In this document: positions 1 through 64,000 of the stretch, piece by piece | Layout: every line of letters begins with the position of its first letter | Position numbering within the stretch: the stretch's first letter is position 1 | DNA from: Afipia massiliensis | GTDB taxonomy: Bacteria > Pseudomonadota > Alphaproteobacteria > Rhizobiales > Xanthobacteraceae | Assembly: GCF_014203115.1 (NCBI RefSeq) | Contig: NZ_JACHIJ010000005.1 | Location: forward strand, 310,001 to 374,000 | Length of the DNA: 64,000 nt | Direction: 5' to 3' | Notes under the pieces: model-generated | Databases searched by the model: none | Told to the model about the DNA's origin: nothing | Seen by the model: the letters and a program-made list of their open reading frames with translations, nothing else | Translations under genes and position numbers: made by a program

Positions 1-281
1 CTGTTCTTCGGGTCGGAGCGCAGCGCCGCGCGGTAGAATGCCGACGCCGCAGTCGCGTCGCGCTCGACACTGGCGTGGCGCGCGGCGAGGTAGCTTCCCG
101 CTACCGTCAGGCCGATCAGATCACGCGCGCTCGGATATGGTGCCTGCTTGGCGTCTTCGCTGGCGCTGGTCCGGGTCTGCGCCGCGAGCGGCCCGCTGGA
201 GGCGAGAACCGATGCAAACGCGAGAGTGGCGACGGCCACGCGGCTGAAACGACGTTGGAGGATCACGCTCGCCGGCTCCAT
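1..281 (-). CDS. Exported TPR-type protein, 5' part only (runs off the left edge)
   Basis: The frame opens with ATG at 281 on the minus strand and continues past base 1, so only about 93 N-terminal residues are visible. They begin with a basic stretch (ILQRRFSRVAV) and a hydrophobic alanine-rich segment ending near GPLAAQT, which reads as a Sec signal peptide. After it comes a helical segment (SYLAARHASVERDATAASAF, then YRAALRSDP) of the kind found in TPR-rich exported proteins of this group, where it marks one helix-turn-helix unit. A periplasmic or envelope TPR protein is therefore my reading, but the repeat array itself lies outside the window. No partner or substrate can be named. Confidence 0.6.
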   Translation of the reverse strand, partial: MEPASVILQRRFSRVAVATLAFASVLASSGPLAAQTRTSASEDAKQAPYPSARDLIGLTVAGSYLAARHASVERDATAASAFYRAALRSDPKN

Positions 282-427
282 GGATTGAAAGGGGTGCGAC
301 CGGTCAGGCCAGCAGCATAGGGACAATGGCTTGTTTAGCCCGCATCCGCAAGGATTCGAGCGGCCGGTCGAGGAGCCCAGTTACTGTGGCGCAATCGTGG
401 CGGTGCACCGATCTCGCGCAATCGTGC

Positions 428-2089
428 TTACATCGACTGGTAATTCGGCCCGCCGCCGCCTTCCGGCGGAACCCAGGTGATGTTGCCGTTGGGGTCCTTC
501 ACGTCGCAGGTTTTGCAGTGGACGCAATTCTGCGCGTTGATCTGGAACCGTGGACCGGAATCTTCCTCGACCCACTCGTAGACGCCCGCCGGGCAATAGC
601 GGTTCGACGGACCGGCAAACACGTCATGTTCCGAGGATTTTTGCAGGTTCATGTCCGCGACCCTGAGGTGGATCGGCTGATCTTCCTCGTGATTGGTGTT
701 GGACAGGAATACCGATGACAGCTTGTCGAAGGTCAGCTTGCCGTCCGGCTTCGGTCCCGGAATCGGCTGATGCGCCTTGGCGGGATCTAGCGTCTTGCGG
801 TCTGGCTTGGCGTGGGACAGCGTTCCGAACAGCGAGAAGCCGAACAGCGTGTTGGTCCACATGTCGAAGCCACCGAGCCCGACGCCGATGATGGTGCCGA
901 ACTTCGACCACAGCGGCTTGACGTTGCGGACCTTGTGCAGGTCCTTGCCCACTGCGGAATCGCGCCAGCCATTTTCATACGCAACCAGTTCGTCGTTCGC
1001 GCGGCCCTCTGCCAGCGCAGCCGCGACCTGCTCGGCCGCCTGCATGCCGGTGCCCATCGCATTATGCACCCCCTTGATGCGCGGCACGTTGACGAAGCCC
1101 GCCGCGCAGCCGATCAGCGCGCCGCCCTTGAAGGTCAGACGCGGCACCGACTGATAGCCGCCTTCGGTGATCGCACGCGCGCCGTAAGCGATGCGCTTGG
1201 CGCCCTCGAACACGCCGCTGATCTTCGGATGGGTCTTGAAGCGCTGGAATTCCTCGAACGGCGACAGATACGGATCGTCGTAGTTCAGATGCACCACGAA
1301 GCCGACGGCGACGAGATTCTCATTGTAGTGATAGAGGAACGATCCGCCGCCGGTGGACATGCCCAGCGGCCAGCCGAAGGAATGCTGGATCAGCCCCTTC
1401 TTGTGCTTGGCCGGATCGATCTGCCAGACTTCCTTGAGGCCGATGCCGAACTTCGACGGCTCGCTGTCCTTGTCGAGCGCGAACTTCGCAATCAACTGCT
1501 TGGTCAGAGAGCCGCGCGCGCCTTCGGCGAACAGCGTGTACTTGCCGAGCAGTTCCATGCCACGGGTATAGGAGGTCTTGTGCGAACCGTCGCGCGCCAC
1601 GCCCATGTCGCCGGTGGCGATACCGCGCACCTCGCCGTTCTCGCCGTACAGCACCTCGACCGCGGCAAAACCCGGATAGATTTCGACGCCGAGCGCTTCG
1701 GCACGCGGTCCAAGCCAGCGGCAGACGTCGCCGAGCGAGCCGATGTAGCAATGGTGGTTGTCCATCAGCGGCGGCATCATGAAGTTCGGCAGCTTGATCG
1801 CGGCGCTCGACGTCATCCAGAAGAACTGGTCGTCCTTCACCTGCGTCTTCAGCGGGCAGTCGGCATCCTCACGCCAATCCGGAATCAACTGGTCGAGCGA
1901 CACCGGATCAATCACCGCGCCGGACAGAATGTGAGCGCCGACTTCCGAGCCCTTTTCGACCACGACAACCGTCAGTTCCGGGTTGATCTGCTTCAGCCGG
2001 ATGGCAGCAGCCAGACCTGAGGGTCCTGCTCCGACGATCACAACATCAAATTCCATGGAATCGCGCGGAGGAAGCTCTTCGGTACTCAT
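428..2089 (-). CDS. etfD: Electron transfer flavoprotein-ubiquinone oxidoreductase (ETF-QO)
   Basis: ETF-QO passes electrons from reduced electron transfer flavoprotein to ubiquinone at the inner membrane, linking fatty-acid and amino-acid dehydrogenases to the respiratory chain. The 553-residue protein has the usual family length. It has an N-terminal FAD dinucleotide motif (GAGPSG, residues 20-25), a central ETF-QO region with SFGWPLGMSTGGG, and C-terminal ligands for one 4Fe-4S cluster: Cys499 in YCPAGVYEW and Cys522, 525 and 528 in CVHCKTCDVKDP. It starts at ATG 2089 and is divergent from the uracil-DNA glycosylase gene about 100 bp away. Homologs in nitrogen-fixing relatives are called FixC-like, but nothing here points to nitrogen fixation. 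Confidence 0.95.
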   Translation of the reverse strand: MSTEELPPRDSMEFDVVIVGAGPSGLAAAIRLKQINPELTVVVVEKGSEVGAHILSGAVIDPVSLDQLIPDWREDADCPLKTQVKDDQFFWMTSSAAIKLPNFMMPPLMDNHHCYIGSLGDVCRWLGPRAEALGVEIYPGFAAVEVLYGENGEVRGIATGDMGVARDGSHKTSYTRGMELLGKYTLFAEGARGSLTKQLIAKFALDKDSEPSKFGIGLKEVWQIDPAKHKKGLIQHSFGWPLGMSTGGGSFLYHYNENLVAVGFVVHLNYDDPYLSPFEEFQRFKTHPKISGVFEGAKRIAYGARAITEGGYQSVPRLTFKGGALIGCAAGFVNVPRIKGVHNAMGTGMQAAEQVAAALAEGRANDELVAYENGWRDSAVGKDLHKVRNVKPLWSKFGTIIGVGLGGFDMWTNTLFGFSLFGTLSHAKPDRKTLDPAKAHQPIPGPKPDGKLTFDKLSSVFLSNTNHEEDQPIHLRVADMNLQKSSEHDVFAGPSNRYCPAGVYEWVEEDSGPRFQINAQNCVHCKTCDVKDPNGNITWVPPEGGGGPNYQSM

Positions 2090-2192
2090 GATGTCATCTC
2101 AAAATGATGGTTCAGAATGTTTCTAATCATCGTTCTTCCCGATTTTTCGCGCAAGAACAACCCCGTTTCGCTGCAGCGCGATCCGTCCTAAT

Positions 2193-3014
2193 GTGCCGGC
2201 CGTGACCACACCCGAACCCATGCCCAACGCCCGCGAACTGCTCGCCTTTTATCTGGAGGCGGGAGTGGATTGCGCGTTGTCGGAAACCCCCGTCAATCGC
2301 CTGGTGGAAGAACCGGCAAGCGAGGAGCGGCCTGCCGCGAAGCCCGCACTGTTCCGCACTGCGAACCCGCCCCCTGTTGTTCCGGCTTCTGCCCATTCCG
2401 CACCCGCCGCGCCCGACGCCGCGATCATGTCGGCCCGCGAGATCGCGCCCAGGGCTGCATCGCTGCAGGAGCTGCGCGAACTGCTCGAACGCTTCGACGG
2501 CTGCGCGCTGAAGTCGACCGCGACGCGGCTGGTGTTTGCGGACGGCAATCCGGAAGCGAAGATCATGTTCGTCGGCGAAGCGCCGGGACGCGACGAGGAT
2601 CTCGAAGGTCTGCCGTTCGTCGGACGCTCCGGAAAACTGCTCGACCTGATGATGGCCGCGATCGGCCTCGACCGCACCAAGGTCTACATCGCCAACATCA
2701 TTCCGTGGCGGCCGCCCGGCAATCGCGACCCGTCACCGCAGGAAACGCAGATCTGCCTGCCCTTCATCCGGCGGCAGATCGCACTGGTCGATCCGGACGT
2801 GCTGGTGTGTCTCGGCAAGCCCTCGTCGCAGGCGGTGCTCGACCTCAAGGATGGCATCATGAAAACGCGCGGCAAGTGGATCGACTACGACACCGGCACG
2901 CGGAAGATCAAGGCGATGGCGACGTTCCATCCGGCCTATTTGCTGCGGCAGCCGATCTACAAGCGTCTGACCTGGCAGGACCTGCGCGCGGTGCAGAAGG
3001 CGCTTCAAGGCTGA
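2193..3014 (+). CDS. Uracil-DNA glycosylase, family 4-like, with incomplete Fe-S cysteine set
   Basis: This enzyme removes uracil from DNA to start base excision repair. The catalytic core fills about residues 100-273, with the water-activating motif GEAPGRDEDLEG (from residue 128), NIIPWRPPGNRDPSP and the DNA-binding motif ATFHPAYLL (242-250). Residues 1-95 are a low-complexity Pro/Ala-rich extension. Family 4 enzymes normally bind a 4Fe-4S cluster through four cysteines. Here only Cys104 and Cys188 remain, while Phe101 and Trp172 occupy the other two positions, so a cluster is unlikely. I recall a Bradyrhizobium enzyme of this kind being described as a separate class. The start is uncertain: GTG 2193, GTG 2202 or ATG 2220 are all in frame. 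Confidence 0.9.
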   Translation: MPAVTTPEPMPNARELLAFYLEAGVDCALSETPVNRLVEEPASEERPAAKPALFRTANPPPVVPASAHSAPAAPDAAIMSAREIAPRAASLQELRELLERFDGCALKSTATRLVFADGNPEAKIMFVGEAPGRDEDLEGLPFVGRSGKLLDLMMAAIGLDRTKVYIANIIPWRPPGNRDPSPQETQICLPFIRRQIALVDPDVLVCLGKPSSQAVLDLKDGIMKTRGKWIDYDTGTRKIKAMATFHPAYLLRQPIYKRLTWQDLRAVQKALQG

Positions 3015-3141
3015 GGCCGCGACAAACTGGCGATCGCACGGAATACAAAGCCTCTATGCATCCGCGCGTGTAGCGCTCGCGGCCGGTTCAGGCCATAAGC
3101 CATCGGTGCTGCGCTTTACGCAGCCATGCGAGGCGCTTGTC

Positions 3142-4353
3142 ATGAATATGCACATTGCAGACGGAGCGATCGACGACACGGTGGCGCGGGCAAATGTGCG
3201 GCGACTTGCGGCTGCACAGGCTCTGACCGGCGCGAATGCCGCCGTCGTGTTCGCGACCGGCTCGATTGTCGGCGCGACGCTTGCGCCCAGCATGTCGCTC
3301 GCGACCCTGCCGCTTTCGATCTACATGCTCGGCCTCGCCGCCGGCACATTGCCCACCGGCATGATTTCGCAGGCCTTCGGCCGCCGCGCAGCCTTCATCG
3401 CAGGCACCGCGTGCGGCGCGCTGTGCGGCGTCCTCGCGGCCGTCGCTATTCTGTACGGCTCTTTCGCTCTCTTCTGTTTCGCGACGTTCCTCGGCGGAGT
3501 CTATGGCGCGGTCTCACAATCCTATCGTTTCGCCGCGACCGACAGCGCCAGCGCGACCTATCGGCCGAAGGCGATCTCGTGGGTGATGGCCGGCGGCGTG
3601 TTCGCCGGCGTGCTCGGGCCGCAGCTCGTGCAATGGACCATGGACATCTGGCCGCCGTATCTGTTCGCGGTGAGCTTTCTGGTTCAGGCCGTCGTTGCAC
3701 TGATTGCCATGGTGGTGCTTGCCGGCGTCAATGCACCAAAGCCTGCCCCCGCACAAATGACCGGAGGCCGGCCGTTGCTGGAGATCGTCCGGCGGCCGCG
3801 CTTCATCGCCGCTGTGATTTGCGGTGCAGTCTCCTATACGGCGATGAACTTCCTGATGACCTCCGCTCCGCTGGCCATGAAGTTCTGCGGACTGACCCTG
3901 AGCGATTCCAACTTCGGCATCCAATGGCACATCGTCGCGATGTTCGGACCAAGCTTTTTCACCGGACACCTGATCGCCCGTTTCGGTGCGGCGAAGGTCG
4001 CAGTGGTCGGCCTGATCCTGGAAGCCGCAGCCGCGGTGATCGGACTGGCGGGCATCACCGCGATGCATTTCTGGGCCGGGCTGTTCGTGGTCGGCGTCGG
4101 CTGGAACTTCTCGTTCGTCGGCGCATCCGCGCTGATCGTGGAGACGCATGGCCCGCAGGAAGGCAAGAAGGTGCAGGCCTTCAACGACTTCATCGTATTC
4201 GGCCTGGTGGCCATCGGCTCGTTCTCGTCGGGCCAGTTGCTCGCGAGCTACGGCTGGTCGATGGTCAACATGGTGGTGTTTCCGGCGGTTGCCCTCGCGC
4301 TGGCCGCCCTTGCCGTCGCCGCGCTCATGCAGCGGCGGGCTGTGACTAGCTAG
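3142..4353 (+). CDS. MFS transporter
   Basis: The product is a 403-residue, strongly hydrophobic protein with about twelve membrane segments, the size and topology of major facilitator superfamily secondary transporters in the inner membrane. The loop after segment 2 carries a basic patch (SQAFGRRAAF), equivalent to the conserved MFS loop 2-3 motif. The substrate cannot be told from sequence. ATG 3142 (MNMHIADG) is preferred because a GAGG ribosome-binding site lies 8 nt upstream; the same frame also opens at GTG 3106. The stop codon TAG at 4351-4353 is the first part of an intergenic palindrome. The gene is convergent with the NCS2 permease. Confidence 0.85.
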   Translation: MNMHIADGAIDDTVARANVRRLAAAQALTGANAAVVFATGSIVGATLAPSMSLATLPLSIYMLGLAAGTLPTGMISQAFGRRAAFIAGTACGALCGVLAAVAILYGSFALFCFATFLGGVYGAVSQSYRFAATDSASATYRPKAISWVMAGGVFAGVLGPQLVQWTMDIWPPYLFAVSFLVQAVVALIAMVVLAGVNAPKPAPAQMTGGRPLLEIVRRPRFIAAVICGAVSYTAMNFLMTSAPLAMKFCGLTLSDSNFGIQWHIVAMFGPSFFTGHLIARFGAAKVAVVGLILEAAAAVIGLAGITAMHFWAGLFVVGVGWNFSFVGASALIVETHGPQEGKKVQAFNDFIVFGLVAIGSFSSGQLLASYGWSMVNMVVFPAVALALAALAVAALMQRRAVTS

Positions 4354-4424
4354 TGATCCGGTTCTAACATTCGTATGTGTTTTTCGTAGGCACTTTACGA
4401 ATGTCAGAACCAAAGGATCACTAG
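4350..4424. repeat. Intergenic palindrome A (CTAGTG type)
   Basis: A long imperfect inverted repeat. The left arm starts CTAGTGATCC and continues to CATTCGTA (4350-4375). The right arm is its reverse complement with a 3-nt bulge and one mismatch (4396-4424, ending GGATCACTAG). The loop is about 20 nt. The CTAG end carries the TAG stop of the upstream MFS gene. The transcript would fold into a strong stem, so it may end or stabilise mRNA for the convergent pair. Confidence 0.85.
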
Positions 4425-4436
4425 AATTATTATTTG

Positions 4437-4510
4437 CTAGTGTCCTTTCGTATCCGACGTTTGCTCGGGAAGCGCTGCAAATGAAGCAAACGTCGGATAC
4501 GGGACACTAG
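4437..4510. repeat. Intergenic palindrome B (CTAGTG type)
   Basis: A second inverted repeat starts 12 bp after palindrome A. Its arms begin with CTAGTGTCC and share GTATCCGACGTTTGCT (4437-4466 and 4484-4510), with a short bulge after CTAGTGTCC. The stem sequence differs from palindrome A but the CTAGTG ends are the same, which suggests a family of elements with conserved tips. The terminal CTAG provides the TAG stop (4507-4509) of the minus-strand permease gene. Confidence 0.85.
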
Positions 4511-5835
4511 CCGATCGCGAACTTGGCGGCGAACACGACCGCGAGCACCAGCACGGCGGGCCTCGCATCCGAGAACCGGCCCGCGAGAATCTTAATCACT
4601 GCGTAGCTGATGAAGCCGAGGCCGAGGCCGGTCGCAATCGAATAGGTCAGCGGCATCGCAATCGCAGTGACCACCGCTGGCGCATATTCCGTGACATCGT
4701 CCCACGCCATGTCCGCGAGCCCCCGCGCCATCACGCAGGCGACGTAGAGCAACGCGGCGGCGGACGCATAGGCCGGCACCATCCCGGCGAGCGGTGCAAA
4801 GAACAGCGCCAACAGGAAGAACAGCGCGACGAACACCGCCGTCAGCCCGGTGCGGCCGCCCGCCGCGACACCGGATGCGCTTTCAATGTAGCTCGTGGTG
4901 GTCGATGTCCCGATCAGCGCACCGAACATCGCGGCGAAGCTGTCCGCCATCAGCGCCTGCTTCATGCGCGGCAGATTTCCATCCTTGTCGGTGAGACCGG
5001 CGCGGTGGGTGACGCCGATCAGCGTTCCGGCATTGTCGAAAACATCGATGAAGAGAAAGCTGAACACCACGATCAGGAATGTCAGCTCAGTGGCGCGCGA
5101 GAAATCGAGTTGGAACAATGTCGGCGCCAGCGACGGCGGCAACGACACCACGCCGTTGAAGCTGGTCAGCCCCAGCGGAAGCCCGATCAGCGAGACCGCG
5201 AGAATGCCGATCAGCGTGCCGCTGGCGATGTTGCGCGCGTTCATTGCCACGATCAGCGCGAAACCCAGCAGGCACAGCACAGGCGCCGGATGCGCGATGC
5301 CAAGCGGCCCCGCGGTCACCAGCGTCACCGGGCTCGCCACCACGATCTTCGCCTGTTCGAGCGCGATGATCGCGAGAAACAGCCCGACGCCTGCGGAGAT
5401 CGCGAATTTCAGGTTTCGCGGAATGGCGTCGATGACATATTCGCGCAGCCGGAAGATCGACAGCGCGAAGAAGATCACGCCCGAACAGAACACCGCTGCG
5501 AGCGCCTGCTGCCACGTATACTTGTAGCCGAGCACGACAGTGAACGCGAAGAACGCGTTCAACCCCATGCCGGGCGCGAGCGCGATCGGATAGTTCGCCA
5601 GAAACGCCATCGCCAGTGTCGAGACCGACGCCGCAAGGCAGGTCGCGACAAACACCGCGCCCTTGTCCATGCCGGCATTGGCGAGAATGACCGGATTGAC
5701 GAACACGATGTAGACCATCGTCAGGAACGTGGTGACCGCGGCAACAAATTCGGTGCGGACTGTCGTGCCGTGCTCCGTGAGGCCGAACTGGCGGTCGAGA
5801 AATGTCGTCCCGGATTTTTCCGCCTGCTCGCTCAT
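4507..5835 (-). CDS. NCS2 family purine permease (AzgA/GhxP-like)
   Basis: A 442-residue inner-membrane protein of the AzgA branch of the NCS2 nucleobase transporters, which take up hypoxanthine, guanine or adenine by proton symport. Family features include the N-terminal FGLTEHGTTVRTEFVAA leading to TFLTMVYIVFVNP, ALAPGMGLNAFFAF in segment 3, and FIDVFDNAGTLIGV followed by ALMADSFAAMFGALIGTS, which contain the polar residues used for purine binding in relatives. Length and motif order match the family. The start is ATG 5835. The glycosyltransferase stop lies 12 bp upstream, so the two may share a transcript, although no functional link is evident. Confidence 0.93.
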   Translation of the reverse strand: MSEQAEKSGTTFLDRQFGLTEHGTTVRTEFVAAVTTFLTMVYIVFVNPVILANAGMDKGAVFVATCLAASVSTLAMAFLANYPIALAPGMGLNAFFAFTVVLGYKYTWQQALAAVFCSGVIFFALSIFRLREYVIDAIPRNLKFAISAGVGLFLAIIALEQAKIVVASPVTLVTAGPLGIAHPAPVLCLLGFALIVAMNARNIASGTLIGILAVSLIGLPLGLTSFNGVVSLPPSLAPTLFQLDFSRATELTFLIVVFSFLFIDVFDNAGTLIGVTHRAGLTDKDGNLPRMKQALMADSFAAMFGALIGTSTTTSYIESASGVAAGGRTGLTAVFVALFFLLALFFAPLAGMVPAYASAAALLYVACVMARGLADMAWDDVTEYAPAVVTAIAMPLTYSIATGLGLGFISYAVIKILAGRFSDARPAVLVLAVVFAAKFAIG

Positions 5836-5847
5836 GATGTCTCGCTG

Positions 5848-7374
5848 TTATCGGGAGCTTTGCCCTGGTGTCTGCGGGCGGACGATGCCCCAGCCGATCC
5901 GCACCAGCGCCTGGCGGCCCTTGACCAGGCGTTCGAAAGATCGCGGCACTTCCGGCACGAGGCCGGGAAACCGCTTCAGAATATCGGCGGGCGGCGTGCC
6001 GGCGGTATCCGCCGCGCGCCAGACCACCACGCCGCCGTTCTCGGTGAACAGCTTTGGCGTGATCCACGGTGTCTCTTGTGGTGTTGCATCGAACATGACG
6101 TGCGGGCGCGAGGACGCCCCGAAGCCGATCAATGTTGCGAGGTGCGGATCGCCCGCCACCGCGGCGAGCGGTCGGCCGGTGCGGCGCTCGAAATTCTCGC
6201 CGAAGAAGCGCCCGATATCGCGCGCCGGAAGCGACGTCTTGACCTCGGTGCTACCGATCCACGGCTGGATGAATGTCATGCCGAGGACAACCGCAATCGG
6301 CGCGGCCATGATGACCAGCCACACCGAGCGCAGATGCTGTTGCCGCCGCAGCGCGATGAGATCCCCCGCCGCAATGATCACCGCAAGTCCTGCGAGCAGC
6401 AGAGCGATCCCGTCACCGCCGATGACCTGATCCTGGCCGAGCAGCGCGGCAACAAAGCTGAGCGCAACCGGAGGTACGAGCGCGAAGACGTAAACGAACA
6501 GCCGCGCGAAGGGATCGGCCGGCGGACGAAAGATCAGCGGCGGATCCTCGCTCTTGCGGTCGAGCGCGCGGGAATTGAAGATCAGCAGGAGCGCCACACC
6601 GGACAGGGCGAACAGCAGTCCCGCCAGCAGCCCGCCCCATCCGAGCAGCCGCTCCTGAAACTCCGCCACCGCAGGCAACGACGGCAGCGCCAGCGCATTC
6701 GCGCGGATCAGCCAGATCCAATATGGCAGCACCAGCACGATCACCACGACGGCTGCATAAAGCGGATCAGTCGATAACAACGCGCGACGGCCTTTCGCCG
6801 TCGCCAGCACAAACACTGCCAGCATCGCCAGCAACGGCAGCGCGGCCGACGTGGTCAAAATCAACAGGCCGATCTCGATGGGCAGCCAGAACCACGCGCG
6901 CCGCCGACCCTGCCCGACGATCTCCCAGGTGTGAAGCAGGATCAGCGCCCACAGCGGCCGCGCCACGATGAGCGGGCCGAACTCCGCACCGGGAAACGAG
7001 AACGCCGTGATCGTCGCAGTCAGCAGCACCGCAAGAACGGCCTGCTGCGCACCTACGATGGCGCGGCCAAGCCTGAACAGCGCCCAGAACGTCAGGATGA
7101 AACAGAGCTGCGCCAGCAGATAGACGCCGAACATATGATTGCCGGACAGACGGAAGGCGACATCGCCGAGCCAGAATGCCAGCGGCGGGCCGAGATGGGT
7201 GCCGACCTGGTACTCCCTGCCGAAAGCCAGCACCGTGGCGACGTCGCCCGGCGGACTTCCGTACAACAACCACGGCAAAAGCAGCCAGAGCCCCGCCTGC
7301 GCCAGCACCACGATCCAGAAGATCAGCCGCGGCCGGGCGCGGACCAGTTCAACGATCAGGGATGTGAAACGCAT
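5848..7374 (-). CDS. GT39-type membrane glycosyltransferase (ArnT/PMT-like)
   Basis: This is a large polytopic inner-membrane protein of about 508 residues resembling glycosyltransferase family 39, which moves sugars from polyprenyl-phosphate carriers to lipid or protein in the periplasm. Visible features are an N-terminal membrane anchor followed by a first periplasmic loop with GDVATVLAFGREYQVGTHLG, where the family's acidic catalytic residue is expected, then HMFGVYLLAQ and about ten more hydrophobic segments. A soluble C-terminal domain (from about residue 400) reads as periplasmic. ATG 7374 (MRFTSLIVEL) is chosen; GTG 7410 is an in-frame alternative. The acceptor is unknown; lipid A, hopanoids and surface glycans are all possible. 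Confidence 0.8.
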   Translation of the reverse strand: MRFTSLIVELVRARPRLIFWIVVLAQAGLWLLLPWLLYGSPPGDVATVLAFGREYQVGTHLGPPLAFWLGDVAFRLSGNHMFGVYLLAQLCFILTFWALFRLGRAIVGAQQAVLAVLLTATITAFSFPGAEFGPLIVARPLWALILLHTWEIVGQGRRRAWFWLPIEIGLLILTTSAALPLLAMLAVFVLATAKGRRALLSTDPLYAAVVVIVLVLPYWIWLIRANALALPSLPAVAEFQERLLGWGGLLAGLLFALSGVALLLIFNSRALDRKSEDPPLIFRPPADPFARLFVYVFALVPPVALSFVAALLGQDQVIGGDGIALLLAGLAVIIAAGDLIALRRQQHLRSVWLVIMAAPIAVVLGMTFIQPWIGSTEVKTSLPARDIGRFFGENFERRTGRPLAAVAGDPHLATLIGFGASSRPHVMFDATPQETPWITPKLFTENGGVVVWRAADTAGTPPADILKRFPGLVPEVPRSFERLVKGRQALVRIGWGIVRPQTPGQSSR

Positions 7375-7447
7375 GAAACGTTCGAACCGGCCTTTGGAAG
7401 GATGCCTCACTGATAGAGCGCACGAGGCAATCAGGCAACCGAACCGC

Positions 7448-8224
7448 TCAGATGGCCGCGATTGCCTCTTCGGACGACATGATCATCTCGATCTGGGCCG
7501 CCGCCGGGGTGTCGTCTTCCCCGAAATGCTTGCGGCGTGACGCCGCGACAGGCGCGAAAAAGCGGCGGTGATGAATGGTCGGCCCGAGTCGGTCGAGCGC
7601 TTCGAGATGGGCCGGGACGCCGTAACCCATGTGCTGTTCGAAGCCGTAGCCGGGATGATCCTGCGCCAGCCGACACATCAGCCGGTCGCGCGAAACCTTG
7701 GCGACGATGGAGGCTGCTGCGATCGACAGGACAATACCGTCGCCGCCGATCACCGCCTCGCAATCGCAGGACGTAGCCAGCCGGTCGCGCCCGTCGACAA
7801 AGACGTGCTTCGGCGTCTCAGGCAGCGCATGCACCGCGCGCGCCAGCGCCCAGAGCGAAGCGCGCAGGATATTGTCGCGGTCGATCCGCGACGGCGGCGC
7901 AATCGCAACTGAAACCAGCGCCGTCGCGCAAATCTCCTCGAACAGTTCCTCACGGCGCTCGCGCGTCAGCCGCTTGGAATCGTCGATGCCCTTCGGAACC
8001 CGCTTCGGATCGAGGATCACGGCAGCCGCAACCACCGGACCGGCCAGCGGCCCGCGCCCCGCCTCGTCGCAACCCGCAACCGGCCAGACGCCGCGCTTCA
8101 GCAATGCACGCTCACGGCGAAAGCTCGGCGCCGCGACGGCGATCACGCCGCTTCGCTTCGCTTTTTTTGCCTCTTTTGGAACCGCTGGGGACTTCCGAAT
8201 CATGCGGCGATGCTGCGGGCGCAT
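7448..8224 (-). CDS. rnhB: Ribonuclease HII
   Basis: RNase HII cuts the RNA strand of RNA-DNA hybrids and removes single ribonucleotides misincorporated in DNA. The core begins at [16 protein letters not shown], containing the catalytic pair Asp53-Glu54. The other acidic residues are in FVDGRDRL (Asp144) and near [10 protein letters not shown] (Asp180), and the substrate-binding tail [11 protein letters not shown] is present. About 45 N-terminal residues form a basic lysine-rich extension. ATG 8224 is listed; ATG 8203 (MIRKSPAV) is equally plausible. The gene follows the glycosyltransferase promoter region on the same strand. The C-terminus ([18 protein letters not shown]) extends past the catalytic core. 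Confidence 0.95.
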
Positions 8225-8304
8225 CGACCATCCCGCAAGCCGGAATTTTCAGCCGTGCCCGCTATTTGAGGCGGCTGAAAACATCAGCACTGAACCAAAT
8301 TGCC

Positions 8305-8333
8305 GTCATGGCCGGGCTTGTCCCGGCCATGAC
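8305..8333. repeat. Short intergenic palindrome (GTCATGGCCGGG family)
   Basis: A perfect inverted repeat of GTCATGGCCGGG with its complement, separated by CTTGT. It sits between the rnhB start and the 3' end of the radical SAM gene. A second, partly degenerate copy is at 26870-26937. I associate this family with intergenic palindromes dispersed in Bradyrhizobium-type genomes. In one frame it encodes a misleading MAGLVPA peptide, which I do not count as a gene. Confidence 0.9.
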
Positions 8334-8361
8334 AAGAAATAAATGGGACACGACTACGAGC

Positions 8362-9522
8362 CTAAAATAAATCCAGTTGCTCATTGGCACGCTTGGGGCG
8401 CGCGAAGTGGCCGGTCGTGAGTTTCGACCGCCGCTTGTTGAGGCCGAGCTTCTCGCAGGCGATCTCGAACCGCCGCCCGATCATCCAGGCCATCGGCCCG
8501 GTGCCCTTCATGCGCGTGCCCCATTGCGAGTCGTAATCGCGGCCGTCGCGCATGTCGCGGATCAGCGTGAAGACGTGGCGGTAGCGGTCCGGATAGTTCG
8601 CCATCAGCCATTCGCGGAACAGGTCGCGCACTTCGAGCGGCAGGCGGAGCAAGACATAACTCGCTTCCCTGACGCCGGCATGGGCGGCGGCATCGAGAAT
8701 GCGCTCGATCTCGGAATCGTTCAGCGCCGGGATCACGGGCGCGACCATCACCGTCGTCGGAATTCCGGCGTCGGCCAGTTGGCGCAGCGCCTCCAGTCGC
8801 TTCGGCGGCGTCGCGGCGCGCGGCTCCATGGTGCGCGCAAGCTTCGGGTCCAGCGTCGTCACCGAAATCGCGACCTTGGCGAGGTTTCGTTTTGCCATCC
8901 GCGCGAGGATGTCGATGTCCCGCGCCACCAAGGCGGATTTGGTGACAATTCCGACCGGATGTCCGGCGCGCTCCAGCACTTCGAGAATGCCGCGCATGAT
9001 TTTGTGCTCGCGCTCGATCGGCTGATACGGATCGGTGTTGGTGCCGATCGCGATCATGCGCGGCTCGTATCCCGGAGCAGACAATTCCTTCTCTAGCAGT
9101 TCCGGCGCGTCCGGCTTGGCGAACAGCCGGGATTCGAAATCGAGCCCCGGCGACAGGCCAAGATAGGCGTGGGTCGGACGCGCGAAACAATAGACGCAGC
9201 CGTGCTCGCAGCCGCGATACGGATTGATCGAGCGGTCGAAGCCGATGTCGGGCGAGTCGTTGCGGGTGATGACCTTGCGCGCGGTATCGACCGCAACCGT
9301 GGTCTTGAACGGCGGCAGTTCTTCGAGGCTTTGCCAGCCGTCGTCGAAGGTGACCCGCGCTTCGGCCTCGAAGCGTCCGCTGGCGTTGGATTGCGCTCCG
9401 CGTCCCCTGCGCCGCTGACGGTCGATCGCGACTTCGATCTCGGGAAACGGGGAAGGAACACCCGCCGGATCAGAGGGGGGCGTCACCGGCGGGTGCTTGA
9501 GGGCATGGGATGCATGGCTCAT
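8362..9522 (-). CDS. PA0069 family radical SAM protein
   Basis: The product (386 residues from ATG 9522) is a radical S-adenosylmethionine enzyme of the PA0069 family, distantly related to spore photoproduct lyase. The 4Fe-4S/SAM motif is clear in GCEHGCVYCFARPTH, spaced CxxxCxxC, close after the family hallmark RSINPYRG. A later stretch (IAIGTNTDPYQPIEREHKI) is also typical. The reaction of this family is not established; DNA lesion repair has been suggested by homology. An in-frame ATG 21 bp upstream (9543) adds seven residues. It is transcribed away from the glycosyltransferase gene at 9763 and toward rnhB. Confidence 0.88.
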   Translation of the reverse strand: MSHASHALKHPPVTPPSDPAGVPSPFPEIEVAIDRQRRRGRGAQSNASGRFEAEARVTFDDGWQSLEELPPFKTTVAVDTARKVITRNDSPDIGFDRSINPYRGCEHGCVYCFARPTHAYLGLSPGLDFESRLFAKPDAPELLEKELSAPGYEPRMIAIGTNTDPYQPIEREHKIMRGILEVLERAGHPVGIVTKSALVARDIDILARMAKRNLAKVAISVTTLDPKLARTMEPRAATPPKRLEALRQLADAGIPTTVMVAPVIPALNDSEIERILDAAAHAGVREASYVLLRLPLEVRDLFREWLMANYPDRYRHVFTLIRDMRDGRDYDSQWGTRMKGTGPMAWMIGRRFEIACEKLGLNKRRSKLTTGHFARPKRANEQLDLF

Positions 9523-9762
9523 GGAGAGAACATAGCATCGCATGAGAACAAAACAAGAACTTCAAGGGCGCCTATCCCCAAATATTTGGGCCGGTCGTGG
9601 CAAGGGCACGATCCATCCGACGGATCGTCCAGCGACAGTTCCCGAGCCTGCCTTGCCGTTAATGAATGCCGCAAAAAGCTGCACCTGACGGGCTGTTCTG
9701 ACTGTGACAAGATGATAACGGTTTCGCATCAATCGTTTGGCGGACACGTATTTCACCCACTC

Positions 9763-10335
9763 ATGATCAGCGTTGTCATTCCCACTGAAGGCGTCGAGCA
9801 ACCCGTTGTTGCCACCCTCGCGGCCCTGGTGCCAGGCGCGGCGGCCGGCCTCGTGCGGGACGTGGTGCTGGTGGATCGCGCTGCGTCCGAGGCGATCGAG
9901 CGGGTCGCCGATATTGCCGGCTGCCATTTCCTGAAGTTCGAGGGCTCACGCGCTGCCGCGCTCGCGGCGGGCGCCCAGCAAAGCCGCTCGCCCTGGCTAC
10001 TGTTCCTGCTACCCGGTGCTGTGCTGGATTCGGGGTGGATCGACGAAACCACCCAGTTCATTCAGGGCGTTTCCCTGAGCGGCCGCCAGCGCGCCGGCGT
10101 CTTCCGCTACGCGCGCTCCCCCTATGAAGACGCCACCGTGCGCGACGGGGTGAAATCGCTGGCGCGGTTCATCTCCGGCCCGTCCCCCGATCAGGGTCTG
10201 CTGATTTCCCGCGATCATTACGAGCGGGTCGGCGGCTATGCCCCTGCGGCGCGGCGCGCCGAGGCCAAACTGCTCTCAAAGCTGGGCCGGACCGGTCGCG
10301 CGGTCCTGCGGACGCGGATTTTCGTCGCCGCCTGA
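9763..10335 (+). CDS. Small glycosyltransferase family 2-like protein
   Basis: A 190-residue cytosolic protein opens with MISVVIPTEG, the first strand of the GT-A fold, followed by RDVVLVDRAAS and RAAALAAGAQ, which resemble nucleotide-sugar binding segments of family 2 glycosyltransferases. The C-terminal part (PDQGLLISRDHYERVGGY) matches the usual region near the catalytic base. It is shorter than most family members (about 230-300 residues), so it may be a minimal or partly degenerate form. The same frame is open for hundreds of bases upstream, but that part overlaps the radical SAM gene on the other strand and is an artefact. Substrate unknown. Confidence 0.75.
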   Translation: MISVVIPTEGVEQPVVATLAALVPGAAAGLVRDVVLVDRAASEAIERVADIAGCHFLKFEGSRAAALAAGAQQSRSPWLLFLLPGAVLDSGWIDETTQFIQGVSLSGRQRAGVFRYARSPYEDATVRDGVKSLARFISGPSPDQGLLISRDHYERVGGYAPAARRAEAKLLSKLGRTGRAVLRTRIFVAA

Positions 10336-10340
10336 CATTA

Positions 10341-10377
10341 GTTGACCCCGTCAACAATAATACTTGACTGCGTCAAC
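10341..10377 (+). promoter_or_regulatory. Two TTGAC-N3-GTCAA operators upstream of the MarR-GNAT gene
   Basis: Two copies of the palindrome TTGACNNNGTCAA lie at 10342-10354 (spacer CCC) and 10364-10376 (spacer TGC). Their centres are 22 bp apart, about two helical turns, so two dimers would bind the same face. They are 47-83 bp ahead of ATG 10424. Position and symmetry fit autoregulation by the MarR-type protein encoded next. TTGAC could also serve as a -35 element. Confidence 0.7.
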
Positions 10378-10423
10378 AATATCTCGAAGATGCCCGTCTG
10401 AACACGACGAGGCGTCGCTCGCC

Positions 10424-11359
10424 ATGAGCCCACATTCCAAAGCCGAACAGGAAACGCGGATCGACACGATCCGGCGTTTCAACCGCTTCTACACCCGCAA
10501 GATCGGCGTGCTCGAACAGCATCTGCTCGAAAGCCCGTTCACGCTGACCGAAGCCCGCGTGCTGTTCGAACTGGCGCATCGCGACCGCACCCTCGCCAAG
10601 GAGATCGGCAGCGAGTTGGGCCTCGATCCCGGCTACCTCAGCCGCATCGTTCAGGACTTCACGGAACAGGGGCTGATCACGCGCAAGCCGGTCCCCTCCG
10701 ACCGCAGGCAGTTCGAACTCGCGCTCACCGCCAAGGGCAAGCAGGCCTTCAGCCGCCTTGAGCGCGCGTCGCGTCAGGAAGTCGGCAAAATGATCGAAGC
10801 GCTGCCTGGCGACGGCGGGCAGCGTCTCGTGGCCGCGATGACAACCATCGAGCTGTTGCTGGGTGATGCGGACGAGCGTCCAGAAGTGACGCTGCGCACT
10901 CACCGGCCCGGCGACATGGGATGGATCGTGCAGCAGCACGGCCTGCTCTACGCGCGCGAATACAACTGGGACATCGCCTTCGAAGGTCTCTGCGCCGAGA
11001 TCGTCGCGCAGTTCCTGAAAGACTTCGATCCGGCGCGCGAACGCTGCTGGATCGCCGAGATCGACGGGCGACAGGTCGGATCGGTGTTTCTGGTGAAGCA
11101 TTCCGACGACGTCGCAAAGATTCGCCTGCTGCTGATTGATCCGGCGGGCCGCGGCCTCGGGATCGGCAAACGGCTGGTTGATGAGTGCATCGCCTTAGCG
11201 CGCAGTTGCGGCTACCGCAAGATCACACTGTGGACCCAGAGCATCCTGCTTGCGGCACGCGGTATCTATCAGAGCGCAGGTTTCGTGCATGTCGCCACCG
11301 AACCGCATCGCAGTTTCGGCCACGACTTGATCGGCGAGACGTGGGAGCGTGACTTGTAA
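10424..11359 (+). CDS. MarR-type regulator fused to a GNAT acetyltransferase
   Basis: This is a bifunctional protein of 311 residues. Residues 1-150 form a MarR winged helix: FTLTEARVLFELAHRDRTLA and LGLDPGYLSRIVQDF give the recognition helix, and KPVPSDRRQFELALTAKGK the wing. Residues 160-311 form a GNAT acetyltransferase with the acetyl-CoA loop GRGLGIGKRLVDECI and the closing motif GIYQSAGFVHV. The family is widespread, but its acetyl acceptors are unknown. ATG 10424 (MSPHSKAEQ) is chosen; the same frame reads upstream to 10364 through the operators. The paired palindromes just upstream suggest autorepression. A role as a ligand- or acetylation-sensing regulator is inference. Confidence 0.88.
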   Translation: MSPHSKAEQETRIDTIRRFNRFYTRKIGVLEQHLLESPFTLTEARVLFELAHRDRTLAKEIGSELGLDPGYLSRIVQDFTEQGLITRKPVPSDRRQFELALTAKGKQAFSRLERASRQEVGKMIEALPGDGGQRLVAAMTTIELLLGDADERPEVTLRTHRPGDMGWIVQQHGLLYAREYNWDIAFEGLCAEIVAQFLKDFDPARERCWIAEIDGRQVGSVFLVKHSDDVAKIRLLLIDPAGRGLGIGKRLVDECIALARSCGYRKITLWTQSILLAARGIYQSAGFVHVATEPHRSFGHDLIGETWERDL

Positions 11360-11520
11360 TGTCCTCGCGTCGCGAACCAGCGCGGCGCGCCACGCCGGAC
11401 CTCGTCGCGTTTCACAAGATCAATGCGAAGCGGCTTCGTCTTCAAGTACGCCGGAACATGTGGCGCATTCTGTCCATGTGGCTAGCCAGAATTCTCAGGC
11501 GGCGCTGACGCGCGATACTA

Positions 11521-12066
11521 CTACTTCGCCTTGCCGCGCTTCAGATGCTCGTCCAGCCGCGGCATGATTTCCACGAAGTTGCACGGCCTGGTGCGGTAAT
11601 CGAGCTGCGGCGCGAGAATGCCGTCCCATCCATCCCGGCACGCGCCCGGCGAGCCCGGCAGGCAGAAGATGAATGTCGCGCCGGCGACGCCAGCGGTGGC
11701 GCGGCTTTGAATGGTCGAGGTGCCGATCTTCGCGTGGCTCAGCATGTGGAACGCGATCGAGAAACCGTCCATCCGCTTCTCAAACAGAGGTTCGACCGCT
11801 TCCGGCGTCACGTCGCGGCCAGTGAAACCGGTGCCGCCCGTGGTGATAACCACATCGACGCCGGGATCGGCGATCCACATCCGCAGCTTGGTGCGGATCG
11901 CATCGGCGTCGTCGGTGACGATGTCGCGCGCAGCAAGACGATGTCCCGCCGCCGTGAGGCGATCCGCCAGCGTCGTTCCGGATTTGTCGTCATCCAGCGA
12001 GCGCGTGTCGGACACGGTCAACACCGCGATATTGAGCGGGACGAACTGAGGCGCCTCGTTGGTCAT
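11521..12066 (-). CDS. moaB: Molybdenum cofactor biosynthesis protein B
   Basis: MoaB belongs to the MogA/MoaB family, which binds molybdopterin and in many organisms adenylylates it before molybdenum insertion. The 181-residue protein contains the conserved core VVITTGGTGFTGRDVTPEA and the later FCLPGSPGACRDGW, both molybdopterin-binding segments of the family. N-terminal IAVLTVSDTR is also characteristic. Length is normal for the MoaB branch. The start is ATG 12066; the metallopeptidase gene ends 9 bp upstream on the same strand, so the two are probably co-transcribed although they have no obvious shared task. The 160 bp between this gene and the MarR-GNAT gene hold nothing recognisable. 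Confidence 0.93.
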   Translation of the reverse strand: MTNEAPQFVPLNIAVLTVSDTRSLDDDKSGTTLADRLTAAGHRLAARDIVTDDADAIRTKLRMWIADPGVDVVITTGGTGFTGRDVTPEAVEPLFEKRMDGFSIAFHMLSHAKIGTSTIQSRATAGVAGATFIFCLPGSPGACRDGWDGILAPQLDYRTRPCNFVEIMPRLDEHLKRGKAK

Positions 12067-12075
12067 GAACGGGCT

Positions 12076-13023
12076 CTAGAGCTGAACGCCGGGCGCAAAC
12101 GTGTTGCAGGACTGCACCGTGCCCTGCTGGAAGCCGGTCATGAACCAGCGCTTGCGCTGCGCCGCCGAACCGTGGGTGAACGAGTCAGGCACCACGCGGC
12201 CCTGCGCCTTTCGCTGCAAGGTATCGTCGCCGATCGCCGCCGCCGTCTGCAACGCCGCATCGATGTCGCCCGCTTCGAGGAAGCCCGGACGCTTCTTCTC
12301 TTCGCGGTTCACCCAGACGCCGGACAGGCAGTCGGCCTGCAACTCGACGCGCACCTGAATATTGTTTGCCTCGGCCTTGCTGCTGGCCTGCTCCTGCATC
12401 TGCCTCGCCTTGGAGAGAATGCCGAGCTGGTTCTGGATGTGATGGCCGACTTCATGCGCGATGATGTAGGCCGCCGTGAACTTGCAGGCGCTGCCGGAGC
12501 AACCGCGGAAACGGGTCTCGACCTCGCGGAAGAATGCCGTGTCGAGGAAAATCTGCTTGTCGGGCGGACAATAGAACGGCCCCATGGCCGACTGCGCCAT
12601 GCCGCAGCGTCCGCCGTTGGTGGCATTCTTGAAAAGCACGATACGTGGGCCGCGATAGGTTTGTCCGCTGGCCTGGAATATCTCGCTCCAGCGGTCGTCG
12701 AGTTCGCCGAGCACACCGGCGATCATGCTGCCCATTTCGTCCGTCGGCGCGCCGGCCTTCGGCGGGCTGCCGGTTTTGCGATCGGTCTGATAGCTCGGCG
12801 CCTGCTGCTGGCCGCCGGTCAGGATCTCGGCGCCGCCGATCAGGATGCGCGGGTCGATGCCCACCGCCCAGCCGATCAGGCCGAACACGACGATGGTGCC
12901 GATGCCGAGCCCGCCGCCTCCGCCCATCGGAAATCCGAAACCGCCGCCACCGCCTCCGCCATAGCCGCTGTCGTCGCGGCGGTCGTCGATGTTGTCGCTG
13001 CGGCGGAAATCATCGTAACGCAT
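12076..13023 (-). CDS. Neutral zinc metallopeptidase, YpfJ family
   Basis: A 315-residue protein of the YpfJ/zinc metallopeptidase family. The N-terminus is a short charged stretch, a glycine-rich run (residues 22-40) and one membrane anchor (IGTIVVFGLIGWAVGI), placing the peptidase domain outside the cytoplasm. The active site is in IIAHEVGHHIQNQLG, an HExxH zinc motif, with the family's later NREEKKRPGFLEAGDIDAAL providing the third ligand region. Four cysteines in CGMAQSAMGPFYCPP and RGCSGSACKF may form disulfides. The start at ATG 13023 has a GAGGAG site 8 nt upstream. No physiological substrate is known for the family. Confidence 0.92.
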   Translation of the reverse strand: MRYDDFRRSDNIDDRRDDSGYGGGGGGGFGFPMGGGGGLGIGTIVVFGLIGWAVGIDPRILIGGAEILTGGQQQAPSYQTDRKTGSPPKAGAPTDEMGSMIAGVLGELDDRWSEIFQASGQTYRGPRIVLFKNATNGGRCGMAQSAMGPFYCPPDKQIFLDTAFFREVETRFRGCSGSACKFTAAYIIAHEVGHHIQNQLGILSKARQMQEQASSKAEANNIQVRVELQADCLSGVWVNREEKKRPGFLEAGDIDAALQTAAAIGDDTLQRKAQGRVVPDSFTHGSAAQRKRWFMTGFQQGTVQSCNTFAPGVQL

Positions 13024-13290
13024 CGGAAATCTCCTCAACCGGCGGGCGCGTCATAGCGACATGCAACGGAGCCGCAAAAGTATCTGTTAACGATTCATAC
13101 CGCGCCCGGCAAAAATTGCCTAGTGCGGCGTTTCAAGTTCGGTGCGGCATTTCGATGGGTTTCCACTCCATGACATGAATGCAGGCTGAATTTCGCAACG
13201 AAACGTGCGCAGCGCCAGTATTCCAGCGATTGGCTGCATTGTTCAACGCACTGCGTGCGTTTGCGATCCGCGATGCAAACCGGATTTCTG

Positions 13291-14554
<1,264 letters not shown>

Positions 14555-14568
14555 CCCGCCGCCTATTC

Positions 14569-14799
14569 TTATTCTCGCCAGCAGGGCTTTTCGATTTCGG
14601 CCGCGACCTCTGCCCAACACATGCCCATATCGTTGACGTCACGTTCGCTCATCGCTGCGAGTTGACGCCGTTCGCGGCTGCGTCTTCGCCATGTCCGGAA
14701 AATTGACGCCGCCGCCCGAGCGATGTCCAGCATCGCACCCGATGATGGCTCTGACCGCCGGCTACCTGAGTTGGCGCCGACTCCGGTGTGAGCCAGCAT
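14569..14799 (-). CDS. DUF1127 (YjiS-like) small protein
   Basis: A 76-residue protein whose C-terminal half carries the DUF1127 signature: [19 protein letters not shown], then [21 protein letters not shown], an arginine-rich helix followed by D-x-G and a KPxWR ending. Proteins of this type are abundant in alphaproteobacteria, and some bind RNA and affect sRNA turnover or phosphate and carbon metabolism. The first 30 residues are weakly conserved and the true start may be an internal one. Its stop is 14 bp from the ccrM stop on the opposite strand. It lies directly downstream of the NTF2-like gene (no gap), so the two are probably transcribed together. Confidence 0.75.
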
Positions 14800-15228
14800 T
14801 CAACCCGCCGCCCGCGATTGCGATTTCGGAAACGGCCCGAGCACGCGCTCGACCAATGCCGTGTCGCAGTATTCCTTGATCTGCTTGATCTTGCCGTTCT
14901 CAACGCGCCAGACCATGCAGTATTCGTTGTCGTACCGGTCGCCGGTCTTGGTGACGTTATCGCCTTTCGCTTCGACCACAACGGCGTCGCCCTCGGCAAC
15001 AAAATTGAAGGCAACGGTTCTTGCGCGATCGGTCAGCAAGGTTCGCAAGTGGCCTAGAAGGCCGTTCGTGATGGCCTCCTTCCCTGTGTAGATTCCCGAC
15101 CACGAATACTGCCCCATCACTACCCACGTCACATCCTCCGCAATGTTATCGATGAAGGTCGTACCGCTGCGGTTGGCGGAGTCGGCGAAGATCTGCTGGA
15201 TCAGTTTCTTGTTGGCTTCGGCACTCAT
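14800..15228 (-). CDS. NTF2-like (SnoaL-type) protein
   Basis: A 142-residue protein of the NTF2-like superfamily, a cone-shaped fold used by ketosteroid isomerases, polyketide cyclases and many uncharacterised hydratases. Characteristic features are the N-terminal helix ending IFADSANRS, the [13 protein letters not shown] pocket helix, and paired strands such as [23 protein letters not shown], where a conserved Tyr/Asp environment faces the pocket. Substrate unknown. The start at ATG 15228 (MSAEANKK) is divergent from a LysR regulator 91 bp away, the classic arrangement for a LysR-controlled target. A second NTF2-like gene is at the other end of the LysR gene. Confidence 0.85.
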
Positions 15229-15273
15229 GAGTTCCGTCCTCTGCTTGTGTGATGAACGGATGATGGAGCGCGT

Positions 15274-15294
15274 ATCGATATTCTTCCAATCGAT
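15274..15294. promoter_or_regulatory. ATCGAT-N9-ATCGAT site between divergent NTF2-like and LysR genes
   Basis: Two copies of ATCGAT spaced by 9 bp form a fully symmetric site of 21 bp in the 91-bp divergent promoter. It contains the T-N11-A pattern recognised by LysR-type proteins. Location midway between the two starts makes it the best candidate operator for the adjacent LysR regulator. No binding data support this. Confidence 0.5.
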
Positions 15295-15319
15295 GCTTTG
15301 TATGATATATATTCGCCTG

Positions 15320-16246
15320 ATGAATTTAGCCTCGCTCGATCTCAACCTGCTGGTTGCCCTCGACGCGCTGCTGCTGGAGGCCAATGTCGGCCGCGCGGCG
15401 ATGCGGATCGGCCTGTCGCAACCGGCGGCCAGCCACGCGCTACGACGGCTGCGCGATGCCCTGGGCGATCCGTTGCTGGTGCGCGCCGGCGCGCGCATGG
15501 AATTGACGCCACGGGCGCAGGCGTTACGTGCACCGCTGGCGCAGGCGCTGGATCAGGTGCGCGGCCTGTTCATGCCGGACGATTTCGACGCCGCCCGCAG
15601 CGAGCGGCGCTTCCGCCTGATGATGCCCGACCTCGCCGTCGAACTGCTGATGCCACCGCTGATGAAAAAGCTGGATGCCACAGCACCCGGTGTGCGGATC
15701 GACGTCGTGCCGTGGCGCGGCCCCGCGATCTTCACCGCCGAGTTCGCGCGCACCATCGACATGGTGATCAGCATCGGCGATGCCTTCAGGGGATTTCACC
15801 GGCAACTGCTCTATACCGACTCCGATGCGCTGGCGGTGCGGCAGGGGCATCCGGCGGGAGTGCGGCTGAAGAGCAAGGACACGTTTCTCAAGGCGAGGCA
15901 TGTCGCGGTCGTCATTCGCGGCCAGAGCGAAGACCTGATCGACACGTGGCTGCAGACCAAAAAGCTGGAGCGGAGGATCGCGCTGGTGGTGCCGAGCTAT
16001 ATCGAGGCCCTGCACGTCGCCGCGCGTACCGATCTCGTCGCGTTCGTGCCGCGCCGCCTGATCGCCGCGCTGTCGAAGCAATTGTCGCTGGTGACGGTCG
16101 CCCCGCCCGTCGATCCGGGAATCGACGAGCAGTTCATGTTCTATCCGACCCGCGCGCAGATGGACCCCGGCTCGATCTGGCTGCGGACCGTCATGCTCGG
16201 GATCGGACGGGAGCTTGAGCGGCCGAAACGCCGCGCTCCGTCATGA
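15320..16246 (+). CDS. LysR family transcriptional regulator
   Basis: A 308-residue LysR-type regulator. Residues 1-60 form the winged helix-turn-helix (LDLNLLVALDALLLEAN, then RIGLSQPAASHALRRLRDAL), followed by the linker helix and an effector-binding domain with two alpha/beta subdomains. Sequence such as LRDALGDPLLVRAGARMELT is typical of the NodD/NahR-like subgroup, which often senses aromatic compounds. ATG 15320 is chosen since MNLASLDLNLL aligns with the usual LysR N-terminus; the frame is open further upstream without support. It is divergent from one NTF2-like gene and overlaps the end of the second one by 6 bp (16241-16246, convergent). Confidence 0.92.
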   Translation: MNLASLDLNLLVALDALLLEANVGRAAMRIGLSQPAASHALRRLRDALGDPLLVRAGARMELTPRAQALRAPLAQALDQVRGLFMPDDFDAARSERRFRLMMPDLAVELLMPPLMKKLDATAPGVRIDVVPWRGPAIFTAEFARTIDMVISIGDAFRGFHRQLLYTDSDALAVRQGHPAGVRLKSKDTFLKARHVAVVIRGQSEDLIDTWLQTKKLERRIALVVPSYIEALHVAARTDLVAFVPRRLIAALSKQLSLVTVAPPVDPGIDEQFMFYPTRAQMDPGSIWLRTVMLGIGRELERPKRRAPS

Positions 16247-16714
16247 AAGCTGCTTCTGAAGCTTTCCCTCGATGTAGACGCTGACGATGGTATCGTCGGA
16301 CGGATAGTTCTCGGGAGCAACTGTCGTGATCTGCGCCTGAATGCATGTCCACTTGCCGTTCTCGAACAGATAGGTGTCAGTATACGTCGTCATCCCGGTC
16401 ACATCCGTTCCATCGCGCCGGCGCGTGCACTTGTTGGTGGACCGCACCAGCGCGACATCGCCTATCACCGTAATCAATTCGTCGCGAACGTCCCAGTAGA
16501 CGATCACCTTGGGATCGAAACCCGTCGCCCAGTGCTTGAGATACATCGCGCGATCCTGCCGCTGGCCGTTGGGCCGGATGTCGATAAAGCCCGGATGAAG
16601 AATGGCGTCGTGCGAGGCCACGTCGTTGGTCACAAAGTTATGGATGAAGCGTGCGTTCAGCGCGCGCAGCATGTTCATCGTTTCGGCCGATTGATGGTTG
16701 GGTTGGGCAAGCAT
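16241..16714 (-). CDS. NTF2-like (DUF4440-type) protein
   Basis: A 157-residue NTF2-fold protein. The pattern LNARFIHNFVTNDVASHDAILHPGFIDI is the first helix and strand of the DUF4440 type, and the strand pair NKCTRRRDGTDVTGMTTYTD plus TYLFENGKWTCIQAQIT closes the barrel. Most members are small periplasmic or cytosolic binding proteins or isomerases, with no defined activity. The start ATG 16714 follows AGGAG 6 nt upstream. The MmyB-type regulator ends 20 bp before this start on the same strand, so regulator and NTF2-like gene likely form one transcript. It is only distantly similar to the NTF2-like gene at 14800. Confidence 0.83.
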   Translation of the reverse strand: MLAQPNHQSAETMNMLRALNARFIHNFVTNDVASHDAILHPGFIDIRPNGQRQDRAMYLKHWATGFDPKVIVYWDVRDELITVIGDVALVRSTNKCTRRRDGTDVTGMTTYTDTYLFENGKWTCIQAQITTVAPENYPSDDTIVSVYIEGKLQKQLS

Positions 16715-16734
16715 TGTAATCTCCTGAGTTTTTG

Positions 16735-17559
16735 TCAGAGCGCCAGTTCGCGTGCCTTTTCCGCCGTAGCGTCGTCCGCCGGATAGAAACATTCGATCTT
16801 CAGTTTTTGCAGCGTCGCATCCGTCGGCATGGCGAACGTCGTAAATGTCGAAAAGAAAGCGAGACGAAAATCGTCTTTCTGAAGCCGCATCGTCATCACC
16901 GGCGAGGATCCGGCCACGTGACGCGGCAGCCTCCATTCCGCGGGCAGTCCGGGATAGGCCATGACCTCGGCAAGCAGTTGCGCCGCGATCCCGCCGCCCT
17001 GCGCGACCTCGCGATGAAGGATCTGGATCATCTGACCGGCGAACTCGTCCCAGTTCACGATGAACTGCCGCAGGCCTTTCGGGTGAAACACCGTGTGCAT
17101 GGCATTATCGGCGAACTCCGGCTCCATGTCGTAGGCATCATGGAACGGCTTGAGCAAGCGCCGCGACGCTTCGTTGCGGATACGAACGTCCCAACGTCCA
17201 TCGATGACGATTCCGGGATACGGCTCCTGCTGCCGAAGAATGAAGTCCAGCGCCTGGCGCACGTGCTGCAAATTGTCCGCCGCCAAGCCGCTGTCGCCAT
17301 ACGGCGGGACAAATCCGGCCGCGACATGCAAGGCGTTGCGCTCTTCCAGCGGAAGATCCAGCGCGGTCCCGAGCAACTGCACCATCTCGCGGCTCGGCTG
17401 CGCGCGGCCGGTTTCCAGAAAACACAGGTGCCGTGCCGAGACATTCGCATCGCCCGCCAGTTCGACCTGGGTGAGGCGACGGACGCCGCGCCAATGCTTC
17501 AGCAGACTACTGAATGGCCCGATCGCCGTGTCTTGCGAAACTGAATTCTGGGTGCCCAT
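16735..17559 (-). CDS. XRE-type regulator with MmyB-like ligand domain
   Basis: A 274-residue regulator with an N-terminal helix-turn-helix (residues 18-75: LLKHWRGVRRLTQVELAG, then VSARHLCFLETGRAQPS) and a C-terminal MmyB-like domain of about 170 residues (PGIVIDGRWDVRIRNEA, RRLLKPF, NAMHTVFHPKGLRQFI, NWDEFAGQMIQIL). This domain is a PAS-related ligand pocket that in actinobacterial relatives binds fatty-acid-like molecules. Alphaproteobacterial copies usually stand beside a dehydrogenase or small enzyme gene they control, here the NTF2-like gene directly downstream. The 220 bp upstream of it, up to the monooxygenase gene, hold no gene, only the divergent promoters. Confidence 0.88.
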   Translation of the reverse strand: MGTQNSVSQDTAIGPFSSLLKHWRGVRRLTQVELAGDANVSARHLCFLETGRAQPSREMVQLLGTALDLPLEERNALHVAAGFVPPYGDSGLAADNLQHVRQALDFILRQQEPYPGIVIDGRWDVRIRNEASRRLLKPFHDAYDMEPEFADNAMHTVFHPKGLRQFIVNWDEFAGQMIQILHREVAQGGGIAAQLLAEVMAYPGLPAEWRLPRHVAGSSPVMTMRLQKDDFRLAFFSTFTTFAMPTDATLQKLKIECFYPADDATAEKARELAL

Positions 17560-17781
17560 GCAACCGAGCGTAGACTGTCGGATCAGAAGATCAATTACCT
17601 TGGACGTAAGTCCGCGACCTGAAAAAGCCGAAAGCGAGCGCGCGCTCCAACGCCACCGCGTCGCTTTTGAAGCCGGATATCTTGAGGCTGCGGAGCCGCG
17701 ACAAGAGCCCCAAAATGTCCTTTCGCAGTTGCCCCCTCGCCGTTTCCCGTGCCATGACCACGCCAGTTACAGGAGCGTATC

Positions 17782-19071
17782 ATGACGGTTCTTATCGCAG
17801 GCGGCGGGATTGGCGGGCTGACGCTCGCGCTCAGTCTTCATCAGATCGGCATTCCGTGCCGCGTGTTTGAAAGCGTGCCGGAACTGAAGCCGCTGGGCGT
17901 CGGCATCAACGTGCTGCCGCATGCGGTGCGCGAACTGACCGACCTTGGCCTGCTCGACAAGCTCGATGCCTCGGGCGTCAGGACCAAGGAACTCTCCTAC
18001 TTTTCCAAACAGGGAAAGCCGATCTGGAGCGAGCCGCGCGGGCTTGAGGCCGGATACAAGTGGCCGCAGATCTCGATCCACCGCGGCGTGCTGCACCAGA
18101 TCCTGCTCGATACCGTGATCGAACGTCTGGGCGCGGACAACCTGCTCAACAGCCACCATCTGGCGAGTTTCACCGACACGCCGGATGGCGTCTCTGCCCG
18201 CTTCATCGACAAAGCGACCGGCGAGGATGCCGGCACTTATAACGGCACGCTGCTGATCGCCGCCGACGGCATTCACTCCGCCGTGCGCGGCAAGCTCTAT
18301 CCGGACGAAGGGCCGCCGATCTGGAACGGCCGCATCCTCTGGCGCGGCATCACCGAAAGCGAAGCCTTTCTGTCCGGCCGCACCATGATCATGGCCGGCC
18401 ACGAAAGCCTGAAGTTCGTCTGCTATCCAATTTCGAATACGCCGACGCGAGACGGCAAATTCCGCATCAACTGGATTGCCGAACGCTTCTTTCCGCCGGA
18501 CCATCAGTGGCGACGCGAGGACTACAACCGCGCCGCGAAGCTCGACGAATTCCTGCCCTGGTTCGAGGACTGGACATTCGACTGGCTCGATGTCCCCGGC
18601 CTGATCCGCAACTGCGCGCACGCCTACGAATATCCGCTGGTGGACCGCGACCCGATCGACCGCTGGACCTTCGGCAATGTGACGCTGATGGGCGACGCCG
18701 CGCATCCGATGTACCCGATCGGCTCAAACGGCGCCTCGCAGGCCATTCTCGACGCCCGCGTGATCACGCGTGAAATCCTCAATCATGGCGAGACGTCCGA
18801 GGCCCTGCAGGCCTATGAAGCCGAACGCCGCCCGGCAACCACCGAACTCGTCAAGCTCAATCGCCGCAACGGGCCCGAGCAGGTGATGCAGCTCGTCGAG
18901 GAACGCGCGCCGAACGGATTCAATGTCGTGACCGAGGTGATGTCGCAGCAGGAACTGGAAGACGTCGCCAACACCTACAAGCGCGTCGCAGGCTTCCAGG
19001 TCGATGCGCTCAACGCCAAGCCGCCGATCGTGCCCCGGCCTGAGACGTCGATGCTATCGAGCGCTGGATAG
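17782..19071 (+). CDS. FAD-dependent aromatic monooxygenase-like oxidoreductase
   Basis: A 429-residue flavoprotein of the group A hydroxylases (salicylate hydroxylase, 3-hydroxybenzoate 6-hydroxylase and PhzS type). Motifs are the FAD fingerprint VLIAGGGIGGLTLALSL at residues 3-19, the middle DG motif in LLIAADGIHSAVRGKLYP, and the second FAD motif VTLMGDAAHPMYPIGSNGAS, where the ribityl chain binds. These enzymes use NAD(P)H and oxygen to hydroxylate or decarboxylate aromatic substrates. The substrate here is unknown; the neighbouring LysR, MmyB-type and NTF2-like genes suggest a small catabolic or detoxification cluster. ATG 17782 follows AGGAG with normal spacing. Confidence 0.88.
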   Translation: MTVLIAGGGIGGLTLALSLHQIGIPCRVFESVPELKPLGVGINVLPHAVRELTDLGLLDKLDASGVRTKELSYFSKQGKPIWSEPRGLEAGYKWPQISIHRGVLHQILLDTVIERLGADNLLNSHHLASFTDTPDGVSARFIDKATGEDAGTYNGTLLIAADGIHSAVRGKLYPDEGPPIWNGRILWRGITESEAFLSGRTMIMAGHESLKFVCYPISNTPTRDGKFRINWIAERFFPPDHQWRREDYNRAAKLDEFLPWFEDWTFDWLDVPGLIRNCAHAYEYPLVDRDPIDRWTFGNVTLMGDAAHPMYPIGSNGASQAILDARVITREILNHGETSEALQAYEAERRPATTELVKLNRRNGPEQVMQLVEERAPNGFNVVTEVMSQQELEDVANTYKRVAGFQVDALNAKPPIVPRPETSMLSSAG

Positions 19072-19094
19072 CACTCACGGCACTGCCTCTCTTT

Positions 19095-19222
19095 TCCCTC
19101 CCCCTTTGTGGGGAGGGTGGCGCGCAGAGAGCGAAGCGAACGGGCGCGCCGGGTGGGGGAGAAATTAGACCCCCACCCCGGTCTCGCTACGCTCGACCGT
19201 CCCTCCCCACAAGGGGGAGGGA
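19095..19222. repeat. Long intergenic inverted repeat (128 bp)
   Basis: The element has nearly perfect 22-bp outer arms (TCCCTCCCCCTTTGTGGGGA and its complement at 19201-19222) and a second, inner pair built from GGGTGGGG and CCCCCACCC. Between the arms lie GC-rich segments such as GCGAAGCGAACGGG. It lies between convergent genes (monooxygenase and mutY), so it could act as a bidirectional terminator. I believe it belongs to a repeat family common in rhizobial genomes. Confidence 0.85.
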
Positions 19223-19258
19223 TTCACATCGCGGCCAATCGTACCAATGCCGCTCTCG

Positions 19259-20356
19259 CTAATCGCCCAATCCATGCGCGATCACCTTGCGCATCACGTT
19301 CGGCAACGCTTCGTCTTTCAAGGTCGCGACAGGCACCCAGCGCATGCCGTCCGGTGCGCGCGTGCGCGCGGCAACGCTTGCGGTGTAGACCACAAGCTCG
19401 AGCGGGAAATGCGTGAACACATGCGTCACGACGCCTGCCTTGCGATGCCAGCGTGATGCATTGAGCGCCGGAGCCTGCGCGCGTGCGGCCTTGTCGTCGT
19501 GACCGGCAAGCCATTCGGAATTCGGCACTTCCGTCATGCCGCCGAGCAATCCCTTTTCACCACGCGTGCGAACCAGCAGTTCATCGCCGCGCGTGACAAC
19601 GAACGCAGCACCTCGCCGCAGCGCACCGGTCTTCTTCGGCGCCTTGCGCGGAAACGTCTCCTGATCGCCCCGTATACGCGCAGCGCAATTGTCGTTGAGC
19701 GGACAGAGCGCGCAGGCGGGTTTCTTCGGCGTGCAGATCGTGGCCCCGAGATCCATCAGCGCCTGTGCGCTGTCGCCCGCGCGTGACTCCCAGAGCAGCG
19801 TCGCCGCCAGTTGCTGGATCTGCGGCTTGGATTTTGGCAGCGGCTCTTCCACCGCGAACAGCCGCGACACCACGCGCTCGATATTGCCGTCCACCGGCAT
19901 GGTCTGCCGGCTAAATGCAATCGCCGCGATGGCCGCAGCCGTGTAAGGGCCGACGCCCGGCAGCGTCCGCAGACCTTCTTCGGTGTCGGGAAAAGCACCG
20001 TCGTGCTCGCGCAGCACAGTGACGGCGCAGGCGTGAAGGTTGCGCGCACGGGAATAGTAACCGAGCCCCGCCCACATGCGCAGCACGTCATCGAGCGAGG
20101 CAGCGCCGAGCGCCGCCACCGTCGGCCAGCGCGCGGTAAACTTCTCGAAATAAGGCCCGACCGCTTTCACGGTCGTTTGTTGCAACATGATTTCCGACAG
20201 CCATACCCGGTAAGGGTCGCTCGTGCGGCCCGGCAGCGCGCGCCACGGCAATTGTCGCCGATGGCGGTCGTACCAAGCGAGCAGCAGCGCCGGGCGATCC
20301 GCTTCAACGTTGTCCGGAGATTTCTTTCGCCGCGCGGCTGCGCCTGATAAGGTCAT
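19259..20356 (-). CDS. mutY: A/G-specific adenine glycosylase
   Basis: MutY removes adenine mispaired with 8-oxoguanine. The 365-residue protein shows the whole family architecture: LSEIMLQQTTVKAVGPYF with the catalytic Glu, the helix-hairpin-helix LPGVGPYTAAAIAAIAF, the catalytic Asp in MPVDGNIERVVSRLF, and the 4Fe-4S loop CTPKKPACALCPLNDNC. A C-terminal NUDIX-like domain (from about residue 235, GAAFVVTRGDELLVRTR and KGLLGGMTEVP) recognises 8-oxoguanine. Start ATG 20356; it is divergent from dciA with a 29-bp gap, so the promoters overlap. The order mutY, DUF721 gene, dsbA-like gene, smc is common in alphaproteobacteria. Confidence 0.96.
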   Translation of the reverse strand: MTLSGAAARRKKSPDNVEADRPALLLAWYDRHRRQLPWRALPGRTSDPYRVWLSEIMLQQTTVKAVGPYFEKFTARWPTVAALGAASLDDVLRMWAGLGYYSRARNLHACAVTVLREHDGAFPDTEEGLRTLPGVGPYTAAAIAAIAFSRQTMPVDGNIERVVSRLFAVEEPLPKSKPQIQQLAATLLWESRAGDSAQALMDLGATICTPKKPACALCPLNDNCAARIRGDQETFPRKAPKKTGALRRGAAFVVTRGDELLVRTRGEKGLLGGMTEVPNSEWLAGHDDKAARAQAPALNASRWHRKAGVVTHVFTHFPLELVVYTASVAARTRAPDGMRWVPVATLKDEALPNVMRKVIAHGLGD

Positions 20357-20385
20357 GGGACACTATGTACCGACGTCAGCCACCC

Positions 20386-20865
20386 ATGAACAAGCCCGGT
20401 CCCCTCACCGCGAAGCCGTTATCCGCACTGCTCGGCAGTGCGATCAACGACGTCTTCGCCAAGCAGGGCTTTGCCTCGCGCGAACTGGTGACGCGATGGG
20501 CAGAGATCGCGGGGCCGAACGTCGCGGCCCATTCGGAACCGCTGAAAATCCAGTGGCCCCGTCCGGTCGAGAACCAGATCCCCGAACCGGCGACATTGAT
20601 ATTGCGGGTCGAGGGCCCGATGGCGCTGGAAATCCAGCACACCTCGGATGTCATTCTGGAGCGGGTCAACCGCTTCCTCGGCTGGAACGCGGTCGGGCGG
20701 ATCGCGCTGCGTCAGGCGCCGCTGTCACGCAAACCTGCGCGAAAAGCCCGAAAAGTGCCGGATGCGGCAGCCGTCGCGAAAGTTGCGGCCTCGCTCGGCA
20801 CCGTTGAAGATGACGATTTGCGTGCGGCGCTGGCGCGGCTCGGCGCCTCGATCAAGCGAAATTGA
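20386..20865 (+). CDS. DUF721 (DciA-type) protein
   Basis: A 159-residue protein with the DUF721/DciA domain at residues 10-110 (PLSALLGSAINDVFAKQGF, LVTRWAEIAGPNVAAHSEPL, LILRVEGPMALEIQHTSDVI). DciA proteins bind and load the replicative helicase DnaB in bacteria without DnaC. The C-terminal 50 residues are a basic, poorly structured tail, also usual for the family. ATG 20386 (MNKPGPLTAK) is preferred over the in-frame start at 20365. Next to mutY (divergent) and upstream of a thioredoxin-like gene and smc, so a role tied to replication is consistent. The helicase-loader function is known for the family but not shown for this branch. Confidence 0.85.
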   Translation: MNKPGPLTAKPLSALLGSAINDVFAKQGFASRELVTRWAEIAGPNVAAHSEPLKIQWPRPVENQIPEPATLILRVEGPMALEIQHTSDVILERVNRFLGWNAVGRIALRQAPLSRKPARKARKVPDAAAVAKVAASLGTVEDDDLRAALARLGASIKRN

Positions 20866-20981
20866 GCCTCCGGAAGGCGCGCGGCAGCGGCCCGGCATTG
20901 CCACAATTGTCGTTTCAAGCTAGCGAAACATCCCTCATCAGGCGTGACGACGCCGTTCGCACGTATTTTCGGAGCAGACCG

Positions 20982-21638
20982 TTGAACATCACGCGCCGCA
21001 CCTTTACCGCCGCCCTGTCCCTCACCGGCTTCGCCGCAGCACTCGGCCTTTCGCCCTGGCAGCTTGTCAGCCAGGCGAATGCGCAGACCGCCGCCGAAAT
21101 CAATCAAGCCGGCGAGCTCGGCGACATGGCGATGGGATCGAAAGACGCACCGGTCACCATCATCGAATACGCCTCGATGACCTGCCCGCACTGCGCGTCG
21201 TTCACCAAGGACGTGTTCCCCCAGATCAAGACCAACTACATCGACACCGGCAAGGTGCGCTTCATCTTCCGCGAGTTCCCGCTCGATCAGGTGGCGCTGG
21301 CCGCCTCGGCGCTCGCACGCTGCGTCGCCAAGGACGATGCGCCGAAATATTTCGCGATCATCGACATCCTGTTCAAGCAGCAGAACGATCTGGCCTCGGA
21401 CGCGCTCGGCACCATCAACCGCGTCGGCAAGCAGGCCGGCTTCAGCGAGCAGATGATCAAGGACTGCGTGCAGAATGATCCGAAAATCCAGAAGGGCATT
21501 CTGGACGTGCGCGAGCACGCCTACAGCAAGCTCAAGGTCAACTCGACGCCGTTCTTCTTCGTCAATGGAACCGTCGTGAAGGGCGATATCTCATTCGACG
21601 CCTTCGAAAAGCTGATCAAGCCACTGCTCAAGAGCTAA
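20982..21638 (+). CDS. DsbA-like periplasmic thioredoxin-fold protein
   Basis: A 218-residue DsbA-family protein. The N-terminus MNITRRTFTAALSLTGFAAA has a twin-arginine pair and hydrophobic segment ending SQANAQT, consistent with Tat or Sec export. The thioredoxin domain opens with DAPVTIIEYASMTCPHCASF, whose CPHC is the redox pair, and includes the cis-proline loop VNSTPFFFVNGTVVKG. Such proteins (bacterial DsbA/BdbD type) oxidise or shuffle disulfides in exported proteins. TTG 20982 with GGAG upstream is the preferred start, since the frame upstream (TTG 20862) overlaps dciA. It sits between dciA and smc; the 254 bp to smc carry the phased repeats described separately. Confidence 0.88.
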   Translation: MNITRRTFTAALSLTGFAAALGLSPWQLVSQANAQTAAEINQAGELGDMAMGSKDAPVTIIEYASMTCPHCASFTKDVFPQIKTNYIDTGKVRFIFREFPLDQVALAASALARCVAKDDAPKYFAIIDILFKQQNDLASDALGTINRVGKQAGFSEQMIKDCVQNDPKIQKGILDVREHAYSKLKVNSTPFFFVNGTVVKGDISFDAFEKLIKPLLKS

Positions 21639-21650
21639 GGCGTTCCGGGC

Positions 21651-21667
21651 GGAACCGACCCGGTTCC
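21651..21667. other. Weak hairpin after the DsbA-like gene
   Basis: GGAACC and GGTTCC enclose a five-base loop 12 bp after the stop codon, with partial pairing continuing outside (TTCC with GGAA). No T-run follows, so I do not call it a terminator; it may only slow decay of the transcript. Confidence 0.3.
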
Positions 21668-21694
21668 CGGGAACATCCGCCCCAAAACACACTG

Positions 21695-21723
21695 AAATCC
21701 CTCGGAAATCCCTGTAAATCCCT
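21695..21723. repeat. Three AAATCCCT direct repeats with helical phasing
   Basis: Copies of AAATCCCT begin at 21695, 21706 and 21716, giving steps of 11 and 10 bp. All three sit on one face of the helix about 170-200 bp upstream of smc. This is the layout of an iteron or cooperative operator rather than a chance repeat. No protein can be named. Confidence 0.6.
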
Positions 21724-21892
21724 TGGGAAAAGCCTCCTGCGCAGGTTGCCCTGCGCGGTCTGCCTCGCCATTGTGCGGACAGTTCGAGGCGCATTCCGCG
21801 ACTCAGTTATACTGGCATAGGCCTGCTATGACCTTGCCCCGGCTGGAAAATTCCGACTTCGAGAATTCCCCGGCCAACAGAGTGTCGATTGC

Positions 21893-24800
21893 ATGAAACT
21901 CACGCGTCTTCGTCTTCACGGGTTCAAGTCCTTCGTTGAACCGACCGACTTTCTGATCGAACCCGGCCTCACCGGCGTTGTCGGTCCGAACGGCTGCGGC
22001 AAATCGAACCTGGTGGAAGCGCTGCGCTGGGCGATGGGCGAAACCTCGCACAAGTCGCTGCGCGCCGCGGACATGGACGCCGTGATCTTCGCGGGCTCCG
22101 GCAACCGCCCTGCGCGCAATCACGCCGAAGTCGCGATGACCATCGACAACTCCGATCGCTCGGCGCCGTCCGCGATGAACGATCAGGAAGTGCTGGAAAT
22201 TTCCCGGCGCATCGAGCGCGAAGCAGGTTCGGTCTATCGCATCAATGGCCGCGACGTGCGCGCGCGCGACGTGCAGATCCTGTTTGCTGACGCAGCCACC
22301 GGCGCGCGCTCACCCGCTCTCGTCCACCAGGGCAAGATCGGCGAGATCATTCAGGCGCGCCCCGACCAGCGCCGCCGCGTGCTGGAAGACGCCGCCGGTG
22401 TCGCCGGTTTGCATGCACGCCGTCATGAAGCCGAACTGCGCCTCAAGGCGGCCGAGACCAACCTCACCCGCGTCGAGGACGTTATCGGTCAGCTTGCAAG
22501 CCAGATCGAAGGCCTGAAAAAGCAGGCGCGTCAGGCGATCCGTTATCGCGAAGTCGCCGCCAAGGTCCGCAAGGCCGAAGCGCTGCTGTTTCACCTGCGC
22601 TGGCTGCAGGCCAATACCGACGTCGCCGAAGCAGGCCAGACCCACGACCTGAATGTCCGCGAGCAGGCCGAACGCACCCTTCAGCAGGCGGAAGCCGCAC
22701 GCATCCAGGCGATCCGCGCTTCCGAGCTTCCGGGCCTGCGCGAGAACGAAGCGCGCGCCGCAGCCGGCTTGCAGCGCCTGACCAACGCCCGCGAAATGCT
22801 CGACCGCGAGGAAGCGCGCGCCAGGGAGCGCGTCATCGAGCTCGACCGGCGCTTGACGCAGTTCGCCGCCGACATCGAGCGCGAGCAGCGCCAGCTGTCC
22901 GATGCCGACGTCGCACTGGCGCGGCTGGAGGCCGAGGACAACGACCTCAAGGACGAGATCAAGTCGCGCGTCGACAAGCGCAGCGGAGCCGATGAGCGTG
23001 TGGCGGAAGCCGAGGCCACGTTGGCCGCGGCGGAGCGGACCTTCTCCGAACTGACCACCGCGCTCGCCGACCTCACCGCCAAGCGCAACCAGTTCGAAGC
23101 CAATGTCCGCACCCATCGTGATCGCCTTGCGCGGCTCGATCAGGACATCGTCAGTGTCGAGGGCGAAGTCGAGAAGCTCGCCGCCGAGACTGGCGGACTT
23201 GGCGATCTCGATACGCTTGTCGCTGCGATGGAGGCGGCAGCGGAAGCCTTGATGATCTCCGAAGCCACGACCCAGGCCAGCGAGGCCGCGCATGTGAATG
23301 CCCGCGCCACGCTTGAGGCCTCGCGTGCGCCGCTTGCCGACGCCGAAAAGCGCGTGCAGCGGCTGGAGACCGAAGCCAAGACGATTTCCAAGATCGTCAA
23401 CGGCGAAACCAAGAACCTGTGGCCGCCGATCATCGACGGCGTCAACGTCGCCAAGGGTTTCGAAAAGGCGCTGGGCGCCGCATTGGGTGACGATCTCGAC
23501 GCACCGGTCGATCCGACCGCGCCGATGCGCTGGTCCAACCTCGGCGTGGTCGACGGCGATCCGTCGCTGCCTGAGGGCATCGAAGCGCTTGCAGCCCATG
23601 TCACCGCTCCGCCGGAACTGGCGCGGCGTCTGGCGCAGATCGGCGTCGTCAGCCGCGAGCGCGGTGCGCAGCTTGCCTCGCAACTGAAGACCGGCCAGCG
23701 GCTGGTCTCGCGCGAAGGCGACCTGTGGCGCTGGGACGGTTTCGTCGCGGCAGCGCATGCCCCGACCGGCGCAGCACGGCGGCTGGCCGAGCGCGCCCGC
23801 CTCATCGACATCGAATCCGAACTTGAGCAGGCGCGCGCCGATGCCGTCGCAAAGCGCCGGGCGCTGGACAACGCCGACGCCGAACTCAAGGCCGCGTCCG
23901 CCGCCGAGAGCGCCGCACGTGAAGCCGCACGCTCCGCCCAGCGCGAAGCCAATGCCGCGCGCGAGCAGCATGCCAACGCCGAACGCGAGATCAATCGCCA
24001 CGCCTCGCGCCGTTCCGCGCTGGACGAGCGCCGAACCCGCCTTGCCGCGGATCGCACTGAGGCCCACGACGCGCACGAAGCCGCCGTCGGCGTTTTGAGC
24101 GAATTGCCGTCTAGCGCCGAGAACGAGGAAAAGCTCGCCACCGTGCGCGCCGATATGGACGGTCACCGCCGTCTCGCGGCGCAGGTCCGCGCCGAGGCGC
24201 AGGCGCTGGCGCGCGAAGCCGAACTCGCCGACCGGCGCGTGCAGGCGATTATCGCCGAGCGCAACGAATGGCAGAACCGCAAGGAAAACGCCGCGTCGCA
24301 GATTGCGACGGTTGAGACCCGCATCGTCGAGGTCAAGACCGAGCGTGCTGAGCTTGAAAACGCGCCGGAGGTATTCGCCGAGAAGCGCAGCGCGCTGATC
24401 AGCGAAATCGAATACGCCGAAGCCGACCGCCGCACTGCCGCCGATGCGTTGGCCTCTGCCGAAACCGCGATGGCGGAAACCGATCGCGTCGCCCGCGCCT
24501 CGCTCGATGCGCTGTCCGCTTCGCGTGAAGCCTGCGCCCGCTCCGAAGAGCGGATGGAAGGGACGCGCCGCCGGCTCGACGACATCGAGCGCGAAATCCG
24601 CGACATGCTCGAAGTCGAGCCGCAGGGTGTCTCCGCGCTGGCCGAAATCACGCCGGAGACCGAGCTTCCGGCCGTGACCGACATCGAAACCGATCTCGAA
24701 AAGCTCCGCCGCGACCGCGAGCGTCTTGGCGCTGTTAACCTGCGCGCCGAGGAAGAGCTGCGCGAGGTCGAGGCCCAGCACCTGACCCTCACCACCGAGC

Positions 24801-25357
24801 GCGACGATCTGGTAGAAGCGATCAAGAAGCTGCGCACCGGCATCCAGAGCCTCAACAAGGAAGCGCGCGAACGCCTGCTGACCTCGTTCGAGACGGTCAA
24901 CACCCACTTCAAGCGGCTGTTCTCCGAGCTGTTCGGCGGCGGCCAGGCCGAACTGACCCTGATCGAGAGCGACGATCCGCTCGAGGCCGGTCTGGAAATC
25001 ATCGCCAAGCCACCCGGCAAGAAGCCGCAGACCCTGTCACTGCTCTCCGGCGGCGAGCAGGCGCTGACCGCGCTGGCGCTGATCTTCGCAGTGTTCCTCA
25101 CCAATCCTTCGCCGATCTGCGTACTGGACGAAGTCGACGCGCCGCTGGACGACCACAACGTCGAGCGGTTCTGCAACCTGCTGCATGAGATGACCTCATC
25201 CACCGAGACGCGCTTCATCATCATCACCCACAACCCGATCACCATGGCGCGCATGAACCGGCTGTTCGGCGTCACCATGGCTGAGCGTGGCGTGTCGCAG
25301 CTGGTGTCGGTCGATCTCGACGGTGCGATGAAGGTTCTCGACCAGAACGTGGCATAA
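21893..25357 (+). CDS. smc: Chromosome segregation protein SMC
   Basis: SMC forms the ATP-driven condensin ring that compacts and individualises chromosomes. The 1154-residue protein has the expected layout: Walker A head GVVGPNGCGKSNLVEAL (residues 28-44), a long coiled coil, a hinge around residues 500-620 (MRWSNLGVVDGDPSLP), a return coil, and the C-terminal head with the signature LSLLSGGEQALTALALIFA and Walker B ICVLDEVDAPLDDHNVERF. The coils are rich in Ala, Arg and Glu, so the opposite strand is open for long stretches without meaning. No ScpA or ScpB gene is in view. Start ATG 21893 is consistent with the family N-terminus (MKLTRLRLHGFKSF). Confidence 0.97.
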   Translation: MKLTRLRLHGFKSFVEPTDFLIEPGLTGVVGPNGCGKSNLVEALRWAMGETSHKSLRAADMDAVIFAGSGNRPARNHAEVAMTIDNSDRSAPSAMNDQEVLEISRRIEREAGSVYRINGRDVRARDVQILFADAATGARSPALVHQGKIGEIIQARPDQRRRVLEDAAGVAGLHARRHEAELRLKAAETNLTRVEDVIGQLASQIEGLKKQARQAIRYREVAAKVRKAEALLFHLRWLQANTDVAEAGQTHDLNVREQAERTLQQAEAARIQAIRASELPGLRENEARAAAGLQRLTNAREMLDREEARARERVIELDRRLTQFAADIEREQRQLSDADVALARLEAEDNDLKDEIKSRVDKRSGADERVAEAEATLAAAERTFSELTTALADLTAKRNQFEANVRTHRDRLARLDQDIVSVEGEVEKLAAETGGLGDLDTLVAAMEAAAEALMISEATTQASEAAHVNARATLEASRAPLADAEKRVQRLETEAKTISKIVNGETKNLWPPIIDGVNVAKGFEKALGAALGDDLDAPVDPTAPMRWSNLGVVDGDPSLPEGIEALAAHVTAPPELARRLAQIGVVSRERGAQLASQLKTGQRLVSREGDLWRWDGFVAAAHAPTGAARRLAERARLIDIESELEQARADAVAKRRALDNADAELKAASAAESAAREAARSAQREANAAREQHANAEREINRHASRRSALDERRTRLAADRTEAHDAHEAAVGVLSELPSSAENEEKLATVRADMDGHRRLAAQVRAEAQALAREAELADRRVQAIIAERNEWQNRKENAASQIATVETRIVEVKTERAELENAPEVFAEKRSALISEIEYAEADRRTAADALASAETAMAETDRVARASLDALSASREACARSEERMEGTRRRLDDIEREIRDMLEVEPQGVSALAEITPETELPAVTDIETDLEKLRRDRERLGAVNLRAEEELREVEAQHLTLTTERDDLVEAIKKLRTGIQSLNKEARERLLTSFETVNTHFKRLFSELFGGGQAELTLIESDDPLEAGLEIIAKPPGKKPQTLSLLSGGEQALTALALIFAVFLTNPSPICVLDEVDAPLDDHNVERFCNLLHEMTSSTETRFIIITHNPITMARMNRLFGVTMAERGVSQLVSVDLDGAMKVLDQNVA

Positions 25358-25361
25358 TAAG

Positions 25362-25384
25362 CCTCAGGCCGGACCCGCCTGAGG
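25362..25384 (+). promoter_or_regulatory. Hairpin covering the rsm22 ribosome-binding site
   Basis: CCTCAGGC (25362-25369) pairs perfectly with GCCTGAGG (25377-25384) around a 7-nt loop, immediately after the smc stop. The right arm contains GAGG, the Shine-Dalgarno of the next gene, 6 nt before ATG 25391. Folding would hide the site, so translation of rsm22 may depend on ribosomes finishing smc or on RNA unfolding. There is no T-run, so it is not a terminator. Confidence 0.55.
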
Positions 25385-25390
25385 ACTCTC

Positions 25391-26380
25391 ATGACACCTG
25401 ATCTCCCCGCCGAACTGAAAGCCGCGCTTGCCCGCAAGGTCGAGGGCCTGTCGCGCAACGACGCCGCGCAGCGCGCGGACACTATCTCACGCACCTATCG
25501 CGACGGCGGCGGCTCCGGCGGTATCCGGACCGGTACGGACGCGCTCGCCTATGCGCTCGCGCGGATGCCGGCGACCTATGCGGCGGTCACCGCGAGCCTC
25601 AATGCTCTGACGGAGGTCAATCCGGATTTCGCTCCACGTAGCCTGCTCGATATCGGCGCAGGACCAGGCACCGCGACATGGGCTGCGAGCGAAGCCTTTG
25701 CGTCCATAGACGCCTTCACCCTGCTGGACGCCAATACGGCGCTACGCGATCTTGCCACCGAGCTTGCGCAGTCGCACTCGCGGTTCAACACGATGCGCTA
25801 CGAGTCCGGAGACGCGCGCAAAGCGCTTGCAGAAGCTCCCGAGGCGGACTTCGTCGTCGCAAGCTATGTCATCAACGAGTTGGGCGCGAACGAACGCGCA
25901 GCATTGGCCGACGCCATGTGGGCGAAAACAAGCGACACGCTGCTGGTCGTCGAACCCGGCACACCGGCAGGCTATGCGCGCATCATCGATCTGCGCACGC
26001 GGCTGATCGCCAGGGGCGCGCATGTGATCGCTCCCTGCCCGCACGATGCAGCATGTCCGCTGACCAAACCCGACTGGTGTCATTTCACGCAACGGCTGCA
26101 ACGATCTCGCGCGCATAAACACCTCAAAGCGGCGGACCTTCCCTACGAGGATGAAAAATTCAGCTACGTCGTTCTGTCACGCGCGCCGCCCGCGCACAGG
26201 CCCTCGCGCGTGCTGGCCCAGCCGCAGGTGACCAAGATCGCGGTGACCGCAAAAATTTGCGCAGCCGATGGAATAGAAACCGCGAGCGTCCCGCATCGGG
26301 ACAAGGCTGCGTACAAGCGCGCGAAGAAATGGGATTGGGGCGACGCAGTTTTTCCCGCTGAGAATGCTGGGCCGGAATAA
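25391..26380 (+). CDS. Rsm22-like small-subunit rRNA methyltransferase family protein
   Basis: A 329-residue protein of the Rsm22 family, known from mitochondria as a small-ribosomal-subunit assembly factor and predicted methyltransferase. The SAM-binding region is SLLDIGAGPGTATWAASE (about residues 80-97), followed by the family motifs VIAPCPHDAACPLTKPDWCHF, whose cysteines suggest a metal site, and SYVVLSRAPP near the C-terminal region. The tail (RAKKWDWGDAVFP) is basic. It directly follows smc (33 bp). A ribosome-assembly role is inferred from the family. ATG 25391 has an SD sequence GAGG inside the hairpin described above. Confidence 0.88.
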   Translation: MTPDLPAELKAALARKVEGLSRNDAAQRADTISRTYRDGGGSGGIRTGTDALAYALARMPATYAAVTASLNALTEVNPDFAPRSLLDIGAGPGTATWAASEAFASIDAFTLLDANTALRDLATELAQSHSRFNTMRYESGDARKALAEAPEADFVVASYVINELGANERAALADAMWAKTSDTLLVVEPGTPAGYARIIDLRTRLIARGAHVIAPCPHDAACPLTKPDWCHFTQRLQRSRAHKHLKAADLPYEDEKFSYVVLSRAPPAHRPSRVLAQPQVTKIAVTAKICAADGIETASVPHRDKAAYKRAKKWDWGDAVFPAENAGPE

Positions 26381-26452
26381 TTTCGCCATGCCGGAGTTTG
26401 TCCTGATGACGCGTTCGCGTCCGACGCAAAATTCATCAGGAGTAAAACTGCG

Positions 26453-26833
26453 ATGTCCAAAACATTCGCCGCGATTGCGGCTGCGACTCTCATGCTCGCG
26501 TCAACCGGTGCCTTCGCGCAGGCGGCGAAAGTCGCTGACACTCCGGCTGGCAAGACCTATGTCGATGCCAAGGGCATGACGCTCTATACATTCGACAAGG
26601 ACGCTGGCGGCAAATCGGCCTGCAACGGCCCCTGCGCCACCAACTGGCCGCCGCTGATGGCCGCCGCAGACGCCAAGGCCTCGGGCGACTGGACCATCGT
26701 CACCCGCGACGACGGCAGCAAGATGTGGGCCTACAAGGGCAAGCCGCTTTACACGTTCGCGAAGGACACCAAGCCCGGCGATACCACCGGCGACGGTTTC
26801 CTCAACGGCGCATGGCACATGGCCAAGCCCTGA
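26453..26833 (+). CDS. Secreted COG4315 protein with Yx(F/W/Y)xxD repeats
   Basis: A 126-residue protein with a classical signal peptide (MSKTFAAIAAATLMLASTGA, cleaved near AFAQA). Two copies of the COG4315 repeat follow: AKGMTLYTFDKDAGGKSACN with NGPCATNWPPL, and YKGKPLYTFAKDTKPGDTTG. The family is described only by these Yx(F/W/Y)xxD repeats and is usually periplasmic or a surface lipoprotein; the pair of cysteines (SACNGPC) could form a disulfide. No lipobox is visible, so a soluble periplasmic form is more likely here. Function unknown. ATG 26453 follows AGGAG at good spacing. Confidence 0.88.
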   Translation: MSKTFAAIAAATLMLASTGAFAQAAKVADTPAGKTYVDAKGMTLYTFDKDAGGKSACNGPCATNWPPLMAAADAKASGDWTIVTRDDGSKMWAYKGKPLYTFAKDTKPGDTTGDGFLNGAWHMAKP

Positions 26834-26869
26834 TCGGCTGAAAGGCCAGAACGCCCATCAGAAAAGAGC

Positions 26870-26937
26870 GTCATGGCCGGGCTTGTCCCGGCCATCTACG
26901 TCTTGAACCTCCCAAAGAAAGACGTGGATGCCCGCGA
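26870..26937. repeat. Degenerate copy of the GTCATGGCCGGG palindrome family
   Basis: GTCATGGCCGGG, CTTGT and CCCGGCCAT form the same first hairpin as at 8305. A second hairpin follows: CTACGTCTT pairs with AAGACGTGG (26895-26932). The element is thus a two-hairpin version of the same family. It begins about 35 bp after the COG4315 stop codon. Confidence 0.75.
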
Positions 26938-26987
26938 CATAGGCGAGCGGAAGCGACGCCGTTCTTTCGAACGACTATGCGCGGACA

Positions 26988-27062
26988 TGACGAACGAGAG
27001 ATCGAGACTGTTAAATTGTCTGCAGGGCCTTGAACCATCGCTCCTTGAAGGCGACCAATGAG
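26988..27062 (+). CDS. Possible 24-codon leucine-rich leader ORF
   Basis: An ATG-started frame of 24 codons (MTNERSRLLN, then CLQGLEPSLLEGDQ) ends at TGA eight bases before a strong terminator hairpin. Six of 24 residues are leucine, including one TTA codon, which should be rare in so GC-rich a genome. A short Leu-rich ORF before a terminator resembles an attenuator leader, but the next gene (lemA) is not a leucine biosynthesis gene. There is no clear SD site, so it may not be translated. Confidence 0.35.
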
Positions 27063-27069
27063 AACCACT

Positions 27070-27103
27070 CCGCCGTGCGGCCCCTGCCGCACGGGCGGTT
27101 TTT
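27070..27103 (+). terminator. Strong Rho-independent terminator upstream of lemA
   Basis: CCGCCGTGCGGC pairs with GCCGCACGGGCGG around a CCCT loop, with a one-base bulge, and is followed by TTTTT. It ends whatever RNA starts in 26834-27070, or acts as an attenuator 44 bp before the lemA start. It is far from the upstream COG4315 stop (about 235 bp). Confidence 0.8.
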
Positions 27104-27146
27104 GGTTTAGGGTGCGCCATTCGTTGTCCTCAAGGAGTTTTCCCTC

Positions 27147-27707
27147 ATGTCGTCCGGCTGGATTTTACTCGGTGTCATCGTCGTCATCGCGCTGTTCGTG
27201 TTCGGCGCCTACAACCGGCTGGTCGCGCTGGCGCAGCGCGTCAGCCAAGCGTTCGCCGACATCGACGTGCAGCTCAAGCTGCGCCACGACCTGATTCCCA
27301 ACCTGGTCGAGACGGTCAAAGGCTACGCCACCCACGAACGCGGCACGCTGGAGGACGTTATCAAGGCCCGCAACGCGGCCATGTCCGCGCAGGGACCGGC
27401 GCAGGTATCGGCAGCGGAAGGCCAGCTCGGTGCGGCGCTGGGCCGGCTGATCGCGCTCTCAGAGGCCTATCCGGACCTCAAGGCCAACGCCAACTTCCAG
27501 CAGTTGCAGTCCGAGCTGTCCGATATCGAAAACAAGATCGCCGCCAGCCGCCGCTTCTTCAACAATGCGGTTCAGGAATACAATACCGGCATCCAGCAAT
27601 TGCCGGCAGCCCTGTTCGCGGGTGCGCTCGGCTTCACCAAAAAGGACTTCTTCGACCTCGGCGAGCAGCGCGGTCAACTCGAGCAGGCGCCATCGGTCAA
27701 GTTCTGA
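27147..27707 (+). CDS. lemA: LemA family protein
   Basis: LemA proteins are small membrane-anchored helical-bundle proteins of unknown biochemical function. The 186-residue product has an N-terminal membrane segment (ILLGVIVVIALFVFGAYN, residues 6-23) followed by the family signature LRHDLIPNLVETVKGYATHE and the later NFQQLQSELSDIENKI and NNAVQEYNTGIQQLPAALFA. Length is normal. AAGGAG lies 7 nt before ATG 27147. The M48 peptidase gene starts 33 bp downstream; LemA next to an HtpX-like or M48 peptidase is a recurrent pair in proteobacteria and suggests a joint envelope role. Confidence 0.94.
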   Translation: MSSGWILLGVIVVIALFVFGAYNRLVALAQRVSQAFADIDVQLKLRHDLIPNLVETVKGYATHERGTLEDVIKARNAAMSAQGPAQVSAAEGQLGAALGRLIALSEAYPDLKANANFQQLQSELSDIENKIAASRRFFNNAVQEYNTGIQQLPAALFAGALGFTKKDFFDLGEQRGQLEQAPSVKF

Positions 27708-27740
27708 TCGCCTGATCCCGGAAACGACGAGCAGCGCATC

Positions 27741-28904
27741 ATGGCCGCGTACGGTCTCTACACGCACATCGCGTCGAACAAGTTTCGTTCGATGCTGCTG
27801 CTCGGCGGCCTTTTCCTGCTCGTCTATGTGATGGTGTTCGCCGGTGCGCTGCTGGCGGAAGTCGCACTCAACAGCAACCGTCCGTTCGACGCCTATATCA
27901 CCCTCGCCGGGCGCGACCTGATCAAGGCGTTCCCCTTCGCCACCATCGGCGCCGCGGTCTGGATCGTGATCGCCTACTTTTTTCACCAGAACATCATCGA
28001 TGCGGTCACCGGCGGGCATGACGTCACGCGGCAGGAACAGCCGCGACTTTATAACCTGCTCGAAAACCTCTGCATCTCGCGCGGCATTCCGATGCCGAAG
28101 CTCAAGATCGTCGACAGCCCCGCGCTCAACGCCTTCGCCACCGGTCTCAACCGCAGCCAGTATGCGATCAGCGTCACCACGGGCCTGATGAAGGCGCTCA
28201 GCGACCGGGAAATGGAAGCCGTCCTCGGCCACGAGTTGACGCATATCCGCAACGGCGACGTGCAGTTGCTGGTGATCGCGGTCGTCATCGCCGGCGTGAT
28301 CGGTTTTTTCGCGGAACTGTTTTTCCGCATCTTCTTCAACTCCAACTGGAGCCTCGGCGGCGGTGGACGGTCCTCCTCGTCATCGTCGGACGGTGACAAG
28401 AAGGGCGGTGGTGCCTTCGCCATCGTGCTGCTGGCGATTGCCCTGATCGGCGTCGCCTGGGGCCTGTCGCTGGTGGTGCGCTTTGCCCTGTCGCGTTCGC
28501 GCGAGCTGCTGGCGGATGCGGGTTCCGTCGAACTCACCAAGGACCCGGACGCCATGATCTCGGCGCTGCGCAAGATCGAGGGCCGCGGCGAACTGCTAGG
28601 TGCGACCTCCGCCGTGATGGAAATGTGCATCGACAATCCGCGCGAGGGCTTTGCCGACCTGTTCGCGACCCACCCCTCGGTCGATTCGCGGGTCAAGGCA
28701 TTGGTGAAGTACGCGGGCGGCCACGATCCCGGCCCGATGCCGCTGCCGCTGCCGGGCGGCGACGCCGAAACCGGCCAGGACGCGCCCCAATCCGGCGAGC
28801 CCTCGCCCGAAGCGCGGCCGGAGCCTCCACATACCGGACCATGGGGCAGTTCCCCGCAGTCGACGCCGGCAGGCTCGATTCTCGGTCCATGGGGCCGCCG
28901 ATGA
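27741..28904 (+). CDS. M48 family membrane metallopeptidase (HtpX-like)
   Basis: A 387-residue zinc peptidase of the M48 family, involved in membrane-protein quality control. It has membrane segments at about residues 18-40, 67-80 and two more after the active site (VIAVVIAGVIGFFAELFFRIF and FAIVLLAIALIGVAWGLSLV). The zinc site is VLGHELTHIRNGDVQ (HELTH, residues 164-168), and the third ligand is expected in SRSRELLADAGSVEL. The last 70 residues are Pro/Gly-rich and probably disordered, longer than in E. coli HtpX. It pairs with lemA upstream. Substrates unknown. A short serine/glycine/lysine linker (SSSSSDGDKKGGG) interrupts the membrane region. Confidence 0.92.
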   Translation: MAAYGLYTHIASNKFRSMLLLGGLFLLVYVMVFAGALLAEVALNSNRPFDAYITLAGRDLIKAFPFATIGAAVWIVIAYFFHQNIIDAVTGGHDVTRQEQPRLYNLLENLCISRGIPMPKLKIVDSPALNAFATGLNRSQYAISVTTGLMKALSDREMEAVLGHELTHIRNGDVQLLVIAVVIAGVIGFFAELFFRIFFNSNWSLGGGGRSSSSSSDGDKKGGGAFAIVLLAIALIGVAWGLSLVVRFALSRSRELLADAGSVELTKDPDAMISALRKIEGRGELLGATSAVMEMCIDNPREGFADLFATHPSVDSRVKALVKYAGGHDPGPMPLPLPGGDAETGQDAPQSGEPSPEARPEPPHTGPWGSSPQSTPAGSILGPWGRR

Positions 28905-29049
28905 CCCTTCGGCATTAACGAAGCCGTTGTTTATTAAGCATAACAGCGTCGTCAAGAATTGAATTATCCCTCGATTCTGCCATGTTCCGGCAGAAAGCAG
29001 GCTAAGCTCCCGTCGTCAGGCGGACGTGTTTAGCGCGTAAAGGGGTCTT

Positions 29050-29817
29050 ATGGCGAAACCGGCAGTGATCGTAGTGGGCGCAGACAAGGGTGGGGTCGGC
29101 AAGACCACCGTTTCGCGCACCGTTCTCGACTATTTCAGCGCAAACAACATCCCAACCCGTGCCTTCGATACCGAATCGCCGCGCGGCACGCTGATGCGTT
29201 TTCATCCCGACATCACCGAGATCGTCGACGTTACCTCGACGTCCGATCAGATGAAGATCTTCGATACGCTGAATTCGTCGGGCACCAGTGTGACCGTTAT
29301 CGACGTTCGCGCAGGACTGTTGTCCCCCACCCTCGCGGCGCTTCGCGACATCGGCTTTCTCGATGCCGCCCGCTCCGGCCAGATCACCTTCGCCGTGTTC
29401 CACATCCTCGGCCCGTCGATTGCCTCGCTCGATGAGATCGCCGAGACCGCGAACTTCATGGACGGCGCGAAGTACTTCCTGGTGAAGAACTTCATCAACA
29501 ACACCAGCTTCTTCGAGTGGGATCAGGCGACCTACAATTCCTATTTCCACCGCATCAAGAACGCGACCGAGATCACGATTCCGAAGCTGAACGAAATGGC
29601 CTACGAGCAGGTCGAAGTCGCCTCGGTGCCATTCCTCAAATTCGTGGCCAACAAGGGGACGAAGGACGAGGCCGCGAACTACTCGTTCGTGCTGCGCGGC
29701 TATGTCCGCCACTGGCTGGGCAATGTCTGGGGCGAATTCGACCGCATCAAGCTGACCGAGATCGTCGGCTCCAAGGACAAGTCCAATACGTCGCGCGCAC
29801 CGACAAGCGAGATCTGA
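29050..29817 (+). CDS. ParA-like P-loop ATPase, first of a tandem pair
   Basis: A 255-residue protein of the ParA/MinD superfamily. The deviant Walker A KGGVGKTTVSR (residues 13-23) has the signature lysine; FDTESPRGTLM stands for the Walker A' loop and VTVIDVRAG for Walker B (with Asp but without the usual PPG). The rest is not typical ParA: no helix-turn-helix is present, and the C-terminal half (SVLRGYVRHWLGNVWGEF-like tail) is unusual. ATG 29050 follows AAAGGGG. A second, more divergent P-loop protein starts 26 bp downstream, so they are one operon. Partners, cargo and cellular position are unknown. Polar localisation, secretion or segregation are all possible. Confidence 0.8.
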   Translation: MAKPAVIVVGADKGGVGKTTVSRTVLDYFSANNIPTRAFDTESPRGTLMRFHPDITEIVDVTSTSDQMKIFDTLNSSGTSVTVIDVRAGLLSPTLAALRDIGFLDAARSGQITFAVFHILGPSIASLDEIAETANFMDGAKYFLVKNFINNTSFFEWDQATYNSYFHRIKNATEITIPKLNEMAYEQVEVASVPFLKFVANKGTKDEAANYSFVLRGYVRHWLGNVWGEFDRIKLTEIVGSKDKSNTSRAPTSEI

Positions 29818-29843
29818 TCGTCTGACCGCCGGACATCGCGCCG

Positions 29844-30515
29844 ATGCGCCGCACGCCTGTCTATATCGTCTGCTCGCCCCGCCCCGCGGTGGGCAAGACC
29901 CTGATCGCGCGGGCATTGACCGAATTCCTCGTGCTTCAGCGCGGCGCGGTGACCGCTTTCGACATCAACCTGCGCGAGCCGTCGCTGCTGAACTATCTCC
30001 CCGGCGTGACCGAGACCGCGCTGATCAGCGATACCTTCGGGCAGATGGCGCTGATGGACCGTCTCATCGTCAATGACGGCGTGCCCAAGGTCATCGACCT
30101 CGGCTTTCACGCCTTCGACGATTTTTTCAAGCTCATCGCGGAAATCGGCTTCATGAAGGAAGCGGACCGGCGCGGCGTCGATCCGATCGTTCTGTTCATT
30201 CCCGATCGCGACCGGGCCTCCATCATGGCGTGGGCGATGCTGCGCGAGACGTTTCCGAACGCCGCTATCGTGCCGGTCGAGAACGAACACGTGTTGTGGG
30301 GACCGTTACCGCGAGAATTCGCCCGCGTGCGGCCGTTCAAGGTCGCGGCGCTGCCCGCATTCCTGAAATCAATTATCGGGCGGCTGAACTTCTCGTTCTC
30401 GCACTACCTGCGCACCAACAAGGATCAGTCGTCGGAACTGCATCAATGGGTGCGCACCAACTACACGCGCTTCCGCGAGCTGGAGCTGAACCTGATCCTG
30501 CACAAGCTGGGATGA
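29844..30515 (+). CDS. Divergent P-loop ATPase-like protein, second of the tandem pair
   Basis: A 223-residue protein with the same order of motifs as its neighbour: a degenerate Walker A SPRPAVGKT (residues 11-19, no first Gly), AFDINLREPSLLNYL in the place of the Walker A' aspartate, and VIDLGFHAFDDF as Walker B. The next block (VLFIPDRDRASIMAWAML) resembles a base-binding strand, and the C-terminus is a charged helix (QWVRTNYTRFRELELNLIL). It may be an inactive or slow partner that forms a heterodimer with the upstream ATPase. No family function known to me. Its stop is 1 bp from that of the convergent SDR gene. Confidence 0.72.
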   Translation: MRRTPVYIVCSPRPAVGKTLIARALTEFLVLQRGAVTAFDINLREPSLLNYLPGVTETALISDTFGQMALMDRLIVNDGVPKVIDLGFHAFDDFFKLIAEIGFMKEADRRGVDPIVLFIPDRDRASIMAWAMLRETFPNAAIVPVENEHVLWGPLPREFARVRPFKVAALPAFLKSIIGRLNFSFSHYLRTNKDQSSELHQWVRTNYTRFRELELNLILHKLG

Positions 30516-30516
30516 T

Positions 30517-31317
30517 TCAGTAGTAGATGCTTCCCGGCGCGCCGCCGCCCGCCGCAATCGCATCGCCGTTGATGGCGATCGACTTTGGCGACGCCAGAAA
30601 TGCGACGATATGGCCGATCTCCTCGGCCGTGACGAGACGGCGGATGGTATTGAGATCGTTCATCGCCTTCTCGACTTCGGCTTCCGTCTTCTTCGTGAGC
30701 CCAGCGCGCCACGCGATCACCCCCGGCGTTTTCTCGGTCCGGGTCAGGCCGGGATGCACACAGGTCACGTTGATGCCGCGCGGCCCCAGTTCATCTGCAA
30801 GATTCTTGGTGAGCGCAGCCACGCCGACATTGCGGATGCTGCCGATGGTGGTGCCGGTCTGACGCGCGCCAAGCCCGCTGATATTGATGATGCGGCCCCA
30901 GCCCTGCTCCGTCATCAGCGGCGCGACCTCGCGCGCCATGCGCAGATAGCCCATGACCTTGACGTTGACGTCGCTCCAGAACATCTCGTCGGTGATCTCG
31001 CTCAGCGACGGCGGCTTGGCCTGCCCGCTCGGCTGCGCCGCGCTGTTGACCAGCACATCGATCCGGCCGAAGTCCGAACGGATCGCAGCGACTGCGGCGC
31101 GAACCGCCTCGTCCTTGCCGGTATCCGCTGCATAGGCGCGAACGGTGCGGCTCGTTTCACTTGAAATTTCCGAGGCCGTCGCCTTCGCCGCCTCAAGATC
31201 GCGGCCGACGATCACGACGTCCATGCCCTCGCCGGCAAGCGAGCGCGCAATCGCCTTGCCTATGCCGCGCGTGCCGCCGGTGACGATTGCGATTTTACCC
31301 GTGAGCTGAAGATCCAT
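30517..31317 (-). CDS. SDR-fold protein lacking the YxxxK catalytic pair
   Basis: A 266-residue short-chain dehydrogenase/reductase fold. The cofactor motif VTGGTRGIGKA (residues 13-23), the NSAA strand (VLVNSAAQPSG) and the serine strand RIINISG are normal. The helix that should carry Tyr-x-x-x-Lys reads GSIRNVGVAALTKNLADELG; aligned on LTKNLADEL, Gly replaces Tyr and Asn replaces Lys. Classical hydride transfer is therefore doubtful, and the protein may bind NAD(P) as a regulator or use another residue. I have seen this GSxRN pattern in other alphaproteobacterial annotations. It starts at ATG 31317 and is convergent with the ATPase pair. Substrate unknown. Confidence 0.85.
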   Translation of the reverse strand: MDLQLTGKIAIVTGGTRGIGKAIARSLAGEGMDVVIVGRDLEAAKATASEISSETSRTVRAYAADTGKDEAVRAAVAAIRSDFGRIDVLVNSAAQPSGQAKPPSLSEITDEMFWSDVNVKVMGYLRMAREVAPLMTEQGWGRIINISGLGARQTGTTIGSIRNVGVAALTKNLADELGPRGINVTCVHPGLTRTEKTPGVIAWRAGLTKKTEAEVEKAMNDLNTIRRLVTAEEIGHIVAFLASPKSIAINGDAIAAGGGAPGSIYY

Positions 31318-31381
31318 CTGCCGCCCGTTATGTTTGAGAGCATTGTCTGACGGCTACCCGTTTCACTTCATCGAAACGCCC

Positions 31382-31921
31382 TCAGTCGCCGTCAAATGTC
31401 ATCAGCGTTCGCACCGGCACATCCATCGCGCGCAGCTTGGCCGCGCCGCCGAGTCCCGGAAGGTCGATGATAAAGCACGCTGCAACCACCTGGGCACCGA
31501 TCTGGCGCAGCAGCTTCACCGCGCCCTCTGCCGTTCCGCCGGTCGCGATCAGGTCGTCGATCAGGATGACACGTTCGCCGGGCATGATAGCGTCGGCATG
31601 CATTTCCATCTCATCCAGGCCATATTCCAGCGAGTAGGCAATTCGCACCGTCGTATGCGGCAGCTTGCCCTTCTTGCGGATCGGCACGAAGCCCGCCGAG
31701 ACCTGATGCGCCACCGCGCCGCCAAGAATGAAGCCGCGCGCTTCCATGCCGGCGACCTTGTCGATCTTCGACCCGGCCCAGGGCTGCACCAGTTCATCGA
31801 CCGCGCGGCGAAAGGCCCAGGCATTGCCCAGCAGCGTGGTGATGTCGCGGAAAACAATGCCGGGCTTTGGGTAGTCCGGAATGGCGCGGACGGTGGCTTT
31901 CAAATCGTCTTCGAGAGTCAT
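31382..31921 (-). CDS. apt: Adenine phosphoribosyltransferase
   Basis: Apt salvages adenine to AMP using PRPP. The 179-residue protein has the PRPP-binding motif [20 protein letters not shown] (about residue 115 onward), the N-terminal [19 protein letters not shown] typical of the family, and [17 protein letters not shown] 31921 gives the normal length; the longer in-frame start at 32005 would overlap trpE(G). Apt lies 25 bp downstream of trpE(G), on the same strand, which suggests co-transcription. The NCS2 permease at 4507 could feed the same purine salvage route, though it is 27 kb away. Confidence 0.95.
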
Positions 31922-31946
31922 GTGGCGTCTTTCAAAACACGAATGT

Positions 31947-34112
31947 TCAGGCGTTTCCGGACCGGCCGAGCCTGAATGCGTTTTCCACGATCCGTAGTCC
32001 GACATTGCCTTCCAGCGACATCAGCGACTCGGGATGAAACTGAACGCCACCGACCGGCAACGTCTTGTGCTCGATCGCCATGGCGATGCCGTCTTCTGTG
32101 CTGGCCGTCACCTCCAGCACGTCGGGCATGCCCTCGCGCTCGACATAGAGCGAGTGGTAGCGGCCGATCACGACCTCGTTCGGAAGGTTGCCCATTAGCG
32201 TGCCGCCGCGCACCTGAACGCGCGAGGGGCGGCCGTGTGCCGGCGTGGACAATTGCCCGAGCTTGCCGCCGAAATATTCGCCGATGGCCTGCACGCCGAG
32301 GCAGACGCCAAACACCGGCAGCTTTTTCTCAAGCGCCGCGCCGATGAACTTCGAGATACCGAAATCCTCTGGGCGGCCGGGACCGGGCGACAGCACCAGA
32401 AGGTCGTAGTTTTCCTTCTTCAGCATGTCGAGCGCATGATTGTGCCGCGTGACGCTGACGGTCGCGCCGACTTGACGGAAGTAATCCGCCAGCATGTGCA
32501 CGAATGAGTCTTCGTGATCAATCAGAAGCACCCTCTTGCCGGAGCCAGTGGCGTCCGGCGCGAACGCCGACAACGGCTTCGCCGGATCGCCGCGTAGTGC
32601 CTGAAACAGCGCCGCGGCCTTGGTCTGGCATTCCTTCTCTTCAGCGACGGGATCGCTGTCGAACAGCAGCGTCGCGCCGACGCGCACTTCGGCCAAACCG
32701 TCCTTCATGCGGATGGTACGGATGGTCAGGCCCGTATTGATGCTGCCGTCGAAGCCAAGAAAGCCGAGCGCGCCGGCATACCAGCGCCGCGATGAGCGCT
32801 CATGGTCCTCGACGAACTGCATCGCCCACAACTTCGGCGCACCGGTCACGGTGACCGCCCAGGCGTGGGTCAGGAAGCCGTCCAGCGCGTCGAAGCCCGG
32901 ACGCAGCATGCCTTCGACATGATCGACGGTGTGGAACAGCTTCGAATAGGTCTCGATCTGCCGCCGCGCCAGAACCTTGATCGTGCCCGGCTCACAAACG
33001 CGCGCCTTGTCGTTGCGGTCGACGTCGGTGCACATGTTGAGTTCGAATTCGTCTTTCTGCGAATTCAACAACTCCTGAATCTGCTTGGCGTCGCTGATGG
33101 CGTCGACGCCCCGCGCGATAGTGCCGGAGATCGGACAGGTCTCGATCCGCTTGCCGTCGGAGCGGACGAACATTTCCGGCGACGCCGCCACCAGAAATTC
33201 GCCGTCGCCGAGATTGATCAGGGCGCCATAAGGCGATGGATTGATCTTGCACAGGCGCTGGAACACTTCGGCGGGCGTGCGCTCGCACGGTTCGGCGAAC
33301 AATTGCCCCGGCACCGCCTCGAACAGATCGCCGCGTGCAAATGCCTGACGCGCCGTCTCGACGGTCGCCTGATAGACGCCCGGCGCATGATCGGCGAAGC
33401 CTTCGCGCTTGGTCTTGGCGTAAACGCTCTGCGGCGTTTCGCGGTCGAGCCCCTTGGTGGACTGGCCGTTAAAGGCGAATTCGTAGCTCAGAATGACGCC
33501 GCGCCCGGTGGCGCGGTCATAGGCCAGAATGCGGTCGGGAATGTAGAGAACGATGTCGCGCTGGTCTTTTTCGCGCGTACGTTTCTGCACGAGATCTTCA
33601 AACTGGAACACCAGATCGTATGCGAAAGCACCGAACAGCCCGAGCAACCCGTCGCTCGGAGAATTGAATGCCGCGATAATGTCGCGCACCAGCGACACCA
33701 CCGACGAACGCCGCGTGCGCTGGTCCTCGTCCACCGGCGCGTCGCCGCGCACGATGTGACCCGCAATGCGCGTCGCGCTCTTTTCGGTGATGACGGCGCA
33801 GGGCTCTTTCAAAGTCTCGGCGAGGAAGGCCACCAGCACCTTGCCGCGTGCGTTCAGCGCCTCAATGAAGAAATCCGTGCCGGTGGATTCCAGCCGCAGC
33901 GGCGGATCGGAAAAGCCGAGGTCGAAACTCTCGTAGCGGCCCGGCACCGTGGTGCCCGACGACAGCACCACGCCGCGGCGGGTATCGAGCCGCTCGATCA
34001 GCAGGTCGAGCGCCGTGCCGCCGGTGAAATGCTCGACGGAACGGGCCACATCGAGGCCGCGGGCGGTCCGGTATTCGCTCTGCGCGGGAAGCGCGAAAAC
34101 TGTCCTGTTCAT
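31947..34112 (-). CDS. trpE(G): Fused anthranilate synthase TrpE-TrpG
   Basis: Anthranilate synthase makes anthranilate from chorismate and glutamine. In rhizobia both components are one polypeptide, as here (721 residues). The TrpE part (residues 1-500) includes the chorismate-binding end [20 protein letters not shown] and [13 protein letters not shown]. The TrpG amidotransferase (residues 530-721) has the nucleophile Cys in [17 protein letters not shown] and the His-Glu pair in [14 protein letters not shown]. Feedback inhibition by tryptophan is expected from the N-terminal part ([10 protein letters not shown]-like region). SD AAGAGGA precedes ATG 34112. Transcription is governed by a trpL attenuator (34160-34276). 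Confidence 0.96.
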
Positions 34113-34160
34113 CTGGTCCTCTTACGAGACTTGCTGGAGGAACGCCACACAGGACAAACG

Positions 34161-34190
34161 AAAAAAGGCCGTCGCTCTGCGATGACGGCC
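34161..34190 (-). terminator. trp attenuator terminator
   Basis: On the minus strand GGCCGTC pairs with GACGGCC around a 10-nt loop (34167-34190) and is followed by six T (34166-34161). It sits between the trpL stop and the trpE(G) start, as required for attenuation. An upstream hairpin, CACCTT with AAGGTG, surrounds the trpL stop codon (34224-34238), and CGCACC with GGTGCG (34215-34240) is a larger alternative. Confidence 0.85.
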
Positions 34191-34228
34191 TCGACGATTG
34201 TTCATGAAATAAATCGCACCGGCCACCT

Positions 34229-34276
34229 TTAGAAGGTGCGCCACCAGAGACGGGTCGGGTTGGACAGGGTGCTCAT
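34229..34276 (-). CDS. trpL: trp leader peptide
   Basis: The 15-residue leader MSTLSNPTRLWWRTF has two adjacent Trp codons (TGG TGG at 34241-34246), the sensor for charged tRNA-Trp. If Trp is low, the ribosome stalls there and the terminator is not formed. In Sinorhizobium a trpL of this design also gives a stable sRNA (rnTrpL) with trans targets. A TTGACA at 34307-34312 and, after 17 bp, TGTTTT at 34284-34289 could be the promoter; the predicted start site is then at the A of ATG or one base before it, so the mRNA would be leaderless. Confidence 0.88.
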   Translation of the reverse strand: MSTLSNPTRLWWRTF

Positions 34277-34306
34277 GGCAGGCAAAACATCATTGCCGGG
34301 GGGCGA

Positions 34307-34312
34307 TGTCAA
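34307..34312 (-). promoter_or_regulatory. Probable -35 element of the trpL promoter
   Basis: TTGACA on the minus strand lies 31 bp upstream of the trpL ATG. Spacing of 17 bp leads to TGTTTT (34284-34289), a weak -10. Together they place transcription start at about 34276-34277. Confidence 0.55.
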
Positions 34313-34340
34313 GGGGAGCAAACGCAGGGTCCCTCCACGC

Positions 34341-34452
34341 GTCGTCCCCGCGCAGGCGGGGACCCATAACCACCATATCTGTTTCAGAAACGGACGTTTG
34401 GGACCCGCTACTGAATCCAGGGAGTATGGGTCCCCGCCTTCGCGGGGACGAC
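34341..34452. repeat. Nested intergenic inverted repeat (GTCGTCCCCGCG family)
   Basis: Outer arms GTCGTCCCCGCG (34341-34352) and CGCGGGGACGAC (34441-34452), with nested GGGGACCCAT and ATGGGTCCCC. The two halves each form a small hairpin (GTCCCCGC with GCGGGGAC) and the whole forms a cruciform. It lies between the trpL promoter region and the minus-strand GNAT gene. The sequence is typical of an intergenic repeat in Bradyrhizobium-like genomes. Confidence 0.85.
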
Positions 34453-34460
34453 ATCTTGGA

Positions 34461-34934
34461 TTATCTCTGACCATCCGCAACTCGGACGAACACGGTGAGA
34501 CGACGCTCCCCCACGCTCTCCTCGATCGGCACCCAGCCCTGCCGGGTGTAGAACCGCCGCCTCTCCTTCTGAGCGCAGAGATAAACCCGCCGAAAACTGA
34601 GCGCGAAAGCATCGCTGACCGCGCGTCCGACCAGTTCCGTGCCGATCTCCTGCATCCGGTATTTTGGGTCGACCCAGACCGCCGCCACCCAGGGGGAATA
34701 TTGCGGGCGATCCTCGAGATCGGAGGCGATGACCGACGCCGTGCCTAGAAAGGTATCGCCCCGATGCGCCACCAGCGCAAACGGGATTGGCGACGGCGTC
34801 ATATTTTCCTGCAAGCGCCCGGCGATGTAATCGGCCGGGACGCCTTGCTCCTTCCACCATGCCCGCCAGATGCGGTCAGCAGCCGCGTCGAAAAACGCGG
34901 GCTGCTGGCGCAGGTCGGAGATGGTGAAGCTCAC
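34461..34934 (-). CDS. GNAT family N-acetyltransferase
   Basis: A 157-residue acetyltransferase of the GNAT fold. The recognisable core is ALVAHRGDTFLGTASVIASD, then AAVWVDPKYRMQEIGTELVG, where the acetyl-CoA loop normally reads RxxGxG/A and is here RMQEIG. The C-terminal strand is RRFYTRQGWVPIEE, a common GNAT end. Acceptor unknown. The start is GTG 34934, overlapping the dienelactone hydrolase stop by 4 bp (GTGA), so the two genes are translated together. The nearby repeat (34341-34452) follows its stop. Confidence 0.85.
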   Translation of the reverse strand: MSFTISDLRQQPAFFDAAADRIWRAWWKEQGVPADYIAGRLQENMTPSPIPFALVAHRGDTFLGTASVIASDLEDRPQYSPWVAAVWVDPKYRMQEIGTELVGRAVSDAFALSFRRVYLCAQKERRRFYTRQGWVPIEESVGERRLTVFVRVADGQR

Positions 34935-35605
34935 CCCAGATGCTTTTTGAAGAATTCGGTCGCACGGCCCCAGGCCAGTTCGGCGGCCTCGCGGTCATGC
35001 ACCGACATCCGCTGCTCGTTGACAAAGGCGTGGTCGGCCTCATAGCGGAAGAACTCGCAAGTCTTTCCGGCTGCCTTCAGACCCTTCTCGAACGCATCGA
35101 CCACCTGCGGCGTGCACCAGTCATCGCGGTTGGCGAAATGGCCCTGCAGCGGAATCTTGACGTCGGCTGGCTTCGCCGCCTGCTCCGGGGGAATGCCGTA
35201 GAACGCGACGCCTGCTGCCAGTTCGGGAATGCGGGTTGAGCCGATCACCGTCACCGCACCACCGAGACAAAAACCGGTGAGGCCGACCTTGGCGCCGTTG
35301 CGCGCGAGATACTGCGCCGCGCCGCGCACGGTCTGCGTCGTGGCGTCCATGAAATCGAGCGAGTTCATCTCTTTGTTGGCGGCGTCGGTGTCGTGATACG
35401 GCACCACCACGCCGTTGTAGAGATCCGGCGCCAGCGCATCAAACCCGGCCACGGCGAAGCGATCGCACAGGCCCTTGATCTGGTCCTGCAGACCCCACCA
35501 TTCCTGAATGACGACGACGCCCGGCGCGTTGCCGCGCGCGGCGTTGGCGAGATAACCCTTGGCTTCCTTGCCGTCGGGGCGTTTGAAAGTGATGCTCGTG
35601 CCCAT
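34931..35605 (-). CDS. Dienelactone hydrolase family protein
   Basis: A 224-residue alpha/beta hydrolase of the dienelactone hydrolase family. The nucleophile Cys is in GLTGFCLGGAVTVIGS, the Asp and His of the triad are expected near ANRDDWCTPQVVDAF and EADHAFVNEQRM. The N-terminal strand PGVVVIQEWWGLQDQIKGLC is the family's E-W-W loop. These enzymes open lactone rings in aromatic degradation, but many paralogs have unknown substrates. It starts at ATG 35605, 24 bp downstream of the FMO stop, and overlaps the GNAT start, so the FMO operon probably continues into this pair. Confidence 0.92.
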   Translation of the reverse strand: MGTSITFKRPDGKEAKGYLANAARGNAPGVVVIQEWWGLQDQIKGLCDRFAVAGFDALAPDLYNGVVVPYHDTDAANKEMNSLDFMDATTQTVRGAAQYLARNGAKVGLTGFCLGGAVTVIGSTRIPELAAGVAFYGIPPEQAAKPADVKIPLQGHFANRDDWCTPQVVDAFEKGLKAAGKTCEFFRYEADHAFVNEQRMSVHDREAAELAWGRATEFFKKHLG

Positions 35606-35629
35606 GATGTCCTCCGATGTTTGAGTGTC

Positions 35630-36925
35630 TTATACCGCGGGCGAAGCGACGCTCAAGCTCGCGATGGCCTTCTGAAGATCACGTTTGTATTGCAGGAAGT
35701 CGACAAAAATACCGTGCTCTCCACGGCCCTTGCTTAAAGGTTGCGCGTGAAAGGCGACGATCTTCTCACGGAAGTCCGCCGTCGTATCGGGACTTTCTTT
35801 TTGCGCCTTGATGTAGGCAGCAATCAGATCGGTCTGCAACGCGCGGCCCGGCCAGCCGACGCCAGCTCCTTCCAGCAGTCCCGCAACGTAAAGGCCATTC
35901 GGGCGTGACGGAAAGATGTTGAGATAGAGACGCGGCGCGTGCGCATCTGGCTGCCAGTTCAATTCGGTCAGGTCTTCGAGAAACGGAAACGTGATCTCGT
36001 AGCCGGTCGCAAGCAACACGAGATCGACCTGATCTTCCTGCCCGTCGGTGAAGACAACCGTGTCGCCGCGAAATTCCTTGATCGGCTTGCGCAACACGAC
36101 GTCACCCTGCCCCAGGTGCTGTAGTACGAGCGAGTTCACGATCGGCGTCTTGTCGTAGAGCCGATGCTCCGGCTTCGGCAAGCCGAAACGCTCGGGCGGT
36201 CCCACCAGAAAGCGCAGGATCGGCTCGTGCAGCATCGAGCGCAGGCGCTTCGGAATGATGAAACGCCTCGGCTTGTGGTTGCCCTCATCCGCCGGCTTGC
36301 CGGCGAGGAATTTCGGCACGAAATGATTGCCGCCGCGCACGCTCCACAGCACCTGCTTGGCGCGGTGAATCGCATCGACGACGATATCGCAGCCGGTGTT
36401 GCCCATGCCGACGACCAGCACGCGCTTGCCCTCGAAAATATCGGCGGTCTTGTAGTCCTTCGCGTGCATCAGCTTGCCGCTGAATTCGCCCGGAATTTTC
36501 GGCGTCAGGGGATCGCTGAGATGGCCGTTGGCGAAGATCACGCTCTCATAGTCGTCGGTGGTGCCGTCGCTGAGCGTCGCGCGCCAGCTTCCGTCGCGCT
36601 GCTCGATGGTGCGGACTTCAGTGTTGAAGCGGATCGCGGGATAGAGATCGAAATGCTTGGCGAAGGATTTGAAATACTCGGACACGCGCTCGTGGCCCGG
36701 ATAGGCCGGCCAGTCCTCCGGCATCGGGAAATCCGCATAGGCGGTGGTGCGCTTGGACGAGATCAGATGGGTCGAAGCATAGACAGCGCTGGGTTCAGCG
36801 CCGTAAAGCCATTGTCCGCCGACATCGGCGTTTCTCTCGACGGCCTTCACCGGCAGATCGGCCTGCTTGAGACTTCTGATGGCGGCAAGGCCCGCGGGCC
36901 CTGCGCCGATAACGAGCGTCGTCAT
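35630..36925 (-). CDS. Flavin-containing monooxygenase (FMO-like)
   Basis: A 431-residue flavoprotein with two nucleotide-binding motifs: FAD in LVIGAGPAGLAAIRSL (residues 4-19) and NADPH in RVLVVGMGNTGCDIVVDAI (about residue 170). Between them is the FMO/BVMO-type FPMPEDWPAYPGHERVSEYF. Such enzymes oxygenate amines, sulfides or ketones. Substrate not predictable. Its start ATG 36925 overlaps the stop of the epimerase gene by 4 bp (ATGA), the second of two such overlaps in this operon, so tight translational coupling is likely. SD sequences lie inside the upstream gene. Confidence 0.9.
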   Translation of the reverse strand: MTTLVIGAGPAGLAAIRSLKQADLPVKAVERNADVGGQWLYGAEPSAVYASTHLISSKRTTAYADFPMPEDWPAYPGHERVSEYFKSFAKHFDLYPAIRFNTEVRTIEQRDGSWRATLSDGTTDDYESVIFANGHLSDPLTPKIPGEFSGKLMHAKDYKTADIFEGKRVLVVGMGNTGCDIVVDAIHRAKQVLWSVRGGNHFVPKFLAGKPADEGNHKPRRFIIPKRLRSMLHEPILRFLVGPPERFGLPKPEHRLYDKTPIVNSLVLQHLGQGDVVLRKPIKEFRGDTVVFTDGQEDQVDLVLLATGYEITFPFLEDLTELNWQPDAHAPRLYLNIFPSRPNGLYVAGLLEGAGVGWPGRALQTDLIAAYIKAQKESPDTTADFREKIVAFHAQPLSKGRGEHGIFVDFLQYKRDLQKAIASLSVASPAV

Positions 36926-37908
36926 GTCTCGCGCTCCGCCCGGCCGTCGCGATAGCGCTCAAATGTTTCGCGCGCGTTATAGCGCGGCGTGAATCCGAAC
37001 TCGGATTTCAGCTTGTCGTTGGCAAGCACAGGCCGGTACTGCACGAATTTGACCGCTCCGGGGCCGAGTTTGGTGATGCGCAGGGATTGCAGCAGCCAAA
37101 GCAAGAACTTCAGCGGCCCCGGCGGAATCGCGACATAGAGTTTTCGATTGAGCGCCGCGATCTCGCGCAGGCTCAACACGCCGTCGCCAGCCAGATTGTA
37201 GGTGCCGGGCTTCGGATGGCGAACGGCCTGCACCAACGCATCGATCACGTCGCTGTCGGCGATCAGCGAGAACGGCGTCGAGGTCCCGCTGAGACCGAGC
37301 ACCACCGGCCCCTCGAACATCGCGGTGATCTGGTTGTTTGTCGTGGGACCGAGCACCGTGCAGGGTCGGAACACCGTCTGCTCCAGGTGCGGATGGAGAT
37401 CATGCCATTCGACCAGCATTTCCTCGACTTCGCGCTTGTTGCGCGCGTAGGGGAAATCCGCGTTGCCGCGCAGTGGATCATCTTCGCGCAGCGGCACCGG
37501 ATTGTCGGCGTAATAGCCGTAAGCCGCCCCGCTCGATGTGACGATCAGATGCTCGACCCCGGCGTCGACACAGCATTGCAGCACGTTCTTGGTCCCGAGC
37601 ACGTCGATTTCCCAGTCACGCTGCGGATCGCCACCAACTGCGACAACGGAGGCGAGATGCACCACGGTCTGCGGACGACGGACCTGAAACAGATCCCTGA
37701 GCGCCGGGTCGCGCACGTCGCCGGTCAGATAAGTAACATTGGGCAAACGCTCGTGAGCGACGACCTCGCGCATATCGAGCGCAAGGATCTCCGAGTTTGT
37801 ATTGGCGCGCGCAAGTTCGGCGATCAGCGACTTGCCGATGAAACCCGCAGCGCCGGTAACCAGCACGCCGCCGTGCATGGCATACTGTCCTGCGTGAGCT
37901 TCACTCAT
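36922..37908 (-). CDS. NAD-dependent epimerase/dehydratase (extended SDR)
   Basis: A 328-residue extended SDR. The N-terminal cofactor motif is VLVTGAAGFIGKSL (residues 15-28), and the catalytic pair is in FPYARNKREVEEML (Tyr-x-x-x-Lys), with the serine in VTSSGAAYGYY. Typical substrates are nucleotide sugars or 3-beta-hydroxysteroid-like molecules; the FRPCTVLGPTTNNQITAM region is compatible with either. In an operon with a BASS transporter and an FMO, a small hydrophobic metabolite is more likely than a sugar nucleotide (inference). ATG 37908 overlaps the BASS stop (37905). Confidence 0.88.
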   Translation of the reverse strand: MSEAHAGQYAMHGGVLVTGAAGFIGKSLIAELARANTNSEILALDMREVVAHERLPNVTYLTGDVRDPALRDLFQVRRPQTVVHLASVVAVGGDPQRDWEIDVLGTKNVLQCCVDAGVEHLIVTSSGAAYGYYADNPVPLREDDPLRGNADFPYARNKREVEEMLVEWHDLHPHLEQTVFRPCTVLGPTTNNQITAMFEGPVVLGLSGTSTPFSLIADSDVIDALVQAVRHPKPGTYNLAGDGVLSLREIAALNRKLYVAIPPGPLKFLLWLLQSLRITKLGPGAVKFVQYRPVLANDKLKSEFGFTPRYNARETFERYRDGRAERET

Positions 37909-38852
37909 TCTGCCGTGTCCGTGCGTGGGACCTGGCTTCCGCCCTGTGGATGCGGATCGCGGCGCTTCCACCACGCCGCCAGCGCCCATCCGGAAATCAG
38001 GTGCCAGACGCCCCACCCTGCCGCGACCAGCGCCGCGCCGCCAAGGCCATCGAACTGGTTGAGGATCAGCGCGAGGCCTAAACCTGAATTATGCATGCTG
38101 ACTTCGATGGTCATCGCGCGGGTGTCGTAATCGCTCAACCGCAACACCTTGGCGGTGCCCCAGCCGAGCGCGATCGCAATTGCGTTGTGAAGCACGACGA
38201 ACGGCAGGATCGATTGCACGAAGATCGTCAGATAGCGCGCATTGGTGAAGATCGCGCCGCCGATGAACGCGACCAGAAACAGAAACGACAGGATCTGCAG
38301 CGGACGGCGCAGCAGATGGCCGAGGCGCGGCCAGTAATGCACCGTCGCAAGACCCAGAGCCATGGGGATGCCGAGAATCGCCATGGTCGAGCCGAGGAAC
38401 GACAGCGGCTCGATGCTCACCTGTCGCAGCAGCGCGTTGGTATCCGGGTTAAGCGCCGCCCAGAACAGAATGTTGAGCGGCGTCGTGACGATGGCGAGCA
38501 GGCTCGATACACCGGTCATGCTGATCGAGAGCGCGGTGTTGCCCCGCGCCATGTGCGTGATCAGGTTGGAAATGTTTCCGCCCGGACACGCCGCCACCAC
38601 CATCATGCCGAGCGCGATGCTGGGCTGCGGCTTCAGCAGCATGGTGATCGCCCAGGTCACCGCAGGCAGCACGGCCAGTTGCGCCAGCAAGCCGGACAGC
38701 GGCGCGATCGGCCTGCGGAACACTTCGATAAAGTCATCGATCCGCAGATCGAGAGCCACGCCGTAGATGATCAGTGCAAGCACGCCGCCGAGCACGAGCT
38801 GCCCGGTCGGATTGATGTTGAGCAGAATGTCGTCGATCGGTGCGCCCGTCAT
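37905..38852 (-). CDS. BASS-type (bile acid:sodium symporter) transporter
   Basis: A 315-residue inner-membrane protein of the SBF/BASS family, with about ten membrane segments. The crossover region has MMVVAACPGGNISNLITHMA, the family's sodium-binding helix break, and later SMHNSGLGLALILNQF. Substrates in relatives are bile acids, pyruvate, pantoate or other organic anions. ATG 38852 (MTGAPIDD) is chosen because GAGGGAC lies 7 nt upstream; the frame opens 24 bp earlier too. First gene of the BASS-epimerase-FMO operon. Confidence 0.88.
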   Translation of the reverse strand: MTGAPIDDILLNINPTGQLVLGGVLALIIYGVALDLRIDDFIEVFRRPIAPLSGLLAQLAVLPAVTWAITMLLKPQPSIALGMMVVAACPGGNISNLITHMARGNTALSISMTGVSSLLAIVTTPLNILFWAALNPDTNALLRQVSIEPLSFLGSTMAILGIPMALGLATVHYWPRLGHLLRRPLQILSFLFLVAFIGGAIFTNARYLTIFVQSILPFVVLHNAIAIALGWGTAKVLRLSDYDTRAMTIEVSMHNSGLGLALILNQFDGLGGAALVAAGWGVWHLISGWALAAWWKRRDPHPQGGSQVPRTDTAE

Positions 38853-38943
38853 GTGTCCCTCAGCCCTGACCCTCAACGTTAGTTGAGAGCCTCACGGGGC
38901 GCCAGCCTTGCGGTATCATGCTGCACTGAAGCATCGGCGCAGC

Positions 38944-38968
38944 AAAAAGGCCCCCGATGGGGGCCTTT
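38944..38968 (-). terminator. Terminator of the fbcF-fbcH operon
   Basis: GGCCCCC and GGGGGCC around a three-base loop (38949-38965), followed on the minus strand by TTTTT (38948-38944). It lies 24-48 bp after the fbcH stop. The stem is flanked by A on the other side, so it could also stop transcription from the opposite direction weakly. Confidence 0.9.
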
Positions 38969-38991
38969 CGCAATTCGGAATTCAAGAAGAC

Positions 38992-41055
38992 TTAGTGAGC
39001 GTCGGCCCAGACCTTCTTCTTGGTGAAGTACAGCAGACCCGACAGCACGATCAGGAAGAGCATGACCTGCAGACCGAGGCGCTTGCGGGCCTCCAGATGC
39101 GGCTCGGCAGTCCACATCAGGAAGGCGGAGACGTCCTTGGCGTACTGCTGGACGGTCGCCGGCGAGCCGTCGTCATAGGTCACCTGGCCATCACTGAGCG
39201 GCTTCGGCATCTTGATCGCGTGGCCGGGGAAGAACTTGTTGTAGTACGACCCTTCGGGCAGCGCGAAGCCGGCGGGCGCCTTGTCCTCGTAACCCTGCAT
39301 CAGCGCATCGAGATAGTTCGGGCCCTTCTCCTGGAACTGGATGAAGGCGTCGAAGATGAACTGCGGAAAGCCGCGCTCGTAACCACGGGCCTTGGCGATC
39401 AGCGACAGGTCCGGCGGAAAGGCACCGCCGTTCGAGGCGCGCGCGGCCTGCTCGTTCGGATATGGCGACGGGAAGTAGTCAGCAGGACGGCCGTTACGCT
39501 CGAACATCTCGCCCTTGTCGTCCGGTCCATCCTTGACCTTGTATTCCGACGCGAAGGCAGCCGCCTGCGCAGGCGAATAGCCCGGACCGCCGGGATCGGC
39601 GAGGTTGCGGAACGCAACGAACGACAGTCCGTGACAAGCCGCACAGACTTCCTTGTAAACCTTGAGGCCGCGCTGCAACTGGCCCTGATCGAACTTGCCG
39701 AACGGACCGGCAAACGACCACTTCAGCGACGGCGGCATTGGAGCACCTTCGGCCGCGCGCGCCGTGTCCACGGCGCCCAGCATCAGGGTGCCGCCGACCG
39801 CAAGCGCGATCATGGCCGACACCGGCGTCTTGCCAGTTTTGCGCAGCACATCTTCGGCAATCGAATTCGGCAGCGGACGCGCCTTTTCGATGCGGCTGAG
39901 GATCGGCAGCACGATCAGGAAGTAGGCGAAGTAGGCGAACGTCAGGACGCGACCGGCGACGACATAGATGCCTTCCGCAGGCTTGGCGCCCAGCCAACCG
40001 AGGCCAAAGCAGACGGCTACGAAGATCCAGAAGAACTGCTTGGCGAGCGGACGATACTTCGACGAGCGCGTCCGGGCCGAGTCGAGCCACGGCAGGAATG
40101 CCAGCACGATGATCGCGCTGAACATCGCGATGACGCCGGCGAGCTTGTTCGGGATCGAACGCAGGATCGCGTAGAACGGCAGGTAATACCATTCCGGCAC
40201 GATGTGCGCGGGCGTCACGGCCGGGTTGGCCGGAATGTAGTTGTCGGGATCGCCCAGATAGTTCGGGATGTAGAACAGGAACCAGGCGAAGAACAGCAGG
40301 AAGCAGACCATGCCGAACGCGTCCTTGAGGGTCGCGTATGGCGTGAACGGCACGGTGTCCTTCTCGGTCTTCGGCTCGACACCGGCCGGGTTGTTCTGAC
40401 CGGCGACATGCAGCGCCCAGACGTGCAGCACAACGACGCCGGCGATCACGAACGGCAGCAGGTAGTGCAGCGAGAAGAAGCGGTTCAGCGTCGGATTGCC
40501 GACCGAGTATCCGCCCCACAGCAGCGTCACGATGCTCTCGCCAAAATACGGAATGGCGGAGAACAGGTTGGTGATGACGGTGGCGCCCCAGAAGCTCATC
40601 TGGCCCCACGGCAGCACGTAGCCCATGAAACCGGTTGCCATCATCAGCAGGTAGATGATGACGCCGAGGATCCACAGCACCTCGCGCGGCTCCTTGTATG
40701 ACCCGTAATAGAGGCCGCGGAACATGTGAATGTATACGGCGATGAAGAACATCGATGCGCCGTTGGAATGCAGGTAGCGCAGCAACCAGCCGTAGTTGAC
40801 GTCGCGAACGATCAGTTCGACCGACTTGAAGGCGAAATCGACATGCGGGGTGTAGTGCATCGCCAGGATGACGCCGGTGATGATCTGCACGCCGAGCATC
40901 ATCGAAAGGATCGCGCCGAACGTCCACCAGTAGTTGAGGTTACGCGGTGTCGGGTAGGCAACGAAGGACGAGTGGATCAGCCCCCCGATCGGGAGACGCC
41001 GTTCAACCCATTTCAAGGCTGGGTTTTGCGGGTTGTAGTTCGATGGTCCGCTCAT
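38992..41055 (-). CDS. fbcH: Fused cytochrome b and cytochrome c1 precursor
   Basis: In Bradyrhizobium one gene encodes cytochrome b and c1 as a single precursor that is cut after export. The 687-residue protein begins with cytochrome b (residues 1-420: eight helices, heme ligands in [20 protein letters not shown] and [20 protein letters not shown], and the Qo-site sequence [16 protein letters not shown]). A signal-like stretch ([20 protein letters not shown]) precedes cytochrome c1 (from about 440), which has the heme site CAACHGLSF and the C-terminal anchor [15 protein letters not shown]. Heme ligand Met is in KMPKPLSDG. Start ATG 41055 is 49 bp downstream of the Rieske gene stop. Confidence 0.96.
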
Positions 41056-41104
41056 GATGCGATCCTGAAAAAGAAGAAGCGACGCAATCGGGTCAGATTA
41101 GGAA

Positions 41105-41632
41105 TCAGCCGATTTTGATTTTGGTGTCGGAGACGAATGAATAAGGCGGCACCGGGAGGTTGGTCGGCGCCGGGCCCGAGCGGATACGGCCGGAGGTGTC
41201 GTACTGCGAGCCGTGGCACGGGCAGAAGAAGCCGTCATAGGTGCCTTCGTGGGCAATCGGAATGCAGCCAAGATGCGTGCAGATGCCGACCACGACGAGC
41301 CACTGGTCGTGGCCTTCCTTGACACGCGCCTGGTCGCTCTCCGGATCGGGAAGGCTCGCGGTCGGAACAGCGCGCGCTTCGTCGATCTGCTTCTTGGTGC
41401 GGTTCATGATGTAGATCGGCTTGCCGCGCCAGAACACCTTGATGTCCTGCCCGGTGGCGATCGGCGTGAGATCCACTTCGATCGGAGCGCCTGCCGCGAT
41501 GGTCGAGGCATCCGGGTTCATCTGGGAAATCAGCGGCCAGGCCACTGCCGCCGCGCCAACGGCGGCTACGGATCCCGTCGCTACATAGAGAAAATCACGG
41601 CGTGTCGCAGCGGCCGATGATGAAGACGTCAC
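41105..41632 (-). CDS. fbcF: Rieske iron-sulfur protein of the bc1 complex
   Basis: The Rieske subunit takes electrons from ubiquinol and passes them to cytochrome c1. Its 175 residues have a Tat-type N-terminus ([11 protein letters not shown]) with a membrane anchor ([14 protein letters not shown]), which stays uncleaved in relatives, and the 2Fe-2S site CTHLGC plus CPCHGS. GTG 41632 is chosen because SD GGAAAGGG precedes it; the frame continues to 41686 with no conserved sequence. It is the first gene of the operon, 49 bp before fbcH. The palindrome at 41832 is a candidate regulator of this operon. Confidence 0.95.
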
Positions 41633-41831
41633 GATTGCAAACCCTTTCCGAACTGCAACCGGCTGACCCATCCCCGTACGACGCATCGCATGCGCCGGGA
41701 GAGGAAGCCGGTGCCCGCGGGCCCCGCGGTGGCAGAATGACCACTTGTCCTACTCAACCGGGCAGAACATACGATCTAGAATCGATCTATTGGCACCCTT
41801 GCCGGGAGAGCGCAAGCCCGCTATCGGCACA

Positions 41832-41850
41832 TTTAGTGCGACGCACTAAA
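41832..41850. promoter_or_regulatory. Perfect 19-bp palindrome between fbcF and trmL
   Basis: TTTAGTGCG, one A, then CGCACTAAA: perfect 9-bp arms around a single base. It lies 200 bp upstream of the fbcF start and 60 bp upstream of trmL. The symmetry and A/T-rich tips suggest a dimeric repressor site. It does not match the FixK (TTGAT-N4-ATCAA) box. Confidence 0.6.
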
Positions 41851-41909
41851 ACCGCCCATAGCTGTGATTTTTCTTCACGTTTTCCACCGGGGCCAGAGGC
41901 CGTTTTCCG

Positions 41910-42392
41910 ATGCGCGTCGTCCTTTTTCAACCTGACATCCCGCAAAACACCGGGACGATTCTGCGGCTCTGCGCCTGCCTCGGCGTGGAGGCCCACATTA
42001 TCGAGCCGGCCGGATTTCCCATTTCCGACCGGCATTTCCGCCGCGCCGGCATGGACTACCTCGACCAGGTCACCATCGTGCGCCACGATTCATGGGCGGC
42101 CTTCGAGGCCTGGCGCGCCCGGTCCGGCGGCCGGCTGGTTCTTTTTTCGACAAAGGCGGCAACGCCCTATCTCGACCATATCTATCGGGATGACGACATC
42201 CTGCTGTTCGGCCGGGAATCCGCCGGAGTCCCGGATGACGTGGTAAACGCGGCCGACGAACGGCTGGTCATCCCGATCGCTCCAGGAATGCGCTCCCTGA
42301 ACGTCGCCATGACCGTGGCCATGGCGCTCGGTGAAGCGCTCAGACAGACACGCAGCGTGTTTTCGAGCGAAGTGGGCACCAGTTCGCGTTAA
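41910..42392 (+). CDS. trmL: tRNA (cytidine(34)-2'-O)-methyltransferase TrmL
   Basis: TrmL methylates the wobble cytidine or uridine 34 of leucine tRNAs. The 160-residue protein is a minimal SPOUT methyltransferase: N-terminal FQPDIPQNTGTILRLCACLG, and the knot region RLVLFSTKAATPYLDH then DILLFGRESAGVPDDV and LVIPIAPGMRSLNVAMTVAM, with the SAM-binding loops in the last two. Length matches the family. The start ATG 41910 is 60 bp after a 19-bp palindrome. Divergent from the bc1 operon. Confidence 0.95.
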   Translation: MRVVLFQPDIPQNTGTILRLCACLGVEAHIIEPAGFPISDRHFRRAGMDYLDQVTIVRHDSWAAFEAWRARSGGRLVLFSTKAATPYLDHIYRDDDILLFGRESAGVPDDVVNAADERLVIPIAPGMRSLNVAMTVAMALGEALRQTRSVFSSEVGTSSR

Positions 42393-42424
42393 GAAAACAC
42401 GGTAAAGCTAAAAGGAACGGCGAG

Positions 42425-43057
42425 TTGAGTTACGCGGTCAAGGAAATCTTCCTGACATTGCAAGGCGAAGGCGCCCATGCCGGGCGCACCGCCGTGTTCT
42501 GCCGGTTCAGCGGCTGCAACCTGTGGACCGGCCGGGAGCAGGACCGCGCCGGCGCCGTATGCAAGTTCTGCGACACCGATTTCGTCGGCATGGATGGTAC
42601 GCTCGGCGGACGCTACGCGAACGCCGACGACCTCGCCTCCGCCATTGCCGAACAATGGGTGGGCCCGCAGGACCATCGCTATACGGTCCTGACCGGCGGC
42701 GAGCCCCTGCTCCAGATCGACCCTGCCCTGATCGATGCGCTGCATGCCCGCGGCTTCACCATCGCGGTCGAGACCAACGGTACCATCGCGGCCCCGCCTG
42801 GCCTCGACTGGATCTGCGTCAGCCCGAAGGCCGGATCGGAACTGGTCATCCGCAAGGGGCACGAATTGAAACTGGTCTATCCGCAGGAGGAAAACACTCC
42901 GGAGGATTTCGCAGGCCTGGAATTCGAGCGGTTCTCGTTGCAGCCGATGGACGGACCTGACATAGCGCAAAGCACCCAGGCGGCAATCGCGTATTGCCTG
43001 CGTCATCCGCAGTGGCGCCTCAGCGTCCAAACGCACAAGACGCTGGGCATCAGATAG
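42425..43057 (+). CDS. queE: 7-carboxy-7-deazaguanine synthase
   Basis: QueE is a radical SAM enzyme that contracts 6-carboxytetrahydropterin to 7-carboxy-7-deazaguanine in the queuosine pathway. The 210-residue protein has its 4Fe-4S site in CNLWTGREQDRAGAV then CKFCDTDF, spaced CX14CX2C. This longer loop is known in some QueE enzymes, for example from Burkholderia, and replaces the usual CX3CX2C. Other family parts are TLQGEGAHAGRTAVFCRFSG and VLTGGEPLLQID. The start is TTG 42425 with AAGGAACG upstream. It precedes queD by 31 bp; the first pathway enzyme (FolE-type) and QueC are not in the window. Confidence 0.93.
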   Translation: MSYAVKEIFLTLQGEGAHAGRTAVFCRFSGCNLWTGREQDRAGAVCKFCDTDFVGMDGTLGGRYANADDLASAIAEQWVGPQDHRYTVLTGGEPLLQIDPALIDALHARGFTIAVETNGTIAAPPGLDWICVSPKAGSELVIRKGHELKLVYPQEENTPEDFAGLEFERFSLQPMDGPDIAQSTQAAIAYCLRHPQWRLSVQTHKTLGIR

Positions 43058-43088
43058 AACTGGCATCAGCCAAGACCGGATAAAATCT

Positions 43089-43454
43089 ATGTGGGAATTG
43101 ACGAAATCGTTCCGTTTCGAGGCCGCGCATTCGCTGCCGGGCACGACGCTGGGCGAAGCCAGCGACGAAATCCACGGCCACTCGTTCCGCGCCGAGATCA
43201 GCATCCGCGGCACGCCAGATCCCGCCACCGGGATGGTGATGGATCTGGGCGTGCTCGAGCAATCGATGGCCGACGTGCAGAAAATGCTCGACCACAAGCT
43301 GCTCAACAAGGTCGAGGCGCTGGGCGCACCGACGCTGGAAAACCTCACGCGCTTCATCTGGGACCGGGTCCAGCACGCGGGCAAGGTCACCCGCGTCAGC
43401 GTTCATCGCGACAGTTGCAACGAAAGCTGCACTTATTACGGCCCGCAGGGCTAG
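43089..43454 (+). CDS. queD: 6-carboxytetrahydropterin synthase-like protein (QueD)
   Basis: QueD makes 6-carboxytetrahydropterin from dihydroneopterin triphosphate. The 121-residue protein has the zinc histidines in FEAAHSLPG and [10 protein letters not shown] and the C-terminal catalytic region NESCTYYG. In E. coli QueD a catalytic cysteine lies in CxxxHGH. Here the corresponding residues read SDEIHGH, so serine replaces that cysteine (Glu follows at +2). Some related PTPS enzymes use glutamate near this place. The position next to queE supports the queuosine role, while the chemistry may differ. ATG 43089; 13 bp before hemF. Confidence 0.85.
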
Positions 43455-43467
43455 CCGGAGACGTCCA

Positions 43468-44361
43468 TTGGAAAAGCCCGTCACCACGATCGAGCAACGC
43501 AAACAGCAGGCGCGGATATGGTTTGAGCGACTGCGCGACGACATTTGCCTCGCGCTGGAAAAACTAGAGGCGGACGCGCCGACCACGCTTTATCCCGGCG
43601 ATGCCGGGCGTTTCGTGCGCACGCCGTGGGATCGCACCGACCACTCGGGAAAGCCCGGCGGCGGCGGCGTGATGTCGGTGCTGCGCGGTCGGCTGTTCGA
43701 GAAGGCCGGCGTGCATTGCTCGACCGTGCACGGCGAATTCGCACCGGAATTCCGCGCACAGATTCCCGGCGCAGCGGACGATCCGCGGTTCTGGGCTTCA
43801 GGCGTTTCGCTGATCATTCATCCGCGCAATCCGAACGTCCCCGCGGTCCACATGAACACGCGCTTCGTGGTGACGACGAAGGCGTGGTTCGGCGGCGGCG
43901 CGGACCTGACCCCGGTGCTCGACCGGCGGCGGACGCAGGACGACCCCGACACGGTCGCCTTTCACGCCGCCATGAAGGCGGCCTGCGATGCCCATGCGGC
44001 GGTCGCGCCTTACGAGAAATACAAAACCTGGTGCGACGAGTATTTCTATCTGCCCCACCGCAAGGAGGCCCGAGGCATCGGCGGCATCTTCTACGACTGG
44101 CTCGATTCGGGAGACTGGGACGCCGACCTGGCTTTCACCCAGCACGTCGGCCGGACCTTTGCAGGGATCTACCCGGATCTGGTGCGGCGGAATTTCGGGG
44201 CAGCCTGGACCGACAAGGACCGCCAGGAGCAGCTCGTTCGCCGGGGCCGTTATGTCGAATTCAACCTGCTCTATGACCGGGGGACGATTTTCGGGCTGAA
44301 AACAGGCGGAAATGTCGATTCGATCCTGTCGTCGATGCCGCCTGAGGTGAAGTGGCCGTAA
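43468..44361 (+). CDS. hemF: Aerobic coproporphyrinogen III oxidase
   Basis: HemF oxidises two propionates of coproporphyrinogen III to vinyls in heme synthesis, using oxygen. The 297-residue protein matches the family: [49 protein letters not shown], and the C-terminal [20 protein letters not shown]. The start TTG 43468 has GGAG 9 nt upstream and gives a family-like N-terminus ([19 protein letters not shown]). It is 13 bp after queD. The pairing with queuosine genes has no obvious metabolic reason. The 217 bp to the next gene hold no recognisable element besides a probable promoter. Confidence 0.95.
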
Positions 44362-44578
44362 CGGCTCCCGCGCCAGGCAAAAGTTCAGAAAAGCTTAATA
44401 AAGGAGCACTTTCTGAGCGGTTTCGACGTGTCACCGAGACAACACACTCGGCAAAGAACAGCACCCAAAGTCCCCAAAACCGCTGGAACGCATTGAGCCG
44501 GTAACATCCCGCCGGTATTGCTATGGTCATAGGCGTGGCGGAATCGTGCTGCCATCGACAAGTTATACAGGGGCTCAC

Positions 44579-45367
44579 ATGCGCAAGATTGCTGTTCTTC
44601 TTCTCGCTGCCGCAGGCGTTGGCCTGGCAGGCGCGGCTTCCGCAGCCGATCTCGGCACCGCACCGATCTACCGCAAGGCGCCTCCCGTGCAGGTGTTCAC
44701 TTGGACCGGCGGTTACATCGGCGGTTACATCGGCGGCGCATTCGGTGCAGAAGATGTCGTGACCGGCGTGCCGCTCAATGGCGCTGGCGCACCGATCTTC
44801 GCTGGCCCCGCAGCGTCCTACGGCTACAACTCGAGCGTGATCGGCGGCTACACCAGCGGCTACAACTACCAGTTCGCTCCGAACTGGGTGATCGGTTACG
44901 AAGGTGAAACCGGCTACATCGGCCTCAAGGGTTCATCCGCCTATGCCGGATCGGCGACCTCGATCGCAACAACTCGCGCTGAAGGCCTCTATAGCGTCTG
45001 GGCCGCTCGCTTCGGTTACGCGTTCGACCGCTCGCTGATCTACGTCAAGGGCGGCGCGGCTCTGGTCGATTTCGAGACCGGTGTGTCCAACGGTACGGCA
45101 GGCACCCACATCGACACCATGCACACCAAGTATCGCCTCGGTTACGCAATCGGCGGCGGCTGGGAGTATGCTCTCGACAACAAGTGGAGCGTGAAGGCCG
45201 AATACCTCTATCTCGGCTTCGACAACAACATCACCACCACTGGCAACTTCACTGGCCCTCCGACTCAGGTCTGGACGACGACCAGCCTCCCCGGCATTCA
45301 TACCGCCAAGGTCGGTCTGAACTACAAGTTCGACATGCTCGGCTACGTCCTCGGCATCGTTCGCTAA
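44579..45367 (+). CDS. Outer membrane beta-barrel protein (Omp25/Omp31-like)
   Basis: A 262-residue outer-membrane protein. After the signal peptide (MRKIAVLLLAAAGVGLAGAA, cleavage near ASAADL) come repeated beta strands with aromatic ends, such as WTGGYIGGYIGGAFGAEDV, NYQFAPNWVIGYEGETGYI, WAARFGYAFDRSLIYVKGGA, WEYALDNKWSVKAEYLYLGF and TAKVGLNYKFDML. This is the eight-stranded OmpW/Omp25/Omp31-type pattern seen in Brucella and other Rhizobiales, usually structural porin-like proteins. ATG 44579 (MRKIAVLLLAA) is chosen over the in-frame upstream start at 44546. A strong terminator follows 25 bp after the stop. Confidence 0.88.
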   Translation: MRKIAVLLLAAAGVGLAGAASAADLGTAPIYRKAPPVQVFTWTGGYIGGYIGGAFGAEDVVTGVPLNGAGAPIFAGPAASYGYNSSVIGGYTSGYNYQFAPNWVIGYEGETGYIGLKGSSAYAGSATSIATTRAEGLYSVWAARFGYAFDRSLIYVKGGAALVDFETGVSNGTAGTHIDTMHTKYRLGYAIGGGWEYALDNKWSVKAEYLYLGFDNNITTTGNFTGPPTQVWTTTSLPGIHTAKVGLNYKFDMLGYVLGIVR

Positions 45368-45391
45368 GCGCCGACAGTTCTCTAAAACGTC

Positions 45392-45420
45392 AAAGCCCCG
45401 GACATGGTCCGGGGCTTTTT
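45392..45420 (+). terminator. Terminator after the outer-membrane beta-barrel gene
   Basis: GCCCCGGAC pairs with GTCCGGGGC around ATG (45395-45415), flanked by AAA and TTTTT. It lies 25 bp after the stop codon and is a textbook Rho-independent terminator. Confidence 0.95.
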
Positions 45421-45512
45421 CTGTTTGTCGCAAATCTTATCAACGACCCTTTGTCGCCGTGTCATGACCCGCGGCTAGGCTGCAGGCTCCTCACATCAGC
45501 AAGGAGCCGATC

Positions 45513-45770
45513 ATGAGACTGAAAGCAGGCGACGTCGTTGTTCTTAAATCCGGCGGTCAGGCGATGACTGTCGCCGAGGCCACCGACGAGACGGTCGAGT
45601 GCATCTGGCTCGGCGAAGAAGGCGACCTGTTCCGCGAGAAGCTTCCGGCGTCCGTTCTCGAAGTTGCTCACATCGACATGTCGGACGATGAGGACGAGCA
45701 CGACGAAGACGAAGACAGCGAAGAAAAGAGCGAAGACCATCACGCGAAGAAAACGGCGGAAGTCGCCTGA
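45513..45770 (+). CDS. DUF2158 protein with acidic tail
   Basis: An 85-residue protein whose first 50 residues (KAGDVVVLKSGGQAMTVAEA, CIWLGEEGDLFREKLPASVL) are a DUF2158/YodC domain, a small SH3-like barrel of unknown role. Residues 54-80 are extremely acidic (SDDEDEHDEDEDSEEKSEDH) with two histidines, then a lysine pair. Such a tail is unusual and may bind metals or a basic partner. AAGGAG 7 nt before ATG 45513. Convergent with the CCA-adding enzyme. Confidence 0.8.
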   Translation: MRLKAGDVVVLKSGGQAMTVAEATDETVECIWLGEEGDLFREKLPASVLEVAHIDMSDDEDEHDEDEDSEEKSEDHHAKKTAEVA

Positions 45771-45821
45771 AACCGTGCATCGCTGAACAGAGACGCCGCC
45801 GGAATTGTCCGGCAGCATCGA

Positions 45822-47078
45822 TCAAAGCCGGTGATCCCGCGTGAATCTCGCGACGGTGTCATCGGCGATGATCTTCAGCGCCGCTGCATCGAGCGAAAAC
45901 TGCATCGCCAGCCACGCATCCTCGGCCAGCGTCAGGACGTGGCCGAGCGCCGGACCCTCCGCGATGCCACGCGCAATGAAGTCCGCCGCCTTGAGCGGGA
46001 AAACCGGCGCCGTCCAGCGCTGCGGCAGCGTCGCCAGATCACGCCACTGAGGCGAATTGAAATCCCGCCCCGCCCGCGCCCATGCCAGCATGATCCGGTC
46101 GAGATAGCGCGGCGCACCCAGCCGGTACAACCTGCGCTGCGCCGTCGCCTCGTCCATGCCGGCCGCCCGCCACCAGCGATGCCCCATCGAATCGAGGCGC
46201 TTGGTTTCGGCATTGGACAGTCGCCAACGAAGCGACAGGCGCTTCGCATCTTCGGTAACCGCGACCCCCAATGCGCCAAGGCGGAGCGTTGCGTCCGGTC
46301 CAATCCCCAGCTCGCGCTCGGCGGCGATCATGTTGGCGAGAGCGCCGTGATAGACTACGCCCGCCGTCAGCCGTAGCAACAATCCAGCGTCGTCCATCGC
46401 CACCAGCGCCGGTGCCGCCCCCTTCGCCACCATCAACTTGAGCATTTCCATCCGGATCCGCTCTGCGGAGAGGCCTGACAGGCCGTCGCGCCCGGCAATG
46501 CAGGCCTCATACCCGGCAGGGTCTGGCGCACCCTCGCCATAAGCTGCGTGAATCCGGAAGAAGCGCAGGATTCGCAGGTAATCCTCGGCGATGCGCTGCG
46601 CAGGCTCGCCGATGAAACGCACGCGACGGACTTCGATGTCCGCCAGTCCGCCGACCTCGTCGTGAACAACACCATCCGGCGTCGCTGACAAGCCGTTGAT
46701 GGTGAAGTCACGGCGCATTGCGTCGCGCCTCCAGTCGCGGCCGAAGGCCACCTTGGCCTTGCGCCCGAAGGTCTCGATGTCCTCGCGCAGCGTGGTCACT
46801 TCGAACGGCTGGCCCTCGATCACCAGCGTGACCGTGCCATGTTCCACGCCGGTCGGCACCGATTTGATATGCGCAAGCTTGGCGCGGCGGATCACCTCGT
46901 CCGGCAGCGCCGTGGTCGCGATATCGATATCGCCCACGGGAAGATCGAGCAGCGCATTGCGCACAGCGCCGCCCGCCACCCGCGCCTCTTCGCCGTCCGC
47001 ATTGAGCAAAGCGAGCACCCGCGCCGTCGCGCCTGATCTCAACCAGGGGGCGTCGCGCAGCGAACGCGGAGCGCTCAT
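45822..47078 (-). CDS. cca: CCA-adding tRNA nucleotidyltransferase
   Basis: This enzyme builds or repairs the CCA end of tRNAs. The 418-residue class II enzyme has the nucleotidyltransferase motif GGAVRNALLDLPVGDIDIAT (about residues 37-56), then RRDAMRRDFTINGLSATPDG, and IRFIGEPAQRIAEDYLRILR-like head and neck sequences (VRFIGEPAQRIAEDYLRILR). The C-terminal half is a helical tail, as in alphaproteobacterial Cca. Start ATG 47078 overlaps the DUF6111 stop (47075), so it is translationally coupled and the last gene of a four-gene operon. Confidence 0.93.
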   Translation of the reverse strand: MSAPRSLRDAPWLRSGATARVLALLNADGEEARVAGGAVRNALLDLPVGDIDIATTALPDEVIRRAKLAHIKSVPTGVEHGTVTLVIEGQPFEVTTLREDIETFGRKAKVAFGRDWRRDAMRRDFTINGLSATPDGVVHDEVGGLADIEVRRVRFIGEPAQRIAEDYLRILRFFRIHAAYGEGAPDPAGYEACIAGRDGLSGLSAERIRMEMLKLMVAKGAAPALVAMDDAGLLLRLTAGVVYHGALANMIAAERELGIGPDATLRLGALGVAVTEDAKRLSLRWRLSNAETKRLDSMGHRWWRAAGMDEATAQRRLYRLGAPRYLDRIMLAWARAGRDFNSPQWRDLATLPQRWTAPVFPLKAADFIARGIAEGPALGHVLTLAEDAWLAMQFSLDAAALKIIADDTVARFTRDHRL

Positions 47079-47338
47079 TTCTCGGACCCCCGGATCAGCT
47101 TGCCGTCCTCAACGCGCGCGGGCGTATAGGTCGAGCCGGGAGGCGCGCCGGAAAAATGCGCCAGCAATACCAGGCTGATGATCACAAGCACGAACGCCGC
47201 CACCGCCAGCTTGCCGACGACATGCAGCGGCCACGACGACTTGACCCAGACCCCCGAGCGGCTTGCCAGAAGGAACGCCGCATAGACCGCGAATGGAATG
47301 AGGAAGATTGCGATCTCGGTGAGAACGGGACGGATCAT
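47075..47338 (-). CDS. DUF6111 small membrane protein
   Basis: An 87-residue protein with two membrane segments (TEIAIFLIPFAVYAAFLLAS and VGKLAVAAFVLVIISLVLLA), with a basic/proline-rich tail (PPGSTYTPARVEDGKLIRGS). It is a known DUF6111-type family of alphaproteobacteria with no assigned function. Both ends overlap neighbours by four bases (ATGA): NUDIX stop at 47335 and cca start at 47078. The strict coupling suggests related expression, perhaps in RNA or nucleotide upkeep. Confidence 0.8.
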   Translation of the reverse strand: MIRPVLTEIAIFLIPFAVYAAFLLASRSGVWVKSSWPLHVVGKLAVAAFVLVIISLVLLAHFSGAPPGSTYTPARVEDGKLIRGSEK

Positions 47339-48027
47339 GAAAGACAGATCCGCTCATACATCGCGCGCAGCATACCCGCGGTCGCGCCCCAGATGTAGTG
47401 CGTCTCGAACGGCATCTCATAAAACGAGCGCTGCATACCGCGGAATTCCTTGCTGCCGAGCTTGTGATTGACCGGGTCCATCAGGAACGCCAGCGGCACC
47501 TCGAACGCGGCATCCACTTCATTCGCATTGATCGTGAGTTCGAAGCCCGGCCGGACACGCGCCAGCGTCGGCAGAATCCGAAATCCGAAGCCGGTTGCAT
47601 ACACATCGAGGTAACCGATCGGTTCGACGAAATCCCGCTTGAGCCCGATCTCCTCGTCGGCTTCGCGCAGCGCCGCATCCATCGGCGAGGCATCCGTCGG
47701 ATCGATCTTGCCGCCGGGAAACGATATCTGTCCGGCGTGCTCGTTGAGATGTTCGGCGCGTTTGGTCAGCAGCACCATCGGCACATCGCGCTCCACGATC
47801 GGAACGAGAACCGCCGCCGGACGCACAGGACGTTCTTTCGCGATGATTTCCAGCATCGCATCGGTGCCGAAATCGCCCGTCGGCGCCAGCACGGCGGCGT
47901 CGGTCAATCCAGGCGGCACATCGAAATTCAGGCGTTCGCGCGACCGGCGAAAGAATTCGCCGGACGTGATCTCGGCCGCTGCGGCGATGTTGTCAGGGAC
48001 CGCGTCCCTCAAAACAGTCTTCGTCAA
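47335..48027 (-). CDS. NUDIX hydrolase, CoA pyrophosphatase type
   Basis: A 230-residue NUDIX protein. Its Nudix box is GGKIDPTDASPMDAALREADEEIG, read in two parts: GGKIDPTDAS and READEEIG, the second with the catalytic glutamates. The upstream RPAAVLVPIVERDVPMVLLTKR and downstream GYLDVYATGFGFRILP are typical for the CoA diphosphatase (YeaB/NudL) group, which cuts CoA or acyl-CoA. The start is TTG 48027, with GAGGAT 7 nt upstream; the longer frame to 48201 would overlap DUF1285. Downstream ATGA overlap with DUF6111. Confidence 0.9.
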   Translation of the reverse strand: MTKTVLRDAVPDNIAAAAEITSGEFFRRSRERLNFDVPPGLTDAAVLAPTGDFGTDAMLEIIAKERPVRPAAVLVPIVERDVPMVLLTKRAEHLNEHAGQISFPGGKIDPTDASPMDAALREADEEIGLKRDFVEPIGYLDVYATGFGFRILPTLARVRPGFELTINANEVDAAFEVPLAFLMDPVNHKLGSKEFRGMQRSFYEMPFETHYIWGATAGMLRAMYERICLS

Positions 48028-48043
48028 CCCAAATCCTCTTTTG

Positions 48044-48652
48044 TCAAACAGGGTCGCGCGCCTGCGCGGCGTCCGCCATCGAGAAGAACTCGCCGCCCGA
48101 CGTGACCCCGAACATCTCTCGGCCATCGACGGTGCGAATTTCACCCATCTCGACCAGATCATAATAGAGCGCGCGTGTGACTTTTGCCCACAAATCCGCA
48201 CGCACGTGGAGGTATGGCGTTAACCCACCGTCGGCGGCCGCTTCGAACCGCAGCCGGTGGGCGCCATCGCATGGCACCCATTCGTCGACATTGGTGCGGA
48301 AACTCAACGCCCGCGCCGCGCCGTCGCCGTCCTGTTCCATCTCCACGGCGAGAAACGGCGCGTCATCGACGCGGATACCAACTTTCTCCACCGGAGTGAC
48401 CAGAAAATACTTGCCGTCCTCGCGCTTGAGAATTGTCGAAAACAGCTTCACCAGCGCCGGCCGCCCGATCGGTGTCCCAAGATAGAACCATGTGCCGTCG
48501 TTCGCGATCCGCATGTCGAGATCGCCGCAGAACGGCGGATTCCACAAATGGACCGGCGGCAGACCTTTTGTCGCAGCACCGCGCGCAGCGTGAGTCAGCC
48601 CGTCCAGACGCTGGATCGGATTCGGCTCCTGTTTCTGCCCTTGGTTCGCCAT
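48044..48652 (-). CDS. DUF1285 protein
   Basis: A 202-residue protein of the DUF1285 family, found in alphaproteobacteria and pseudomonads. It is beta-rich: VHLWNPPFCGDLDMRIANDG, WFYLGTPIGRPALVKLFSTI, EDGKYFLVTPVEKVGIRVDD, PYLHVRADLWAKVTRALYYD. No known active-site motif. Function unknown. The start is ATG 48652; 48808 is open in frame but not supported. It heads the operon DUF1285-NUDIX-DUF6111-cca. The 308 bp upstream to moxR contain the divergent promoters and the small repeats described separately. Confidence 0.85.
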   Translation of the reverse strand: MANQGQKQEPNPIQRLDGLTHAARGAATKGLPPVHLWNPPFCGDLDMRIANDGTWFYLGTPIGRPALVKLFSTILKREDGKYFLVTPVEKVGIRVDDAPFLAVEMEQDGDGAARALSFRTNVDEWVPCDGAHRLRFEAAADGGLTPYLHVRADLWAKVTRALYYDLVEMGEIRTVDGREMFGVTSGGEFFSMADAAQARDPV

Positions 48653-48837
48653 TGTTTGCCCTGACCGTTGACGCTTCTGTTTGGCACGAATGGTGCACAA
48701 CAAGAAGCCGAGAGACCGCTGATCGAGAACGCATGACAACGACCAACAAATCGTCCCGGCGTCCGGCGCGATTACTCGCCACATCGTGATGAGTTTCAAG
48801 CCCCCCACCCGCTAATGTGGGGACAGGCTGAATGGGT

Positions 48838-48857
48838 GAATACATAAGAGAATACAT
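48838..48857 (+). repeat. Direct repeat GAATACAT upstream of moxR
   Basis: GAATACAT occurs at 48838-48845 and 48850-48857, 12 bp apart, about 105 bp before the moxR start. A CCCCAC/GTGGGG hairpin lies just before it (48804-48822). It may be an activator site; the evidence is only the repetition. Confidence 0.4.
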
Positions 48858-48961
48858 GGCCTTTGCACGAGTTTAGCATGGGCCTGCGGTCTGAAGTCTG
48901 GGCTTTGAGTCCCGCGGAACCCGAAGACGGAATCGTGCGGTCCACGCAAGGAGCGATAAAT

Positions 48962-49966
48962 ATGGCTGGCGCAGAAGGTGTCGAGAAACTGGAAGACGTG
49001 ATCGTGCGCTCGGCCGAGCAGATCGCGGGGAACATCCGCACCGCCCGGGAAGCGGTGTCGACCGTCATCTTCGGACAGGAGCGTGTCGTCGAAAATGCGC
49101 TGGTCACAATCCTGTCGGGCGGACACGCATTGCTGATCGGCGTTCCGGGTCTGGCGAAGACCAAGCTGGTCGAAACACTGGGCATCACGCTCGGCCTCGA
49201 TGCCAAGCGCGTGCAGTTCACGCCGGACCTGATGCCGTCGGATATTCTCGGAGCTGAAGTGCTGGATGAAAGCGTCAGCGGCAAGCGCTCATTCCGCTTC
49301 ATCGCGGGGCCGGTGTTCGCACAACTCCTGATGGCAGACGAAATCAACCGCGCCAGCCCGCGCACGCAGTCTGCGTTGCTGCAGGCGATGCAAGAGCAGC
49401 ACATCACCGTCGCCGGCGCGCGCCACGATCTGCCGAAGCCGTTCCATGTGCTCGCCACGCAGAATCCGCTGGAGCAGGAAGGCACCTATCCGCTGCCGGA
49501 AGCCCAGCTCGACCGCTTCCTGATGGAAATCGATGTCGAATATCCGGACCGTGACGCCGAGCGCAAGATCCTGTTCGACACCACCGGCGCGGACCAGTCG
49601 GTCGCGAAAGTGGCGATGACCGCCGAAACGCTGCTCACCGCACAGCGGCTGGTGCGCCGCCTGCCGGTCGGCGATTCCGTGGTTGAGGCGATTCTGTCCC
49701 TCGTCCGCTCCGCGCGTCCGGGTGAGGATAGCGGCGAAATCGGCAAGTCGATCGCGTGGGGACCGGGTCCGCGCGCCAGCCAGGCACTGATGCTCGCGGT
49801 TCGCGCGCGCGCGCTGCTCGACGGACGGCTCGCGCCGTCGATCGACGACGTGCTGGATCTCGCGGAGCCCGTATTGAAGCATCGCATGGCGCTGACGTTC
49901 TCGGCGCGCGCGGAGGGCCGCACCATTCCCGACATCATCAAGCAACTCAAATCACGGATCGGTTGA
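48962..49966 (+). CDS. MoxR-type AAA+ ATPase
   Basis: MoxR ATPases are chaperone-like AAA+ proteins that help assemble or activate metalloenzymes and membrane complexes, always near DUF58 and VWA partners. The 334-residue protein has Walker A in LLIGVPGLAKTKLVETL, Walker B in LLMADEINRASPRTQSALLQ, and the sensor region HVLATQNPLEQEGTYPLPEA, RFLMEIDVEYPDRD. The alpha-helical lid is the last 80 residues. ATG 48962 (MAGAEGVEKL) is preceded by AAGGAG. The next gene starts in the last base of its stop (TGATG). Confidence 0.93.
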   Translation: MAGAEGVEKLEDVIVRSAEQIAGNIRTAREAVSTVIFGQERVVENALVTILSGGHALLIGVPGLAKTKLVETLGITLGLDAKRVQFTPDLMPSDILGAEVLDESVSGKRSFRFIAGPVFAQLLMADEINRASPRTQSALLQAMQEQHITVAGARHDLPKPFHVLATQNPLEQEGTYPLPEAQLDRFLMEIDVEYPDRDAERKILFDTTGADQSVAKVAMTAETLLTAQRLVRRLPVGDSVVEAILSLVRSARPGEDSGEIGKSIAWGPGPRASQALMLAVRARALLDGRLAPSIDDVLDLAEPVLKHRMALTFSARAEGRTIPDIIKQLKSRIG

Positions 49967-50910
49967 TGGCAGCACGGCCGCAACCAGCACTTCAGGAGAT
50001 CGAAGCAGTCCGGCGTGCCGATGGTGAAAGCCGTTCGCTCGCCGCGTCGCTGCCGCGTCTCGTGCTGGAAGCGCGGCGCATCTCGGCCAACGTGATCCAC
50101 GGCCTGCACGGGCGGCGGCGCGCCGGCACCGGCGAAAATTTCTGGCAATATCGCCGCTTCGTCTCCGGCGAAGCCGCGCAGAATGTCGACTGGCGGCGTT
50201 CGGCGCGCGACGATCATCTTTACGTCCGCGAGCAGGAATGGGAGGCCGCGCACACCGTGTGGCTGTGGCCGGATCGCTCCAAATCGATGGCGTTCGCCTC
50301 GAAGACCGCGCGCGACAGCAAGCTCGAGCGCGCGCTGGTGGTGACGTTCGCGCTGGCCGACCTGCTGGTCGCAGGCGGCGAGCGCGTCGGCATTCCCGGC
50401 CTGATGAATCCGAGTTCGAGCAGCAACATCGTCGACAAGATGGCGCAGGCCATCGTGCACGACACCGTCGCGCGTTCGAGCCTGCCGCCGTCCTTCGTGC
50501 CGTCGGCGCTGTCGGAAGTCGTGGTGCTGTCTGATTTCTGGTCGCCCATCGGCGACATCCGCGCCATGCTCGCCGGACTCTCCTCGTCGGGCGCGCACGG
50601 CACACTATTGCAGGTCGTCGATCCCGCCGAGGAGACATTCCCCTATTCCGGCCGTGTCGAATTCGTCGAGCCCGAGGGCGGCGAGGTCATCACGGCCGGG
50701 CGCGCCGAAACCTGGGCAAAGGACTATATCGCGCGCGTCGCCGCGCATCGGGCCGCCATTCGCGAGGAAACCAACAGGCTCGGCTGGCTGTTCTCGACCC
50801 ACACCACCGATCGCTCCGCTGCCGAACTTCTGTTGTATCTGCACAGCGGCATGATGGTCGCCAAAGGCAGCGCAGGCCGCGTCGCCGTGACAGCGGGGCG
50901 CAGCTCATGA
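49966..50910 (+). CDS. DUF58 protein
   Basis: A 314-residue DUF58 protein, the usual partner of MoxR ATPases. Family sequence is visible in GRRRAGTGENFWQYRRFVSG, NVDWRRSARDDHLYVREQEW and SKSMAFASKTARD, the last part resembling a degenerate VWA metal site (DRSKSM). No membrane segment is present, so it is cytosolic. It begins at ATG 49966, sharing one base with the moxR stop, and ends in a 4-bp overlap with the DUF4159 gene. It probably binds the C-terminal region of the MoxR hexamer (family knowledge). The client complex is unknown. Confidence 0.92.
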   Translation: MAARPQPALQEIEAVRRADGESRSLAASLPRLVLEARRISANVIHGLHGRRRAGTGENFWQYRRFVSGEAAQNVDWRRSARDDHLYVREQEWEAAHTVWLWPDRSKSMAFASKTARDSKLERALVVTFALADLLVAGGERVGIPGLMNPSSSSNIVDKMAQAIVHDTVARSSLPPSFVPSALSEVVVLSDFWSPIGDIRAMLAGLSSSGAHGTLLQVVDPAEETFPYSGRVEFVEPEGGEVITAGRAETWAKDYIARVAAHRAAIREETNRLGWLFSTHTTDRSAAELLLYLHSGMMVAKGSAGRVAVTAGRSS

Positions 50911-53771
50911 TGGGCCTGCCGCTCTCATTCGCCGAGCCGTGGCTGCTGATGGGACTGCTGAGCCTGCCGGCGCTGTGGTGGCTGCTGCGCGTCATGCCAC
51001 CGCGTCCGCGCCGCGTCGATTTTCCGCCGACGCGCCTGCTGTTCGACATTGCGCCGAAGGAAGAAACCCCGTCACGCTCGCCCTGGTGGCTGACACTGTT
51101 GCGCCTGCTCGCCGCCGCGCTCGTCATTCTCGCCGCCGCCGGTCCGATCTGGAATCCGGGCGAGGGCGTGACGCGCTCCAGCGCGCCGCTGGTGCTGCTC
51201 CTCGATGACGGCTGGAGCGCTGCGTCCAGCTGGGATGCACGCATCAAGACCGCCGACGAACTGATTTCCAATGCAGAGGCCGACCGGCGCGCTGTCGCGC
51301 TCGTTCCGCTGTCGGACTCGACCCGCGATATCACGCTGATTCCTGCAGGCACCGCGCGCGTGACACTGCGCCAGCTTGCGCCGAAGCCCTACTCGGTCGA
51401 ACGGGTGGAGACGCTGCCCGCGCTGACGCGCTTCCTTGCCAAGACCGGCGACGGCGAAATCGTCTGGCTCAGCGACGGCATCGATACCGGACGCGGCAGC
51501 GAGTTCACCGAAGGCCTGGCGAAAACGATTCAGGATCGCGCGCTGACGATTTTCGAAGGCGGTATGCCGCCAGCGCATGCGCTGGTCGCAGCGGAGAACG
51601 CAGCGGCGAAAATGACGGTTAAGGTGCTGCGCGCCAATACCGGCGGTGGCGACGCCGGGCTTGTGCGCGCGCTCGACCAGAAGGGCTCACCGATCGGCGA
51701 GGCGAAGTTTGCCTTCGGTGCACAGGATCGCGAAACCGAGGCGAGCTTCGACCTGCCGGTGGAATTGCGCAACGACATCACGCGCCTCGAAGTCTCCGGC
51801 GAGCGTTCCGCCGGCGCGGTCCAATTGCTCGACAAGCGCTGGCGCCGGCGCGCCATCGGCATCGTTTCCGGCGCCACGAGCGACACGGCGCAACCGCTGC
51901 TGGCCTCGACATTCTATCTCACGCGCGCGCTGGCGCCGTTCGCCGATGTGCGGCTTGGCGAGCGCGGCTCGCCTGCAGTCGCGATCGGACAGTTTCTCGA
52001 CCAGAAGCTGCCGATGATCGTGCTTGCGGACGTCGGCACCTTGTCGCCTGAGATCCGCGACCGGCTCAACACATGGATCAGGCAGGGCGGCGTGCTGGTG
52101 CGCTTCGCCGGGCCGCGCCTTGCCGCAGGCGACGACGATCTCGTGCCGGTGAGACTACGGCGTGGTGGACGCAGCCTCGGTGGCAGCCTCACCTGGGAAA
52201 AGCCGCAGCCGCTGGCGTCGTTCACCGCCGACGGACCGTTCGCTGGCCTTGCCGTTCCGAAGGACATCACCGTGACGCGTCAAGTGCTGGCCGAGCCCGA
52301 TCCCGGGCTTGCCTCAAAAAGCTGGGCCTCGCTTGCCGACGGCACGCCGCTGGTAACCGGCGAACATCGTGACAAAGGCTTGATCGCGCTGTTCCATATC
52401 AGCGCCGATATGCGCTGGTCGGACCTGCCATTGTCTGGCACCTTCGTCGAGATGCTGCGGCGAATTGTCGATATGTCCGGCTATACGGCCAACGTGGGCG
52501 CGGGTGTCGCCGCCGAAGCCGGAGCGGAAACTGTTGCGCCGATCCGCACCCTCGACGGCTTCGGCGCTTTCGGACCGCCGCCCTCCACCGCAAAGCCGTT
52601 GCGCGCGGACTATCGCGACCGCGCCACGCCCGATCATCCGCCCGGTCTTTATGGTCCAGCAGATGGCCCACTCGCGGTGAACGCACTGGCGGCTGCGGAC
52701 AGGCTCGCACCGCTTGATACCTCCGCATTGAAGGCACGCCGCGCGACCTACACCAACGCCGAACCGCGCGATCTGCGCGGCATCCTGCTCTCCACTGCAC
52801 TGGCGCTGTTCCTGATCGACGCGATCATCGTCGCTATTCTGGGCGGCGGCCTCGCGGCTCTGCTGCGGCGGCGGACGGCGACGGCAGCGCTCGCCGTCGC
52901 GTTTGCGCTGGCGTCTGTGACTGGCTTGCCCTCGCCATCTTATGCGCAAGCTCCCAAAGCTCCGGCGAAAAGTGCGCCCGCGAACCGTCCTGCAAGCAAC
53001 CCCGCCAACGATGACTTCGCCATCAAGTCTGTCGCACAGACCCGCCTCGCCTATGTCGTCACCGGAAATGCCGACGTCGATTCGATCGTCAAAGCCGGCC
53101 TGTCGGGCCTGACGCTGTTTCTGGCGCAACGCACCGCACTGGAAGCGGGCGAACCCGTCGGCGTCGATCCGGCGCGCGACGAACTCGCCTTCTTCCCGCT
53201 GGTGTACTGGCCGGTGATCACGGGCGCGCCGAAGCCATCGCAGGACGCCATCAACAAGCTCGACGCCTACATGAAGCAGGGCGGCACGGTGCTGTTCGAC
53301 ACCCGCGATGCCACCGAAGCACCACCGGGTCCGGGCGGTGAATCGCAAACCCCCGGCATGCTGACGCTGCGCGAGATTTTGTCCTCGCTTGATATTCCCG
53401 AGCTTGAGCCGGTGCCGCGCGAACACGTGCTGACCAAGACGTTCTACCTGCTGCGCGACTTCCCGGGCCGTTTCAACTCGGGGCAGACATGGGTCGAAAC
53501 ACTGCCGCGAGTCGACGACGAGGAAGCCGCCGACCGGCCCGCACGCGGTGGCGACGGCGTCTCGCCGATCATCATCACCTCGAACGATCTTGCCGGCGCA
53601 TGGGCGATGCGGACCGACGGCCAGCCGATGCTGCCGCTGACACCGGGCGATCCGCGCCAGCGCGAAATGGCCTTCCGTTCCGGCGTCAACATCGTGATGT
53701 ACACCCTGACCGGCAACTACAAGGCTGATCAGGTGCACGCACCCGCCCTCATCGAACGGCTGGGACAATAA
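50907..53771 (+). CDS. BatA-like membrane protein with C-terminal DUF4159
   Basis: A 954-residue membrane protein. Residues 1-80 are two membrane segments (WLLMGLLSLPALWWLLRVMP and WWLTLLRLLAAALVILAAAG) with BatA-type sequence. A degenerate VWA domain follows (LLLDDGWSAASSWDARI, where DDGWS replaces the metal-site DxSxS). A large extracytoplasmic region with a glutamine amidotransferase-like fold (PLLASTFYLTRALAPFADV) leads to two more membrane segments near 640-690. DUF4159 fills residues about 700-950 (LAYVVTGNADVDSIVKAGLS, DELAFFPLVYWPV, GTVLFDTRDA). It overlaps the DUF58 stop by 4 bp. DUF4159 has no known biochemical function. Confidence 0.9.
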   Translation: MMGLPLSFAEPWLLMGLLSLPALWWLLRVMPPRPRRVDFPPTRLLFDIAPKEETPSRSPWWLTLLRLLAAALVILAAAGPIWNPGEGVTRSSAPLVLLLDDGWSAASSWDARIKTADELISNAEADRRAVALVPLSDSTRDITLIPAGTARVTLRQLAPKPYSVERVETLPALTRFLAKTGDGEIVWLSDGIDTGRGSEFTEGLAKTIQDRALTIFEGGMPPAHALVAAENAAAKMTVKVLRANTGGGDAGLVRALDQKGSPIGEAKFAFGAQDRETEASFDLPVELRNDITRLEVSGERSAGAVQLLDKRWRRRAIGIVSGATSDTAQPLLASTFYLTRALAPFADVRLGERGSPAVAIGQFLDQKLPMIVLADVGTLSPEIRDRLNTWIRQGGVLVRFAGPRLAAGDDDLVPVRLRRGGRSLGGSLTWEKPQPLASFTADGPFAGLAVPKDITVTRQVLAEPDPGLASKSWASLADGTPLVTGEHRDKGLIALFHISADMRWSDLPLSGTFVEMLRRIVDMSGYTANVGAGVAAEAGAETVAPIRTLDGFGAFGPPPSTAKPLRADYRDRATPDHPPGLYGPADGPLAVNALAAADRLAPLDTSALKARRATYTNAEPRDLRGILLSTALALFLIDAIIVAILGGGLAALLRRRTATAALAVAFALASVTGLPSPSYAQAPKAPAKSAPANRPASNPANDDFAIKSVAQTRLAYVVTGNADVDSIVKAGLSGLTLFLAQRTALEAGEPVGVDPARDELAFFPLVYWPVITGAPKPSQDAINKLDAYMKQGGTVLFDTRDATEAPPGPGGESQTPGMLTLREILSSLDIPELEPVPREHVLTKTFYLLRDFPGRFNSGQTWVETLPRVDDEEAADRPARGGDGVSPIIITSNDLAGAWAMRTDGQPMLPLTPGDPRQREMAFRSGVNIVMYTLTGNYKADQVHAPALIERLGQ

Positions 53772-53775
53772 CATT

Positions 53776-55839
53776 ATGCAGTACGGCATCGCCTTCGCGC
53801 CTCTCGTTCCCACACTCGTGCTGTGGATCGGCCTTGCTGCGATCGTCGTGATCGCGGCTGTGCTGATGGTGGCGCGTGCACGCGGCGCTGCAATCCGCAT
53901 TGCCGCGCTGGCGCTGATCCTGCTGGCGCTGGCCAATCCGTCGTTCACGCGCGAGGAGCGCGAACCTCTCTCGTCGGTCGTCGCCGTTGTGGTCGACAAG
54001 AGTCCGAGCCAGAATTTCGGCGAGCGCACCCGCGAAACCAACGAGGCGCGCGATGCGCTGGTTGACCGGCTCAAGCAGATCAAGGGGATCGAGGTTCGCA
54101 CGGTCGAAGCTGGACAGGCCGACGGCGAAACCGACGGCACAAAACTGTTCTCCGCAGTCACATCGGCGCTGTCCGATGTGCCGACCGACCGCGTTGCCGG
54201 CGCGTTCCTGATCACCGACGGGCGCGTTCATGACATTCCCGCCAATGCCGCCGCTATCGGCTTCAACGCGCCGGTTCATGCTCTGATTACAGGCCGCAGC
54301 AACGAGCGCGACCGCCGCGTCGCCATCGTCGCCGCACCTCGATTTGGCATCGTCGGCCAGACCCAGACCATCACCTATCGTCTCGACGATCAGGGCGTGA
54401 CCGGCCAGAGCGCACGCGTCACGGTCCGGCGCGATGGGGATGTGCTCAGCGAGCGCGCGGTGCGCAGCGGCGAGCAGGTGAGCGTCACTATCGACATTCC
54501 GCATGCCGGCCCGAACATCGTCGAGATCGAAGCCTCGAAACTCGAGGGCGAACTGACGCCGGTGAACAACCGCGCCGTGGTGTCGATCGACGGCGTGCGC
54601 GACAAGCTGCGCGTGTTGCTGGTCTCCGGCGAGCCTCATTCAGGGGAGCGCACCTGGCGCAACCTGCTGAAGTCGGATGCCAGCGTCGACCTGGTGCACT
54701 TCACCATTCTGCGCCCGCCCGAGAAGCAGGACGGCACGCCGATCAACGAACTGTCGCTGATCGCCTTCCCGACGCGCGAACTGTTCCAGCAGAAGATCAA
54801 CGAGTTTCAGTTGATCATCTTCGATCGCTACGCCCGGCAAGGTGTGTTGCCGATCTCGTATTTCGACAACATCGCGCGCTACGTGCGTGGCGGCGGCGCG
54901 GTGCTGGTGTCCGCGGGTCCTGACTACGCCAGCCAGACCAGCATCTGGCGTACGCCGCTGGATACGATCCTGCCTGCCGAACCGGTCGGCGTCACCGAAC
55001 AGGCCTTCACGGCGCGCCTGACCAATATCGGCAAGCGCCATCCTGTGACGCGCGGGCTTGAAGGCTCCGGCAGCGAACCGCCGCACTGGAGCCGCTTCTT
55101 CCGCCTGATCGACACCCGCAATCCCGCCAATCCGCCGATCATGGAAGGCACCGACGGCAAACCGCTGCTGTTGCTGTCGCGGCAGGGTGAAGGCCGCGTC
55201 GCGCTGCTGCTGTCCGATCACATCTGGCTGTGGGCGCGCGGCTATGAAGGCGGCGGCCCGCATCTCGATCTGCTGCGGCGGATGTCGCACTGGCTGATGA
55301 AGCAGCCGGACCTCGACGAGGAAGCGCTGCGCCTCAAGGTCGAAGGACGCGATCTCGTTGTCGTGCGACAGACCATGGCCGACGCCGTGGTGCCCGTCAC
55401 CGTCACTTCGCCGTCCGGCGTGACGCGTCAGGTCAACCTGACCGCGGCCGATCCCGGTGAATGGCGAGCCTCGCTCAGCGCCGATGAACTCGGCCTGTGG
55501 CAGGCGACCGACGGCTCGCTCAAGGCGCTGATCAATGTCGGCCCGGTCAACCCGAAAGAGTTCGCGGAAGTCACATCGACGACCGAAGCGCTGCGTCCGC
55601 TGGTGCAGGCAACCGGCGGCGATACCCGCCGCGTAGCTGACAGCGGCAGCATCGATCTGCCGCGCGTGCTGCCGGTGCGCGCCTCGACGGTGTTTCGCGG
55701 AGAAGGCTGGCTCGGGGTGAAGATGCGCGATGCCAGTGTCGTGCGCGGCATCGGCGTGCTGCCGATCTTCGCCGGCCTGATCGGGCTGCTGTTGCTGCTC
55801 GGCGCATTCGCCAGCACCTGGCTGCGCGAAGGCCGCTGA
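53776..55839 (+). CDS. Membrane protein with VWA-like and amidotransferase-like regions
   Basis: A 687-residue membrane protein that closes the MoxR operon. Two N-terminal membrane segments (LVLWIGLAAIVVIAAVLMVA and AIRIAALALILLALANP) are followed by a VWA-like domain with the metal motif VVVDKSPSQNFGERT (DxSxS kept) and FLITDGRVHDIP. The middle part (about 250-560) resembles a class I amidotransferase-like fold: LRVLLVSGEPHSGERTWRNL, GAVLVSAGPDYASQTS. A C-terminal membrane segment (GVLPIFAGLIGLLLLLGAFA) anchors the end. No clear function assigned. ATG 53776 is 4 bp after the previous stop. Confidence 0.88.
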   Translation: MQYGIAFAPLVPTLVLWIGLAAIVVIAAVLMVARARGAAIRIAALALILLALANPSFTREEREPLSSVVAVVVDKSPSQNFGERTRETNEARDALVDRLKQIKGIEVRTVEAGQADGETDGTKLFSAVTSALSDVPTDRVAGAFLITDGRVHDIPANAAAIGFNAPVHALITGRSNERDRRVAIVAAPRFGIVGQTQTITYRLDDQGVTGQSARVTVRRDGDVLSERAVRSGEQVSVTIDIPHAGPNIVEIEASKLEGELTPVNNRAVVSIDGVRDKLRVLLVSGEPHSGERTWRNLLKSDASVDLVHFTILRPPEKQDGTPINELSLIAFPTRELFQQKINEFQLIIFDRYARQGVLPISYFDNIARYVRGGGAVLVSAGPDYASQTSIWRTPLDTILPAEPVGVTEQAFTARLTNIGKRHPVTRGLEGSGSEPPHWSRFFRLIDTRNPANPPIMEGTDGKPLLLLSRQGEGRVALLLSDHIWLWARGYEGGGPHLDLLRRMSHWLMKQPDLDEEALRLKVEGRDLVVVRQTMADAVVPVTVTSPSGVTRQVNLTAADPGEWRASLSADELGLWQATDGSLKALINVGPVNPKEFAEVTSTTEALRPLVQATGGDTRRVADSGSIDLPRVLPVRASTVFRGEGWLGVKMRDASVVRGIGVLPIFAGLIGLLLLLGAFASTWLREGR

Positions 55840-55915
55840 CGGTTTCAACCGGCATCAGCCATTGGCCGACTGGGTCAATGGACACCCGGTCAGAAAAATC
55901 ATCGAGAGTGAGAGA

Positions 55916-56137
55916 TTACGCGGCCGAACGCCGTGCCACTGCGACCGACAGCATCGAGATAAGCTCCGACAACGGAACATGAATGCTGACTGGCTTCAGC
56001 TTGAGCTGGAAGGTCATGATGGCTTCGTGGCAGCGAAGTCCCTTCCCGCCTTTGACCAAGCCTAGATCCCGAATGAGCTTGTAGGTTTTACCGTCAGCCA
56101 TTCGCACAAGACGGACGTTCTCAAAATACTTGAGCAT
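55916..56137 (-). CDS. Unknown 73-residue protein
   Basis: A short frame starts at ATG 56137 with a good SD (GGAGAG, 7-8 nt upstream) and encodes 73 residues (MLKYFENVRLVRMADGKTYK to the end SVAVARRSAA). It has no signal peptide or membrane segment and no motif I recognise. Its 3' end is 76 bp from the VWA gene stop (convergent). Moderate support: a real ribosome-binding site and mixed, soluble-protein composition. It could be a small regulator, but no evidence says so. Confidence 0.55.
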   Translation of the reverse strand: MLKYFENVRLVRMADGKTYKLIRDLGLVKGGKGLRCHEAIMTFQLKLKPVSIHVPLSELISMLSVAVARRSAA

Positions 56138-56350
56138 TCACGCTCTCCTCGCACGAATGAGAACAGCCGTTCGTTACGATTCGGTCAACCATACCGCCCG
56201 CATCCGCACGCCCGATCCGCCGATCACTGGCACTCCGCTGGCGGCATTGGCGACCCCGAACGATCTTTGCCCTGTGTCCTTTTGGCCTCGTGCGGCCGCC
56301 TTCTTCGGCAAGCCCAGCCTTCCCGTGTTGACACCCCGCCCCCGACCGGC

Positions 56351-56369
56351 GATGTTATATTATAACATC
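56351..56369 (+). promoter_or_regulatory. Zur-like box upstream of the zinc-uptake genes
   Basis: GATGTTATA T TATAACATC: a perfect palindrome with 9-bp arms around one base. This is the known form of the alphaproteobacterial Zur box (GTTATAATATAAC core). It overlaps the predicted -10 region of a promoter whose -35 is TTGACA at 56329-56334, so bound Zur would block RNA polymerase. It lies 52 bp before ATG 56422. Confidence 0.88.
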
Positions 56370-56421
56370 TGAAACCGGCCCTATCAGGACCGGATGCGGA
56401 TGGGACGGGGCGTAATTCCTG

Positions 56422-56793
56422 ATGAACTGGCTGAGATCAAAGGCGAAAAGGCTATCGCTGCTGGCGCTGTTTGCGCTGGCGCTGCAGCTTGGCCTGTCGT
56501 TCGGCCATACCCATCACGATGTCGCCGAGGCTGGTATTTCGGTTTCTGCGAGTCTGTCGCTGGCCTCGACGCCTGACGCCGATCACGATGATCACGATCA
56601 TCAGGGCGTCCACCGCGACCTGTGCGCGATCTGCGCCACGGTCGCGATGGCCAACACTCTCATTGCAGCGGCCCCGCCATCGCTGACGGTGCCCCTGGCG
56701 ATCACGGCGCTGCAAACCGCGTTTCATCCCGAAGCCATCGCATCCGACTCCCGCCGGAGCGCATTTCGCTCCCGCGCACCTCCGCAAGCCTGA
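56422..56793 (+). CDS. Histidine-rich exported protein with CxxC motif (DUF2946-like)
   Basis: A 123-residue protein with a membrane-targeting N-terminus (LSLLALFALALQLGLSFG), then a His/Asp-rich stretch (GHTHHDVAEA, PDADHDDHDHQGVHRD), then LCAICATVAMAN with a CxxC pair. The C-terminal part is a hydrophobic helix and a basic tail (SDSRRSAFRSRAPPQA). It resembles DUF2946-type proteins that accompany TonB receptors for metals in alphaproteobacteria. Role probably zinc binding or periplasmic delivery. First gene after the Zur box; 110 bp before the TonB receptor start. Confidence 0.8.
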   Translation: MNWLRSKAKRLSLLALFALALQLGLSFGHTHHDVAEAGISVSASLSLASTPDADHDDHDHQGVHRDLCAICATVAMANTLIAAAPPSLTVPLAITALQTAFHPEAIASDSRRSAFRSRAPPQA

Positions 56794-56903
56794 CTCGAAT
56801 TGTTGTCCGATCCCGACATTCGCCGCGCAGCGGTGATCGCGGGACATTCGAGGTGAGCCGCCCGACTCCGCAAAGACGGACACGGCATCAGGATCAAAGC
56901 ATC

Positions 56904-59246
56904 ATGTCGTACAAGTTTCTTCGTGCCTCATTGGCCGGCGGCTCCGCCGTCGCGATGGCGCTTCTCGTCAACGGCGCTGCGCGGTCGCAGCAGGCCGATC
57001 CGGGCGCCGGCACAACACTGCCTGAGATCGTCGTGCAGGCGCCGAGTCCTATCCAGCGACCGCACCAGCATCGTGCGCAGCCTGGCCGCACCACGACCGC
57101 AGCGCCGCCTGCGGCACCTGCGCCCAATCCGGAGACCTATGCGGGCACGCTGCCGATCGTTACCGATCAGTTCGCCACCGTCACTGTGGTTCCGAACGAG
57201 GAAATCCGCCGCAGCGCGGCTTCGACGCTCGGCGATCTCCTGAACAACAAACCCGGCATCACCGGCTCGTCGTTCGCGCCCGGGGCATCGAGCCGCCCGA
57301 TCATTCGCGGACTCGACGTCAACCGGGTCGGCATCGTCGAGAACGGCATCGGCAGCAACGGTGCATCCGATCTCGGCGAAGATCATTTCGTGCCGATCGA
57401 TCCGCTGTCCACCAATCAGGTCGAAGTCATTCGTGGGCCGGCGACGTTGCGTTACGGATCGCAGTCGATCGGCGGCGTAGTCAGCGCCAGCAACAACCGC
57501 ATTCCTGAAACCCTGCCGTGCAGCGCGGTGCCATCGATCCAGACCTACGGATACAACGTCAAGGCGCCGCAGCTTTCAGCTTCGAACCCCTGCGCCAGCT
57601 TCGAGGCGCGCTCAGCGCTGTCGAGCGTCGATCGTGGACGTGAAGGTGCTGTGCTGCTCGATGCAGCAGGAAACAACGTCGCGATCCATGCCGACGCCTT
57701 CGCACGCAAGACCGAAGACTACAGCGTACCGAATTCGCCTTACCGCTTCGATCCGAGCCGGCCGTTCGCGGGCAAGCAGCCGAACTCCGCAACACAGTCC
57801 GATGGCGCATCGATCGGTGGGTCGTACTTCTTCGCGGGCGGCTTCATCGGCGCGGCCGTGCAACAGAACAACAGCATTTATGGTATTCCCGGCATCGACG
57901 GCGAAGAGCACCGCACCCGCATCAGCGCGCGGCAGACCAAGCTGACGGTGAAGGGCGATTACCATCCGAATTCCGCCGCCATTGAGGTGATCCGTTTCTG
58001 GGCAGGCGCGACTAACTACAAGCACAACGAAATCGGCCTCGCCGATCCGGCGGATTTCTCCAGCGACGGCGTGCGCCAGACCTTCACCAACAAGGAGCAG
58101 GAAGGCCGCGTCGAAGTGCAATTCATGCCGCTGAACCTGCGTTTCGCGGCACTGACCACTGCGGTCGGCGTGCAGGCGTCGCATCAGGAACTGACCGCGC
58201 CAAGCCCGGACGATCCGGGCAGCCCGCTGAACGGCCTGTGGGATCCGAACAAGAACACCAAGGTCGCGGGATACATCTTCAACGAACTGAAGTTCAGCAA
58301 AATCACCAAGGCGCAGGTGGCGGCCCGCATCGAGCAAGTCAATCTGACCGGCACCACGCCGAGCTTCATTCCGGAGTTGTTCGATCTCAACGTCGATCCT
58401 GCCGGGATCGGCCCTGCCACGTCGCGCAACCTGAATTTCACGCCGATGAGCGGCAGCGTCGGCCTGATCCAGAATCTTCCCTGGAATCTGGCGGCCAGCA
58501 TCACCGGCCAATACACCGAACGCGCACCCAAGCCTGCCGAGCTATTCTCGCGCGGCGGACACGATGCCACCGTCACCTTCGACATCGGCAATCCAAATCT
58601 CGGCATCGAGACCGCGAAATCGATCGAGGTCGGATTGCGGAAGGCGACGGGACCGTTCCGGTTCGAACTGACCGGTTATGTCACGCGCTTCGACGGCTTC
58701 ATCTATCGGCGGCTGACCGGCAATACGTGTGAGGACGTCGCGTGCGTCGCAGGCCCCGGCCTCGAACTCAACCAGGCGATCTACTCGCAGAAGGACGCAA
58801 ACTTCCGCGGCGCTGAATTCCAGTTCCAGTACGACGTGCTGCCGGTCTTGGCCGGACAATTCGGCGTCGAGGGACAGTATGACATCGTGCGCGCCACCTT
58901 CACCGACGGCACCAATGTGCCGCGCATTCCGCCGCAGCGGCTCGGCGGCGGCATCTACTATCGCGACGCCAACTGGCTCGCGCGCGTCAACCTGCTGCAC
59001 GCCTTCGCGCAGAACAACATCGGCGACATCGAGACATCGACGCCGGGTTACAATCGCCTGAAGGCCGAACTGAGCTACACCACGAAACTTGCCAAGACCG
59101 ACTGGTGGGGCGCGCAGGAGTTCACGTTCGGCGTTGTCGGCGACAACCTGCTCAACGAAGACATCCGCAACTCCGTGTCCTACAGCAAGGATCAGGTCCT
59201 GATGCCGGGCCTCGGCGTGCGCATGTTCGCGAATGTGAAGTACTGA
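56904..59246 (+). CDS. TonB-dependent outer-membrane receptor (probable zinc uptake, ZnuD-like)
   Basis: A 780-residue outer membrane receptor. The signal peptide (MSYKFLRASLAGGSAVAMAL) is followed by a TonB box-like PEIVVQAPS, a long Pro/His-rich linker (RPHQHRAQPGRTTTAAPPA), the plug domain (NEEIRRSAASTLGDLLNNKP, VGIVENGIGSNGASDLGEDH, QVEVIRGPATLRYGSQSIGG), and a 22-strand barrel ending GLGVRMFANVKY with terminal aromatic residue. It clusters in sequence feel with ZnuD-type zinc receptors. The Zur box upstream supports zinc. ATG 56904 is chosen over the upstream frame (overlaps the previous gene). Confidence 0.9.
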   Translation: MSYKFLRASLAGGSAVAMALLVNGAARSQQADPGAGTTLPEIVVQAPSPIQRPHQHRAQPGRTTTAAPPAAPAPNPETYAGTLPIVTDQFATVTVVPNEEIRRSAASTLGDLLNNKPGITGSSFAPGASSRPIIRGLDVNRVGIVENGIGSNGASDLGEDHFVPIDPLSTNQVEVIRGPATLRYGSQSIGGVVSASNNRIPETLPCSAVPSIQTYGYNVKAPQLSASNPCASFEARSALSSVDRGREGAVLLDAAGNNVAIHADAFARKTEDYSVPNSPYRFDPSRPFAGKQPNSATQSDGASIGGSYFFAGGFIGAAVQQNNSIYGIPGIDGEEHRTRISARQTKLTVKGDYHPNSAAIEVIRFWAGATNYKHNEIGLADPADFSSDGVRQTFTNKEQEGRVEVQFMPLNLRFAALTTAVGVQASHQELTAPSPDDPGSPLNGLWDPNKNTKVAGYIFNELKFSKITKAQVAARIEQVNLTGTTPSFIPELFDLNVDPAGIGPATSRNLNFTPMSGSVGLIQNLPWNLAASITGQYTERAPKPAELFSRGGHDATVTFDIGNPNLGIETAKSIEVGLRKATGPFRFELTGYVTRFDGFIYRRLTGNTCEDVACVAGPGLELNQAIYSQKDANFRGAEFQFQYDVLPVLAGQFGVEGQYDIVRATFTDGTNVPRIPPQRLGGGIYYRDANWLARVNLLHAFAQNNIGDIETSTPGYNRLKAELSYTTKLAKTDWWGAQEFTFGVVGDNLLNEDIRNSVSYSKDQVLMPGLGVRMFANVKY

Positions 59247-59251
59247 ACGTC

Positions 59252-59293
59252 GCAGCGTCGATCGCAGCAATCGTTGGCTACGATCGACGCTGC
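59252..59293 (+). terminator. Long hairpin after the TonB receptor gene
   Basis: GCAGCGTCGATCG (59252-59264) pairs perfectly with CGATCGACGCTGC (59281-59293), a 13-bp stem around 16 nt, 5 bp after the stop codon. The sequence after it (AAGATTTCT) has only a weak T-run. It is probably a terminator or a 3' protecting stem separating the TonB receptor and COG0523 transcripts. Confidence 0.6.
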
Positions 59294-59358
59294 AAGATTT
59301 CTGGATTCTTCTCAAAGGATCCAACTCTCTTGGCCCTCCGCCATAGTTCAGCCTTCTG

Positions 59359-59377
59359 AATGTTATGTTATAACATT
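59359..59377 (+). promoter_or_regulatory. Second Zur-like box, upstream of the COG0523 gene
   Basis: AATGTTATG T TATAACATT: same 19-bp palindrome as at 56351, with one arm mismatch (AATGTTATG versus the expected AATGTTATA). It lies 80 bp upstream of the COG0523 start (59458), so this gene probably has its own Zur-controlled promoter rather than being read from the TonB receptor transcript. Confidence 0.8.
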
Positions 59378-59457
59378 ACATTATCACGAAACAGGTGCTG
59401 CGTTGGCTGCTTCCCGTTCCTCCCGGCTTCGCGCCCTCAACAGGCTCTTTGATCTCG

Positions 59458-60666
59458 ATGCAAAAACTCCCCGTCACTGTCTTGTCCGGCTTCCTCGGTG
59501 CGGGGAAGACGACGCTCATGAATCACGTGCTGAACAACCGTCAGGGCCTGAAAGTGGCTGTGATCGTGAACGACATGAGCGAAGTGAATATCGACGCCGA
59601 CCTCATTCGCGATGGCGGTGCGAATCTGTCCCGGACTGATGAGAAGCTGGTCGAGATGACCAACGGCTGCATCTGCTGCACATTGCGCGACGACCTGCTG
59701 AAAGAAGTCCGCGCGCTCGCTGAAAGTGATCGCTTCGACTACCTGCTGATCGAATCGACCGGCATCTCCGAACCTCTCCCGGTGGCCGCGACATTCGACT
59801 TCCGTACCGAAGACGGCGAAAGCCTTTCGGACGTCGCGATCCTCGATACGATGGTGACGGTCGTCGATGCCGTGAATCTGCTGCGCGATTACGCCTCAAC
59901 GGATTTTCTGAAAGACCGCGGCGAATCCCTGGGCGACGATGACAAACGCACGCTCGTCGACCTGCTCGTCGAGCAGATCGAATTCGCCGACGTAGTCGTG
60001 CTGAACAAGGTCGATGACGCAACCCCGGCGCAGCGCGACGCTGCACGTCAGATCATCCGATCGCTCAATGCGGAAGCCGATATCGTCGAGACGAGTTTCT
60101 CGCGCGCGCCATTCGAGCGCATTCTTAACACCGGCCGTTTCGATTTCGAGCGGGCGCAACAGCATCCGCTGTGGTTCAAGGAATTGTATGGCTTCGCCGA
60201 CCATGTGCCCGAAACGGAGGAGTACGGCGTAAAGAACTTCGTCTACCGCGCACGCCGTCCGTTCGACCCGGTGAGATTTCACAAATTTCTGCACGAAAGC
60301 TGGGGCGGCGTGATCCGCGCCAAGGGGCACTTCTGGATCGCAACGCGCCCGGAATGGCTTGGCGAAATCAGCCAAGCCGGCGCCATCGTCAAAACCGAAG
60401 CTTTGGGGTTCTGGTGGGCGAATGTCCCGGCGGACCGCTGGCCCGACGATCCGTTCTGGCGGCAATCGCTCAAGAAAAACTGGAGCGACATCTATGGCGA
60501 CCGCCGTCAGGAGATCGTCTTCATCGGCACCGGCATGAATGAAACCGAGATCCGCGCGCGACTCGATGCCTGTCTTGTGGACGGTAAGCCCGGCATGAAT
60601 ATCAAGGAGTGGGCGAAGCTGGCCGATCCGTTTCCCAGATGGCGGCGCGCCGATGAACTCGCGTAG
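59458..60666 (+). CDS. COG0523 family GTPase (zinc metallochaperone-like)
   Basis: A 402-residue G3E GTPase of the COG0523/ZNG1-like group. Walker A is SGFLGAGKTTLMNHVL (residues 9-24), the metal-binding CxCC is in NGCICCTLRDDLLKEV, and the guanine specificity loop is VVLNKVDDATPAQRD. The C-terminal CobW_C domain begins near ARRPFDPVRFHKFLHESWGG. Zur-regulated COG0523 proteins move zinc to client enzymes during zinc shortage. ATG 59458 (MQKLPVTVLSG) is the family-like start; the frame opens 63 bp earlier without support. Confidence 0.92.
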   Translation: MQKLPVTVLSGFLGAGKTTLMNHVLNNRQGLKVAVIVNDMSEVNIDADLIRDGGANLSRTDEKLVEMTNGCICCTLRDDLLKEVRALAESDRFDYLLIESTGISEPLPVAATFDFRTEDGESLSDVAILDTMVTVVDAVNLLRDYASTDFLKDRGESLGDDDKRTLVDLLVEQIEFADVVVLNKVDDATPAQRDAARQIIRSLNAEADIVETSFSRAPFERILNTGRFDFERAQQHPLWFKELYGFADHVPETEEYGVKNFVYRARRPFDPVRFHKFLHESWGGVIRAKGHFWIATRPEWLGEISQAGAIVKTEALGFWWANVPADRWPDDPFWRQSLKKNWSDIYGDRRQEIVFIGTGMNETEIRARLDACLVDGKPGMNIKEWAKLADPFPRWRRADELA

Positions 60667-60668
60667 GG

Positions 60669-61187
60669 CTAAAGCGCCCGCGCGAATGTCCAGTCCGGCC
60701 GGATGGCGCCGCTGACGCCTTCGAATGCGCCGTCGACCAGTTCGCGTACCAGAAGCCGCGCGTGATCGACCGGTCCCGGCATCGTCGCCCGCCCCTTTGG
60801 AATCCGCTTGAAGCCGGCGCGGCTGTAATACGCTTCGTCGCCGACCAGCAGCACCAGACTATGCCCCTTCGTCTTCGCATCCTTCAGGGCGCGCTCAAGC
60901 AGCGCACGGCCGACGCCACGATCCCGAAATGGTGGTTCGACCGTCAACGGCCCGAGCAGCAGCGCTGGCGTATTGCCGACACAGACCGGCAACTGCCGCA
61001 CCGAGCCGACCATCAGCGTGCCGATCCGCGCGGTAAATGACAGGTCGAGCAGATGATCGACATGCTCGCGCAGACGATAGGCGCTGAGTGCGTAACGGCC
61101 GGGGCCGAACGTACGTTCGTGCAGGCGCTCGATGGCCTGCTCGTCGCCGCGGGTCTCGGCCAATATGGTAAGGGAAAGATCGGACAT
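60669..61187 (-). CDS. GNAT family N-acetyltransferase
   Basis: A 172-residue acetyltransferase. The acetyl-CoA site is PPFRDRGVGRALLERALKDA (residues about 85-104), preceded by the beta strand ALLLGPLTVE and followed by LVLLVGDEAYYSRAGFKRIP. This is the YhbS-like subgroup, whose acceptors are unknown. ATG 61187 (MSDLSLTILA) is preferred; 61241 is open in the same frame. Its stop is 2 bp after the convergent COG0523 stop. Unlikely to be part of the zinc regulon because it is on the other strand. Confidence 0.86.
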   Translation of the reverse strand: MSDLSLTILAETRGDEQAIERLHERTFGPGRYALSAYRLREHVDHLLDLSFTARIGTLMVGSVRQLPVCVGNTPALLLGPLTVEPPFRDRGVGRALLERALKDAKTKGHSLVLLVGDEAYYSRAGFKRIPKGRATMPGPVDHARLLVRELVDGAFEGVSGAIRPDWTFARAL

Positions 61188-61243
61188 ATCAGACGGCAGA
61201 TAGCATCTGACGCGGGCACGGTCCATTGCCGAGACCGGCATAT

Positions 61244-61729
61244 TTAGATCCAGTCCTCGATCAAAGGCTTGCTATCCAGCACTTCGGCGATCCGCGCCCG
61301 CGTGCCGCGGGTGGTCTCCGGCGGCAGTTCGGCCACGGCGAAGAACCCGCACGCCACGATCTCGTGGTTGGGCTTCGGCATCTGGTCCTGCCGGTACTGG
61401 CGCACGACATAGACCGCGACATGGTCGCGCGGCGACACCCGGCGGTTGAAGAACAGCCCGTGAAGCAGCGGCTCGCCGGTCATCTCGATGCGGCCCTCCT
61501 CGATCAGTTCGCGCCTGAGCGAACTCAGAAAGGTCTCGCCGGTCTCGACCCCGCCGCCCGGCAGGTGCCAGCCGGAAACGTAGCTGTGCTTGACCAGAAA
61601 CACGCGATTCTCGCCATCGAGCACGACCGCGCGCACGCCGAGCGTCATGCCCCGGGCGAACCGGGAATAGAAATGAAAGACGCGCCGGAGCAAAGGCTCG
61701 AATCGCAGCCTGGCATCCTGAATACTCAT
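61244..61729 (-). CDS. NUDIX hydrolase
   Basis: A 161-residue NUDIX protein with the box GGGVETGETFLSSLRREL, continuing with IEEGRI (GX5EX7REUXEEXGU form). The N-terminal part includes YSRFARGMTLGVRAVVLDGE and the middle VYVVRQYRQDQMPKPNHEIV. Substrate not predictable. Starts at ATG 61729. The GNAT gene follows 56 bp downstream on the same strand. Only the metallophosphoesterase is divergent from it (118 bp apart). Confidence 0.9.
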   Translation of the reverse strand: MSIQDARLRFEPLLRRVFHFYSRFARGMTLGVRAVVLDGENRVFLVKHSYVSGWHLPGGGVETGETFLSSLRRELIEEGRIEMTGEPLLHGLFFNRRVSPRDHVAVYVVRQYRQDQMPKPNHEIVACGFFAVAELPPETTRGTRARIAEVLDSKPLIEDWI

Positions 61730-61847
61730 CGTGCGAGATTCCGTCCGGCGATCATGTTATGTCAGTCTGTCCCCGAACGAATGGTATGAGGACGCTGGTG
61801 GCGAACTGGAGCGTGATAGCATTTCAGCCTGTAACGGTCACGTTGCA

Positions 61848-62747
61848 ATGACGTCATTCGTGCTCGCGCATCTGTCCGATCCGCATCTCGGCCCGATGCC
61901 GCGGCCGCGCCTGCGCGAACTCGCGGGCAAGCGCGCCATCGGTTATCTCAACTGGCAGCGCAAGCGGCACATGATCCATCGCCGCGACGTGCTCGGCGAA
62001 CTCGTCGCCGACATGCAGGCCCAGCGGCCCGATCACATCGCGGTCACCGGCGACCTCGTCAACATCGCGCTGCCACTGGAATTCACCGAAGCCCGCAGAT
62101 GGCTCGAGAGCGTCGGCGCGCCCGAGGATGTCTCGCTGGTGCCGGGCAACCACGACGCCTATGTGCGCGGTATCCGCGAGCATTTCCCGTATTCGTGGGC
62201 GGATTACTTTCGCGGCGACGGTATCGCGGCAAACAGCGATGCCGCGTTTCCCTATCTGCGCCGCCGCGGCCCGCTGGCGCTGATCGGCGTGTCGACTGCT
62301 ATTCCGACCGCGCCCTTCATGGCAACCGGGCGGCTCGGCCAGCAGCAGCGCGGCGATCTTGAAAAACTGCTGCAGCAACTGGCAACCGAGAAGCTGTTTC
62401 GCGTGCTGATGATCCATCACCCGCCGAGGACGTCGCCCGGGCGATGGGCGGCGCGGCTGCGCGATTCTGATGAACTGCTGGATCTGATCGCACGTTACGG
62501 CGTCGATCTGATTTTGCACGGCCACGACCATCGCCATGCCACGGTCTGGCTCGACGGACCACGTGGGCGCATTCCGGCTATCGGCGTCCCGTCCGCATCA
62601 GCGATGGCGCACGGGCACAATCATCCCGCCGCCTACAATCTGTTTTCAATTGAACGCGCCGATGGCGCATGGCGCTGCGATCATCGCGTGCGCGGATTTG
62701 CCGACGGCATGATGCTCGGCGAGATCAAGGATGAACGGCTGATTTAA
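61848..62747 (+). CDS. Calcineurin-type metallophosphoesterase
   Basis: A 299-residue phosphoesterase with all five metal/phosphate motifs: LAHLSDPHLG (DxH), VTGDLVNIA (GD), PGNHDAYVRG (GNHD), MIHHPPRTS (H) and HGHDHRHATVW (GHxH). The group includes 3',5'-cAMP phosphodiesterases (CpdA-type) and others with unknown substrates. ATG 61848 (MTSFVLAHLSD) gives the normal N-terminus. The last 4 bp overlap the stop of the next gene on the opposite strand. Confidence 0.92.
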   Translation: MTSFVLAHLSDPHLGPMPRPRLRELAGKRAIGYLNWQRKRHMIHRRDVLGELVADMQAQRPDHIAVTGDLVNIALPLEFTEARRWLESVGAPEDVSLVPGNHDAYVRGIREHFPYSWADYFRGDGIAANSDAAFPYLRRRGPLALIGVSTAIPTAPFMATGRLGQQQRGDLEKLLQQLATEKLFRVLMIHHPPRTSPGRWAARLRDSDELLDLIARYGVDLILHGHDHRHATVWLDGPRGRIPAIGVPSASAMAHGHNHPAAYNLFSIERADGAWRCDHRVRGFADGMMLGEIKDERLI

Positions 62748-63331
62748 ATTCCGCGCAGCGCCATCACGAGCGCGAAGCCGAACAGCGCGGCTAGGCCCGC
62801 CGCGAATCCGAACGCGAATGTCCACACAGCGTTGCGGCGTTTCGCGGGCGCAATCGTGGAGACCGCAGCGGCTGAAACCGGTGCTGGTGCTGTCGCCTGG
62901 GCCGGCGTCACCACCATCGCGTGCTCGCGTTCGATCAGGCGGCGCGCGATATAGTCGGTCACCGCATCGACCATCACCGGGATGTCGTGCGATTCGGCGA
63001 TCACGATACGGCCGAACCGGGTGTCCTGCGTGAAGCGATAGATGCGCTTGTCGCGGCCCATCGCAATATGCGCCACGGCGTCGATCCACAGCCGCGGCGT
63101 GTCGCCCTGACTGATGCCGCGGTCGAACAGATCGACCCCCGGCGGAATTTCGGAGAACAGCGAATCGAGCGCCTCGTGCAGAATCTCGAGCCGGGCGACC
63201 TCTGCGTCACGCAGATCCACCACGACCCCGGTCCGGTCCGCGGCTTCGATTCGGGCTTTCCGCAGCGCGTCGCGCAACCGAACCGGGCTCGGTTTGCCGG
63301 CCAAATCGTTCGGGGCGCTCTGTTCCGCCAT
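62744..63331 (-). CDS. C-terminally anchored protein of unknown function
   Basis: A 195-residue protein with a soluble N-terminal part (residues 1-140: VRLRDALRKARIEAADRTGV, RLEILHEALDSLFSEIPPGV, TRFGRIVIAESHDIPVMVDA), an Ala/Pro-rich linker, and a single C-terminal membrane segment (VWTFAFGFAAGLAALFGFAL). No family function known to me; it looks conserved among close relatives. The cytosolic part has paired helices and could bind a nucleotide or protein. Tail overlap with the phosphoesterase. ATG 63331. Confidence 0.8.
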   Translation of the reverse strand: MAEQSAPNDLAGKPSPVRLRDALRKARIEAADRTGVVVDLRDAEVARLEILHEALDSLFSEIPPGVDLFDRGISQGDTPRLWIDAVAHIAMGRDKRIYRFTQDTRFGRIVIAESHDIPVMVDAVTDYIARRLIEREHAMVVTPAQATAPAPVSAAAVSTIAPAKRRNAVWTFAFGFAAGLAALFGFALVMALRGI

Positions 63332-63456
63332 GATCTGAAAACCTCGGGTTCGATAGCTTTGTTTTGACCCGTTTAATCTATCAGTAACCCTGTTCCCCGC
63401 AAAGGTCCCAGGCGCTTTCGTGGCTCAGTTCGCGGCGTTGTTCATGTCCCAAAATG

Positions 63457-63491
63457 AAAAAACGGCCCCGTTCCCATGCGGAACAAGGCCG
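63457..63491 (-). terminator. Terminator after the DUF4170 gene
   Basis: CGGCCTTGTTCC and GGGAACGGGGCCG form a bulged hairpin (63463-63491) on the minus strand, followed by TTTTTT (63462-63457). It ends about 38 bp beyond the DUF4170 stop. Confidence 0.85.
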
Positions 63492-63528
63492 TAAAATGGG
63501 GCGGGCGACGAACCCCGCCCGGGAGCTA

Positions 63529-63738
63529 TCAGGTGCTGCTGGTACGGTGCGGTTCTTCCACAATGGAGAAACGCACGCCCGCGCGATGGCGGTTTTCTTC
63601 GGAGACGACACGCCAGGCATCCTCGGCCTCCTTGCGGGTCTTGAACGGACCCTGGACCTGAGCCGAGCCTTCCACGAGTTTGTGGAAGTTCATCGAGCCG
63701 AACTCTCCGCCAATCACCCAGAAATTGCTGCCGCTCAT
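63529..63738 (-). CDS. DUF4170 protein
   Basis: A 69-residue protein matching DUF4170: NFWVIGGEFGSMNFHKLVEG, then FKTRKEAEDAWRVVSEENRH and AGVRFSIVEEP. Compact beta-alpha fold of unknown function, nearly universal in Rhizobiales. Start ATG 63738, with GGAGAC 6 nt upstream. Strong terminator follows. A separate gene ends 188 bp upstream. Confidence 0.88.
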   Translation of the reverse strand: MSGSNFWVIGGEFGSMNFHKLVEGSAQVQGPFKTRKEAEDAWRVVSEENRHRAGVRFSIVEEPHRTSST

Positions 63739-63925
63739 TTGAGTCTCCGTCAGTTAGCTTGAAGTGCAATAGACTGTTCTGTGAACATGATCGTTTCGGA
63801 AAATCAATCCACTTCCCGGTTCATGCTCGGCATTTCAGCCGCGTGCGCCTTCGTGTCGTGTATTGATCCTGGACTATATCTAGTCACGTCGACGCCGTTT
63901 GTAATGCAAATTCTGCAATAATCAA

Positions 63926-64000
63926 TCAATCGGACGAGAACCCGAACGGAACGCTGAGCCGCCGGTAGTCGTCGGGAAGCAGTTCACGGCCGATCGGAAG
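63926..64000 (-). CDS. 3' end of an unidentified gene (runs off the right edge)
   Basis: The final 24 codons of a minus-strand gene (LPIGRELLPDDYRRLSVPFG, then FSSD and TGA at 63926-63928). Codon use and frame are consistent with coding sequence, but too little is visible to name the protein. The sequence 63739-63925 between this stop and DUF4170 holds only a promoter region. Confidence 0.5.
   Translation of the reverse strand, partial: LPIGRELLPDDYRRLSVPFGFSSD

Follow-up and report, generated by a model that had tools for sequence, protein, structure and literature searches.

In ATPases of the deviant-Walker-A class, to which ParA and MinD belong, the signature lysine acts in trans within the dimer, and the nucleotide face is at the same time the dimer interface. 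The signature-lysine motif of the ParA class is described in passages of PMC9178275, which also deal with orphan ParA proteins (PpfA, ParC, McdA and BcsQ), i.e. ParA-type ATPases outside a parAB locus that have other cargo. TraL (IncP), MobD (pTF-FC2) and StbB (R388) form a further group, found on conjugative plasmids, for which parts of PMC3098194 describe a common KGGxGK motif, StbB-like proteins with a diverged SGxxGK motif, and a requirement of R388 StbB for conjugation but not for stability. A connection between ParA-type ATPases and bactofilins is also on record: in M. xanthus the bactofilins BacNOP hold ParA via the adapter PadC (PMC5703909, in part), and in Bdellovibrio a ParA-type ATPase gene shares a parA-parB-bactofilin transcript with the adjoining bactofilin gene (PMC7186360, in part).

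Here we describe a tandem pair of ParA-like genes, A and B, in a window of 64,000 nucleotides (the whole stretch of DNA that was analysed) from the chromosome of Afipia massiliensis. Like the orphan ParA proteins, A is a ParA-type ATPase outside a parAB locus; unlike them, going by their descriptions, it is followed by a conserved, impaired partner. An earlier note on this DNA, made from the letters alone, had proposed the pair as an undescribed system, and we found no description of it in the literature searched, a body of text outside of which most subscription papers and bioRxiv preprints fall. As far as their texts were available, a Tn-seq paper on B. diazoefficiens (PMC8225791) contains nothing on the pair, nor on MinD, HtpX or LemA, and a paper on 16 Bradyrhizobium phages (PMC12656738) does not have the whole word ParA in its main text. 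The features of the locus are as follows.

29050..29817, + strand: gene A, ParA/MinD-type ATPase of 255 aa with an intact deviant Walker A motif (KGGVGKT), TraL/MobD-like by profile
29077..29106, + strand: residues 10-19 of A (GADKGGVGKT), the P-loop, containing both the signature Lys13 and the Walker Lys18
29167..29181, + strand: A-prime motif of A, residues 40-44, DTESP, Asp40 invariant
29302..29316, + strand: Walker B equivalent of A, residues 85-89, DVRAG, without PPG
29844..30515, + strand: gene B, 223 aa, a diverged homologue of A that has lost the signature lysine but retains most of the nucleotide site
29871..29900, + strand: residues 10-19 of B (CSPRPAVGKT), the P-loop, without Gly10, with Arg in place of Lys13 and with Lys18 retained

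Residues, fold and kinship of the two proteins

Both open reading frames lie where the earlier note had placed them, on the same strand and with 26 nt between the stop of A and the start of B, and they are homologous, both by BLASTP (26% over 111 aa, E 3e-10) and by profile-profile alignment (233 columns, E 1.2e-25), each E-value being that of a single comparison. A search of the genome itself with A, at E-values up to 1, returned A and B only, and gene B has its closest named relatives in Afipia records, at 97-99% identity. The motifs that had been read in this one genome recurred when 70 A rows and 66 B rows (near-identical rows included) were compared. A has the canonical deviant Walker A motif (GADKGGVGKTT), with Lys13, Lys18, Asp40 and Asp85 invariant in 70/70 rows, as are Glu42 and Pro44, and instead of PPG its Walker B position reads D85-x-R/K-A-G, Ala88 and Gly89 again being present in every row. 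In B, the signature Lys13 is found in none of the 66 rows (51 have Arg there), nor is Gly10, while Lys18 is kept in 60, Asp40 in 65 and Asp85 in all 66. The KGGxxK[S/T] motif with its signature lysine is present in A and missing in B, so that B is kin of the ParA/MinD deviant-Walker-A proteins by descent and fold, not by motif. In the six rows that have lost Lys18, B may, judging from that residue, not bind nucleotide.

Single-chain models of both proteins were good (mean pLDDT 84 for A and 91 for B), and the predicted fold is of the ParF/MipZ/MinD type. The best VIA-align match was ParF in both cases, namely 4e09 for A (Z 16.5, rmsd 3.0, 193 aligned residues) and 4e03 for B (Z 16.6, rmsd 2.7, 186 aligned), with MipZ (2xj4) reaching Z 16.2 against A; a viral protein structure library gave one match below E 0.001, to an unnamed protein with low TM-scores. 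Such a fold, the MipZ-like N-terminus of A and its one match in PHROGs (phrog_164, "ParA-like partition protein", residues 2-64, E 1.4e-5) would suit an ordinary partition or division-site ATPase, be it the ParA of a ParABS system, MinD or the MipZ of alphaproteobacteria. However, A and B stay below every curated Pfam and NCBIfam cut-off, including those for ParA, MinD and MipZ; A scores 11.7 bits against Pfam MipZ (cut-off 20.7), whereas the nine MipZ proteins used score 188-345 and all exceed it. Against a MipZ profile built from these nine rows, the likeness is limited to the P-loop part, with 56 columns for A (E 2e-14) and 59 for B (E 2e-8), again as single comparisons, and no profile similarity was found past that part. 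In addition, the window contains no ParB, all six ParB_N places of the genome lying outside it, in keeping with the earlier reading that no ParB-like gene is nearby. We therefore rejected plain ParABS, MinD or MipZ, and consider such an identity the least probable of the explanations weighed here.

In contrast, the match to a 12-row TraL/MobD profile is nearly whole-length, covering 229 columns in A (E 8e-24) and 227 in B (E 5e-26; single comparisons), which places both proteins in the wider TraL/MobD/StbB kin, though not in TraL itself. By its sequence, including the KGGxGK motif, A is related to the TraL/MobD proteins of conjugative plasmids. It differs from them in scoring only 11.9 bits against NCBIfam TraL (cut-off 360; no TraL match was listed for B) and in a C-terminal motif of the A family, S-x-V-L-R-G-Y-x-R-x-W; moreover, A and B are chromosomal and in tandem, and no relaxase was found by Pfam among the ten flanking genes scanned. 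When plasmids were searched by tblastn, A matched 21 records, all from cyanobacterial genera and at 20-27% identity, and B matched none. The five cyanobacterial relatives that were scanned all hit the TraL model (1e-5 to 3e-12), at 24.7-46.7 bits and thus below its cut-off. On cyanobacterial plasmids (L279-L282 and L292) the TraL/MobD-like gene is followed, either immediately or after one other gene, by a DUF6753 gene.

A phylogeny of both genes had been suggested as a check. In a quick tree the whole B group, which included one very long row (L172_B), was without support, and the 34 B rows without it received 96. In the careful trees, from which L172_B was left out (and from the last one L172_A as well), the remaining 19 B rows form one clade (100/99) apart from A and phage A; the node that bears on whether A and B are each other's closest kin or two separate gains from TraL-like stock has a support of only 64/35.

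Conservation of the pair and its exceptions

LemA and M48-peptidase genes lie upstream of A, and on the opposite strand, downstream of B, are genes for a short-chain dehydrogenase, a phosphoribosyltransferase and a chorismate-binding/glutamine-amidotransferase protein; all ten flanking genes scanned have other Pfam domains. LemA and the M48 peptidase are found ahead of A in many, though not all, of the family's loci, and we therefore rejected them as obligate partners. An Rfam scan of positions 26000-32000 gave no family, and a scan for promoters and terminators gave nothing that clearly exceeded shuffled controls.

A was found in 104 of 149 genomes of the family, representing 33 of the 47 genera sampled, and B, at the same cut-off, in 106, some of these being cross-hits to A. 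Reading both tables jointly, we find that 97 of the 104 A-bearing genomes have a B of their own, which bears out the notion that an intact copy and a modified one are conserved together. The A genomes without their own B are five of genus g10, G111, and G081, where A is partial; in g10 this concerns 5/5 sampled genomes, in which the B profile matches only their A. Two incomplete genomes (G109 and G115, 84 and 88% complete) have just a piece of B. Conversely, two genomes of another family (G215 and G350) contain B without a detectable A, the A search giving no other match in them, and ten A-less genomes of the family (98-100% complete, picked by us) have neither gene. These A-only and B-only genomes indicate that the pair is not obligatory, which argues against an obligatory heterodimer.

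Of 68 loci studied closely, 56 have both genes, nine only A and three only B. Both genes are full length in 51; close Afipia relatives are among these, and at least one genome is represented twice. The five two-gene loci left out (L001, L016, L017, L118 and L119) are either broken copies or pieces at the end of a contig. In all 51 the order is A, then B, on a single strand, with a spacing of 13-220 nt in 50 of them and 682 nt in one, and many loci have the pair in conserved synteny, not in a variable island. Beyond the family, a search of the order with the A profile found 26 of 297 genomes, ten of them from the window's own family, and A is thus conserved in further families, although four of the outside matches are to B or short. 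Among 385 genomes of the class, full-length matches came only from the genome itself and one other of its family; the remaining matches cover about 52-67 N-terminal positions, and Pfam identifies nine of those proteins as MipZ.

Several single loci depart from the common arrangement. In L119 (G066, 6939-7690) the reading frame of A is broken into two that overlap, next to a B that is still open, and in G105, which also has an intact A and B, a second copy of the pair (L118, contig C107, 5207-6674) is decayed and in pieces with stops. In G097 (contig C67, L116/L117) the two genes are ~16 kb apart, with LemA/M48 peptidase still at A and the phosphoribosyltransferase still at B, which probably reflects an insertion between them. 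In L126 (G004, contig C489, 5474-6184), one of the three B-only loci, the usual LemA/M48-peptidase site has B but no A, in an assembly with 4% contamination that carries A-like genes on two other contigs. In three genomes of another family (L164, L174 and L175), two of which show no A, a gene (c30) for a small protein with a signal-peptide-like start is located 3' of B.

Comparing each of the two window genes with its counterparts from 20 loci (Nei-Gojobori), we obtained dN/dS values of 0.008-0.155 for A and 0.025-0.402 for B, i.e. below 0.41 in all 40 pairwise comparisons, so both genes are under purifying selection. B evolves faster than A, yet its range is that of a maintained gene whose constraint is weaker but real, and together with the presence in 33/47 sampled genera these values rule out chance open reading frames. 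They also bear on the idea that A and B are functionless leftovers of TraL/MobD-like genes from an integrated conjugative element. While the near full-length match to the TraL/MobD profile is what such a relic should give, neither the purifying selection on both genes, nor their retention in so many genera and in further families, nor the lack of a relaxase among the flanking genes scanned is easily reconciled with it, and we regard it as very unlikely.

Bactofilin neighbours and phage copies

The earlier note had seen no known cargo protein nearby. This holds for the ten genes beside the pair but not for the family, in some members of which a bactofilin gene adjoins A; this link, as well as the TraL/MobD kinship and the phage copies, is beyond what that note could see. 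The initial sighting was of four unpaired A genes near a bactofilin gene. A bactofilin search of 296 family genomes then gave 72 places in 53 genomes, with 243 genomes negative; 67 of these places, with five edge or weak places left out, make up the 66 loci that were examined, mostly up to 4 kb on each side and less at contig ends. An A-like gene lies within the stretch in 11 of the 66 loci, from six genera, and is absent from 55; by a rough estimate, chance would be expected to yield fewer than one linked locus of 66. In seven loci (L112, L113, L312, L352, L360, L361 and L398) a bactofilin gene precedes A in the same orientation, the order is A-bactofilin-B in L092 and A-B-bactofilin in L359, and the arrangement is looser in L110 and L111, the latter with 4.2 kb between the two genes in a longer stretch. 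In nine of the 11 no B was seen in the stretch, although in L360 and L398, where the contig ends less than 0.5 kb after A or inside it, B could have been cut off. With a profile from four of the linked bactofilins, seven of 19 further high-scoring loci are linked compared with 0/43 low-scoring ones (Fisher p 1e-4, with related rows and a score threshold picked after seeing the data). A helix-turn-helix regulator gene (c25), matched in 5/296 family genomes, accompanies bactofilin and A in L110, L111 and L112.

The resemblance to M. xanthus and Bdellovibrio lies in a ParA-type ATPase going together with a bactofilin. However, theirs are true chromosome ParABS systems with ParB, which the window does not have, and the ATPase here is TraL/MobD kin with a bactofilin beside it only in some relatives. 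The A. massiliensis genome itself gave no bactofilin match, nor did six other A- or B-bearing genomes checked, and bactofilin was consequently rejected as a general partner; a scaffold in this organism would be something else.

A-like genes also occur in phages, namely in two Bradyrhizobium phages out of 50,697 phage records, and in 129 contigs from a scan of viral contigs, of which 80 were kept. In these 82 copies Lys13, Lys18, Asp40 and Asp85 are invariant, the lysines partly by construction, as DKGGVGK was one of the two scan patterns. The scan pattern could not have found B, and the 82 viral stretches (at most about 6-8 kb on each side) contain no separate B-like ORF and no bactofilin ORF. 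Terminase, portal, major capsid or endolysin clusters lie within 2.5 kb of the viral A in 26 of 45 dereplicated stretches (L181, which groups with Bradyrhizobium A, being excluded, and labels coming from one scanned member per cluster); 18 are without such a labelled cluster and one has it farther off. Terminase large subunit is the top functional PHROG among 96 neighbour proteins (5/96). Host A is nested inside the phage copies in the careful trees; nevertheless, a single phage clade is not rejected by an AU test (p 0.448) and the quick tree has one phage clade of 45 (support 80) plus one recent copy, so that both directions, from phage to host and the reverse, are compatible with these trees.

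One may also consider a phage-interaction system, in which B acts as a dominant-negative decoy for phage A, or phage A puts host A out of action or takes its place. The phage and viral-contig copies, their lack of B in the stretches examined and the fast evolution of B are all compatible with it. On the other hand, the dN/dS of B is at most 0.40 gene-wide, which at that scale gives no sign of positive selection, many loci show the pair in conserved synteny, and with one phage copy as the query no copy of the phage type turned up in 297 genomes of the order (22 matched, all at host A places, two of them also listing broken or B-like pieces). A known defence system was rejected, as PADLOC gave no match for A or B and the matches to mad8 (0.0077, one phage copy) and BovA (0.064, LemA) are weak. 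We judge the phage-interaction explanation to be quite improbable.

A proposed positioning ATPase with an impaired partner

Starting from the homology, the conserved pairing, the residue pattern, the predicted fold and the gene neighbourhoods that were observed, we tentatively propose, at a probability of roughly 0.45, that A is a positioning ATPase working with a catalytically impaired partner, B, and anchored on a scaffold, which in some lineages is bactofilin. A would be an ATP-driven positioning ATPase of the ParA/MinD class, and would hydrolyse ATP; B would be an old homologue that no longer donates the signature lysine and has kept most of the nucleotide-binding face. ATP-bound A would dimerise both with itself and with B. 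Since the lysine acts in trans and B is without it, B should be unable to complete the site of A, while A could complete that of B; in an A:B dimer the trans lysine would thus reach the site of B only, and B would set the lifetime or the place of the ATP state. The dimer would be held on a cellular scaffold, in several genera presumably the bactofilin polymer encoded beside A, and phages, which carry A alone, would perhaps use the same surface or partner.

Alternatively, the two genes may be co-transcribed but their products act separately, A as a homodimeric positioning ATPase and B as a nucleotide sensor or adaptor, comparable to PadC, that forms no dimer with A. Each gene does occur without the other in some genomes, B is not seen in the seven loci with bactofilin upstream of A on the same strand nor as a separate ORF in the viral stretches, and its faster evolution would also fit. 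Yet 97 of 104 A genomes keep B, the order of A and B is the same in all 51 full-length loci, and B retains the nucleotide face, which in this class is the dimer interface; we thus regard separate action as somewhat unlikely. A positioning ATPase with B as its impaired partner can also be placed in a wider and much more speculative picture, one we think unlikely to be correct, in which conjugative plasmids, tailed phages and chromosomes, as three kinds of replicon, all draw on a single ATPase stock, the chromosomal B tunes A or poisons the phage copy, and the positioning hub, tied to bactofilin in some genera, is contested by host and phage.

If the proposed working of A and B is true, an undescribed positioning system made of an intact and an impaired ParA would be present in a large bacterial group, Afipia, Tardiphaga and Bradyrhizobium among them, and some phages of that group would carry its intact half. 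The bactofilin neighbours would then be a concrete first candidate for a partner, and the phage copies a natural handle on what the system controls.
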